A stretch of 34,768 nt of DNA, taken from assembly GCA_018712385.1 (NCBI GenBank), contig DVHC01000013.1, positions 1 through 34,768 of the forward strand, given 5' to 3'. Of the stretch, positions 1 through 34,768 are shown one piece after another (within the stretch, counting starts at the first letter, position 1; each line of letters begins with the position of its first letter). This DNA is from Candidatus Onthousia excrementipullorum (GTDB lineage Bacteria > Bacillota_I > Bacilli_A > RF39 > UBA660). The notes under the pieces are model-generated. The model saw nothing but the letters and a program-made list of their open reading frames with translations, was not told where the DNA came from and searched no databases. The translations under genes were made by a program, and so were the position numbers.

Positions 1-150
1 GCAACATGAATAATGTAAAATAATCACTGAAAAATGACTATAATATGTTTTTAGTATTATGATAATATGATGTAAAATTTTCTCTGAAAATTAACTACAT
101 AATTAAGTCAAATATTTACTGAAAAATCACATATCAAAAATATTTTAGGT
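1..150. repeat. Short degenerate direct repeats, possibly the end of another mobile element
   Basis: No gene is visible. Three imperfect copies of a motif of the form ACTGAAAAATGAC occur near 26-38, 82-94 and 118-130, and two are preceded by ATGTAAAA. Multiple short repeats of the CACTGAAAATTGAC type are, as I recall, found at the ends of IS21-family elements in gut Firmicutes, so this may be the terminus of such an element lying left of the window. That assignment is inference; the repeats themselves are seen. Confidence 0.3.
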
Positions 151-173
151 GAATTCTCAAAGTAAATGCCCGT
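151..173 (+). repeat. Left terminal inverted repeat of the IS30-like element
   Basis: Pairs with 2265-2287 in inverted orientation at 21 of 23 positions. The two mismatches are adjacent, directly after GAATTCT. Confidence 0.8.
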
Positions 174-193
174 GATAAAATAAGTGGTATCAA

Positions 194-284
194 TAGACAA
201 GTAATAGCCCGTTAAAAATAGTTTATAAGGAATTGTCTATAAAAAGTAGTAGATGTTCGAATTAGACAACTTATAGCCCGTTAA
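194..284 (+). repeat. Left subterminal direct repeats (2 copies)
   Basis: Two 22-bp units starting at 194 and 263 share TAGACAA followed by TAGCCCGTTAA. They have the same orientation as the three right-end copies, so they are direct rather than inverted repeats between the two ends. Candidate transposase-binding or regulatory sites. Confidence 0.65.
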
Positions 285-332
285 ATATTAAGTGAAAAGA
301 AGCCATAAAACAGGCTTCTTTTCACTTAATAT
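285..332 (-). terminator. 20-bp perfect hairpin at the 3' end of the IS accessory ORF
   Basis: Arms 285-304 and 313-332 are perfectly complementary around an 8-nt loop; the core arm reads AAGTGAAAAGAAGCC. The hairpin overlaps the stop codon of the accessory ORF (322-324). No long T-run follows on the minus strand, so it may stabilise the mRNA or block read-in as much as terminate. Confidence 0.55.
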
Positions 333-732
333 CTCTATAATCATATAAGTATTCAGTATTTAACAAATCTAATAAAGCTTCTTCAACAAATTCAATAATT
401 AAATTATAGGGTGTTGATTTATATTTATAGTCGGTTTTATCTTTACAATAAAATTTCATTTTTAAGAGCTTATTGTCACTTAGTAAAAACATTTTTAAAT
501 TATCTTCAATAATAGTACATATTTCACTTATAATAAACTCTTCATAACTATCATAATTGTATGTATTTAGATAAAAATCTTTTATATCCCTAGCATATTC
601 TACAATATTAGAATCAGGTCCTTTATCATATAAAGGACAAGTATGATTATAAAGTTTATATTTATAACCTCCATTTTTCTTTAAATATTCAATAATTGCA
701 TCTATTTTAATAATAAATTCATCATTTTTCAT
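322..732 (-). CDS. Accessory ORF of the IS30-like element, unknown function
   Basis: A 136-residue protein whose ATG overlaps the transposase stop codon by four bases (ATGA), which implies translational coupling. It lies wholly inside the terminal inverted repeats, so it is a passenger or accessory gene of the element. The sequence is acidic, rich in Tyr, Asp and Lys and probably helical (several stretches such as DIKDFYLNTYNYDSYEEF); it has no signal peptide, no membrane segment and no motif that I recognise. Classical IS30 elements have a single ORF, so a second coupled ORF is unusual. It could assist or regulate transposition, but nothing in the sequence proves that. Confidence 0.65.
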   Translation of the reverse strand: MKNDEFIIKIDAIIEYLKKNGGYKYKLYNHTCPLYDKGPDSNIVEYARDIKDFYLNTYNYDSYEEFIISEICTIIEDNLKMFLLSDNKLLKMKFYCKDKTDYKYKSTPYNLIIEFVEEALLDLLNTEYLYDYRDIK

Positions 733-2042
733 AATGTTATATTTGCCTCCTCAATTTCTTTTTTATCAAGATATTTCTTGATATTGTTAATATTTTTTTC
801 ACCTAATAGTTTAGGTACAAGTACAACTTTATCATCATCTATTCTTTTTAAATTCAGTTTATCTAATACGTTTTTTGATATATAATTTTCTACTAAATCA
901 AAAGGACATTTACCATCTAAACTTTCCCTATATAAACTATTAATGTGAGAACATAATAAATCCAAATCTTTTTGAGTATAACATTTTAATGATACTCCTT
1001 TAGGAATAACCCTTCTAATAAGTTCATGGTTATTTTCTATATTTCCTTTTTCATAAGATGAATAAGGATGACAGTAAAATATATTAGCATTGGGTAATAT
1101 TTCTTGTAAGTCATCTAATCTAATAAATTCTTTGCCATTGTCTGTTAAAAGTATTTCAAATATCTTTTCAATTATTTCATTTCCTAATATTTGTTTTAGT
1201 AACTTTAGTTTGTTAGAAACCTCTTTGGCATTTTGAGAAGTTAATTTAAAGATAAGAATAAACTTAATATCTACAATTTCAATAGTAAAAAACACAGGTG
1301 CATCATTTTCTTTAATACCCTCAACAGTATCCATTTGTGTTTCTACTGCATTAGGATTTTCTTCTTTATAAGAATTATAATCTTCATAAGTATGACCATC
1401 TATATCTCTTTTATAAGATTTATCCCTAACTTCTTTTTGTTTAGTTTTTCTACATCTTGGTAAATCAGACTTTTTTAAGGCAAGTTGTCCTCTTTCTATT
1501 TGTTTATAAATAGTACTTATTTTAAAATTAAAGCCTCTTTTATTTATAACAATAAGCGCATGGTATATTGATTTACAATTTAATACTAATACTTTAAAAT
1601 CATTGTTTAAAATATCTAATTCTAAAGGTGTATATCGTAATTTACTTCTATCTTTTTTCCAAGAATTTACATATTCATTATTTGCTTCAACTGCATTATA
1701 ATAATATCTAACATGTCTACAATATTTTTTCTTTTGGCAACCATTGCAGACATGTGGAGAAGAGATTAAGTTTTCACACAATTTAATCTCTATATTTTTG
1801 CAAGTTTTATAACACTCATATGTTTTCATTGAACAATTTACATGTTTTAAACAAGGATGATCATAATTAAATGTAGAAGGAAAAGTTGCGATTCTGTGCT
1901 TCATTATTTCTTTTCCTATATTAGATCTGTCTCTTTGTAATTCATTAGATATTTCTGTTATAGTTTTACTTTCATTAAGTCTTTCTTCAATAAGTTTTCT
2001 TGTTTCTAAGGTGAAGTGAACATTTGTTACTTTCTTTTTCAT
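729..2042 (-). CDS. IS30-family transposase
   Basis: A 437-residue transposase that would cut and join the element ends. The N-terminus (about 8-50) has the IS30 helix-turn-helix pattern (ITEISNELQRDRSNIGKEI). A Cys/His-rich segment follows (63-109, including CNGCQKKKYC), as in the longer IS30 relatives of Firmicutes. The DDE catalytic core shows METQMDTVEG (Asp238), LLTDNGKEF (Asp301) and YEKGNIENNHELIRR (Glu336). Length and motifs look intact. The ATG at 2042 has AAAGGAA upstream. It is co-transcribed with the 136-residue ORF, which overlaps its stop. Confidence 0.92.
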   Translation of the reverse strand: MKKKVTNVHFTLETRKLIEERLNESKTITEISNELQRDRSNIGKEIMKHRIATFPSTFNYDHPCLKHVNCSMKTYECYKTCKNIEIKLCENLISSPHVCNGCQKKKYCRHVRYYYNAVEANNEYVNSWKKDRSKLRYTPLELDILNNDFKVLVLNCKSIYHALIVINKRGFNFKISTIYKQIERGQLALKKSDLPRCRKTKQKEVRDKSYKRDIDGHTYEDYNSYKEENPNAVETQMDTVEGIKENDAPVFFTIEIVDIKFILIFKLTSQNAKEVSNKLKLLKQILGNEIIEKIFEILLTDNGKEFIRLDDLQEILPNANIFYCHPYSSYEKGNIENNHELIRRVIPKGVSLKCYTQKDLDLLCSHINSLYRESLDGKCPFDLVENYISKNVLDKLNLKRIDDDKVVLVPKLLGEKNINNIKKYLDKKEIEEANITL

Positions 2043-2066
2043 ATTAATCTAATATTCCTTTCTTTG

Positions 2067-2114
2067 CTATTTTTTTGAACACTTACCTATATTTAAACTC
2101 TCATATGGCATCAT
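2067..2114 (-). CDS. Possible leader peptide ahead of the transposase
   Basis: A 15-codon ORF (MMPYESLNIGKCSKK) starts 3 nt after an AAGGAG and ends 24 nt upstream of the transposase start. Position and Shine-Dalgarno make it a plausible leader controlling transposase translation, but it is short enough to be chance. Confidence 0.3.
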   Translation of the reverse strand: MMPYESLNIGKCSKK

Positions 2115-2151
2115 CTCCTTATTAAGCTTATATTAATTAATAAAAAGAATT

Positions 2152-2256
2152 TAGACAACTAAATACCCACTATAAGCATAATAGCTTCTATTATTACTTC
2201 TATAAGTTATTAGACAACTAACTGCACGTTTAATTAGACAACTAAAAACCCGTCCT
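2152..2256 (+). repeat. Right subterminal direct repeats (3 copies)
   Basis: Units start at 2152, 2211 and 2235, each beginning TAGACAACTAA and continuing with variants of the CCCGTT core seen at the left end (ACCCACT, GCACGTT, ACCCGTC). Confidence 0.6.
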
Positions 2257-2264
2257 ATACTAAG

Positions 2265-2287
2265 ACGGGCATTTACTTGTAGAATTC
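2265..2287 (-). repeat. Right terminal inverted repeat of the IS30-like element
   Basis: Inverted partner of 151-173. Its inner end overlaps a small hairpin (CCCGTC/GACGGG arms, 2249-2269). Confidence 0.8.
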
Positions 2288-2316
2288 AGAAAGTATATGA
2301 AGTAGGTTTTAACTAC

Positions 2317-2345
2317 TTGAAAATATTATATATTTATGATACTAT
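2317..2345 (+). promoter_or_regulatory. Sigma-A promoter of the putative antitoxin RNA (copy A)
   Basis: TTGAAA (2317-2322), a 17-bp spacer and TACTAT (2340-2345). The same promoter, including its spacer, is repeated identically at 3295-3323. Predicted start is near 2352. Confidence 0.7.
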
Positions 2346-2351
2346 GAATAT

Positions 2352-2470
2352 GTAAAAGAGATTTACATACAATAAAAAAAGAGGAATACCTAGTTTTGCA
2401 GATGGGTGTTACCTCTAAAGTGTTTTAGAAGTAAAAACCCTATTCACAAAGATGTAATAGGGTGTTTTAC
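2352..2470 (+). ncRNA. Putative type I antitoxin RNA (copy A)
   Basis: A transcript from the 2317-2345 promoter would run about 120 nt to the bidirectional terminator at 2431-2470, and it contains no convincing ORF. Its 5' half can fold 2381-2416 into an imperfect hairpin (GAGGAATACC against GGGTGTTACCTC). Near-identical arms occur at the 5' end of the opposing toxin mRNA (AGGAATACTTAGT and GGGTGTTTGCCTC), so each RNA has arms that could pair with the other. Over 2431-2470 the two RNAs are perfectly antisense. This resembles RNAII of the Fst par locus and RatA of TxpA. Predicted only. Confidence 0.5.
2431..2470. terminator. Bidirectional terminator shared by antitoxin and toxin RNAs
   Basis: Arms 2431-2444 and 2456-2470 pair with one bulged base (ACCCTATT/AATAGGGT core); flanking A-runs and T-runs give U-tracts on both strands. 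The toxin ORF stop codon sits in the outer base pairs. Confidence 0.7.
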
Positions 2471-2520
2471 TATCTATAAATAATTAGTAATATTACAATT
2501 AAGAAATCCTTCTTACTCAT
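2470..2520 (-). CDS. Putative type I toxin, 16-residue hydrophobic peptide (copy A)
   Basis: The ORF encodes MSKKDFLIVILLIIYR: a charged start followed by a hydrophobic stretch. An in-frame ATG two codons upstream (2526) lies only 2 nt from the strong SD AAAGGGG (2529-2535); the ATG at 2520 has 8-nt spacing and is preferred. Its promoter is at 2600-2628, the predicted mRNA runs from about 2593 to 2431, and the SD is sequestered by an upstream complement. Small membrane peptides with these features are typical of type I toxins, but 16 residues is short for that class (Fst has 33) and the sequence matches no family I can name. Confidence 0.45.
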   Translation of the reverse strand: MSKKDFLIVILLIIYR

Positions 2521-2528
2521 AAACATTT

Positions 2529-2569
2529 CCCCTTTCTAACCCCCTGAAGTCAAGAGATATAGAAAGAGG
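2529..2569 (-). promoter_or_regulatory. SD/anti-SD stem in the toxin mRNA leader (copy A)
   Basis: On the minus strand CCTCTTTCTA (2569-2560) can pair with TAGAAAGGGG (2538-2529), 10 bp with one G-U pair, burying the Shine-Dalgarno of the small ORF. Such sequestration keeps the full-length mRNAs of several type I toxins untranslated. Confidence 0.55.
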
Positions 2570-2599
2570 CAAACACCCTTACTAAGTATTCCTGCAAAT

Positions 2600-2628
2600 A
2601 TAGTATCATACTTTTATTTATAAAACAA
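2600..2628 (-). promoter_or_regulatory. Sigma-A promoter of the putative toxin mRNA (copy A)
   Basis: Read on the minus strand: TTGTTT (2628-2623), 17-bp spacer, TACTAT (2605-2600). The -10 context (TATGATACTAT) is the same as in the facing antitoxin promoter. Confidence 0.65.
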
Positions 2629-2756
2629 TCGAACAAGATACATTTTTTTAATAGAAAATTTGTTTCGTATATTTTAATCTAACTAGAAGAATAGAAAGTT
2701 ATTCTAGTTTTGTTGTTTAGGATATTTTTTCTATGTTATAATTTTACTTGGAGGGA
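2619..2756 (+). repeat. Duplicated leader block, copy A (upstream of NUDIX gene)
   Basis: About 137 bp closely similar to 3514-3651. Both begin TAAAACAATCGAACAAGATA, carry a small hairpin with a following T-rich stretch (here 2681-2709), and end in a promoter and ribosome binding site just ahead of a gene. Confidence 0.85.
2713..2742 (+). promoter_or_regulatory. Promoter of the NUDIX gene
   Basis: TTGTTT (2713-2718), 18-bp spacer, TATAAT (2737-2742), followed within 10 nt by the GGAGGG ribosome binding site. The mRNA leader is therefore very short. Confidence 0.6.
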
Positions 2757-2761
2757 ATAAG

Positions 2762-3241
2762 ATGCAGTTTTATAGTTTGAATCATGAAGCTTCTTTTGAA
2801 GATTTAAAAAAATTTAATTACCCTAATCAAAAGATAGGAGTAATTGCGCATATAGAAAATGAAAATGGTGAAATTTTACTACAGCAAAGAGGAGTAAAAT
2901 CTCGTGATGAAAATGGCCTTTACGAGGATATAGGTGGTAAAGTAGAACCAGAAGATATAAACTTCTTATCAGCAATTAAGCGTGAAATCAAAGAAGAAGC
3001 AGGAGATGAAATTAATTTAGTTTTCAGTAATTCCATAGGAATTTATCATTGCTATAAAAATAATATTAATTGGGTTTTTGTAATATATTTTGTTAAATAT
3101 ATTGAAGGAAAAATTAAAATAATGGAGCCTTTGAAATGTATGGATTATCATTTTTTTAAATATAATGAGGCAATTGATTCAGAATTAGTTACGGAAAGCT
3201 GTAAGTATTTAATTAAAAGTATAAAACATAATTATAGATAA
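2762..3241 (+). CDS. NUDIX hydrolase
   Basis: A 159-residue protein predicted to hydrolyse nucleoside diphosphates linked to another moiety. The NUDIX box spans about 58-81 and reads GGKVEPE...REIKEEAGD. It has nine rather than seven residues between the first Glu and the Arg-Glu pair, a small insertion relative to GX5EX7REUXEEXGU, but the metal-binding REIKEE core is intact. The N-terminal part resembles isopentenyl-diphosphate isomerase/Nudix proteins (IGVIAHIENENGEILLQQR). The substrate cannot be predicted. The ATG has GGAGGG 7 nt upstream. The gene stands alone between two copies of the TA-like locus. Confidence 0.85.
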   Translation: MQFYSLNHEASFEDLKKFNYPNQKIGVIAHIENENGEILLQQRGVKSRDENGLYEDIGGKVEPEDINFLSAIKREIKEEAGDEINLVFSNSIGIYHCYKNNINWVFVIYFVKYIEGKIKIMEPLKCMDYHFFKYNEAIDSELVTESCKYLIKSIKHNYR

Positions 3242-3294
3242 TAATTTAATTAATGATTATGAAATTATTTTATTTAATGTTATTTACATATTAC

Positions 3295-3323
3295 TTGAAA
3301 ATATTATATATTTATGATACTAT
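3295..3323 (+). promoter_or_regulatory. Sigma-A promoter, copy B of the antitoxin-type promoter
   Basis: TTGAAA (3295-3300), 17-bp spacer identical to copy A, TACTAT (3318-3323). A transcript from here would be antisense to most of the small ORF at 3312-3416 and to its SD. The GC-rich hairpin and terminator of copy A are missing downstream. Confidence 0.65.
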
Positions 3324-3416
3324 GAATATGTAAAGAAAAATTACATATAATAAAACTATTATTACGAAAATAAGTGAAAATATGACATAGCATAGAAATT
3401 TCTCTATTTTTCTCAT
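3312..3416 (-). CDS. Putative type I toxin peptide, 34 residues (copy B)
   Basis: The ORF starts MRKIEKFLCYVIFSLIF and continues as an uninterrupted hydrophobic helix to a terminal Ser: one predicted membrane segment with a basic N-terminus. The SD GAAAGGGG sits 9 nt upstream of the ATG and can pair with CCCCT in the leader. Leader and promoter are homologous to those of copy A (GGAATATCTAGT matches GGAATACTTAGT; TTGTTT with 17-bp spacing). Its length is close to that of Fst-type toxins. The ORF overlaps the antisense promoter and the antitoxin body seems deleted, so it may be a relic. Hydrophobic ORFs also arise by chance in such AT-rich DNA. Confidence 0.4.
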   Translation of the reverse strand: MRKIEKFLCYVIFSLIFVIIVLLYVIFLYIFIVS

Positions 3417-3492
3417 ATTATCAGACCCCTTTCACACTATTTTTAAGTAAGTTCGAGGGGATAGCACCTAAACAACTAGATATTCCATTAAT

Positions 3493-3521
3493 AATGTAAC
3501 ATATATATTAAGATAAAACAA
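3493..3521 (-). promoter_or_regulatory. Promoter of the copy B small ORF
   Basis: Minus strand: TTGTTT (3521-3516), 17-bp spacer, TACATT (3498-3493). The -10 element is weaker than in copy A (TACTAT). Confidence 0.45.
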
Positions 3522-3651
3522 TCGAACAAGATACATTTTTTAACAGAAAATTTGTTTTATATATTTTAATCTGACTAGAAGAGTATAAAGTTCTTCTTTT
3601 TTTCTTGATTAGCATATTTTTCCTATGATATAATTTTGCCTGGAAGAGGTG
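3514..3651 (+). repeat. Duplicated leader block, copy B (upstream of the ABC exporter)
   Basis: Near-copy of 2619-2756. It contains an AGAAGA/TCTTCT hairpin with a T-run (3577-3603) that looks like a small intrinsic terminator, followed by a promoter for the next gene. Confidence 0.85.
3605..3634 (+). promoter_or_regulatory. Promoter of the ABC exporter operon
   Basis: TTGATT (3605-3610), 18-bp spacer, TATAAT (3629-3634), with GGAAGAGGTG just before the ATG at 3656. It aligns base for base in layout with the NUDIX promoter at 2713-2742. Confidence 0.6.
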
Positions 3652-3655
3652 AATT

Positions 3656-4411
3656 ATGTTAGAAGTTGAAGACTTAAAGAAGAAGTTTGTTAAGTATAAT
3701 GCTAAACGTAAAAAAGAAGAATTTTATGCTGATAATGGCATTAGTTTTAAAGCTAAAGATGGAGAAATCATTGGTATATTAGGACCAAATGGAGCAGGGA
3801 AAACAACTCTACTTAGGATGATTGCAGGAATACTTGAGCCAACGAGTGGTACTATATCTTTTGATAAATTAGATTATCTTCATAATGAGATAGAAATTAA
3901 GAAGAGTATTGCTTATCTTTCTGGTAATACTAAACTTTATAATACTTTGTCTCCTTATGAATTATTAAAAATGTGTGGCAATATTTATGGAGTAGAAGAA
4001 GATAAATTAGAAGATAGGATAAAAGAGATATCTAAAAAATTAAATATGGATAGTTTTCTATATAATAGAATTGAAAACTTATCAACAGGACAAACCCAAA
4101 GAGTTAATATTGCAAGGTGTCTAGTTCATGACCCTAAATATTATATTTTAGATGAAGCGACTAGTGGTCTTGATATTATTTCTAGTCAGATTATTTTAGA
4201 CTTTATTAAAGAAGAAAAGAAACGTGGTAAGATAATTTTATATTCTACACACTATATGGAAGAAGCAGAAAATATATGTGACTATGTTATTATGATTAAT
4301 AAAGGTAAAGTTATTAAAGAAGGTACTCCTAGTGAGATTAAAAAATCTACTAAAACTACTAATTTAAGAGATGCTTTCTTTACTTTAATAGGAGGTACAT
4401 CTAATGAGTAA
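3656..4411 (+). CDS. natA: ABC transporter ATP-binding protein, NatA-like
   Basis: A 251-residue ATPase subunit that would energise export by the membrane partner encoded next. Visible motifs are Walker A GPNGAGKTT (43-51), the signature LSTGQTQRVNIARC, where Thr replaces the usual first Gly of LSGGQ, Walker B YYILDEATSGLD, and a switch His in YSTHYMEEAE. Pairing with a NatB/ABC-2 permease and the C-terminal ITKGKVIKEGTPSEI-type segment suggest a NatAB sodium-efflux or similar drug exporter; the substrate is inference. The stop overlaps the permease start by 8 bp, so the two are co-translated. Confidence 0.85.
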   Translation: MLEVEDLKKKFVKYNAKRKKEEFYADNGISFKAKDGEIIGILGPNGAGKTTLLRMIAGILEPTSGTISFDKLDYLHNEIEIKKSIAYLSGNTKLYNTLSPYELLKMCGNIYGVEEDKLEDRIKEISKKLNMDSFLYNRIENLSTGQTQRVNIARCLVHDPKYYILDEATSGLDIISSQIILDFIKEEKKRGKIILYSTHYMEEAENICDYVIMINKGKVIKEGTPSEIKKSTKTTNLRDAFFTLIGGTSNE

Positions 4412-5543
4412 TTTAGGTAATATTTTAAAGAAAGAATTAAGAGAGATGTTTCGTGATAAGAAGTCTCTTGCGATGATGTTAATTATTCCTATTTTAATAC
4501 CAGCTTTAGTAATAGGAATGTCTGCTTTATTTGAATCAGAAGTTAATAAGCCTATAACTGATTATAATAAAATTGGTTTTAATTATGAGTTAGGTGATAT
4601 GGAAAAAGATATTGCAGAAAACTTAGATATAGAAGTTATTAGTGGTACAACAGAAGAGTTAGAAAATAAATATAGTGATGGTAGTATAGATTTATATATT
4701 ACAAAAGATGGTAGTACTTATACTATTAATGGTGAAGATAATGAGACTAGTACTTATGCTACTAGTTTAATGGATACTTACTTTGCTACTTATAAAGAAG
4801 CATTACAAACTAATTATTTAGCAAGTAATAATATAAATCCTACTGATGTTACTAATATTATTACTGTTAACAAAGAAATAACTGAGACAGAAAACTTTTA
4901 TGGTAATTATATTGTAAACTATGGCTTTCTATTTATAATTATGGCTATTACAATATCTGCAACTTATCCTGCTACTGATACGACAGCAGGAGAAAAAGAA
5001 AGAGGAACACTTGAAACATTACTTACTTTTCCAATTAAGAGTAAAGATATTATCGTTGGTAAGTTCTTAAGTGTATCTTTATCATCAATTATTACAGGAG
5101 TTATTAGTTTAATTTTAATGCTTGTTTCGTTAGCGTATGCTAATAGTAGTTTTGAAATATATAAAGATACTAATTTAATGTTATCTCCTAGTAGTTTAAT
5201 CTTTGCAATAGTTGTAATAATTGCTTACTCTTTATTAATAAGTGGTCTTTGTATTGCTATTGCTAGTAAATCTAAAACTTTTAAAGAAGCTCAAAGTGCT
5301 CTAACTCCTTTAACATTTATATCTTTCTTTCCAGGTATGATTGCCTTTATGGCGGGTATTAGTTCATCACCAATTTTATCACTAGTACCTTTCTTAAACT
5401 TTACTCTATTATTCCAAGATATAGTTGTAGGTAATATAAATATTGTTAATATTTTGTTAATGAGCTTATCGACAGTTGTTATTATTGCCTTAGTCTTAGT
5501 AGTGATAATTAAACAATATAAATCAGAAAAAGTATTATTTTAG
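4404..5543 (+). CDS. natB: ABC-2 type permease, NatB-like
   Basis: A 379-residue membrane subunit. A cytoplasmic start (KKELREMFRDKKS) leads into TM1 at about 22-42, then a large outside domain (about 43-170) and five further hydrophobic segments to the C-terminus. The conserved cytoplasmic motif GEKERGTLETLLTFPI after TM2 is characteristic of the NatB/ABC-2 family. Function: translocation pathway for the substrate of the ATPase encoded upstream, possibly Na+ or a toxic organic compound. An intrinsic terminator follows immediately. Confidence 0.85.
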   Translation: MSNLGNILKKELREMFRDKKSLAMMLIIPILIPALVIGMSALFESEVNKPITDYNKIGFNYELGDMEKDIAENLDIEVISGTTEELENKYSDGSIDLYITKDGSTYTINGEDNETSTYATSLMDTYFATYKEALQTNYLASNNINPTDVTNIITVNKEITETENFYGNYIVNYGFLFIIMAITISATYPATDTTAGEKERGTLETLLTFPIKSKDIIVGKFLSVSLSSIITGVISLILMLVSLAYANSSFEIYKDTNLMLSPSSLIFAIVVIIAYSLLISGLCIAIASKSKTFKEAQSALTPLTFISFFPGMIAFMAGISSSPILSLVPFLNFTLLFQDIVVGNINIVNILLMSLSTVVIIALVLVVIIKQYKSEKVLF

Positions 5544-5565
5544 GGCTTTATAAAGCTCTTTTTTA
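5542..5565 (+). terminator. Terminator of the ABC exporter operon
   Basis: Stem AGGGCTTT (5542-5549) / AAAGCTCT (5552-5559) with one G-U pair, followed by a run of T. Confidence 0.75.
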
Positions 5566-5663
5566 TTGGTACAATTTTATTAGAGGAAAAATAATCTGAA
5601 AAAAAGTTCAAGTTTTTCATTCAATTGTATTTTTTGAACGAAGAGAAAGGAATGATACTTGTT

Positions 5664-6215
5664 ATGAAAAATATTGTATTAATTGAACCTAAATTAGAAG
5701 AATATTATTATGAACAAAAATTATTAAGTGATAAAGATACAATGTCTTATAATGCAGGATATGATGTTTTTTATAATGGATATCATTATAATACAGGATG
5801 TATTGATTTTGATAAAGATAAATGGTTGGAAAAATATAATAAACGTAAAGATAAAAATACTTTTTTTGCTTATATAAAAGATGTTAACTTAAATAAATAT
5901 GTCGGGTATGTAAATTATAACTATAATAATAAGGAAAATAGATATGAATGTGGTGTTGTTATAGAATCAAAATATAGAGGCTGTGGTTATTCTAAACCTG
6001 CTTTAATACTTCTTTGTAAACAAGCCTTTTCTAGTGGAATAGATTCTTTATATGATAGTTTTGAAAAGAATAGAGTTCATGCTTTAAAACTTTTTCAAAA
6101 TGTTGGCTTTGAAATAGTAGAAGAAAAGAAATGGAAGAATTTTAATCAGATAGTATCAGGAGTTGTAGTTAAAATAGAAAGAAATAAATTTATAAAATCT
6201 AACTTAACAAAATAA
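5664..6215 (+). CDS. GNAT-family N-acetyltransferase
   Basis: A 183-residue acetyl-CoA-dependent transferase. The acetyl-CoA loop appears as VVIESKYRGCGYSKPAL (R/Q-x-x-G-x-G/A pattern), followed by the GNAT helix and by NRVHALKLFQNVGFEIVEE, the typical C-terminal NxxAxxLYxxxGF motif. An in-frame ATG at 5625 is possible, but the only good SD (AAAGGA at 5646-5651) lies upstream of the ATG at 5664, so the shorter form is chosen. Acceptor unknown. Single gene. Confidence 0.8.
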   Translation: MKNIVLIEPKLEEYYYEQKLLSDKDTMSYNAGYDVFYNGYHYNTGCIDFDKDKWLEKYNKRKDKNTFFAYIKDVNLNKYVGYVNYNYNNKENRYECGVVIESKYRGCGYSKPALILLCKQAFSSGIDSLYDSFEKNRVHALKLFQNVGFEIVEEKKWKNFNQIVSGVVVKIERNKFIKSNLTK

Positions 6216-6233
6216 TTTATACTAGAATTTAGC

Positions 6234-6282
6234 AGTTATCGACCACTTTTGAATGATAATATGCCAAAAGTGGTCGATAACT
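6234..6282. promoter_or_regulatory. Perfect 18-bp inverted repeat (candidate operator)
   Basis: Left arm AGTTATCGACCACTTTTG (6234-6251), 13-nt loop, exact complement at 6265-6282. The right arm shares its last base with the -35 box of the promoter at 6282-6310. There is no T-run, so it is not a convincing terminator of the gene upstream. Its abutment to the promoter suggests a protein-binding site. Confidence 0.65.
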
Positions 6283-6310
6283 TGACTAATTGTGCCATGT
6301 AGGATATAAT
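6282..6310 (+). promoter_or_regulatory. Strong sigma-A promoter of the AAA/DUF4143 gene
   Basis: TTGACT (6282-6287), 17-bp spacer, TATAAT (6305-6310). The ribosome binding site AGGTGAAG follows shortly before the ATG at 6329. Confidence 0.8.
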
Positions 6311-6328
6311 TAATATAGGTGAAGAACA

Positions 6329-7561
6329 ATGGAAAAATTATATAAAAGAGAAGATTATTTAAATAAGATTAGAGGATTTTATGATGATACAATGATAAAA
6401 GTAATTACAGGTATTAGAAGATGTGGTAAATCTTATTTATTAAAAACAGTTATTGAAGAATTAAAAGATAAGGGTATAAAAGATAAAGATATTATTTATA
6501 TTGAGTTAGATAGAAAAGAATATAAAGATATTAAAACCCCTACTGAACTTGAAAAGATTATAGATGATTTAATAGTAGATAATGATTTTAAATATCTCTT
6601 TATCGATGAAGTAGAAAATGTTACTGACTTTGAATCTGTTGTTAATGCTTACAGAGAAGAAGGTAACTTTTCGATATTTTTAACAGGTTCAAACTCATAT
6701 TTACTCAGTGGTGAGCTTGTAACTAAATTAACGGGAAGATATATTGAGATAGAAATGTTACCACTTAATTTTTATGAATATGTTGATATGAAGAAGTTTC
6801 TTAATAAAAGCATTAATTCTAATATTTATTTAGAATTTGAAGAATTTATAAGAAATGGTGGTTTTCCAGGTTCATTATATTATGAAAAATATGAAGATAA
6901 ATTATTATATACTAGAAATGTAATTAAGCAAATATTTGATAAAGATATTAAAAATCATAAAAAAATAAAAGATAAGGATTTATTTGAAGTAATACAAAAC
7001 TTTGTTGTAAATAATTTTGGTTCTGTTATTAGTGTGGGTAGTATATATGATTATTTAATAGGACAAAAAATAAATGTTGATAGGAGAACTATTAAAACAT
7101 ATATAGAAATTCTAGAAAATGCTAAAATTATATATTCATGTGATTTATTTGACATGAAATCAAAGAAAGTAATAGATAGAGAAAAGAAATATTATTTAGC
7201 AGATTTAAGCATTTATTACGCCTTAAATACTGATAATAGAATTAATTATGGACCTGTTTTAGAAAATGTATTATTTTCATATTTGAAAACTAAAGGTTAT
7301 AGTTTAAGTGTTGGTAGAATAGGAAATTTAGAATGTGATTTTATTGCAAGACGTGGTGTAGATGAGTATTTTTATATTCAAGTTACTAAAAATATAGATG
7401 ATGAAAAAACTGCTGAAAGAGAATATAAACCATTTTACAAAATAAAGGAAATGTATCCTAGATATTTATTTGTATCCGATTTAGTATTACAAAGAAATGT
7501 CGAAGGAATTAAAAATGTTAATATAGTAGATTTTATTTATAATAAAGAAGATTTAAAATAG
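6329..7561 (+). CDS. AAA ATPase with DUF4143 (ATPase + PD-(D/E)XK-like domain)
   Basis: A 410-residue protein. The N-terminal P-loop (GIRRCGKSYLL, 28-38) and Walker B (KYLFIDEVENV, Asp93/Glu94) place it in the AAA_14 family, with sensor GSNSYLL near 120. The C-terminal half (about 200-400) is DUF4143, with a winged-helix-like section (IYDYLIGQ...RTIKTYIEILENAKII) and a restriction-nuclease-like end (ECDFIARRGVDEYFYIQVTKN). The family is widespread in gut bacteria and archaea and its function is not established. It stands alone, driven by a near-consensus promoter next to an 18-bp-arm palindrome. Confidence 0.85.
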   Translation: MEKLYKREDYLNKIRGFYDDTMIKVITGIRRCGKSYLLKTVIEELKDKGIKDKDIIYIELDRKEYKDIKTPTELEKIIDDLIVDNDFKYLFIDEVENVTDFESVVNAYREEGNFSIFLTGSNSYLLSGELVTKLTGRYIEIEMLPLNFYEYVDMKKFLNKSINSNIYLEFEEFIRNGGFPGSLYYEKYEDKLLYTRNVIKQIFDKDIKNHKKIKDKDLFEVIQNFVVNNFGSVISVGSIYDYLIGQKINVDRRTIKTYIEILENAKIIYSCDLFDMKSKKVIDREKKYYLADLSIYYALNTDNRINYGPVLENVLFSYLKTKGYSLSVGRIGNLECDFIARRGVDEYFYIQVTKNIDDEKTAEREYKPFYKIKEMYPRYLFVSDLVLQRNVEGIKNVNIVDFIYNKEDLK

Positions 7562-7586
7562 GGCTTTTAAGAGTTCTATTTTTTTA
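7557..7586 (+). terminator. Terminator after the AAA/DUF4143 gene
   Basis: AATAGGGCT (7557-7565) pairs with AGTTCTATT (7572-7580) with two G-U pairs, followed by a T-run. It overlaps the stop codon. Confidence 0.6.
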
Positions 7587-7617
7587 TTATAATTTTAGTA
7601 GGAAGAAAGTGATTATA

Positions 7618-8145
7618 TTGAAAATATATTTAGTTAGACATGGACAAGTAAATCATAATTTAAAGAAAATTTATTCAAACGAAGATGAAGATTTAAATGA
7701 AACTGGTATAAAAGAAGCTTATGAGTTAAGAGAAAAACTAGAAAATATTTCTTATGATGTCATTATTTCTTCTCCTTTAAAACGAGCACTCCATACTGCT
7801 AATATTATAAATAGGGCAAACAAAGATATTATTATAGACGGAAGATTAAGAGAACGTAATCCAGGTAATTTATCAGGTAAGCCTTTAGAAGTTACAAATA
7901 GAGAAGAGTATTGGAATTATTATTCTGCTATTAAGTATGGAACATCTGAAGATATAAAAGAGTTTTTTGATAAAGTAAAGAACTTCTTAGATGAATTAAA
8001 AACTAGAGAATATAAAAGTGTTATAATAGTTGCCCATAGTGGTATTTCTAAAGCGTTCTATGGCTATTTTAACGGGATACCTAAAGATGGTAAGTTTCTT
8101 AATCTAGGTTTAAATAACTGTGAAGTCAAAGAATATATTTTGTAG
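7618..8145 (+). CDS. Histidine phosphatase superfamily protein
   Basis: About 175 residues of the phosphoglycerate mutase-like fold. The start (MKIYLVRHGQVNHN) carries the catalytic RHG, SSPLKRALHTA supplies the second Arg, and VIIVAHSGISKA the second catalytic His. Length suits small-molecule phosphatases such as CobC- or PhoE-like enzymes; the substrate is unknown. A GTG at 7609 is also possible, but the local ribosome-binding style (GGNNNNNGTGAT, then 4 nt) favours the TTG at 7618. First gene of a tight four-gene operon. Confidence 0.82.
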   Translation: MKIYLVRHGQVNHNLKKIYSNEDEDLNETGIKEAYELREKLENISYDVIISSPLKRALHTANIINRANKDIIIDGRLRERNPGNLSGKPLEVTNREEYWNYYSAIKYGTSEDIKEFFDKVKNFLDELKTREYKSVIIVAHSGISKAFYGYFNGIPKDGKFLNLGLNNCEVKEYIL

Positions 8146-8154
8146 GAGTTGACA

Positions 8155-8643
8155 ATGAAAATATATATTATAGGTCCACCTGCATCAGGTAAAACAACTT
8201 TATCAAAAATATTAAGTAAGAAATATAATATAGAAAGTTATGAGCTAGATAAATTAGTTTTTGATGATGATAATAATCATATTAGAAGAAGTAATGAAAC
8301 TATTAGTAAGATTTTTAATGACATTTTAGTTAAGGATTCTTTTATAATAGAAGATGTAGGTAGAAGTAAATTTGTTAAAGGTTTAGAAAAATGTGATAAG
8401 ATATATTATATAAGTTTAAATAAATATGAAGTTTATAAAAGAGTTATAAAAAGGTGGTTTAATCAAAAACTAGGTAAGGAAGGTTTTAATTATCCTCCAA
8501 CATTTGCCCAGTTAATAGATATGTTTAGAGTTGTTAATAGTTATTATAAAAAAGAAAAGAAAAAGTTAGATTATATAAACAGTTTTAAAGATAAAGTTAT
8601 TTATTTAGATAAAGACAAATTAAATGAATTAGAAAATAGATAA
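8155..8643 (+). CDS. P-loop kinase / AAA_17-like nucleotide kinase
   Basis: A 162-residue protein of the adenylate kinase-like P-loop fold. Walker A is IIGPPASGKTTLSK (residues 5-18), followed by an acidic ELDKLVFDDDN segment typical of topology-modulation (FlaR-like) proteins and small kinases, and a lid-like basic stretch (YKRVIKRWFNQK). The phosphate acceptor is unknown. The ATG at 8155 is preferred over the TTG two codons upstream because AGGAG lies 6 nt before it. It starts 9 bp after the phosphatase stop, so the two are probably co-translated. Confidence 0.75.
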   Translation: MKIYIIGPPASGKTTLSKILSKKYNIESYELDKLVFDDDNNHIRRSNETISKIFNDILVKDSFIIEDVGRSKFVKGLEKCDKIYYISLNKYEVYKRVIKRWFNQKLGKEGFNYPPTFAQLIDMFRVVNSYYKKEKKKLDYINSFKDKVIYLDKDKLNELENR

Positions 8644-8656
8644 GGAGTAGTTAGTT

Positions 8657-9133
8657 ATGGCATTAAAAAATGCGAAAGAACATTTAAAAAAATATAGATT
8701 AGATAATAAAGTAAAAGAATTTGATACATCATCTGCAACTGTTAAAGAAGCAGCTATTGCTTTAAATTGTAGTGAAGCAGAAATTGCCAAGACTCTATCA
8801 TTTTTAGTAGGTGATAAGCCTATATTAATAGTAACAGCAGGTAATAGAAAGATAGATAATGCTAAATATAAAGCTATATTTCATGAAAAAGCTAAAATGC
8901 TTAAAGCTGATGAGGTAGAGCCTCTTATCGGACATAAAGTAGGTGGAGTTTGTCCTTTTGGAATAAATGATGGTGTAGATGTTTATTTAGATATATCTTT
9001 AAAAGATTTTGATATAGTTTATCCTGCTTGTGGTAGTAGTAACAGTGCTGTAAAACTTACTATCAAAGAATTAGAAGATGCTTCTAATTACAAAGAGTGG
9101 ATAGATGTTTGTAAAATAAGAGAAGAAGGTTAA
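8657..9133 (+). CDS. YbaK/EbsC-family aminoacyl-tRNA deacylase
   Basis: A 158-residue protein matching the YbaK/ProX/EbsC editing domain: SSATVKEAAIALNCSEAEIAKTL at the start, an invariant-type Lys (SEAEIAKTLSF), and a C-terminal VGGVCPFG and CGSSNSAVKLT. Known relatives hydrolyse misacylated tRNA such as Cys-tRNAPro or Ala-tRNAPro in the cytoplasm. Full length for the family. Good SD (AAGGAG, 11 nt). Third gene of the operon. Confidence 0.88.
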   Translation: MALKNAKEHLKKYRLDNKVKEFDTSSATVKEAAIALNCSEAEIAKTLSFLVGDKPILIVTAGNRKIDNAKYKAIFHEKAKMLKADEVEPLIGHKVGGVCPFGINDGVDVYLDISLKDFDIVYPACGSSNSAVKLTIKELEDASNYKEWIDVCKIREEG

Positions 9134-9137
9134 GTAG

Positions 9138-9902
9138 ATGAAAAATATTTTGTTAATATCTTTTGTACTTTTATTAGTTGTTATTTCTTGTAATGTTATA
9201 TTAGTTAATGCTAAAGAAGTATCTCATAGCAGTCCTATAACTATTTTAAGAGCAGGTGGAGGAAGTAGTAGTGGCGGACACTCAAGTTCTGGTGGCTCTA
9301 GTAGTGGTGGCCATTATGGAAGTAGAGGCTATAGTAATCCTATTTCTGATATTATTTCTGCTATATTATTTGCCTTTATCTTTTTCGCTTCAGCAATTAT
9401 CTTGTATTTTAAAGTATTAAGAGCATCTTTTAATAGTAAAAGGTATTTAAGGCTATTAGATGATAAAGATATTACATGGAAGTATAAAACTATAGAGAAA
9501 AGAGTAATAGAAGCATTTTATATTATACAGGAAGCTTGGACTAATAATGATATTAGTAAAGCACAAGATTATATGGCTAAGGATTTATATGAGAGTTTTA
9601 AGATAAAATTAGAATGGATGGATATTAATAATAGAAGAAATGTCTTAAAGAAAATAAGATTAGTTAATCTTAAACCTGTATCTATTTACGATGATAAAGA
9701 TGATAAAAAAGACTTAATTTGGTTTTATATTAAAGGAAAGATGATAGATTATACTATAGATACTAAAACAAGAAATATAGTCGATGGTACTACCAAAAAT
9801 AAATCTTTTATTGAGTTTTGGAAGTTTGTAAAAAATAATCATAATGAATGGGTATTAAGTGAAATACTACAAGAAGATGAAAGTAGTAAGATAGGCTTAT
9901 AA
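9138..9902 (+). CDS. Membrane protein with Tim44-like domain
   Basis: A 254-residue protein. It has a signal peptide or N-terminal membrane segment (about 3-25), a Gly/Ser/His-rich linker (about 40-68, GGSSSGGHYGSRGYS), a second hydrophobic segment (about 70-92), then a Tim44-like domain (about 110-245) with AFYIIQEAWTNNDISKAQDYM and the closing W-rich WKFVKNNHNEWVLSEI. Bacterial Tim44-like proteins of this layout are poorly characterised and the domain often faces the cytoplasm or surface. It starts 4 bp after the ybaK-like gene. A clear terminator follows. Confidence 0.75.
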   Translation: MKNILLISFVLLLVVISCNVILVNAKEVSHSSPITILRAGGGSSSGGHSSSGGSSSGGHYGSRGYSNPISDIISAILFAFIFFASAIILYFKVLRASFNSKRYLRLLDDKDITWKYKTIEKRVIEAFYIIQEAWTNNDISKAQDYMAKDLYESFKIKLEWMDINNRRNVLKKIRLVNLKPVSIYDDKDDKKDLIWFYIKGKMIDYTIDTKTRNIVDGTTKNKSFIEFWKFVKNNHNEWVLSEILQEDESSKIGL

Positions 9903-9906
9903 AATG

Positions 9907-9937
9907 AAAATAGTAGTGCTGTTTAACTACTATTTTT
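9907..9937 (+). terminator. Terminator of the phosphatase-kinase-YbaK-Tim44 operon
   Basis: Perfect 10-bp stem AAAATAGTAG (9907-9916) / CTACTATTTT (9927-9936) followed by T residues. Confidence 0.8.
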
Positions 9938-10033
9938 ACCATTTTTATATTCTAAAGAAAAATATTTTCTTTTATTAAATATAGTAAATAAAAATATTAT
10001 GTTATATAATTAGATAGTAAAGGTAGTGATAAG

Positions 10034-10312
10034 ATGTTTAAAGTAGAAGAAAATAGAACTATATATTTAGATGATAAAGGTAATATTTTAGGAGAAGTAG
10101 ATTATCCTTATATTTCTTCTAATGTCGTAGATGTTAATCATACCTTTGTTGATATAAGTTTAAGAGGAAAAGGTATTGCAAATTTACTTTTAACTCATGC
10201 CTTTAACTATTTTAGAGAAAATAATATTAAAGTAAAGGCAAGTTGTTCTTATGCTATTAAATGGCTTGATAATCATAGAGAATATACTGATTTAATGATA
10301 GAAAAGAAGTGA
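10034..10312 (+). CDS. Small GNAT acetyltransferase (YjdJ-type)
   Basis: A 92-residue protein of the short GNAT class in which only the acetyl-CoA core remains. It has VDVNHTFVDISLRGKGIANLL (V..TyV....RGkGi), then KVKASCSYAIKWLDNH, the conserved C-terminal CSYA-W segment. The acceptor is unknown. The ATG is preceded by GGTAGTGATAAG. It ends one base before mgtA begins, so the two form an operon; whether the proteins cooperate is unknown. Confidence 0.85.
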   Translation: MFKVEENRTIYLDDKGNILGEVDYPYISSNVVDVNHTFVDISLRGKGIANLLLTHAFNYFRENNIKVKASCSYAIKWLDNHREYTDLMIEKK

Positions 10313-10313
10313 T

Positions 10314-12908
10314 ATGATGTTTGATTTTACTAAGAAAAAAGGAAATCCTTTAGTTGAAGAGAATATATTTAAAGAGTATAAAAAACTAGTAGAATTATCT
10401 AATGATGAACTCTTAGATAAATATGATAGTTCTATAGATGGGTTATCTTTAAAAGAAGTAATAAAAAGAAGAGAAGTTTATGGTAAGAATATTTTAAAAG
10501 AGGAGAAGAAAAAATCAATTCTTAGTTTTATTATTGATTCTTTTAAGGACCCTTTTATCTATATCTTAATTGTCCTTGCGGTTATTAACTTTTCTTTAGG
10601 TGATAGACTTGGCTCTTTAATAATTATTTTACTTGCTATCATAAGTTCTACTATTAGACTTGTTCAAGACTATTCTGCTTATAAATTTGATTTAAAGTTA
10701 AAAAGTAAATTATTTACTGTTATTAGTACGATTAGAGATAATAAAGTAAAAGATATAAATATTAAAGATATAGTACCAGGTGATATTATAGAATTAAATG
10801 CTGGTTCTATTATTCCAAGTGATGTTATTTTATTAGAAGTAAAAGATTTATTTATTAATCAGTCTATTTTTACAGGAGAAAGTGTTCCTATTGAGAAAAA
10901 GATAAATAGTGGTGGTGATAGTCTTTTAGATTTAGAGAGAATATGTTTTATGAATTCTAGTGTTGTTAGTGGAAGTGGTAAAGCTTTAGTTATTAAGACA
11001 GGGAAAAATACTTATCTTGGTACTATTGCTAAAGATATGCTAACAACTAAAAAAATAACTAACTTTCAAAAAGAGATGAATGCGGTTAGTAAGACCTTAA
11101 TAGAAGCGATGCTGGTAATTACCGTATTAGTTTTTATTCTTAATACTTTAATCCATCATGATATTATGCAGGCTTTACTTTTCGCTATCTCTGTCGCTGT
11201 AGGAATAACTCCTTCTATGTTACCGATGATAGTTAACGTTAATTTAAGTAAAGGTTCTAAGAGTCTTGCTAAAAAGGAGACACTAGTAAAAAGAAGTGAA
11301 GCGATAGAAAATCTAGGTTCAATAGATACTTTATGTACTGATAAGACAGGAACCCTTACTGAAGATAAAATTGTTTTACAACTATACCTTAATAGTGACT
11401 TTAAAGAAGATAGAGAAATCTTAACTTATGCTTATTTAAATAGTCATTATAGTACAGGAATAAAGAATTTAATAGATAAAGCGATTATTAGTTATGCTAA
11501 GAATAAAGGATTACTTATTTCTAGATATCAAAAAATAGATGAGATTCCCTTTGATTATGAAAGACGTAAAGCTTCAGTTATAGTTAGGGATGAAGATAAG
11601 GTTTTAATGTTAACTAAAGGTGCGATTAAAGAAGTGTTAGATAGTTGTAATAAAATTAGACATCAGGGTAAAACTATTAAGTTAACTAATGAGTTTAAAG
11701 ATAAGATTTTAGAAAAGGCTAAAGAGTTAAATAAAGAGGGAATGCAAGTAATCGCTCTTGCTTTAAAAGAAACAAAAACTATATCTAAAAGTTATAATGA
11801 TGATAAAGATTTAACTTTTATTGGCTTAGTTGCTTTCCTAGACCCTGTTAAAAAAGGTGTTAGTAGAGTTATAAAAGACTTAAGAAAAGTAGGGGTTAAT
11901 ACGAAAATATTGACAGGGGATAATCCTGATGCAACTAAGACTATTTGTACTCTAGCAGGCTTTAATAGTGATAATATCTTAACAGGTCCTGATATAGAAA
12001 AACTTACAAGTGATGAGTTAAAAGTAAAGGTAGAAGAAGTAGATGTTTTTGCAAGACTTACGCCTTTACAGAAAGAATTAATTGTTAATACTTTAAAAGA
12101 TAATGGCCATGTTGTAGGTTATATGGGAGATGGAGTTAATGATGCTCCTAGTCTAATAAAGGCAGATGTTGGTATTAGTGTAAATGATGCTACTTCTATT
12201 GCTAAAGAAGCTAGTGATATTATCTTACTTCGTAAAAGTTTAAAAGTAGTTTATGATGGGGTTATTGAAGGTAGAAAAGTTTATGGTAATATTATGAAAT
12301 ACATGAAAATGGCTTTAAGTGCTTCTTTTGGAGATTGTTTCAGTGTCCTAATTGCTAGTATCTTTTTACCTTTCTTACCTATGATACCAATTCAGTTCTT
12401 ATTACAGGATTTACTATATGATTTATCACAAACTGCTATTCCTTTTGATGATGTAGATAAAGAGTTTTTAATTACTCCTCATAAATGGGATACTAGTGAT
12501 TTAAAAAGATTTATGGTTATTATGGGCCTTGTTGCTTCAGTAATTGATGTAGTAGCTTTCTTAATCTTTTACTTTGTTCTTGGCTTTAATAGTGATAATG
12601 TTATACTTTTCCAAACAGCTTGGTTTATTGAAGGAGTTATTTCTCAGACTATGATTGTTCACTTTGTTAGAACATCTAAAATACCATTTATAGAGTCTAT
12701 TGCTAATAAATACCTACTACTATCAACATCTCTTTGTATTATAGCATCCATTATCTTACCAATTATTTTAGTAAATATTAAGTCCTTCCATTTCGCTTAT
12801 TTACCAGTAGCATTTTACTTTTATGTTATTATCTTACTTATTCTTTATATGGTTATAGAAGAGATAGTAAAACGTCTATATATTAGGAAATATAAACGTT
12901 GGTTATAA
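10314..12908 (+). CDS. mgtA: P-type ATPase, magnesium-translocating (MgtA-like)
   Basis: An 864-residue P3B-type ATPase predicted to import Mg2+. Motifs: N-terminal cation-ATPase domain, actuator TGES (187-190), phosphorylation site CTDKTGTLTED (Asp343), nucleotide-binding region with KGAIKEVL, hinge TGDNPDAT and MGDGVNDAPSL, then a C-terminal membrane bundle with the MgtA-like PIQFLLQDLLYDLSQTAIPFDDVD. The D-L-Y-D-x-S-Q-x-x-I-P signature supports Mg2+ rather than Ca2+ specificity. Length is near the family norm. No Mg2+ riboswitch-length leader is present, since the gene directly follows the GNAT gene. Confidence 0.9.
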   Translation: MMFDFTKKKGNPLVEENIFKEYKKLVELSNDELLDKYDSSIDGLSLKEVIKRREVYGKNILKEEKKKSILSFIIDSFKDPFIYILIVLAVINFSLGDRLGSLIIILLAIISSTIRLVQDYSAYKFDLKLKSKLFTVISTIRDNKVKDINIKDIVPGDIIELNAGSIIPSDVILLEVKDLFINQSIFTGESVPIEKKINSGGDSLLDLERICFMNSSVVSGSGKALVIKTGKNTYLGTIAKDMLTTKKITNFQKEMNAVSKTLIEAMLVITVLVFILNTLIHHDIMQALLFAISVAVGITPSMLPMIVNVNLSKGSKSLAKKETLVKRSEAIENLGSIDTLCTDKTGTLTEDKIVLQLYLNSDFKEDREILTYAYLNSHYSTGIKNLIDKAIISYAKNKGLLISRYQKIDEIPFDYERRKASVIVRDEDKVLMLTKGAIKEVLDSCNKIRHQGKTIKLTNEFKDKILEKAKELNKEGMQVIALALKETKTISKSYNDDKDLTFIGLVAFLDPVKKGVSRVIKDLRKVGVNTKILTGDNPDATKTICTLAGFNSDNILTGPDIEKLTSDELKVKVEEVDVFARLTPLQKELIVNTLKDNGHVVGYMGDGVNDAPSLIKADVGISVNDATSIAKEASDIILLRKSLKVVYDGVIEGRKVYGNIMKYMKMALSASFGDCFSVLIASIFLPFLPMIPIQFLLQDLLYDLSQTAIPFDDVDKEFLITPHKWDTSDLKRFMVIMGLVASVIDVVAFLIFYFVLGFNSDNVILFQTAWFIEGVISQTMIVHFVRTSKIPFIESIANKYLLLSTSLCIIASIILPIILVNIKSFHFAYLPVAFYFYVIILLILYMVIEEIVKRLYIRKYKRWL

Positions 12909-12977
12909 TCTTTCATAATTAGCCCATAGTTTTCCCATATTCTTCCTTTATACTTGAAATAGAAAGGAGGAATTGTT

Positions 12978-13226
12978 ATCGTAAATATAAAAGTTATAAA
13001 TTAAACAGTGCCTAATTGTAGTAATAGTATGAAAATATTAAAAAACTTATCTAAAGTAGAACGTGAACTTGATATGGAATTTAATATTGAGAAAATAGAT
13101 TCTACTTATAAGAAGAAGTATAACATAAATGTCATTCCCGCTCTTATGATAGAAGATAAAGTTGTCTCTACTGGTAATGTTTTAACAGATAGAGAAATAA
13201 AAAATTATGTTAAAGAGCTTGTATAA
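12978..13226 (+). pseudogene. Degraded thioredoxin-like (redox-active disulfide) gene
   Basis: The longest ATG/GTG ORF (13008-13226) starts at a GTG with no SD and reads VPNCSNSMKILKNLS...VIPALMIEDKVVSTGNVLTDREI, the body of a small glutaredoxin/thioredoxin-like protein including the cis-Pro (IPAL). In the same frame a perfect SD (AAAGGAGG, 12963-12970) stands 7 nt before ATC (12978), then VNIKVIN, an in-frame TAA (13002-13004), then T-VPNC. Relatives have an ATG start, no stop, and C-P-N-C. Start codon, reading frame and first catalytic Cys all appear lost. A functional 72-residue protein from GTG is possible but would lack the first beta strand. Confidence 0.6.
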
Positions 13227-13230
13227 ATGA

Positions 13231-13261
13231 AAAGAACTCTAGATTTTGTTTAGAGTTCTTT
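13231..13261. terminator. Bidirectional terminator between convergent genes
   Basis: Perfect 11-bp stem AAAGAACTCTA (13231-13241) / TAGAGTTCTTT (13251-13261). Confidence 0.75.
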
Positions 13262-13273
13262 TACTTATAAATA

Positions 13274-13690
13274 TTATCTACTAGATGAACGTTTAGTATA
13301 GCTAGTGCTGTTTTTCTTCACTTCAGGTGTAGTAGCTTTAGCAAGTTCTTGTTCATATAAAGCACCAATGTTTTCACTATTAATATTATGCTTTTGGGTA
13401 TAATCATAATTATATAATTTCTTTAGAAAATTAATTATTCCACTCTTTTCCTTTTTTAGTTCTTCATCTTCTATTTGTGTTTTACATATAACAGGAGAAT
13501 AATATAAATTCCATGCAAAGCGAAGGACATCTTTTCTTCTTAATACTCCTGCATTTAAAGATTCTTTAAAAAATTGTTGATATCCATCCCAATCGTTAAA
13601 GGTTTGTTTATTCATAATTAAATTTCTATTAATAAGAAAAAGGTTTTGTTTTATTAACATATCATTATTGTTGTTTTCTTTGTTTTTCAC
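13274..13690 (-). CDS. Hypothetical protein, 138 residues
   Basis: No family recognised. It starts at GTG with an excellent SD (AAAGGAGG, 9 nt upstream) and its own sigma-A promoter. The sequence is soluble and probably helical: an Asn-rich N-terminus, a central section with DWDGYQQFFKESLNAGVLRRK and FAWNLYYSPVICKT, and a Ser/Thr/Lys/Arg-rich tail (about 120-138). The KESLNAGVLRRKDVLRFAWNLYYSP segment looks like a compact conserved core. Single gene between two terminators. Confidence 0.7.
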   Translation of the reverse strand: MKNKENNNNDMLIKQNLFLINRNLIMNKQTFNDWDGYQQFFKESLNAGVLRRKDVLRFAWNLYYSPVICKTQIEDEELKKEKSGIINFLKKLYNYDYTQKHNINSENIGALYEQELAKATTPEVKKNSTSYTKRSSSR

Positions 13691-13720
13691 TATGTAATTC
13701 CTCCTTTACAAAGTGTACAT

Positions 13721-13749
13721 ATTATAACACAATTTTATATTTTTTGCAA
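13721..13749 (-). promoter_or_regulatory. Sigma-A promoter of the 138-residue hypothetical gene
   Basis: Minus strand: TTGCAA (13749-13744), 17-bp spacer, TATAAT (13726-13721). Confidence 0.75.
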
Positions 13750-13752
13750 ATG

Positions 13753-13777
13753 AAAAGGACTCTAATCAGAGCCTTTT
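13753..13777 (-). terminator. Terminator of the MacB-type ABC gene
   Basis: AAAAGG and CTCT (13753-13763) pair with AGAGCCTTTT (13768-13777) around a 4-nt loop with one bulge. It overlaps the stop codon. Confidence 0.65.
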
Positions 13778-16193
13778 ACTTATTAAGAATTGCATCTATT
13801 GGCTTAATCTTAGTAATCTTACTTAAAGATATAAGTGTAATAATTATAGATATGATAATAGTATAAATAAACATAATAATTGGTACTAAAGGATGAGTAA
13901 CGATACCATTAAAGATAAAGCCTCTATTACCAAAGATAGAATTATTTAAAATACTAATAATAATGAACCAAAGAATAATGGAAACTATATAAGAGATAAT
14001 ACCTACTGTTAAACTCTCATATAAGAATATTCTAATAATATCACCTTTATTAGTACCTAAAGCTCTTAATATTCCTATTTGTTTTTTAGAATAATTTATA
14101 GATACATAGATAAAGTTAGAGAATAGTAATATTGTAAAGAGAATAAATACTAAAGTAACAATATTTATATATTTATTTAAATAACCATAGATGTAAGCAA
14201 GTTGATTTATATCAAGAGAGTAGGGCATAGTTATAAATAAAGTTTTACCTCTAGCATCTTCGTTGTAACTAGGATACTTTCTAAATACTTTTAATAAAGA
14301 TGCTTCATTATCGTCATATACTCTAAAAGAAGTTAATTCTTTATGGACAGCTTCACTTTTTAGTTCTTCTAAATAGTCTTTACTAATATAATTATCTGTT
14401 AGACTAACACCTACAACTTTTAAGTCTTTATAGTAGTTCTTTGTATTATAACTAGTTTCAAAAGGAACAGTTAAATTATTAGTAGTAATATAATTAGTTA
14501 CAAAAGTACTTAAAAGACTATTATAATCACTGCTTTGATTATTTGCTAAATAGATATCTAACTCTTCTTTAAAGCCTTTAACATATTCTTGTAAGTAGTT
14601 AAGAGATACTATTACTTCATCGCTTTTTAAATTAGTAACTTGTGTTATAACATCACTATTGTTGTCATATACTTTTATTCCTGAGATTCCTCCATCTTTT
14701 AAGACTTTATCTTCATTAATAATAGCATGGTTTAAAAAAGCTTCATCAGTAGTATTAAACTTTAAATCTAAGTTTTTACCATAAATAGTGTAAGCCTTAT
14801 CAACATAATAACTACTATAATCTTGTCGTATTGTTTCATTACTTAAATCACTATAACGACTGTTATCATCATCAACTATACCTACAATAATAACAGTATT
14901 TAAGCCAAAAGGAATCTCTCTTCTACTATTAACTAAATTATCATAAGAAGTAGGTTTAAAAAGATTACCATTTATATCTTTAATACCTTTTTCCATGATA
15001 GTATCAGCAAGATACTTATGAATAACAATCTCATTATTAGCTTTAGGAATACTACCTATAATATTAGATAGTAGTCTATCATCTTTAAGTTCTACATAAG
15101 TAGTAATAGGAAGAATAGTATCTTTATCATTAACAGGTTCAAAAGATAAAACTCTATTATCATCATATAGATAATATGTAGGGTTAGCGATTACATTGTT
15201 TTCTTTTTCATAATCACTAATTATTTTATCAGTCATAGGAAGTTCTTCAACATAATTTAATCTTGGATTAGTAATATTAACATAACTAACATCATAATAA
15301 GTTTCTTTATTTTCTATTAAAGTATCTGTAGCAAGTATATTTTTATCAAACATACTGGTATTAACAGATATTCCCATAAAGACTAGTGATATCATTGTTA
15401 GAATAACAGTAAGAAAAAGTTTAACTTTATTACTTTTAAGTGATGTAAAGGCAAAATGTAGGCACTCTTTAAAGGGTAGTTTTGATTTAGTTAGTGAAAA
15501 GGTATTTTCGTCTAACTCTTCAGTAGTTAAATCATTTCTAATCACTTTACCATCTTGCAGTTCCAATATTTTATCAGCAAAAGTATTAGCATTCTCTAAG
15601 TCATGTGATACTACAACTACTAGTTTTTCTTTACTAATCTCTTTTAATAACTTAAATGTTTCTAAACTAGAGTGACTATCCAAATTACCAGTAGGTTCAT
15701 CTGCAAGTATTACCTTAGGATTTTTAATTAAAGCTCTGGCAATACCGACTCTTTGTTTTTGACCACCTGATAGTTCATTAATATTTCGATATTCTAATCC
15801 TTTAAGACCAAGTCTATCTAAAAGATTAAGCATTTCATCCTTATCAACTTTCTTTCTTAGCAGTTTTGCCGATAACATAACATTATCAAAGACATTATAT
15901 TCTTCTAATAAATTAAAGTCTTGAAAGATAAAACCAATATAAGTATTTCTATAACTATCATAATCTTTTTCTCTAAAACTATCTATATCTTTATTATCAA
16001 TGTAAATCATGCCACTAGTCTTACTATCAAGACCTCCTAAAATATTTAATAAAGTACTCTTACCACTACCACTTTTACCAATAATAAATACTAAACCCTT
16101 ATCACCTAAATTAATATTAATATCAGTTAAGGCTTTAGTAATCTGTCCTTTCTTACTCTTGTACTCTTTGTTAACATTATTAAACCTTATCAT
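13776..16193 (-). CDS. ABC transporter, fused ATPase-permease (MacB/FtsX type)
   Basis: An 805-residue single-chain half transporter. The N-terminal ATPase (1-225) has Walker A IGKSGSGKST, signature LSGGQKQR, and Walker B VILADEPTGNLD. TM1 is at about 250-270, followed by a large extracytoplasmic domain (about 275-665), then three C-terminal TMs of the FtsX fold (KQIGILRALGTNKGDIIRIFLYES between TM2 and TM3). Such MacB/LolCDE-like mechanotransducers export peptides or lipids or sense antimicrobial peptides. No periplasmic adaptor or two-component system is adjacent, so the substrate is unknown. SD AGGTGAGG upstream of the ATG. Confidence 0.88.
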   Translation of the reverse strand: MIRFNNVNKEYKSKKGQITKALTDININLGDKGLVFIIGKSGSGKSTLLNILGGLDSKTSGMIYIDNKDIDSFREKDYDSYRNTYIGFIFQDFNLLEEYNVFDNVMLSAKLLRKKVDKDEMLNLLDRLGLKGLEYRNINELSGGQKQRVGIARALIKNPKVILADEPTGNLDSHSSLETFKLLKEISKEKLVVVVSHDLENANTFADKILELQDGKVIRNDLTTEELDENTFSLTKSKLPFKECLHFAFTSLKSNKVKLFLTVILTMISLVFMGISVNTSMFDKNILATDTLIENKETYYDVSYVNITNPRLNYVEELPMTDKIISDYEKENNVIANPTYYLYDDNRVLSFEPVNDKDTILPITTYVELKDDRLLSNIIGSIPKANNEIVIHKYLADTIMEKGIKDINGNLFKPTSYDNLVNSRREIPFGLNTVIIVGIVDDDNSRYSDLSNETIRQDYSSYYVDKAYTIYGKNLDLKFNTTDEAFLNHAIINEDKVLKDGGISGIKVYDNNSDVITQVTNLKSDEVIVSLNYLQEYVKGFKEELDIYLANNQSSDYNSLLSTFVTNYITTNNLTVPFETSYNTKNYYKDLKVVGVSLTDNYISKDYLEELKSEAVHKELTSFRVYDDNEASLLKVFRKYPSYNEDARGKTLFITMPYSLDINQLAYIYGYLNKYINIVTLVFILFTILLFSNFIYVSINYSKKQIGILRALGTNKGDIIRIFLYESLTVGIISYIVSIILWFIIISILNNSIFGNRGFIFNGIVTHPLVPIIMFIYTIIISIIITLISLSKITKIKPIDAILNK

Positions 16194-16296
16194 AACACCT
16201 CACCTAGTATAATAATAACATATTTCTAAATAAATTACTTTATAATATCTAATTTTAGATGTATTATATATTAATAACTGTAAAGGAGTGATAACT

Positions 16297-17355
16297 TTGC
16301 CTAAAATAAGTATAATAGTACCTGTTTATAATGAAGAAGAGTATGTTTCTACTTGTCTTGATAGTTTAGTAAAACAGACTCTTGATGATATAGAAATAAT
16401 TACAATTGATGATAACTCTACCGATAATAGTTTAAATATTTTACTTGATTATGCTCGGAAATATCCTAATATAAAAGTTTACCATAATGAAAAAAATATA
16501 GGTCAAGGTGCCTCTAGAAATAGAGGATTAAAGCTTGCAACTGGTGAGTATATTGGCTTTGTAGATAGTGATGATTATGTTAGAAGTACAATGTACGAGG
16601 ATATGTATAAGGCTCTCGTTAACAATAACTATCCAGAACTTGTTACTACTGAGATAATATTTGTAAAAGATGATAGTTATGCAAATATAGATTTAGAGTT
16701 TTTAGCAAGAGGTAAAGAAAAGATAATTAATCCTATCCAAGATAGGTTTTTTGTTATCTCTGAGAGTCCTACTGTTTGTAATAAGATTTTTAGAAAAGAT
16801 ACCTTAAAAGACTTTTATTTTGTAGAAGATTCTTTATTTGAAGATATTCCTTTTAGTTATACTAAATATATGGAAGCATCTAAAGTTGTAGCTATTCCAA
16901 GTATTAATTATTTCTATAGAAGAGATATAAATAGAGGAGTATCTTCTATAAATTATAGAGAAAATAGTCATATAACTGATATATTTAAAGTATTAGATAG
17001 ATTAGATTTTGATATGAAAAATAGTTCTAGATATGAGATATTTAAAGATGAGATAAAACTTATACAACTTGCTTATTCCCTTATTAGAGTAGAAGAAGTA
17101 AATAATTGGGATTTAGATGAAGAGAAGAAAATATTAGTTAAAGATAAAATGTTTCATTTAATAGAAGAAAAATATGGTAATTTAGATAGTGTTGATATTA
17201 CATTATTACAATCAAAATGTGGTATTAATATTTGTGATGAATATACTAATTACTTGGATAATGAAAAAGAAAAAATAAAATCTTTAAAAAATCAGATAAA
17301 TATGCGAAAAAAAATTAGAAAAAGTTTATATAATAGAAATGAAAGGAATTATTAA
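16297..17355 (+). CDS. Family 2 glycosyltransferase
   Basis: A 352-residue GT-A fold enzyme. It opens MPKISIIVPVYNEEEYV with the nucleotide-sugar binding IDDNSTDNS, then NIGQGASRNRGLKLATGEYIGFVDSDDYV containing the DXD-type metal site (DSDD). It probably transfers a sugar to a cell-surface glycan; the C-terminal third is basic and helical and may touch the membrane. TTG at 16297 is chosen over the GTG at 16288 because AAAGGAG lies 8 nt upstream of it. The stop is only a few bases from the left end of the IS1182-like element. Confidence 0.85.
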   Translation: MPKISIIVPVYNEEEYVSTCLDSLVKQTLDDIEIITIDDNSTDNSLNILLDYARKYPNIKVYHNEKNIGQGASRNRGLKLATGEYIGFVDSDDYVRSTMYEDMYKALVNNNYPELVTTEIIFVKDDSYANIDLEFLARGKEKIINPIQDRFFVISESPTVCNKIFRKDTLKDFYFVEDSLFEDIPFSYTKYMEASKVVAIPSINYFYRRDINRGVSSINYRENSHITDIFKVLDRLDFDMKNSSRYEIFKDEIKLIQLAYSLIRVEEVNNWDLDEEKKILVKDKMFHLIEEKYGNLDSVDITLLQSKCGINICDEYTNYLDNEKEKIKSLKNQINMRKKIRKSLYNRNERNY

Positions 17356-17363
17356 ATATTTTG

Positions 17364-17382
17364 GGGGCTGTCGAGAAATTAA
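17364..17382 (+). repeat. Left terminal inverted repeat of the IS1182 element
   Basis: GGGGCTGTCGAGAAATTAA matches the complement of 19116-19134 at all 19 positions. A fifth G lies just outside (17363). Confidence 0.85.
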
Positions 17383-19007
17383 TTAATTGATTTCTTGACA
17401 GTTTCTTTTTTTTGCTTTACATATGGAAAGGTCTCTTTGTGTAAATTATTTGGTGTATCCCAACAGTTGTCTTTAAATTTGCAATCATCAAAAGAATCAA
17501 GTAATCTTCTTATATTAACGCCTAAACACTCAAGCATCACTTCACAAGAAACATTTTTTAACCCACGTCTTCTTATTCTTTCATAATTCATATTGTTCTT
17601 AATTTGGCCAAATGTTCCTTCAACTTGAATACTTCTATTTATTCTTATCTCAATTCCTTTTGGACTCAATAGGTTATTTCTTGCCTGTTCTTTCAATAAC
17701 TCATAGTCAGGGTTTAATTCGACTTTTCTAAAGTTTTCATCTTTATTTTTTAAGTTTTTCTTACAAATATATGAATAGTTGCAGTTATTGCAACCTTCAA
17801 ATATATAGAGTTTTGTGTCTTTATTTCTTTGATGAGCAGAATTGGTTTTAAATGATATTTCTTTTCCAATATTAGTATTTAAACACATTATACCATCACC
17901 AAATGTATAAAAAAGTTGAGGCCTTTTACCACTAGATTCACCATTCCATTGTTGAAATTTCAAATAATTACCTATATTATGTTCCCTAAGATATTTATAA
18001 TTGGTATAAATACCATAACCAGAATCTCCAACTGCATTTTTTGGATAACTTCCATAATATTTATAATAATTATTGTATAAAGGTATAAGTGTATAATAAT
18101 CTGTTCTATCTTGATATACTCCGTACATTACAATTAATAGGTTAGACACTAATACCTGAACATTATATGCTGCATGGAAATCATGACTAAGTTTAGAATA
18201 ATAATCTTCTTTTAACATCATTGCAGTAGCATCTTTATCTGTTTTAAAATAAGAATTTCTATTATCTCCACAAATTTTTTCTTTTTCTTCATATTCAAGA
18301 AGCTTTATTAAATACTTATATGCTTGTTTATAATTTTTTATTTCTTTAGTAGTTCTAACTCCTTTACCACCTGGTAAATTATTAATATCTATATTATTTT
18401 TATATATATAATCTTTTAATATCAAATTAAATTTATCAGTCTTAATTAAATCTTTATTATTTGCTTCTTCAACATATCCCATTTCTCCCAATAAGCTTTT
18501 TATTTTTATATCTAGTTTTTGGTGGAATTTAGTAGGTTTCCAAACAAATTTATATTTATTTGCGTTGGCTTCAAATTTACTTCCATCAATATAAGCATCT
18601 TCTATAATTAAATTTAATTTTTTAATTATATGTTTAACAATAGTAGTAAATATTTCGTATTGATATGGAACTATATAATCATTAATAAAATTACCAAAAG
18701 TTGAATGGTCTGGTATATTACCATCCATAATATATAATACCCTAATATCAAAAAGGCATTTATCTTCTATATCTCTTAAAGATGCCTTAAACTTTGCAAA
18801 ACAATATACAATTGCAGCGAGTAGTTTATAAGGATCATAACCTTTTCGTCCTTTACACATACTTCTTTTTAACTTTACACTTTTTATTATTTTCCAAACA
18901 CCAGATTCTTCTAAAAAAATCAAAAATTTATCAATTTTCTCAAATTCCTCATTACATTTATCTGAGGGCACTAGAAAAATAGGCCTTTTTGTAGTAAAAT
19001 ACTCCAT
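17379..19007 (-). CDS. IS1182-family transposase
   Basis: A 542-residue DDE transposase. Near the start is the DUF772 domain (GRKGYDPYKLLAAIVYCFAK, SLRDIEDKC, PDHSTFGNF). The catalytic region shows EDAYIDGSKFEANANKYKFVW (first Asp), VGDSGYGIYTNYKYL (second), and IEIRINRSIQVEGTFGQIKNNM with the Glu. A Cys cluster (EGCNNCNYSYICKK) precedes the third motif, as in many IS1182 members. The ATG at 19007 has AAGGAG 9 nt upstream; an ATG at 19028 overlaps that SD and is rejected. Apparently intact, so the element may be active. Confidence 0.92.
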   Translation of the reverse strand: MEYFTTKRPIFLVPSDKCNEEFEKIDKFLIFLEESGVWKIIKSVKLKRSMCKGRKGYDPYKLLAAIVYCFAKFKASLRDIEDKCLFDIRVLYIMDGNIPDHSTFGNFINDYIVPYQYEIFTTIVKHIIKKLNLIIEDAYIDGSKFEANANKYKFVWKPTKFHQKLDIKIKSLLGEMGYVEEANNKDLIKTDKFNLILKDYIYKNNIDINNLPGGKGVRTTKEIKNYKQAYKYLIKLLEYEEKEKICGDNRNSYFKTDKDATAMMLKEDYYSKLSHDFHAAYNVQVLVSNLLIVMYGVYQDRTDYYTLIPLYNNYYKYYGSYPKNAVGDSGYGIYTNYKYLREHNIGNYLKFQQWNGESSGKRPQLFYTFGDGIMCLNTNIGKEISFKTNSAHQRNKDTKLYIFEGCNNCNYSYICKKNLKNKDENFRKVELNPDYELLKEQARNNLLSPKGIEIRINRSIQVEGTFGQIKNNMNYERIRRRGLKNVSCEVMLECLGVNIRRLLDSFDDCKFKDNCWDTPNNLHKETFPYVKQKKETVKKSIN

Positions 19008-19048
19008 GTGATACAACTCCTTAAGCAAGATTATTGTATCACAAAATG

Positions 19049-19078
19049 CCTTGAAAGCTTATACTTTCAAGGTTTTTT
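19049..19078 (+). terminator. Hairpin at the promoter end of the IS1182 element
   Basis: Perfect 9-bp stem CCTTGAAAG (19049-19057) / CTTTCAAGG (19064-19072) with a T-run on the plus strand. On the minus strand it lies between truB and the transposase start and could insulate the transposase from read-through transcription. Confidence 0.6.
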
Positions 19079-19115
19079 ATTTTTTCAAAAAAAAGAACTG
19101 TCAGAAACTAATTAT

Positions 19116-19134
19116 TTAATTTCTCGACAGCCCC
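19116..19134 (-). repeat. Right terminal inverted repeat of the IS1182 element, doubling as the end of truB
   Basis: Complement of 17364-17382. Read on the minus strand in the truB frame it gives G-L-S-R-N-stop. Confidence 0.85.
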
Positions 19135-20531
19135 TTTAACATTTTAAAGCATTTTAATTTATTATTAACATTCTGATAAATAGCCACTACTCTATTATTT
19201 CTCATAAATAGAACTTTATCTTTAATATTATAACTATTATCAATAACTGCCCCATTAACTATCCTTTTATAGTCCACACCATCTATTTCTTTTATTTCTA
19301 TATCTAGGGCATCACTAATAGTAATTAACTTACTATTTATAGTTACATCTTCTAAATCAACAGCATTATCTAATCTAAACTTACCTTGTCTCGTTCTTAT
19401 TAAACTACTCATAGTACATGGTATATCTAAAAACTCTCCCATATCTTTAATTAAACTTCTAATATAAGTTCCTTTAGATACAACACATCTAAACTTAAAA
19501 GAGTCTTCTTTATAATCTAAAAGTTCCAACTCTTTAATTATAACTTTTCTTTTAGGTAGTTCTACATCTTTATTACTTCTAGCATATTCATATAACTTCT
19601 TACCATTAACTTTAATAGCAGAGTACTTTGGTACTTCTTGAAGATATTCTTTAACAAACTCTTTAAATAAATTATCTAACATATCTTTAGATACTTTTTT
19701 ATCACTTGTCTTTACAATATTACCTTCTAAATCTAAAGTATCTGTTTCTACTCCTACTTTAACACTAGCGATATACTCTTTATCAGTACAGGTTAATAAT
19801 TCATTTATCTTTGTCGCCCTATTAATAGTAATTACAAGAAGCCCCTCAGCCATAGGATCAAGTGTCCCATTATGACCTATTTTCTTTGTATCAAAGACTT
19901 TCTCTAATTTATTAACAACATCTCTTGAAGTTATTCCCTTAGGTTTATTTACTAATAAAACGCCACTTTTATTATATAACTCATCATACTCTTCTAAAGT
20001 TAAATTATTATCTGTTATGATATTAGCAGTATTCTTCCCTACATATCTATAATGCCATGGCTCATAACTATAACCTGTTATATCATCTTTACCTTTAGGA
20101 TATCTAAGTATTAAACCATAATTAGGTAACAGTTCTATTATTTTCTCATATATTCTCTCTTCTTTAAATAACAAATCATTATCATAAATTAATTTATTAT
20201 TAATAACTAACCCTACATCTAAACAAAGCCCTGTATGATGTTCACTACTACCTAAAGGTGCAACATAACGTTCTACATAATCTTTACCATATTTATTAGT
20301 ATAATCATCTATTATCTTTTTTTGTTCTTCTAAAGTCCTTAATCCCCCTATTATATCTACAAAAATATTCTCTTTTTCTAAATCTTTCTTTAAATCAAAA
20401 TAAGCTTTTAAAGTCCTCTTTTCAAGTAAATATTCTTCATTTAAAGAATTAGTAATACTTTTATACTCTATATTAGAAAAATCTTCTTTATTATATGGCT
20501 TTTTCTTATTAACAACAATTTTATAATTCAT
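19116..20531 (-). CDS. truB: VanY-type D,D-carboxypeptidase fused to tRNA pseudouridine-55 synthase TruB
   Basis: One uninterrupted 471-residue frame carries two enzymes. Residues 1-180 are a peptidase M15B/VanY domain: SEHHTGLCLD (Zn ligands His98 and Asp105) and EPWHYRYVG (Glu157, His160), expected to remove the terminal D-Ala from peptidoglycan stem peptides. Residues about 187-471 are TruB: VNKPKGITSRDVV, catalytic GHNGTLDPMAEGLL (Asp225), KEYIASVKVGVETDT, and a PUA-like end. No signal peptide is visible, which is odd for a cell-wall enzyme. No ATG lies between the domains. The start at 20531 follows the rbfA stop by one base, with GAGGAA upstream. The last five residues and stop come from an IS1182 end. 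Confidence 0.9.
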   Translation of the reverse strand: MNYKIVVNKKKPYNKEDFSNIEYKSITNSLNEEYLLEKRTLKAYFDLKKDLEKENIFVDIIGGLRTLEEQKKIIDDYTNKYGKDYVERYVAPLGSSEHHTGLCLDVGLVINNKLIYDNDLLFKEERIYEKIIELLPNYGLILRYPKGKDDITGYSYEPWHYRYVGKNTANIITDNNLTLEEYDELYNKSGVLLVNKPKGITSRDVVNKLEKVFDTKKIGHNGTLDPMAEGLLVITINRATKINELLTCTDKEYIASVKVGVETDTLDLEGNIVKTSDKKVSKDMLDNLFKEFVKEYLQEVPKYSAIKVNGKKLYEYARSNKDVELPKRKVIIKELELLDYKEDSFKFRCVVSKGTYIRSLIKDMGEFLDIPCTMSSLIRTRQGKFRLDNAVDLEDVTINSKLITISDALDIEIKEIDGVDYKRIVNGAVIDNSYNIKDKVLFMRNNRVVAIYQNVNNKLKCFKMLKGLSRN

Positions 20532-20532
20532 C

Positions 20533-20871
20533 TTATTCCTCATTAATCTTATCTATAATCTTATCAATATGTTCTCCATAAGAAATAGACTCATCATATA
20601 AAAACTTTAAAAGAGGAATATGTCTTATCTCTATTCTTTTAGCAAGTTCTCCTCTTATAAAACTACTAGCATTATTTAAAGCTTTTAAAGTCTCCTCTTT
20701 TTTTTCTTGCTCTAAAACAGTAACATATATCTTACAATAACTTAAGTCATTAGAAGTATCACAATCAGTAACAGTTACAAATTTTATATTCTCATCCTTC
20801 ACTTCTAACATTAATATTTTACTAACTTCTTCCATAATCATATGATTAATTCTTTCTATTTTAATATTCAT
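20533..20871 (-). CDS. rbfA: Ribosome-binding factor A
   Basis: A 112-residue 30S-maturation factor of the KH-like fold that helps process 16S rRNA 5' ends. Family pattern: N-terminal RINHMIMEEVSKIL, FVTVTDCDTSNDLSYCKIYVTVL, and C-terminal RIEIRHIPLLKFLYDESISYGEHIDKII. The ATG at 20871 has AAAGGAC 8 nt upstream; a TTG at 20889 would overlap the SD and is rejected. It is one base from the vanY-truB start, so they are coupled. In most Firmicutes rbfA follows infB; here a plus-strand gene separates them. Confidence 0.93.
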   Translation of the reverse strand: MNIKIERINHMIMEEVSKILMLEVKDENIKFVTVTDCDTSNDLSYCKIYVTVLEQEKKEETLKALNNASSFIRGELAKRIEIRHIPLLKFLYDESISYGEHIDKIIDKINEE

Positions 20872-20893
20872 TAAAATCAGTCCTTTCAAAATA

Positions 20894-20926
20894 AGTATAG
20901 CATATTTTTATATTTTAATATATAAT
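20894..20926. promoter_or_regulatory. Divergent promoters for rbfA and the 735-residue gene
   Basis: Minus strand: extended -10 TGC-TATACT (20902-20894), 23 nt upstream of the rbfA ATG. Plus strand: TATAAT (20921-20926) before the GAGGAGG site at 20937-20943. Clear -35 boxes are not seen for either. Confidence 0.5.
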
Positions 20927-20950
20927 AAGCGATGTTGAGGAGGAAATAAT

Positions 20951-23158
20951 ATGTCAAAGAATTCTGAATTAGTAAAAGAGTTAAGAAATGGAAATAATAA
21001 TAGAGATGCTTTTTTTAAGGAAAAAATTAAAGAAGAATTAGAAAAATCAGGTATTAAAGGTGATGAAGTTACTATTAATGATATTTTTAATAAAGCTTTA
21101 GATACATACACAGATGATATTAAAATACCATTTTTATTTCATATTAAAGCCATTATAAAAAATAAAGATAAAAATACTGAAACAGGAGATTTAAATAATC
21201 TTCAATACAAAGTTATTAAATTATACTTAACTAAAGAAAATGACAAATATCTATCTAAAATAGAAATTGCTACTAATCTCTCTATAAAAATTGATGAAGT
21301 TATAAATATTATAAAATCTCTTAATAATAACAATAATTTAGATAAAGTATTTCCTAATTATAAAGAAATGCTTAAAGATAGAAATGACTACTTTAAGAAA
21401 AAAGCAATTGTTATATCTGAAAAGCAAATAATTTTATTAGTAGAATACTGTGGTGGTCTAAGGAAAGAGATGGATTTTAAAGCCCTTGCAAAGAAGTATG
21501 ATAAAACTACATTTGAGATTAAAAATGAATTAAATAATATCTTTAAACTATTAAAGACAGGAAATAATTTAACTATTTTATTAGATAGATATCCTAATAT
21601 TAAGAATGCTCTTATAAGAAAAAGTAAAGTATTTAATATTTCCTTAGATATTAAAGAAGATATAGCAGTTAAACATATTGTAACAAGTGATTTTAAAAGG
21701 AAAGCACATCTTAATAAGGATGATATTACAATGCTAAAATTATTAAGTAGTTATATTAAAAATGAACTTACCACAGAAAAAATAAAAGAAGCTGGTTTTG
21801 ATAGTGTAGCAAGTTTTGTTGATAAGAGAAATAGATTTTTTAGTAAACTTAGAACTAATGAAAGATTCTTTGATACTGTTAATGAATTATATCCTGATTT
21901 GGATATTGAAGCTTTAATAGATATGCCTAGACTAACCTATTATGAATTTAAAACTTTAGCACTTATAGATGAATACTCTTATAAAAAGGTAAGTGAAAAT
22001 GAGAAATTAATTGAACAAGAGAAATTTAAAAATACTAAGTCTTTTAAAAAAATATTAAATACTGCTGTTGATAAGTTAAATGAAAGTAAATATCTATTAG
22101 ATAAAGTATCTTTAATTCTTACTAATTTAAATGATTTAGAGTTAGTTGATAATAAAAAGAAAAAAGATGATTTAAGTCTTTCTTTAGTAGAAATAAAAAT
22201 ATTAGAAGCTTTAAATGACAATCCAGAATTAACTAATCGAGAGCTTGGTACTATAGCAGGATTTAAAAGTGAAGCTGGTTTTGTTAATAAAAAATATGAA
22301 TTATTAACTAGAATTAGCAATAATAAAATATTGGAATTAAAAGTTAAGAGGAAATATCCTAATATTGTATTAAAAAAGGAAAAGAGAAAAACTAAACTGA
22401 GTGATAAAAATATAGAATTACTTACTCTATTAGAAAAAAAGCTTTCTGATAAGGAAATGGCAGATACTTTAGAATTAGCGAATGAAAAGAGTTATTATAC
22501 TGTTAAGAGAATATTATTTAAACAATTAGAAGAAAATGAATCTCTTAAAAGAGATGCTTTAAGAAAGTTCCCTGACCTAATCTTAGATGATTATATTAAG
22601 AATCTTGCTATTAGATTTACAGAAAATGAAATAGTCTTTTTACAAGAGTTTTGTTTAATAGAAGATAATAATCTTATTTATCAAAGTGAAGAAGAAATCC
22701 TAAAGAAGCTTAACTTACAACCTAAGATGATAGAATTTGTTAAAACTACTTCTACTATTAAAGTTGTTAAAAATATGATTGTAGGTACTAATTTAGATGA
22801 ATTATTATGGTCTAATTTTACTGATGAGTTTATTACTAGGGATAGTTTTAATAGTGATAATAGTATTTCTGTTAATAATTTAGAGTTTAAAGAACAAATG
22901 AGTGATGATATATTAGAAGGTATCAAAAGACTTGAAGAGTCTATCTTTGGAGACTTTGTAGAGCAATGTACTTTAAAAGAAAAATTAGTTCTTGCTCTTA
23001 GATTAGGTTATTTTGATAAAAGATTTTTTACTAGTAGTGAAGTTGCTATGATTACAAAAATGGAAGAGATTAAAGTTATATCTCTAACTAAAAAGTGTTT
23101 AAAGATGTCTAGAAATAATTATATAGATGAAAAACAGAAGCAGAAGATTTTAATTTAG
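20951..23158 (+). CDS. Unrecognised 735-residue protein of tandem HTH-like repeats with sigma-factor-like ends
   Basis: No family recognised. The N-terminus (1-75) resembles the start of sigma-70-type proteins (ELVKELRNGNNNRDAFF, then ALDTYTDDIKIPFLFHIKAIIKN). Six or seven units of about 60-80 residues follow (near 84-135, 154-216, 253-317, 328-396, 407-472, 483-543, 555-615). Most have a helix-turn-helix-like centre (LTNRELGTIAGFKSEAGFV; LSDKEMADTLELANEKSYY) and close with Y/F-P-N/D-hydrophobic (YPNI, YPDL, FPDL). The C-terminus (664-724) resembles sigma region 4 (LKEKLVLALRLGYF...TSSEVAMITKMEEIKVI). Lys-rich, cytoplasmic, no membrane segment. A DNA-binding regulator is inferred. It lies antisense within the infB-rbfA block, convergent with infB. 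Confidence 0.8.
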   Translation: MSKNSELVKELRNGNNNRDAFFKEKIKEELEKSGIKGDEVTINDIFNKALDTYTDDIKIPFLFHIKAIIKNKDKNTETGDLNNLQYKVIKLYLTKENDKYLSKIEIATNLSIKIDEVINIIKSLNNNNNLDKVFPNYKEMLKDRNDYFKKKAIVISEKQIILLVEYCGGLRKEMDFKALAKKYDKTTFEIKNELNNIFKLLKTGNNLTILLDRYPNIKNALIRKSKVFNISLDIKEDIAVKHIVTSDFKRKAHLNKDDITMLKLLSSYIKNELTTEKIKEAGFDSVASFVDKRNRFFSKLRTNERFFDTVNELYPDLDIEALIDMPRLTYYEFKTLALIDEYSYKKVSENEKLIEQEKFKNTKSFKKILNTAVDKLNESKYLLDKVSLILTNLNDLELVDNKKKKDDLSLSLVEIKILEALNDNPELTNRELGTIAGFKSEAGFVNKKYELLTRISNNKILELKVKRKYPNIVLKKEKRKTKLSDKNIELLTLLEKKLSDKEMADTLELANEKSYYTVKRILFKQLEENESLKRDALRKFPDLILDDYIKNLAIRFTENEIVFLQEFCLIEDNNLIYQSEEEILKKLNLQPKMIEFVKTTSTIKVVKNMIVGTNLDELLWSNFTDEFITRDSFNSDNSISVNNLEFKEQMSDDILEGIKRLEESIFGDFVEQCTLKEKLVLALRLGYFDKRFFTSSEVAMITKMEEIKVISLTKKCLKMSRNNYIDEKQKQKILI

Positions 23159-23162
23159 TAAA

Positions 23163-23189
23163 AAAAAGTAGGGATCTACCCTACTTTTT
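23163..23189. terminator. Bidirectional terminator between the 735-residue gene and infB
   Basis: Perfect 11-bp stem AAAAAGTAGGG (23163-23173) / CCCTACTTTTT (23179-23189) with a 5-nt loop. It overlaps the infB stop codon. Confidence 0.85.
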
Positions 23190-25311
23190 ATCTTTCTACT
23201 TCTACAAGTTCATATACTTCGATAATATCTCCTTCTTTATAATCTTGGAAATTATCTAAAGTAAGTCCACAATCATGATCTTTAGACATTTCTTTAACTT
23301 GGTCTTTTTCATGTTGAAGTGACTTTATAGAGCCATTATAAATTACTATACTATCTCTTACTACTCTAGCTTTATCATTATTTTTAATAGTACCAGAAGT
23401 TACATGACAACCTGCAATCATACCAACTTTAGAAAATTTAAATAATTGACGTATTTCAGCCGTACCAGTAACTTTTTCTTCATAAATTGGCTCTAACATA
23501 CCTTTCATAGCTTTTTCCATATCTTCAACAACTTTATATATAATATCGTATGTTCTAATCTCGATACCATATTCTTTTGCCATATCTTGAACTTTATTAC
23601 TTCCTCTAACATTAAAGCCAATTACTATAGCATTAGAAGCCCCTGCAAGAACAATATCACTTTCTGTAATACCACCAACTGCACCACGAATAATATTTAT
23701 TTTAACGCCTTCTACGTCAATCTTTTCTAAAGATGACCTAACAGCTTCTAAACTACCATTAGTATCTGTTTTTAATATAACATTTATCTCTTTTAAACCT
23801 TCATTAATTTTTCCAAATAACTCTTCTAAACTCATACCAGTTCTATTAGTGTCAGCTTGTTTTTCTCTTAAAGCTCTATCACTTGCTATTTGTTTAGCTT
23901 GTTTTTCCGTCTCAAAAGCCATAAATTTATCTCCAGCACTTGGAACACTAGATAGTCCTGTTATCTCTACTGGCATAGATGGAGGAGCAGTGGTTATGTT
24001 TCTTCCTAAATCATCTTTAAGAGTTCTAACTTTACCAAAAGCTGTTCCTACAACAATAGGATCACCTAATCTTAAAGTACCATTTTGGATTAACAAAGTT
24101 GCAACTGCTCCTACATGTTTATCCATTTTACTTTCAAGAACAGCCCCAGTTGCATAACGATTAGGATTAGCTTTTAATTCACTCATCTCAGCGATTAATA
24201 AAATATTTTCAAGTAGTTCATCAACACCTTCTCCAGTTTTAGCAGAAATTTTAGTAACAATCGTATCTCCACCCCACTCCTCTGGAGTAAGTCCTGCTTG
24301 GGCTAAACCAGTCATTACCCTATCTACATTAGCTTCAGGTTTATCTATTTTATTGATACAAACAATGATAGGAACTTTAGCAGCTTTAGCATGGTCAATT
24401 GCTTCCTTAGTCTGAGGCATAACTCCATCATCTGCTGCTACGATAATGATAACTATATCAGTAACACTAGCTCCTCTTGCTCTCATCTCCGTAAAAGCAG
24501 CATGTCCTGGTGTATCGATAAAGGTTATCTTCTTACCTTTACATTCCACTTGATATGCTCCAATTTCTTGAGTAATACCACCAGCTTCTCCACCTGCTAC
24601 ATTACTTTCTCTAATGTAATCTAAAAGTGTTGTCTTACCATGATCAACATGTCCCATAATAGTAACAACAGGAGGACGTTCTACTAAGTCTTCTTCCTTA
24701 TCTTCAATCTCATAATTTTCAAAATTAGAAATATCTGCCGTCTCTTCTTTTTTTACTGTTTTATTATAATCTAAGGCAAGTACTTCTACACTATCAAAAC
24801 TAAGAGAATTGTTTAAGGTTGCCATAATACCTAGCCCCATTAATTTCTTAATAATTTCCCCTGTAGAAACATCTAAAAGATCTGCAAGTTCTTTAACAGT
24901 CATACCTTCTTTATATAGTAAAACATTCTCATCTACTACTTGTTCATTACTTTGTAATTTCTCTTTATGTTTATAGATTTTCTTTCTTTCTTGTCTAAAA
25001 TTACTCTTATCTTTATCTTGCTTCTTAGCTTTCTTTACTTTACTTGTCTTAATCTCGTGGTCATTTGTAAGATTAGATTCATAAGCAATTTGTTCAGCTT
25101 TCTCATCTAAAGAGAAGTCTTTAATCATCTCTTCATCTGGAGTATCTTCTACATAATCTTCTTCATCTTGAAAAGAATTATCTAGAAGGATAATCTCATC
25201 ATCACTAAGAAATCTATCTAAATCACTTGTATCCATAGAAAGACTTTCCATATGTTTAACTATATCTTCAACACTTCTATTAACATCTTCTGCATATTCT
25301 CTTATTGTCAT
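23188..25311 (-). CDS. infB: Translation initiation factor IF-2
   Basis: A 707-residue GTPase that places fMet-tRNA on the ribosome. Short N-terminal region with two IF2_N-like modules (start and about 130-185: [22 protein letters not shown]), a charged linker, then the G domain: GHVDHGKTT (G1, 220-228), [16 protein letters not shown] (G3), NKIDKP (G4), [12 protein letters not shown] (G5), followed by IF2 domains II-IV ([23 protein letters not shown]). It begins 9 bp after ylxR in the usual cluster order. Full length for a small Gram-positive IF-2. Confidence 0.97.
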
Positions 25312-25320
25312 ATAATCACC

Positions 25321-25581
25321 TCACTCTAATATTTTTCTTATTTCATCATATACCTCATTACTAATATTACATTCTAATTTTCTCTCTAAGCTTTTTTTCT
25401 TAATCGCTTCATCTAAGACTTTTACATCTCTTTTAATATATGCACCTCTACCATTCATTTTTCCAGTTAAATCAACTTTTACTTCGCCTTCTTTATTTTT
25501 AACTACTCTAAGAAGGTCTCTTTTATCTAATTTTTCTCCTGTAACAACACAGGTTCTAAGAGGAATCTTTCTAGTTTTCAT
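25321..25581 (-). CDS. ylxR: YlxR family RNA-binding/regulatory protein
   Basis: An 86-residue protein between nusA and infB, as in most Firmicutes. Pattern KIPLRTCVVTGEKLDKRDLLRVV then GRGAYIKRDV and LERKLECNIS. In relatives the equivalent of TCVVTGE is C-x-x-C/T-x-x and the GRGAY motif is invariant. The L7Ae-like gene (ylxQ) often found next to it is absent here, since infB follows after 9 bp. Confidence 0.93.
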   Translation of the reverse strand: MKTRKIPLRTCVVTGEKLDKRDLLRVVKNKEGEVKVDLTGKMNGRGAYIKRDVKVLDEAIKKKSLERKLECNISNEVYDEIRKILE

Positions 25582-25590
25582 AACTACCTC

Positions 25591-26811
25591 CTATTCTTCA
25601 CTTTTAATACTAATACCCATTTCTTTAGCTTGTTCACTAGTTTTAATATCTATTTTATATTTAGTAAGTCTAGTAGCAAGTTTAGCATTAAGACCTTTCT
25701 TACCAATAGCAAGTGAGAAGTTATCTCCATCTGCAATTACTAAAGCTTCCCTCTTCTTAGGATCAGTTATTAATACTGTTAAGTCTTTAGCAGGACTTAA
25801 GGCATTAGCGATAAATACTGCAGGATCACTATCATATTTAACGATATCCACTTTCTCACCATTAAGTTCTGTAATAATAGAGGCTATACGACTACCACGC
25901 TCTCCTATACATGCTCCAATAGGATCAACTTTAGGATTCTCTGAGTATACTGCTACTTTACTTCTAACCCCTGCTTCTCTTGCAACACTATATAAAAGTA
26001 CTGTTCCATCAACAAGTTCTGGTATTTCACTTTCAAATAGTCTTTTAACAAAACCATAATGTCTTCTACTTAAAAGTACAAGTAAACTTCTACCATTATT
26101 ATCTACTTTAGTAACATAGACTTTAATCTGACTACCCATCTTTATCTTTTCACCAGGTATAATATCTTTCTTAGGCAAGATACCATTAGTACGTCCTAAG
26201 TCTATAAAGTAGTTATCAGTATCTTCAAGAGCAACTGTACCAACAAGTAATTCATCTTGTTTATCTCCAAACTCATCAGTAATACTACTACGCTCTGCTT
26301 CTCTTATCTTTTGAATAACTACTTGTTTAGCAGTACTTGCTGCAACTCTACCAAAGTCTTTAGGAGTAACTTCAGTATCAATAGTATCTCCAACATTAAC
26401 AGTCTTATCTATCTTTCTAGCATCACTAAGTTTAATCTCAGTCCCAGGATTAAAGAAACTAATCTTTTCTTTATCATCCTCTTCCTTCTCCTTAGCTTTC
26501 TCTTCTTCTTTAAACTCTTTTTCACTGATTTCAGTATCTAAATCATCATCTTCTGCATAACGCTCAAATAAAGCATCTTCATACTCTTCTTTAGTCATCT
26601 TATCATCAGGTACAACAGTTAAATATGAATATACTTTAATATCACCATTATTTTCATTAATTAGAACTTTTACATTATTATTTTTACTTTTAGCATTCTT
26701 CTTATAAGCACTAGTTAAAGCATTTCTCATCGCTTCAAAGATAACTTCTTTATCTATATGTTTTTCTTTAACTACCAAATCAACTGCTTTAAGAAACTCT
26801 TTTCCATTCAT
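25591..26811 (-). CDS. nusA: Transcription termination/antitermination factor NusA
   Basis: A 406-residue protein binding RNA polymerase and nascent RNA. N-terminal domain (1-130; MNGKEFLKAVDLVVKEKHIDKEVIFEAM) has an acidic, Glu/Lys-rich insertion at about 85-122. The S1 domain (about 150-215: GTVALEDTDNYFIDLGRTNGILPKKDIIPGE) and two KH domains follow (PIGACIGERGSRIASIITELNGEKVDIV; FSLAIGKKGLNAKLATRLTKYKIDI). No C-terminal acidic repeats, as usual in Gram-positives. It starts 1 bp after rimP. Confidence 0.96.
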   Translation of the reverse strand: MNGKEFLKAVDLVVKEKHIDKEVIFEAMRNALTSAYKKNAKSKNNNVKVLINENNGDIKVYSYLTVVPDDKMTKEEYEDALFERYAEDDDLDTEISEKEFKEEEKAKEKEEDDKEKISFFNPGTEIKLSDARKIDKTVNVGDTIDTEVTPKDFGRVAASTAKQVVIQKIREAERSSITDEFGDKQDELLVGTVALEDTDNYFIDLGRTNGILPKKDIIPGEKIKMGSQIKVYVTKVDNNGRSLLVLLSRRHYGFVKRLFESEIPELVDGTVLLYSVAREAGVRSKVAVYSENPKVDPIGACIGERGSRIASIITELNGEKVDIVKYDSDPAVFIANALSPAKDLTVLITDPKKREALVIADGDNFSLAIGKKGLNAKLATRLTKYKIDIKTSEQAKEMGISIKSEE

Positions 26812-26812
26812 A

Positions 26813-27061
26813 CTACATATCTCCCTTCTCTTTAGAATGTATATCTAATACATCTATATCATCACATAAATTATTATCATCCATAATAGGATTAATGATT
26901 TTAGTCGCTGTTGTTATTTTATTAACATCAATTACATCATCACTATCAAGTTCTATATTTAATGATTTAACTCCTTCTTCAGTAGAATAATAAACACTAC
27001 TAACAAATAGTCCTAAATCTTTAATTTTATCTTCTACTAAAGCTTTTACTTTATCTTCCAT
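26813..27061 (-). CDS. rimP: RimP-like ribosome maturation factor, N-terminal domain only
   Basis: An 82-residue protein in the rimP position ahead of nusA. It resembles the N-terminal RimP domain (VEDKIKDLGLFVSSVYYSTEEGVKSLNIELD, then DVNKITTATKIINPIMDDNN) and stops at DDIDVLDIHSKEKGDM, where relatives have the LEVSSPGLDRPL linker and a C-terminal SH3-like domain. RimP is usually about 150 residues, so about half is missing. There is no sign of a continuing frame downstream because nusA begins 1 bp later. The ATG at 27061 has AAGGAGG; an in-frame upstream ATG at 27151 would lie upstream of the promoter start site and is rejected. Confidence 0.75.
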   Translation of the reverse strand: MEDKVKALVEDKIKDLGLFVSSVYYSTEEGVKSLNIELDSDDVIDVNKITTATKIINPIMDDNNLCDDIDVLDIHSKEKGDM

Positions 27062-27122
27062 TACTACCTCCTTACAAATTAAAGAGCGAAGTCTTTTAAA
27101 CTTCACTCCTTTCTTACAATTA

Positions 27123-27151
27123 ATTATACTATATAAAATTATTTTTGTCAA
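27123..27151 (-). promoter_or_regulatory. Consensus sigma-A promoter of the rimP-nusA-ylxR-infB operon
   Basis: Minus strand: TTGACA (27151-27146), 17-bp spacer, TATAAT (27128-27123), a perfect match to consensus. The roughly 55-nt leader contains a small GAAGT/ACTTC hairpin before the AAGGAGG. Confidence 0.9.
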
Positions 27152-27173
27152 AACTCATATTTAATGATATTAT
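27145..27173 (+). promoter_or_regulatory. Divergent promoter of the CPBP protease gene
   Basis: Plus strand: TTGTCA (27145-27150), 17-bp spacer, TATTAT (27168-27173). Its -35 box overlaps the -35 box of the rimP operon promoter on the other strand. Confidence 0.65.
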
Positions 27174-27192
27174 TATATAGTAGGTGATGAAT

Positions 27193-27876
27193 ATGAAAAA
27201 AGAAAGAATATTAGAAATATGTAAAGGTCTATTGACATTTCTTATATTTTATTTTAGTAGTTATTTACAAGTAATACCAATTACTTTATTTAGTATTGAT
27301 GTTAATAATTATACTGCAGGTGATTTAGCGATAGTTAATACATTTACAGATTTGATATTAGTATTAATATTAATAATTTTATACTTCAAAGAGTTAAAAA
27401 AAGAATTTAAGACATTTAAAGATAGTTGGAAATTAAGTATGGATACTGCTTTTAAATACTGGTTTATAGGTCTTATAATTATGTGTGTATCTAATGTACT
27501 AATAGGTATAATAACTAATTTAAATACTTCTAGTAATGAACAAGCCGTCCAGACTTTAGTTAGTTCTACTCCTTATTTAATGTTATTTACAGCAGGAATC
27601 CTTGCTCCTATTGCAGAAGAGTTAACATTTAGAAAAGGTGTATCTAAGTTATTTAAGAATAAATGGGTATATGCCACTGCATCAGGTTTAATATTTGGTA
27701 TATTACACGTAATAGGTAGTGGTAATATCTTAGAGTATTTATATATTATTCCTTATGGAAGTTTAGGTTTCTTCTTTGCCTTAACTTATTATGATACTAA
27801 AAGTATATATCCATCTATTATAATGCATGCAATACATAATAGTGCTTTAATACTTCTATCAATATTTGCATATTAA
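27193..27876 (+). CDS. CPBP family intramembrane glutamic endopeptidase
   Basis: About 227 residues with five or six membrane segments. Motif 1 APIAEELTFRKGV (EExxxR), motif 2 GLIFGILHVIG (FxxxH) and motif 3 IIMHAIHNSA (HxxxN) are all present, so the Rce1-like/CPBP active site is complete. Family members cleave prenylated or peptide substrates in membranes, or serve bacteriocin immunity; the substrate here is unknown. The ATG at 27193 is preferred to GTG 27184 and ATG 27187 because AGGTGAT sits 4 nt upstream of it. Confidence 0.85.
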   Translation: MKKERILEICKGLLTFLIFYFSSYLQVIPITLFSIDVNNYTAGDLAIVNTFTDLILVLILIILYFKELKKEFKTFKDSWKLSMDTAFKYWFIGLIIMCVSNVLIGIITNLNTSSNEQAVQTLVSSTPYLMLFTAGILAPIAEELTFRKGVSKLFKNKWVYATASGLIFGILHVIGSGNILEYLYIIPYGSLGFFFALTYYDTKSIYPSIIMHAIHNSALILLSIFAY

Positions 27877-27903
27877 AAACGTCCTTAAGACGTTTTATTT
27901 TTT
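27876..27903. terminator. Terminator between the convergent CPBP and Rpn genes
   Basis: Stem AAAACGTC (27876-27883) / GACGTTTT (27889-27896), 5-nt loop, T-run on the plus strand. Confidence 0.8.
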
Positions 27904-28840
27904 TACATTAACATTATTATTTGTTTTTTAGAAAGACCTGTCGCTTTCATTATATCTTTAACAGATAAATTCATTTTAAGTAGATTTTTAGCAATAGACT
28001 TTTTCTCACTAGTAACACCTTGCTCAATTCCTTGTTCAATGCCTTCTTCTCTAGCAATATTACTATGATATTCTATCTTTAAAGCTTCCTCTTCTTCTCT
28101 TCTTTTCTCAGGATCATAAAGTCCTATATTATTAATATTATCTGTTAGTTCATATAATTTATCTGCTACTTCCATTAATTCATCATCTCCTTCTGCTATT
28201 TTTTTAATTTCTAAATAATCATCCAACATTAATATTACTAACTCTTTGTCTAATTTAGTTAACTCTTCTTCATTAAGATATTTATTAAAACTTTTCATCA
28301 TATCTATATGAATCTTTTCACTTGTTTTAGTTTCTATTATATTTTCATTATTCTTCATATAAAATTTAGAGATATTTTCTTTTCCTAGACATTCTTCAAA
28401 GTTATCAAAGATATCAAAGTTAATCTGGATTACCTTTATTTTCTTACTATACTCTTCACCTTTACTTAATAACTCACCTTTTATTTTACCAAAGTAAGCA
28501 TCATTTCTTTCAATTAATCCATCCCAGTATCCCCGATTACATTCTAAGTTAATAATATAACCTGGTAATTTAAAAATAAAATCAGATACTTTTTTCTTTC
28601 TAAAGCATTCGCTATTTTATATTCAACATTCTGTTCTTTAAAGTTCTTAATAATAAAATCTTTATCAAGTCCAGTTAATTTAGATATGATGTCTCCTAAA
28701 TATAAAAGACATCTACCCATAATAGCTTTAAATACATCATCAAGTGTTCCTTCATAGACAAAGTTATTAGATATCATATACTCTCTAATCTTTTCATTAG
28801 AGACACCATTAGGAATATGTTTTTTACGAAGTTTTTTCAT
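27903..28840 (-). pseudogene. Rpn/PD-(D/E)XK nuclease family gene, frameshifted at a slippery site
   Basis: Frame 1 starts at ATG 28840 (SD AAAGGAGGA) with MKKLRKKHIPNGVSNEKIR and runs through FKAIMGRCLLYLGDIISKLTGL to NALERKK, then terminates at 28544. The -1 frame continues the family sequence without a gap: VSDFIFKLPGYIINLECNRGYWDGLIERNDAYFGKIKG (shown here as the conserved LECN and DAYF parts), KVIQINFDIFDNFEE, then the C-terminal 151 residues ending in a helix-turn-helix-like tail (SVKDIMKATGLSKKQIIMLM). The switch lies on A_AAA_AAG (28595-28589). Either a frameshifted pseudogene or a product of programmed -1 frameshifting. Relatives are recombination-promoting nucleases / transposase-like proteins. 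Confidence 0.75.
28589..28595 (-). promoter_or_regulatory. A_AAA_AAG slippery heptamer in the Rpn gene
   Basis: In the zero frame the minus strand reads AGA AAA AAG TAT. A -1 slip gives GTA TCT GAT and restores the family frame. A stable downstream pseudoknot or stem is not obvious by eye. Confidence 0.5.
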
Positions 28841-28860
28841 ACTTCCTCCTTTCTGCAATT

Positions 28861-28889
28861 GGTATAACATACTCTTAAAAACATTGCAA
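28861..28889 (-). promoter_or_regulatory. Promoter of the Rpn gene
   Basis: Minus strand: TTGCAA (28889-28884), 17-bp spacer, TATACC (28866-28861), about 20 nt before the SD and ATG. Confidence 0.6.
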
Positions 28890-29205
28890 AAAGGCAATTT
28901 TGAAAATTCATCCCAAAAATGGTGGTAGATTTTCAATTTTTCCTAGGCGGATTTTCAAAATTCACCTAAAAAAATACCCTCAATTTTAAAAATTCATACT
29001 TTTTTTAAAAATTTTTCACAACCTCCTTATCCCCATCTTTTTTACAAGTCTCCCATCTACTTATAATGTATCATGATAGATAAATTGTGTCAAGAGGGGG
29101 GAGAGCAACTAATTTGTTGCTCACCTTTACCAAAATAAAATCTAGCATGTTTTTATTTACACACTAGATTATACACTGTCAATACATCTCCTAGATTACT
29201 GACAT
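28890..29205. other. Non-coding region between the Rpn gene and the variable surface protein
   Basis: No gene is supported. It holds three loosely similar A/T-rich motifs (TTTTGAAAATTCATCC near 28898, TTTTCAAAATTCACCT near 28952, TTTTAAAAATTCATAC near 28984). It also holds two hairpins downstream of the surface-protein gene: GAGCAAC/GTTGCTC (29103-29122) and AATCTAG/CTAGATT (29139-29170). No template-repeat copy of the variable regions and no reverse transcriptase is found here. Confidence 0.5.
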
Positions 29206-31038
29206 CTAACTTCCTAACTGTATTTCAAATGGTGAATTCAAGGTTCCATCACCATTTACAATTTGCACGTTAGATTTTAGATTCATGGATGGCCGAGCCC
29301 CGTTCTTGTTAGAAGGGCTACCGTTGCTCGCGCGGCCGTAGTCGTTGACGCGACGCACGCTAGACGAACTGTATGGTGTTAAAGTCCAATAAGATGTATT
29401 ATTACCATATCTATCAAATTGTCCGGACATTAATTCTCCAAATCTTAATAATCCTACTTTAGCATCTGTCGTTGTGGTATATCCTGACATATCAGTATCT
29501 GTATATTTTGCTAATTTATATGAAGTACCACTTCCTACAGTTCCAAGGTACCATGTGGTACTATCTTCTATCATATCAGTATATGGGCTTCCTACATAGT
29601 TTGTTAGATAGTCGCCATTTAAGAATGAACCTACAGTATTTGTACTTGAAAAAGTTGTATTACTTCCAAAATTAATTGTTTTAAACGTTCCTGAATCTTT
29701 TAGTGGTTCGGCACTGACTATTTTTGTCCCTGTACTATTTTCGTGACTTACTATTCTGTATAGATTATTTTCTTCATTCCCAAATTTTATATATTCTCCA
29801 CTATATCTACTTGACAACAATGTTCCAGAAAGTTCTGTATCGTTATCTCCATTTAGTCTATAAGGATTATCTACTGTACCATTGCCATCTACAATTTTAA
29901 CACTAGATTTTAGATTTATAGATGGCCGAGCCCCGTTCGTGTCAGAAGGGCTATAGTAGTCCGCGTTGCCGTTGTAGTTGACGTTACGCACGAAAGACGA
30001 ACTGTATGGTGTTAAAGTCCACCAAGAAAGTCCATTATTTAAATAACCATTTGTTTTTCCATTATTACTAGATTGATACTCATACATATTAAGTAGTCCT
30101 ACTGAAGCTGTTACAGTTGTGGTACCATTTGGTCTTGTTATACTTCCTAAACTTGTGGCATCTAATGTTGCATCCCATTTAGCATCTGTTACGATAAAGT
30201 TCTCATAATCTCTTAAATTACCTAAGAAACCATCTACTGTTGTATCATTTAACCAATCTTCCATATAACTACCTTCAAAATTAGTTTGATTACTAGGATT
30301 ATAAGTAGTTGTACTTATATTCCACTGGGTTACTAATTTTGTTGTCTTTGCCTCATTATTTACAGATACTGCTCTCCAAAGTTTTCCACTATACCATATA
30401 TAGTTATTAGGGTCTTCTCCTGTTATAAAGGTATCCGTTCCATCATCATAGGTGTCACCACTAGAAAGGTTATCAACTACTATATCTGATACAGGGCCTG
30501 TAGTTACAACTTTCTCAAACAGATGTCCATTATCTGGTAAACTTAAATCATTATAATCTAGTCCTACTTGTACCCCTAAAGTAATAGTTACACTACTACT
30601 AGATTTGTTAGATACTCTAATTGTATAAGTATTACTAGAACCACTAGCATCTGCTTTTTCTAAATTAACTCCTGTAGCAGCTGGTGGAGTATTTACTCCA
30701 TCACCTGTTTTATAACCTGCAGATACATCAGTAGGTAAGCTCCCTTCATAGTAAAAATTAAACCTTGCTGTTCTATTATTGGGGTTAGATAAAACAACTG
30801 TAAACTCTTTTGTCTCTCCTGCTCCTACTGTTAACTTATTACCTTCACTACCATCTACAGTAAGTTTATAAGTTAAATTACCTGTTACTATACTAATAGC
30901 ATTATTTCTTTCCTTACTTACTGTAAACATCGCATAAGAAAAGAAACCACCTACCAATAATAAACAAATAATACCTACTCCTAAAATATAAAACTTAGAT
31001 ATATCTGCTTTCATTAATTCTTTTATCTTATATTTCAT
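29206..31038 (-). CDS. Surface-anchored variable protein with two C-type-lectin-like/DUF6273-type domains (putative DGR target)
   Basis: A 610-residue protein. A cytoplasmic basic start and one TM (about 16-37) lead to a TasA/camelysin-like beta domain (about 40-190, NAISIVTGNLTYKLTVDG). Two related domains follow (about 205-400 and 405-610), each with a W/Y-R-V start, WLN or FLNGDYL, VGLL, and a closing WTLTPYSSS...NGARPS-NLKS. This layout resembles the FGE/C-type-lectin-like folds of retroelement-diversified proteins. Residues 340-372 and 551-583 are the variable blocks (see separate entries). It probably displays a ligand-binding face outside the cell; the ligand is unknown. SD AAGGTGAG upstream of ATG 31038. 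Confidence 0.8.
   Translation of the reverse strand: MKYKIKELMKADISKFYILGVGIICLLLVGGFFSYAMFTVSKERNNAISIVTGNLTYKLTVDGSEGNKLTVGAGETKEFTVVLSNPNNRTARFNFYYEGSLPTDVSAGYKTGDGVNTPPAATGVNLEKADASGSSNTYTIRVSNKSSSSVTITLGVQVGLDYNDLSLPDNGHLFEKVVTTGPVSDIVVDNLSSGDTYDDGTDTFITGEDPNNYIWYSGKLWRAVSVNNEAKTTKLVTQWNISTTTYNPSNQTNFEGSYMEDWLNDTTVDGFLGNLRDYENFIVTDAKWDATLDATSLGSITRPNGTTTVTASVGLLNMYEYQSSNNGKTNGYLNNGLSWWTLTPYSSSFVRNVNYNGNADYYSPSDTNGARPSINLKSSVKIVDGNGTVDNPYRLNGDNDTELSGTLLSSRYSGEYIKFGNEENNLYRIVSHENSTGTKIVSAEPLKDSGTFKTINFGSNTTFSSTNTVGSFLNGDYLTNYVGSPYTDMIEDSTTWYLGTVGSGTSYKLAKYTDTDMSGYTTTTDAKVGLLRFGELMSGQFDRYGNNTSYWTLTPYSSSSVRRVNDYGRASNGSPSNKNGARPSMNLKSNVQIVNGDGTLNSPFEIQLGS
29291..29388 (-). repeat. Variable region 2 (VR2) of the putative DGR target
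   Basis: Partner of VR1. Variable residues are 560, 563, 566, 567, 569, 571, 572, 573, 577 and 578. Codon pairs VR1/VR2 are TTC/AGC, AAC/CGC, TAC/GAC, AAC/TAC, AAC/CGC, GAC/AGC, TAC/AAC, TAT/GGT, GAC/AAC and ACG/AAG, each explicable from a template AAC, AAT or AAG. Confidence 0.85.
29924..30021 (-). repeat. Variable region 1 (VR1) of the putative DGR target
   Basis: A 98-bp block aligned without gaps to 29291-29388 (offset 633 bp). It differs from VR2 at 15 bases in 10 codons (residues 349, 352, 355, 356, 358, 360, 361, 362, 366, 367), all at codon positions 1 or 2. Its 3' end carries the conserved GC-rich GAACGGGGCTCGGCC, which fits an initiation-of-mutagenic-homing site. GC content is far above the surrounding DNA. 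Confidence 0.85.
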
Positions 31039-31061
31039 AGACTCACCTTACCTTATATAAA

Positions 31062-31088
31062 AATAATAACACAAATTGTGTTATTATT
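31062..31088 (-). terminator. 27-bp AT-rich palindrome after trpS
   Basis: Perfect 13-bp arms (AATAATAACACAA and its complement) around one central base, 10 bp beyond the trpS stop, followed on the minus strand by TTTTTATAT. It probably terminates trpS, but as a tight palindrome 24 bp upstream of the surface-protein ATG it could also be an operator. Confidence 0.55.
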
Positions 31089-31098
31089 AAAGAATTTT

Positions 31099-32142
31099 TT
31101 AATCAAAATAGTCAATTAACATAGCTTTCTTTACACGTTTTAAAGTCTCTTCTGCATGTCTATTAGCTTTCTTGCTACCTTCTTTTAACATATCATAAAC
31201 AAGATCAATATTATCTTCATAATACTTCCTTTTACTTCTTATAGGCTCTAATATATCTTCTATTACATCATATAAAAATCTCTTTACTTTAACATCACCT
31301 AAACCACCTTTTTCATAATGATCTTTTAATTCATCTAGATTTTTATATTCAGGTAAATATTTTTTAAAATGTTCGTCATTACATAATGCTTCTAAATAAA
31401 TAAACACCGCATTATTTTTAGTATCCCCAGGATCCTCTACTCTTATATGATTAGGATCAGTATACATACTCATTACTTTCTTTTTAACTGTTTCACTATC
31501 ATCTTTTAAATAGATACAATTACCTAAAGATTTACTCATCTTGGCTTTACCATCAGTACCAGGAAGTCTTCTACAAACCTCATTATCTGGTATTACTGCT
31601 TTAGGTTCTACTAAAGTATCCCCATATATATTATTAAAACTTCTAACTATCTCTCTAGCTTGCTCTAACATTGGTAATTGATCTTCTCCAACAGGAACAA
31701 TAGTAGCATCAAAAGCAGTTATATCTGCTGTTTGACTAATAGGATAATTTAAGAATCCTACTGGAATACTACTACCAAAATCTTTTTGTTTTACTTCACT
31801 TTTTACAGTGGGATTTCTCTCTAATCTAGATAGTGTTACTAAGTTCATATAATACATCGTAAGTTCAGGTAACGCGCTAATCATACTTTGAATAAAGATA
31901 GTTACTTTAGAAGGATCTAGCCCTACTGATAAATAATCTAATGCTACTTCTATTACACTATCTCTAACTTTCTTAGGATTATTAAAATTATCTGTTAAAG
32001 CTTGAGTATCTGCAATAAACACATACATTTCATCATAATCACCTTTATTTTGTAATTCTACTCTATTTTTTAGAGAACCTACATAATGACCTAAATGAAG
32101 GTTGCCTGTAGGTCTATCACCTGTTAAAATAATTTTCTTCAT
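31099..32142 (-). CDS. trpS: Tryptophanyl-tRNA synthetase
   Basis: A 347-residue class I aminoacyl-tRNA synthetase that charges tRNATrp. It shows the HIGH-type motif TGNLHLGHYVGS (HLGH at 16-19), VPVGEDQLPMLEQAREI, and GKAKMSKSLGN with KMSKS intact. Length is typical of the bacterial enzyme. The upstream gap is only about 65 bp and contains a terminator, so there is no room for a T-box leader. SD AAGAAGGAA before the ATG. Confidence 0.96.
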   Translation of the reverse strand: MKKIILTGDRPTGNLHLGHYVGSLKNRVELQNKGDYDEMYVFIADTQALTDNFNNPKKVRDSVIEVALDYLSVGLDPSKVTIFIQSMISALPELTMYYMNLVTLSRLERNPTVKSEVKQKDFGSSIPVGFLNYPISQTADITAFDATIVPVGEDQLPMLEQAREIVRSFNNIYGDTLVEPKAVIPDNEVCRRLPGTDGKAKMSKSLGNCIYLKDDSETVKKKVMSMYTDPNHIRVEDPGDTKNNAVFIYLEALCNDEHFKKYLPEYKNLDELKDHYEKGGLGDVKVKRFLYDVIEDILEPIRSKRKYYEDNIDLVYDMLKEGSKKANRHAEETLKRVKKAMLIDYFD

Positions 32143-32192
32143 AAGTATTCCTTCTTTCTATTTAAGTTTAACATATATTTAAAAGCAGAACA

Positions 32193-32210
32193 AGAGAGCA
32201 TAAGCTCTCT
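32193..32210 (-). terminator. Terminator of the surface-protein pair
   Basis: AGAGAGC (32193-32199) / GCTCTCT (32204-32210), 4-nt loop, overlapping the stop codon of the gene at 32209 and followed on the minus strand by T-rich sequence. Confidence 0.6.
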
Positions 32211-32943
32211 ACTTTATAGTTATAGAATTTAAATAATACTTATCTTTCTCTTTAGTAAATTTATATACAACTGTAGGAAGACTATCTTTATAGTCGTTTA
32301 CAATAGAAGAACTTAAAATACCATTAGTACTATTAAGATCATAAATACCAAGAGAATTAATCTTATTTAAACAATCATCATAACTAGAATATATTTGATA
32401 CTGAGAACTAGAAACATCAACAAATAAATATTGTCTATAAATATCAATACCATCACTTGTTTCTTGAAGTTCACTTGATGATAAAAAATTAATATAATTA
32501 TTATCATCAGGACTATTAATATAACTATATTCGTCTTTTTTTTCGTTATACGACATTATCTTTTCATTAGTAACTAAATCAAATATATCTTCATTAGTAT
32601 AACTAATATTAGGACCAAAATAATACTTTAAAGCTTCAGAAAAAATAGATGCTTTAACTGTACTATTCTGAGAAATTTCTAACAAAGAAGAAACAAAATT
32701 AAGTTTCATTTGATTAGAAAGACTATTAACGTCTGTAATAGGAAGATATTTTATAAAAAACATCTCTAAATCATTTACTTTATCTAAAACATTAATATCT
32801 GTTTCTACATCTGGTACTTCAAATTCATTAGTAGCATTATAATTATCTTTAGTATTTTCTTTCTTAGCAAGGATAACTATACCAGCAATTATCAAAATTA
32901 CAGCTATTAATATTATTATAATAATAATCTTCTTACGCATCAT
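32209..32943 (-). CDS. N-terminally membrane-anchored hypothetical protein
   Basis: A 244-residue protein. The first 28 residues are a basic start plus a strongly hydrophobic Ile-rich segment with no lipobox Cys, so it is an anchored rather than lipid-modified protein. The outside part (about 30-244) is Ser/Asn/Asp/Tyr-rich, with no family motif that I recognise; the end has TVVYKFTKEKDKYYLNSITIK, a pattern seen in extracytoplasmic NTF2-like folds, but that is only a resemblance. It starts 7 bp after the Ig-like repeat protein, so they share an operon and probably a surface role. Confidence 0.7.
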   Translation of the reverse strand: MMRKKIIIIIILIAVILIIAGIVILAKKENTKDNYNATNEFEVPDVETDINVLDKVNDLEMFFIKYLPITDVNSLSNQMKLNFVSSLLEISQNSTVKASIFSEALKYYFGPNISYTNEDIFDLVTNEKIMSYNEKKDEYSYINSPDDNNYINFLSSSELQETSDGIDIYRQYLFVDVSSSQYQIYSSYDDCLNKINSLGIYDLNSTNGILSSSIVNDYKDSLPTVVYKFTKEKDKYYLNSITIK

Positions 32944-32950
32944 ATCACCT

Positions 32951-34768
32951 CTAGTTTAATGCCCAAGCTGGAGGACAACTACCTTTTAATTCCCATGTAC
33001 CATTTCTATATTTATAATAGTTTAATAAATTAATAGAATAAACATCATTCATTAACTCCCAAAGGTACATAGATGTACTTCTATTTCCAGCATTATCTAA
33101 AACATAATATTCCCAGCCCCATACTGTATAGTATTGGGCCCCATTCCAGGTAATTTTACATGATTTATTTACATAGTTAGAATACAATCCTTTAACACCA
33201 GAACCCCCTGAATCACCAGCATCTTCAACTGGCCATGGCTCTCCACATGCTTCTGTTTTTCTATAAGCACAACTTCTTGAAGTAAAGATTTTTGATGTCT
33301 CATTAGTATTACACTGTCTTTCAGTAAAACAGGCTTTACCTTGACTTTGTAATGTTAAACTATAAGTAGAACCACCACAGAAACTTCCACCAACACAGTC
33401 TCCATAAAGACCTGTTTGTATTTTATGGCCATTGAAAGTAGCTGTTTTGGTCCATTTTATGATTGGTGTATAAGGCTTTGTTTTATCTATATAATATACT
33501 TTCCCAGCAAAACATTCTCTACTATTACCAACAGCATCATATACTCTTAATTTGATTGTTCTTTTTCCTTCTCCACTAATTGATACTTTCTTAGTAGAAA
33601 CAGGCTTTTCACCCCAATCTGTCCAAGAGCCTCCTTCATTTCCTGTATACCAACGCCATTTTGTAGTATCACTTGTAAAACCAAAGGTATATGTTATATC
33701 TTTATTTGTCCATTTTCTTTCTGCTATTGTTGCACTAAAACTTGGACATGATGGAGCCGTTTTATCGATTCTTACTGTCTGATTTGCAGGACAACTTGCA
33801 CTATTTCCGGCTTTATCTTTTACGGTTCCAGGAGATGCCGTTGTTGTATTTATTTCATAATTAAAAGTCTTACTAACATTACCTACACAACCACTTCCCC
33901 CTTTATCACTACATGTTCCTTTTATGGTTATTGTTCCGTTTGTCCATGATGTACTTCCTCCACTACTTGTACATGTTGGCTTTGTCTTATCGATTCTTAC
34001 TGTCTGATTTGCTGGACAACTTACACTATTTCCAGCATTATCTTTTACTGTTCCTGGAGATGCCGTTGTTGTATTTGTATTACTATCAAATGTCTTAGTG
34101 GTATTACCTGCACAACCACTTCCCCCTTTATCACTACATGTACCTGTTATAGTTAAATTTGTATTTCTCCAACTACTACTTCCGCCACTACTTGTACATG
34201 TTGGCTTTGTCTTATCTATTTTTACTGTCTGATTTGCAGGACATGTTGTACTGTTACCTGCTTTATCTTTTACGGTTCCTGGAGATGCTGTTGTTGTATT
34301 TGTATTACTATCAAATGTCTTAGTAGTATTACCAGCACAACCACTTCCTCCTTTATCACTACATGTTCCTTTTATTGTTAAATTTGTATTTCTCCAACTA
34401 CTACTTCCTCCACTACTTTCACAAGTTGGCTTTGTCTTATCTATATAATACTCTCCTGTTGTCGCTATACAACTATTTCCATCAGCATCATACACTACTA
34501 ATTTTAATTGATGTTTTCCTTCTGTATTTAAAGTTAACTTTCTATTCGCTGCACCTATATAATTATCTACTGCTACATATTCTCCTCCATCTACTCTTCT
34601 ACTTAATTCCCATTTATATGTATTATCCGGTAATTTCATTGTCACTGTTATATCTTTATTTGTCCATGTCCTTACATTTATATTACTATCAAACTCTACT
34701 TTAGCACAATCTATCCCTTCATAGATTGAATATTTACCACTTCTTTTACTACTTCTATTTCCACTTGT
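32951..34768 (-). CDS. Cys-rich Ig-like repeat surface protein, partial at the right edge
   Basis: The frame is open to the window edge (about 605 residues visible; a GTG at 34645 is internal, since upstream codons continue with NVRTWTNKDITVTMKLPDN). Repeats have the form WTNKDI or WRNTNLTI, GTCSDKGGSGC, TVKDKAGNS, CPANQTVRIDKTKPTC, typical of bacterial Ig-like/adhesin repeats ending in IDKT(K/A)P. Three are near-identical 75-residue copies with four Cys each; two further diverged units and a unique C-terminal domain (about 435-605) follow. There is no LPxTG at the C-terminus (ends PPAWALN). Probably an adhesin or cell-surface stalk. Confidence 0.8.
   Translation of the reverse strand, partial: TSGNRSSKRSGKYSIYEGIDCAKVEFDSNINVRTWTNKDITVTMKLPDNTYKWELSRRVDGGEYVAVDNYIGAANRKLTLNTEGKHQLKLVVYDADGNSCIATTGEYYIDKTKPTCESSGGSSSWRNTNLTIKGTCSDKGGSGCAGNTTKTFDSNTNTTTASPGTVKDKAGNSTTCPANQTVKIDKTKPTCTSSGGSSSWRNTNLTITGTCSDKGGSGCAGNTTKTFDSNTNTTTASPGTVKDNAGNSVSCPANQTVRIDKTKPTCTSSGGSTSWTNGTITIKGTCSDKGGSGCVGNVSKTFNYEINTTTASPGTVKDKAGNSASCPANQTVRIDKTAPSCPSFSATIAERKWTNKDITYTFGFTSDTTKWRWYTGNEGGSWTDWGEKPVSTKKVSISGEGKRTIKLRVYDAVGNSRECFAGKVYYIDKTKPYTPIIKWTKTATFNGHKIQTGLYGDCVGGSFCGGSTYSLTLQSQGKACFTERQCNTNETSKIFTSRSCAYRKTEACGEPWPVEDAGDSGGSGVKGLYSNYVNKSCKITWNGAQYYTVWGWEYYVLDNAGNRSTSMYLWELMNDVYSINLLNYYKYRNGTWELKGSCPPAWALN
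33751..34425 (-). repeat. Three tandem 225-bp repeats in the Ig-like protein
   Basis: Period boundaries marked by TTGGCTTTGTCTTAT fall at 34426, 34201 and 33976, exactly 225 bp apart. The units at 34201-34425 and 33976-34200 are nearly identical; the one at 33751-33975 has diverged. Confidence 0.9.

Follow-up and report, generated by a model that had tools for sequence, protein, structure and literature searches.

We asked why, in Candidatus Onthousia excrementipullorum, a TruB-type tRNA pseudouridine synthase shares one open reading frame with a VanY-type peptidase, and where and on what such a peptidase might act. The window analyzed here is a 34,768-nucleotide stretch of DNA (assembly GCA_018712385.1, contig DVHC01000013.1), and the fusion gene lies on its minus strand at 19116..20531, starting with the ATG at 20531 and encoding 471 amino acids. 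An alternative in-frame ATG upstream, at 20543, is possible (475 residues from MRNK, 471 from MNYK); residues of the fusion protein are numbered from MNYK throughout. The fusion links two housekeeping processes, tRNA Psi55 modification and peptidoglycan precursor metabolism, in uncultured gut bacteria, and we know of no coupling between the two. Literature searches pairing TruB with VanY, and pseudouridine synthase with peptidoglycan in fusions, turned up nothing relevant (subscription papers were outside its scope), and the VanY-TruB fusion is unreported as far as the literature could be searched. The parts are of known kinds; what is surprising is that TruB is the partner, and that one half has decayed repeatedly while remaining attached.

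The peptidase half comprises residues 1-187 (19971..20531; this and the following parts are all on the minus strand), with a Pfam VanY match at residues 35-166 (E 4.5e-29, 101.3 bits against a gathering score of 25) and the residues R65, H98, D105, E157, and H160. It consists of an N-terminal part and peptidase core, residues 1-140 (20112..20531), with an identity pattern that differs from its flanks, and a tail, residues 141-187 (19971..20111), containing ExxH, RYVG, and LTLEEY, whose last ~28 residues persist where the catalytic core has been lost. The TruB half, residues 188-471 (19116..19970), matches Pfam TruB_N at 211-357 (E 2.5e-50) and passes the NCBIfam equivalog TIGR00431 (222.7 bits against 151.45), with TruB_C_2 at 358-397 scoring slightly under the Pfam cut-off. 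An earlier note on this sequence had described a single frame with no internal start and two intact active sites, and both statements held: the coordinates are correct, codons 172-201 contain no in-frame ATG, GTG, or TTG, and His98, Asp105, Glu157, His160, and Asp225 had been named correctly, with R65 completing the M15 site. A separate TruB start near the joint is therefore ruled out for the window gene; among 68 fused relatives, a candidate internal TruB start with a Shine-Dalgarno-like site was present in only seven. The fusion is the sole TruB of the window genome. AlphaFold2, run on the window protein with ten relatives, gave one confident two-domain model (pLDDT 92, pTM 0.83).

To examine the prevalence of the fusion, we searched related genomes, as the earlier note had proposed. 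The same fused frame was present in nearly all members of the window's genus (32 of 34 genomes). No TruB was found in one of the two exceptions (G012), and in the other (G022) the fused ORF is cut at a contig end; both were treated as assembly gaps. A search of 386 family genomes added 33 from other genera in which the match to the fused model spans most or all of the model, plus six with a shorter or diverged version, which brings the fusion to 15 genera of the family in total. In other members of the family, truB is a separate gene of about 280 aa. No fusion was found in about 190 genomes from 21 other Bacilli families; a scan across all bacteria used narrow patterns and covers the matches listed, and cannot prove absence. 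On the TruB tree, a clade uniting all fused sequences with the losses nested among them was not rejected (AU p 0.79), which is compatible with, and does not prove, a single origin of the fusion. Two independent fusion events were considered and set aside on the same test.

Directly upstream of the fusion lies rbfA (20533..20871, minus strand; Pfam RBFA), whose stop codon abuts the Shine-Dalgarno site and start of the fusion: a Shine-Dalgarno-like GAGGAA precedes the MNYK start and overlaps the rbfA stop codon. Further upstream are infB, nusA, and rimP (named by eye), giving the usual nusA-infB-rbfA-truB order. Directly downstream is a DDE transposase gene (17379-19028, minus strand), at the place occupied by rpsO in most congeners. 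In the window's genus, the fusion runs in the same direction as translation genes; outside genus g1, its neighborhoods vary. An ORF of 735 aa lies on the opposite strand between infB and rbfA (20951-23158, plus strand), with only a weak winged-helix match in Pfam, and ORFs of 730-1177 aa occur at the infB/rbfA interval in several congeners. One contig of a related assembly (G027 C16, locus L039) carries a second rbfA and a separate truB in addition to the fused copy, and the duplication of rbfA points to a contaminated assembly.

The C-terminal half has the features of an ordinary TruB. H220, T223, D225, Y253, and R358 are invariant in the 68 fused proteins, save for a gap at R358 in one interrupted member, and the catalytic D225 sits in GHxGTLDP. 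Foldseek matched this half to TruB structures, and it shares the fold, catalytic Asp, and flanking motif with bacterial TruB from E. coli (1k8w), Thermotoga (2ab4/1r3e), and Mycobacterium (1sgv), from which the fusion differs by about 187 extra N-terminal residues constituting a second catalytic domain. On these sequence criteria, the half is expected to perform the predicted Psi55 chemistry as in other bacteria, and would form pseudouridine 55 in tRNA. A different enzyme on the TruB N-terminus, a HAD-type phosphatase, was seen in one genome only, from another Bacilli family (L246; G441 C7 44000-47500, minus strand), as an open frame of 519 aa; its partner domain is unrelated to VanY.

In the peptidase half, R65, H98, D105, E157, and H160 are all kept in 58 of the 68 fused proteins, including that of the window. 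By their roles in the M15 site, H98, D105, and H160 are zinc ligands, E157 is the base, and R65 is substrate-binding. The closest solved structures found by Foldseek were those of VanXY-C (4oak, 4mur, 4mus, and 4mut), followed by VanY of the VanB cassette. Like VanXY-C, a D,D-dipeptidase/D,D-carboxypeptidase of Enterococcus gallinarum, the domain has an M15B fold, the motifs SxHxxGxxxD and ExxH, a length of about 190 aa, and no signal peptide. It differs in being fused to TruB, in the lack of a second ligase in our search, and in its best NCBIfam match, vanXY (NF000380), remaining under the cut-off (129.7 bits against 250); we therefore refer to it as VanXY-like, not VanXY.

The earlier note had also stated that the protein lacks a signal peptide, and this was confirmed by the absence of any hydrophobic segment in the first 80 residues (maximum KD19 0.49). 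By contrast, three further VanY proteins in the window genome (L211, L212, and L213) are membrane-anchored, with maximum KD19 of 3.3-3.5; these paralogues, like the anchored D-Ala-D-Ala carboxypeptidases of many gut Clostridia, share PF02557 and the catalytic motif with the fused domain, whereas anchored and lipoprotein VanY carry signal or membrane segments and act outside. No fused protein has a membrane segment, and with neither signal nor membrane segment an exported enzyme was ruled out; the fusion product would remain cytoplasmic. This location had seemed paradoxical for a VanY enzyme with external substrates. The paradox is less acute given that the non-fusion genera of the family commonly encode signal-less M15 peptidases of 180-200 aa as stand-alone genes; no separate signal-less M15 ORF was found in the fusion genomes searched. 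In the VanY tree, the fused domains group with a few separate signal-less relatives, apart from the lipoproteins and apart from a second signal-less group often found beside pcrA/uvrD. L062, one of the separate relatives, overlaps a Peptidase_C26 gene, an arrangement that would fit peptide salvage. In other genera, a signal-less M15 gene of ~185 aa tends to adjoin pcrA/uvrD (L221, L223, L226, L228, L229, L232, L236, and L237), and by eye such loci often continue with galU-like and ligA-like genes.

The window genome encodes a Mur ligase and one Ddl-family ligase, the only one found, and D-Ala-D-Ala compounds should therefore be present in the cytoplasm. Members of the order RF39, to which this lineage probably belongs, are predicted to have peptidoglycan with gaps in the precursor steps and to rely on scavenged muropeptides (PMC10868615). 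Taken with VanXY-C as the closest structures, the encoded Ddl and Mur ligase support the suggestion of the earlier note that the peptidase acts on cytoplasmic precursors. With moderate confidence, we favor the reading that the fusion combines an ordinary Psi55 synthase with a cytoplasmic VanXY-like D,D-peptidase whose substrates are peptidoglycan precursors or salvaged muropeptides. Its origin would be a lineage-specific event that placed a signal-less zinc D,D-peptidase (M15B/VanY) in frame at the start of truB. The N-terminal half would trim terminal D-Ala from, or split, D-Ala-D-Ala-bearing peptidoglycan molecules in the cytoplasm, with new precursors, free D-Ala-D-Ala, and imported muropeptides as candidate substrates. 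The two activities are probably independent, their fusion serving co-expression or stability, with the peptidase being conditionally dispensable. Two observations count against this reading: the missed vanXY cut-off, and the ten proteins without a full catalytic set. As regards the ligases, the Ddl-family ligase in fusion genomes is about 406 aa long with an insertion (e.g., L208 4920-6140), and a canonical Ddl of about 330-350 aa occurs additionally in some non-fusion genera.

Those ten fused proteins have damaged peptidase sites: H98Y and R65K in G005, E157S in G151, E157Q and R65L in G189, E157C in G147, loss of R65 with the zinc site kept in G270 and G369, which may still be active, a damaged site in G429, and a strongly shortened peptidase in G293, G384, and G413. 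Mapped by parsimony onto the TruB tree, the intact and broken states require eight changes, suggesting about eight independent losses of the active site. In the broken proteins, residues ~1-60 and ~160-187 survive, and the shortened ones have a deleted or scrambled catalytic middle; the N-terminus and the RYVG..LTLEEY tail are retained even in shrunken, still-fused domains. An HMM of intact members recovered the remnants at E 1e-69 to 6e-10, compared with 0.06 for the best of 1000 shuffles. Four genomes (G385, G125, G409, and G213) keep TruB with the domain absent. The separate truB genes of G385 (g38) and of G125 and G409 (g89) fall, with good support, within fused genera, which points to a probable loss of the domain in these genomes; a linker-like NYSG is retained at the TruB N-terminus of G385. 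TruB catalytic residues are unchanged where the peptidase is broken or gone. Ddl was found in most of the searched genomes with a broken peptidase, and because ten fused proteins are broken while Ddl is mostly present, cytoplasmic D,D-peptidase activity is not essential. A link of peptidase loss to cell-wall loss was not supported, as Ddl was found in both broken and lost lineages. Repeated loss of the active site with a remnant still attached is a new observation of this analysis, and a dispensable peptidase with a persisting remnant in several lineages goes beyond what the earlier note could see. The family thus offers a natural experiment, with proteins having two active sites, a broken but attached peptidase, a shrunken remnant, or TruB alone, in which one can ask whether chemistry or shape keeps a fused enzyme domain in place, and how pseudoenzyme domains arise.

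The same pattern raises the possibility that the peptidase domain is now a structural part of TruB, serving as a cap at the N-terminus, an aid to folding, or an additional contact with tRNA, with catalysis optional or vanishing. The repeated intact/broken changes, the persistence of both domain ends, detectable by HMM, a tail identity of 46-83% compared with 23-57% for the middle, and the single confident two-domain model all favor this alternative; we nevertheless regard it as unlikely, since a scaffold has no need of the five catalytic residues kept in 58 of 68 proteins, the four genomes lacking the domain retain TruB without it, and the ends may persist merely for carrying the start signal and the TruB joint. 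It is likewise a rather doubtful proposition that TruB absorbed the peptidase for good, turning it in several lineages into a non-catalytic domain for tRNA binding or for a link from wall metabolites to tRNA folding.

A sensing role, in which the domain would detect D-Ala-D-Ala or muropeptides and tune the tRNA-modification or chaperone function of TruB, coupling translation to cell-wall supply, appears improbable. TruB is known as a tRNA chaperone beyond its catalysis (PMC11301382), and the two-domain model and the co-directional translation genes in the window's genus would suit such a role; however, the domain is lost without change in the TruB catalytic residues, and the neighborhoods outside genus g1 are varied. 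Still less probable is glycopeptide resistance, in which the peptidase would remove D-Ala-D-Ala so that another precursor prevails, as with VanXY-C in enterococci: fold and catalytic residues match, but the window genome has a single detected Ddl-family ligase and the neighbors of the fusion are translation genes. Sister genera do have separate genes, as the earlier note had anticipated for a spurious fusion, but we regard an assembly artefact or frame-shift illusion as virtually eliminated, even though the named relatives, among the matches listed, are nearly all metagenome-assembled genomes, because recurrence in nearly all congeners and 15 genera excludes chance or misassembly, the identical joint appears in about 70 species, each assembled separately, and the flanks on both sides of the window fusion belong to one species group.

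Returning to the favored cytoplasmic peptidase, its core appears to have a history distinct from the rest of the gene. The window's infB is 98-99% identical, and its tail and TruB 93-96% identical, to those of G015 and G030; residues 1-140 show about 88% DNA identity to G018 and about 71% to G015/G030. Of the core and TruB trees, each rejects the grouping seen in the other, in this case (AU p 7e-48 and 2.6e-5) and in a second case behaving in the same way, G014/G004/G006 (AU p 6e-7 and 0.008), p-values that are optimistic, as the groupings were noticed before testing. From these comparisons, recombination in the window's genus is seen to swap the peptidase core between species, with rbfA, the domain tail, and TruB staying with the species. 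Several close pairs have a VanY dN/dS of about 0.17-0.37, and pairs with exchanged cores one of 0.63-0.68; for the core, dN/dS between types is high (0.59/0.71); the core exchange may reflect diversifying selection on the peptidase.

Follow-up and report, generated by a model that had tools for sequence, protein, structure and literature searches.

We examined a 34,768-nucleotide stretch of a Candidatus Onthousia excrementipullorum contig (DVHC01000013.1; hereafter the window), in which a 735-codon open reading frame lies between infB and rbfA, on the strand opposite to both (Table 1). An earlier note made from the sequence had placed such a frame inside the infB-rbfA block, and this holds: the frame is present, its two neighbours infB and rbfA run on the minus strand, seven relatives were found, and the probability of 735 open codons arising by chance, given this stop frequency and composition, is ~2e-28. 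The order infB, reversed 735-aa gene, rbfA and vanY-truB recurs wherever the contigs of the relatives are long enough. Between the stops of the 735-aa gene and infB lies a hairpin of -13.8 kcal/mol (z -3.3); the terminator proposed at this side is thus real, and its symmetry makes it likely to be bidirectional. At the other side, back-to-back -10 boxes in the 80 bp toward rbfA are kept throughout the genus and more loosely in other genera, whereas a mechanical promoter scan of the divergent region performed no better than shuffled sequence, so that the divergent promoters described earlier are supported by conservation in relatives but not by the scan. A possible inverted repeat is found between the two boxes.

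Further along the minus strand, at 19116-20543, a VanY-type D,D-carboxypeptidase is fused in frame to TruB (Pfam VanY 4.6e-29, TruB_N 2.5e-50). The fusion has the same size throughout the genus, whereas L045, L080 and L082 have a frame of 280-289 aa that matches the TruB part alone. In L007 the VanY half is strongly diverged and the TruB half is not (20050-20450). Immediately downstream of vanY-truB there is a DDE transposase gene (17379-19028, minus strand; Pfam DDE_Tnp_1_6), with no corresponding frame at the equivalent place in the mapped relatives.

Table 1. Features of the 735-aa gene, its protein and its flanks; positions are those of the window.
Feature	Position	Strand	Basis or remark
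Sigma-derived multi-HTH protein gene	20951..23158	+	735 aa; ORF, relatives, constraint
Degraded sigma region 2, aa 1-79	20951..21187	+	lacks WW pair and QEG motif
Unit A, sigma region 3-like, aa 80-152	21188..21406	+	profile alignment, model
Unit B, sigma region 4-like, aa 153-238	21407..21664	+	Z 6.9, rmsd 1.6 to T. aquaticus sigma4
HTH-like unit C, aa 252-325	21704..21925	+	whole-model helices
HTH-like unit D, aa 326-398	21926..22144	+	whole-model helices
HTH unit E, aa 406-478	22166..22384	+	modelled separately, structure matches
HTH unit F, aa 479-548	22385..22594	+	modelled separately, structure matches
HTH-like unit G, acidic, aa 553-640	22607..22870	+	whole-model helices
Unit H, sigma region 4 fold, aa 648-735	22892..23155	+	C..KxxLALRLGYF block; altered recognition helix
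TATAAT, -10 box of 735-aa gene	20921..20926	+	position conserved in relatives
TATGCTATACT, extended -10 type box facing rbfA	20894..20904	-	conserved in relatives
GAGGAGG ribosome-binding site of 735-aa gene	20937..20943	+	
Terminator hairpin, 735-aa gene / infB (convergent)	23163..23189		symmetric, likely bidirectional
rbfA, divergent neighbour, separated from infB	20533..20889	-	
infB, convergent neighbour	23188..25311	-	

Sigma-70 ancestry and the HTH units

We found that the 735-aa protein descends from an RpoD-type sigma factor. A profile of the N-terminal module, built from 12 sequences, retrieves the RpoD proteins of sister genomes, colinear from region 2.2 across region 3 to region 4 (hmmsearch E 2.7e-7), and aligns with an RpoD profile over 179 columns (hhalign E 1.3e-6). 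One of these proteins (L084) is RpoD-type by Pfam, and the remaining matches of the profile among 704 ORFs were mostly sigma factors or sigma-like proteins. The C-terminal profile likewise matches RpoD region 4 (E 8.9e-5 in profile search, 3.3e-5 in hhalign), as well as the extra C-terminal domain of elongated sigma factors in sister genomes (E ~1e-8). The HMM-HMM comparison of both ends with sigma regions therefore leads to RpoD, and the sigma derivation that the earlier note had raised is borne out. In the predicted structure, residues 662-723 superpose on domain 4 of S. aureus sigma-A (Z 8.1, rmsd 2.3 over 62 residues), confirming a region 4-like C-terminus, and residues 153-204 on T. aquaticus sigma region 4. 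Residues 1-238 align along whole sigma-A chains (Z ~6.9, with an rmsd near 19 because of the domain arrangement); the N-terminus, previously read as the start of a sigma-70 factor, is sigma-like, but comprises a whole degraded sigma2-sigma3-sigma4 module. Foldseek with the whole model gave no match at E < 0.001, its top ranks being mostly sigma subunits, and VIA-align resolved the domains separately. The window protein has no match to Sigma70_r2, r3 or r4 at the Pfam gathering score, and a Sigma70_r4 match at E <= 1 was obtained in four of 12 C-termini (best 7.5e-6).

In sigma factors, the WW, QEG and RERIRQ motifs serve promoter melting, core binding and -35 reading, respectively. The WW pair of region 2.3-2.4 (F-S-T-Y-A-x-W-W) and the QEG motif of region 2.2 (D-L-I-Q-E-G) are both absent in 12 of 12 aligned members, while in every aligned member unit H has a sequence of the EEIKVISL type in place of the RERIRQ of region 4.2 (R-E-R-I-R-Q), with the fold kept. 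Since these motifs are missing, the protein, although it derives from a sigma factor, has probably ceased to be one. The best-conserved block of the family, C..KxxLALRLGYF, lies in unit H. A working alternative sigma factor, bound to core at promoters of its own and using the additional modules to lengthen promoter contact, would agree with the colinear RpoD homology over regions 2.2-3-4 and with the true sigma factors of sister genomes that carry a related extra C-terminal domain; nevertheless, the two motifs lost in every aligned member, the replaced RERIRQ and the lack of a Pfam sigma match in the window protein make it improbable.

Between the sigma-like ends, the AlphaFold model of the whole protein (mean pLDDT 78.7, pTM 0.33, so that the domains are usable and their relative arrangement is not) contains five units, C-G, giving eight HTH-like units A-H after the degraded sigma2. 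The repeats reported earlier are real, although slightly more numerous than the six or seven that had been counted. Their described YPNI/YPDL/FPDL endings recur as FPNY134, YPNI214, YPDL314, YPNI469 and FPDL540. Upon separate prediction, units E-F reached pLDDT 89.3 and pTM 0.75, with helices at 9-20, 26-32, 38-54 and 56-65 that then repeat, and their top structural matches are the HTH domains of Lrp (Z 6.4), DosR (Z 6.0-6.1) and MarR; on DosR, which is of the LuxR type, 43 residues superpose at rmsd 1.1 with 35% identity. Scores of Z 5-6.4 are below 8 and thus indicate the fold class only, not kinship. The predicted structure accordingly shows an HTH fold in E-F, as had been suspected of the repeat cores, and yielded no clear match to an unrelated family, whereas the HTH-like call for C, D and G is based on the helices of the whole model. 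As C, F and G have an acidic or neutral character, some of the units may not bind DNA.

Relatives, junction survey and signs of allele exchange

The seven relatives, obtained by searching the contigs of other assemblies, share 43-90% identity with the window protein; all adjoin rbfA where the contig shows rbfA and infB where the contig reaches infB. Across the wider set rbfA adjoins most relatives but is not seen beside L044, L068 or L077, the last being the second copy in G397; both G397 and G398 carry the family gene in two copies. At least five genera, all from a single bacterial family, contain relatives (g1, g5, g18, g41 and g68), with the N-terminal profile matching at E < 1e-30 in 12 of 386 genomes of that family and in more of the order sample. 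In a class-wide sample of 395 genomes there was none outside the family except one frame with in-frame stops (G493), which was discarded. The number of units varies among relatives: lengths range from 673 to 1601 aa, the highest count is found in L041, with 15 units of 71-82 aa in tandem, L079b has four near-identical tandem units, and L078 has two copies of the C-terminal module. Sequence searches of Pfam, NCBIfam, PHROGs, PADLOC and PDB gave no family for the 735-aa protein; the PHROG and Pfam matches of long relatives are isolated HTH stretches and are taken at fold level only. A viral origin was also considered and dropped, as phages, plasmids and viral contigs held no relative at the protein level, where distant relatives could escape.

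We next surveyed the infB-rbfA junction in approximately one genome per genus of the family, with distances taken by hand from two tables, in 110 genomes that have both genes on one contig at a measurable distance. The two genes are at most 200 bp apart in 91 of these, confirming that the cluster is normally contiguous. Eight gaps exceed 1 kb, and three of them contain the 735-aa gene family. The other five, together with five medium gaps, contain no ORF matching the family profiles, which led us to reject unrecognised divergent copies in these ten genomes; their ORFs mostly share the strand of infB. Two genomes of the window's own genus without a family match carry three other ORFs in the gap: in L099 (6382-11044) these are an SbcD-like gene, an SbcC-like gene (both by Pfam) and a 311-aa ORF without family, and in L100 (7044-10734) ORFs equal to them in size, the only property compared. 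In L078 (5918-8526), an AccI-type restriction endonuclease and an Eco57I-type methyltransferase lie between the family gene and infB. The constant position beside rbfA in most relatives would suit a translation-linked protein that serves ribosome assembly through modules binding RNA or protein, which would account for the infB/rbfA neighbourhood; we consider this very unlikely, given the sigma/HTH ancestry, the fact that most genera and two members of its own genus lack the gene, and the unrelated genes that other lineages also have at the junction.

Among the 15 units of L041, residue entropy is highest at the recognition helix (1.89 bits versus 0.73 elsewhere), the start of this helix ranks first in variability among 56 ten-residue windows of the unit, and pN/pS is 1.0-1.2 there versus 0.42 elsewhere, the pattern expected if every module reads different DNA. 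Between alleles of the window's own lineage, recognition helices are no more variable than the rest, and divergence is fastest in the middle units taken together; that comparison does not support the recognition helices as the most variable part. All 19 members examined have a pI of 7.5-9.6, and the net charge is +112 in L041 versus +11 in the window protein. Basic chains of repeated modules, up to 1601 aa long, could befit a protein that organises the nucleoid or has a structural role, coating DNA with no strong preference for sequence, yet the modest charge of the window protein and the recognition-helix variation of L041, which speaks for sequence reading, make this very unlikely.

The 735-aa gene evolves with a dN/dS of 0.27-0.7, versus ~0.09 for infB and nusA, and its product is therefore constrained. 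Between the window and L007, dS is 0.07 in infB, 0.04 in ylxR, 0.14 in nusA and 0.89 in the 735-aa gene, while against L001 and L004 it is 0.18 in the 735-aa gene, ~0.5 in infB and 0.5-0.7 in rbfA. In the latter pairs the last three units have a pS of 0.00-0.02, divergence in the first units is ordinary (pS 0.35-0.5), and the 3' end of infB is nearly identical (94-97% at the DNA level). Such tracts are what homologous recombination leaves, and we regard them as signs of alleles of the 735-aa gene having been swapped between genomes. Over the genera, the gene tree and the rbfA tree are broadly congruent, and the gene thus looks old and resident, not newly arrived; its median end branch is about nine times longer (0.76 vs 0.083).

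A candidate regulator and its alternatives

Taken as a whole, we favour, with confidence only a little above even, a transcription regulator that binds DNA at multiple sites and is composed of sigma modules; the earlier note had offered a large regulator of this kind beside a sigma-derived protein, the ancestry being shown and the regulatory role putative. A duplicated RpoD-type sigma factor would have shed the residues for promoter melting and core binding while acquiring further copies of its own region 4-like HTH modules, and the internal modules may contact one segment after another of a long DNA site, making it a chromosomal multi-site regulator. Unit H, without the residues that read the -35 element and with its fold and a strongly conserved face kept, may dock on RNA polymerase, for example at the beta flap; conservation points to this putative sigma4 docking face. 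The promoter region is shared divergently with rbfA-truB, and the gene may control itself and that operon, whose regulation is plausible because of the divergent layout. Module number and sequence change fast, and alleles would be exchanged between strains by recombination in the conserved infB/rbfA flanks. For this protein we infer DNA binding, RNA polymerase docking and regulation of rbfA. Allele exchange and fast evolution, however, exceed the needs of an ordinary regulator and count against this reading.

Its chief rival is a guard against foreign DNA, in which the HTH chain would recognise phage or mobile DNA and silence or mark it, an arms race driving its diversity as in restriction specificity genes. 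The swapping of alleles at one location whose flanks are conserved, the dN/dS several-fold above that of infB and nusA, and the presence in the same gap of the AccI restriction-modification pair and of SbcC/SbcD-like genes replacing the gene are all consistent with it. We nonetheless regard it as unlikely, since no known defence family in PADLOC is matched, the protein has no effector domain, and neighbours of defence type occur in only three genomes, most copies having ordinary housekeeping neighbours. About equally tentative is a sigma-derived, TALE-like reader, that is, a fast-changing HTH chain swapped between strains, whose long DNA target would be strain-specific and would serve gene control or foreign-DNA recognition.

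The ancestry is of a known kind, sigma-70, and the architecture is absent from Pfam, NCBIfam and PHROGs. Sigma factors can split or shrink, but we know of none that has turned into a long chain of HTH modules, and the open-access full-text literature yielded no description of a sigma-derived HTH chain. Compared with RpoD and primary sigma-70 (PF04542, PF04539, PF04545), the protein keeps regions 2.2, 3 and 4 colinear in residues 1-238 and a second region-4 fold near its end, and differs in the three missing motifs, the five additional units, its fast evolution and its patchy distribution. Units E and F share their fold with LuxR/GerE-type and Lrp-type HTH domains, in which a single HTH is fused to sensor or effector domains rather than chained. 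TALE and PPR proteins are modular repeat readers of DNA or RNA; the likeness to them is by analogy, in tandem similar units and, for L041 only, in variation at presumed reading positions, whereas the fold is different and unrelated and no code is known. If the modules do read DNA successively, the 15-unit L041 would be a natural experiment on long-site recognition by HTH arrays. Allele swapping at a fixed spot within an essential operon is also unusual for a transcription regulator.

The elongated sigma factors of the family (L057, 758 aa; L054, 770 aa; L088, 710 aa) resemble the 735-aa protein in a C-terminal region-4-like domain (its residues 650-726), and differ in their intact regions 2, 3 and 4 (Pfam, in L088, L089 and L090) and in their gene contexts. 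More broadly, sigma-70 type factors of 480-810 aa with added C-terminal HTH-like domains are found in several genera of the same family (L054:8349-10661, L057:5675-7951, L088:1166-3298, L090:1200-3632, L046:7989-9482 and L061:114-1571), the last domain being related to unit H in most. In L096 (236-6001), three consecutive sigma-like genes encode 381, 595 and >923 aa, and proteins of this type are rarely as long as the second and third. Additionally, the 1.5 Mb genome G000 has five sigma-70 region-2 proteins (L070-L074; open frames of 367, 258, 237, 230 and 225 aa), which, judged by size alone, would fit RpoD and sporulation-type sigma factors.

Follow-up and report, generated by a model that had tools for sequence, protein, structure and literature searches.

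A two-variable-region target gene that has very probably outlived its own diversity-generating retroelement cassette in Candidatus Onthousia excrementipullorum

One gene in the window, the 34,768-nucleotide stretch of DNA analysed here, is very probably a target of a diversity-generating retroelement (DGR) with two variable regions (VRs), which used a cassette of its own, then lost it and now stands as an orphan. The window corresponds to contig C55 in a MAG of Candidatus Onthousia excrementipullorum (1.50 Mb in 75 contigs, 90.7% complete). A DGR had been proposed in an earlier note on this DNA, and that reading is supported by VR differences that track template adenines and by DGR machinery in the same genome. 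The gene and its blocks comprise:

29206..31038, minus strand: putative DGR target gene, 610 aa (ORF list, Pfam DUF6273 match and a low-confidence model)
29924..30021, minus strand: VR1 block, adenine-variable sites ~29939 to ~29994
29291..29388, minus strand: VR2 block, adenine-variable sites ~29306 to ~29361
29924..29938, minus strand: invariant GC-rich 3′ end of VR1, GAACGGGGCTCGGCC, IMH-like by sequence, with a presumed function
29291..29305, minus strand: invariant GC-rich 3′ end of VR2, GAACGGGGCTCGGCC, likewise IMH-like, with a presumed function

VR1 and VR2 align without gaps over 98 bp and differ at 15 sites in 10 codons, exactly as first described. All 15 differences fall at codon position 1 or 2 and none at position 3; 12 have A in one copy and the remaining three are T/G. 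GC content reaches 57% and 65% in the block cores, whereas it is 34% in the gene as a whole and 27% in the window. The final 15 bases, GAACGGGGCTCGGCC, are the same in both blocks and may serve as an IMH, and ordinary changes (ATCTATAAATCTA / ATCCATGAATCTA, GGC/GGT) follow just downstream; each of these earlier observations was reproduced. No perfect hairpin (stem of at least 6 bp, loop of 3–12) was found within ~100 bases downstream of either window VR; BPP-1 requires a hairpin near its VR (PMC3240598).

When a homologous template repeat on contig C1 of the same genome serves as the reference, the VR1/VR2 differences occupy 14 of its 24 adenines but only 1 of its 51 other sites, a pattern beyond chance (Fisher p = 4.4e-8). 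The proposal that template codons of the AAC, AAT or AAG type lie behind all ten variable codons was thus borne out at 14 of the 15 sites against the C1 template, and not at one. The lone exception, block position 83, is C in VR1, A in VR2 and C in both known templates. Because the two blocks have a common non-adenine backbone and differ at template-adenine sites, a single adenine-rich template appears to have been copied into both.

The target protein begins with a hydrophobic helix (residues ~13–36), which suggests membrane anchoring; of the earlier description as a surface protein, this one helix is what was found, and from it we infer the location. Residues ~45–170 tentatively form a beta-sandwich-like stalk in a low-confidence model; in a fold comparison, unrelated beta-sandwich proteins matched the stalk at Z ~5, a result left uninterpreted. 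Models of the whole protein and of a single domain reached pLDDT 47 and 48, too poor to use. C-terminal to the stalk are two homologous DUF6273-type domains with one VR in each. The DUF6273 (PF19789) match spans residues 246–378 (E 4.6e-10; 40 bits against a curated Pfam cut-off of 23.5), with VR1 at its C-terminal end. Domains 1 and 2 are ~37% identical, which marks them as an internal duplication. Published DUF6273 models (PMC10743442) are similar to the C-type lectin fold, which the target domains, by this family match, likely adopt; a search of PDB sequences with the domain profile returned zero matches. Close homologues of the target come from MAGs of uncultured Bacilli or Tenericutes and from Candidatus Onthousia faecigallinarum.

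The gene lies between trpS (31099-32142) on one side and broken Rpn-like ORFs (27903-28936) on the other. Beyond trpS, a large, open-ended minus-strand ORF (32951-34768) encodes cysteine- and glycine-rich tandem repeats (SDKGGSGCAGNTTKTFDSNTNTTTASPGTVKD...); it had no match in Pfam and is probably another surface protein. An ORF at 19116-20543 (minus strand) fuses a VanY-type D-alanyl-D-alanine carboxypeptidase domain (residues 39–170) to a TruB pseudouridine synthase (215–361), both above Pfam cut-offs. A DDE transposase gene (17379-19028, minus strand) is also present, as is an ORF resembling an IS30-type transposase (729-2042, minus strand), whose helix-turn-helix start falls below cut-off.

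The earlier note had staked its reading on a DGR reverse transcriptase (RT) or template repeat elsewhere in the genome, and RTs, Avd-like genes and template repeats are all present. An RVT_1 profile search of the genome detected five RTs, of which those on contigs C1, C58 and C75 stand behind small Avd-like and MutS-like genes; the genome holds three DGR cassettes at these positions. The motifs IGNxTSQ and YMDD are invariant among the aligned DGR RTs. When the C1 RT was compared with solved structures, the best matches were a series of RTs headed by 8ub7, which we take to be the BPP-1 DGR RT. The Avd-like genes are matched by PHROGs for all three cassettes and by NCBIfam for two, as well as by Pfam, and MutS_I is above cut-off for C75. 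DGR RTs have been defined by (I/V/L)GxxxSQ in motif 4 (PMC3521204), together with YxDD. DGR accessory proteins comprise Avd or, alternatively, HRDC or MutS-like proteins; the MutS-like one, MSL, corresponds to PF01624 in PMC10053308.

On C1, a two-VR target is followed by a 13-bp hairpin, the template repeat, MutS-like, Avd and RT genes and an Rpn-like gene, and the RT cassette looks intact. The C58 template differs from its VR at 21 of 36 adenines and at none of 62 other bases, and the C75 template at 15 of 32 adenines and 7 of 56 other bases. A further locus, on C70, has kept its template and MutS-like gene, with Avd and RT remaining as fragments only.

Similarly, changes in same-locus template/VR pairs across the genus affect 236 of 504 adenines but only 80 of 1007 non-adenine bases (Fisher p 9e-66, indicative only, as the pairs are non-independent and a few include flank). 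The cleanest single pairs, such as one with 13/28 adenines and 0/61 other bases changed, put the adenine bias beyond doubt. The loose template motif scan gave many chance matches, and only those with template-like sequence were counted. With one genome per species, a DGR-type RT was detected at E below 1e-32 in 30 of the 35 genomes of the genus.

Beside the window target, homology to the intact cassettes ends ~26 bases past the stop codon, at ~29180, and an Rpn-like unit follows:

29180..29205, minus strand: last cassette homology, the 5′ arm of the target–template hairpin, GATGTCAGTAATCTAGGAGATGTATT, from comparison of the C1 and C70 loci
27903..29150, minus strand: Rpn-like nuclease/transposase unit (TIGR01784, E 2.1e-9, under the curated cut-off)
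29068-29093, minus strand: promoter-like TTGACA...CATGATAC of the Rpn-like unit
28544-28936 and 27903-28358, minus strand: two broken ORFs of the Rpn-like unit

The name Rpn rests on TIGR01784 matches below the curated cut-off throughout. Missing beyond 29180 are the 3′ arm of the hairpin, the template repeat and the MutS-like, Avd and RT genes. A search by flank motif found no template repeat in the window, nor is there an RT within it, which excludes a complete cassette in cis. Related loci have the order target with two VRs, hairpin, template repeat, MutS-like, Avd, RT and Rpn-like gene, and at L123 and L124 a homologous promoter-like stretch starts directly after the RT stop. In other relatives, shortened templates are joined to a homologous Rpn-like unit (L173, L175 and L193), or the unit is inserted or joined ahead of the template (L178). 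The C7 paralogue in the same genome has the same target/Rpn-like junction as the window. Since relatives show intermediate states and C7 shares the junction, cassette loss is the simplest reading; either a deletion or a replacement brought about by the Rpn-like unit would have removed the cassette. An assembly join at this point of a 75-contig MAG is a residual concern, against which the C7 junction speaks.

Between the target stop and the template repeat, the hairpin has been kept (L022:4338-4487 and L025:2760-2909). The stems at C1 and C70 are 13 and 12 bp long and lie ~90 nt after VR2; both arms have changed in concert (C1, GTCAGTAATCTAG; C70, GTCAGGAAGAAG), and the ATGTATT loop that they enclose is conserved. 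Judged from these paired changes, the target–template hairpin is a constrained structure. In a close relative (L097:1030-1100, genome G009), a CPBP protease gene directly follows trpS, an empty site for the target and Rpn-like block of the window.

The template that wrote the window blocks was sought in the genome and the genus, where two relatives of it stand out:

C1:21810-21886, minus strand: C1 template repeat, between the two-VR paralogue and the MutS-like, Avd and RT genes
G006:C12:14441-14506: template repeat (L141) of another species of the genus, with a 12-base internal deletion

The best template in the assembly is that of C1, which has 91% identity to the template deduced for the window and mismatches the window VRs at 6–7 of 51 non-adenine sites. 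Six of these mismatches occur in both VRs and are spread along the block. These common non-adenine differences rule out the C1 template as the direct writer and make it a sister. Beyond the window VRs, the deduced template matched, in its own genome, the C1 sister, two copies on C70, one on C3 and a truncated copy on C23; a template with the window backbone had no match in the whole assembly (MAG ~91% complete). The expectation of a template repeat matching the blocks therefore held for a homologous sister, and the writing template itself is not in the assembly.

In its non-adenine backbone, the G006 template agrees with each window VR at 44 of 45 sites. Relative to it, VR1 is changed at 6 of 20 adenine sites and VR2 at 7 of 20, each with 1 of 45 other sites changed. 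Direct parentage of the window blocks is thus deduced from a sister template in another species. The G006 template adjoins VRs of another backbone, and because a window-type template stands beside non-matching VRs, templates and targets appear to have been re-paired within the genus. A phage origin was also considered and rejected: no viral contig carried the backbone pattern, and RT relatives in viral contigs were at most 38% identical.

The genome contains ~13 paralogous target loci. VRs of the window, C1, C70, C3 (first VR) and C23 fit some template at no less than ~83% of non-adenine sites; in C39, C52, C74, C7, C6 and C70b, drift has brought this fit down to ~60% or below. By this fit, the window VRs are part of a recently rewritten group. 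The longest identical run between the window target and any paralogue in the genome is 68 bases.

Exchange between targets may occur elsewhere in the genus. In genome G030, targets at two different loci, L102:7573-7686 and L120:2917-3030, are identical over an 800-bp tract that takes in VR1 but diverge on either side of it; L102 adjoins trpS without a cassette, and L120 lies beside a template and RT. The tract may be the trace of gene conversion between the two paralogous DGR targets, or it may be an artefact of assembly. At L107:2641-2751 (genome G014, beside trpS), a window-type N-terminus is joined to a different VR type (WTMTPAAF..., as in the C58 target), and whole variable domains may have been exchanged there.

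It is proposed that an error-prone DGR RT copies one adenine-rich template and that the mutated cDNA replaces each VR up to its GC-rich 3′ end. The window locus would formerly have had, and used, its own template and RT, and a deletion or replacement beside the Rpn-like unit would then have removed them. For the orphan gene, the only remaining routes to new VRs would be rewriting in trans, with the C1 machinery or an unassembled template, and recombination with paralogous targets. In the protein, the N-terminal helix would act as anchor for the display of two variable C-type-lectin-like binding faces.

Other histories of the blocks must be weighed against this one. It is possible, if on the unlikely side, that the gene is an active remote target, both of whose VRs the C1 RT rewrites from the C1 or an unassembled template. 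The intact appearance of the C1 RT cassette and the 91% identity of its template would suit such a role, as would published trans activity on remote targets (PMC10907252, PMC4891356) and the persistence of GC-rich, template-repeat-like window blocks while several paralogues decayed. However, the six non-adenine mismatches common to both VRs mean that the present sequences did not come from the C1 template, and the assembly has no other that matches. We think it improbable that orphan targets owe their new VR sequences chiefly to gene conversion from cassette-linked paralogues and less to direct retrohoming. The L102/L120 tract with its VR1 would be an example, but MAG assembly or binning could yield such a tract, the window target shares 68 identical bases at most with any paralogue in its genome, and gene conversion alone does not account for a VR1/VR2 difference confined to adenine sites.

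An ordinary internal domain duplication with positive selection at surface residues, and no retroelement, is scarcely credible. The two DUF6273 domains do represent an internal duplication, and non-synonymous differences taken alone are compatible with selection; what they do not explain is that the differences track template adenines (p 4e-8), that the blocks form GC-rich islands with counterparts in separate non-coding template repeats, and that the same genome has DGR machinery with adenine-specific pairs. The template repeats already refute this alternative. The preferred reading remains an orphaned two-VR target. More broadly, and with considerable reserve, DGR templates and targets of the genus might form a shuffled repertoire, in which two-headed targets are scattered, cassettes come and go, templates are swapped between loci and species, and orphans are refreshed in trans or by gene conversion; the G006 template beside non-matching VRs and the G030 tract hint at this.

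Many of these elements have precedents: several VRs per ORF (PMC6642488, PMC10907252), remote or left-over targets (PMC4891356), DUF6273 targets and lost cassettes are already published. A DGR reconstituted in an E. coli reporter system has also been reported (PMC12875486). The Treponema denticola TvpA DGR (PMC4891356) likewise has many dispersed paralogous targets with one or few RT/template cores, and targets that remain after core loss. TvpA targets are of the FGE-sulfatase type with one VR each, whereas the targets described here, from Bacilli, are of the DUF6273 type and have two VRs in each chain. The DGRs of Thiohalocapsa PB-PSB1 (PMC10907252) also include multi-VR targets, incomplete loci and transposase-shaped decay, and their trans activity was similarly judged by non-adenine match. 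In contrast to the present case, those targets are putative conflict-system sensors and their activity was proved by population reads. In gut phage tentaclins (PMC10743442) and Faecalibacterium prophages (PMC11792537), the VR is again at the C-terminal end of DUF6273, but these are phage proteins, whereas the window target is a chromosomal gene beside trpS; among RTs from viral contigs, the nearest reach only 38% identity. One survey found several VRs in one ORF in 11.3% of multi-VR DGRs (PMC6642488); here, two VRs per chain are the rule for the whole target family across the genus. No paper on DGRs in this lineage was found in open-licence PMC text.

To a little-known lineage of gut Bacilli, these findings add a family of chromosomal DGR targets, probably at the cell surface, in which each chain has two diversified domains. 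Such targets escape surveys confined to the surroundings of RTs, a point made for remote targets by the authors of PMC8144416. How orphan two-VR targets may keep their VRs fresh is the more interesting side of the window locus, which illustrates targets outliving their retroelement.
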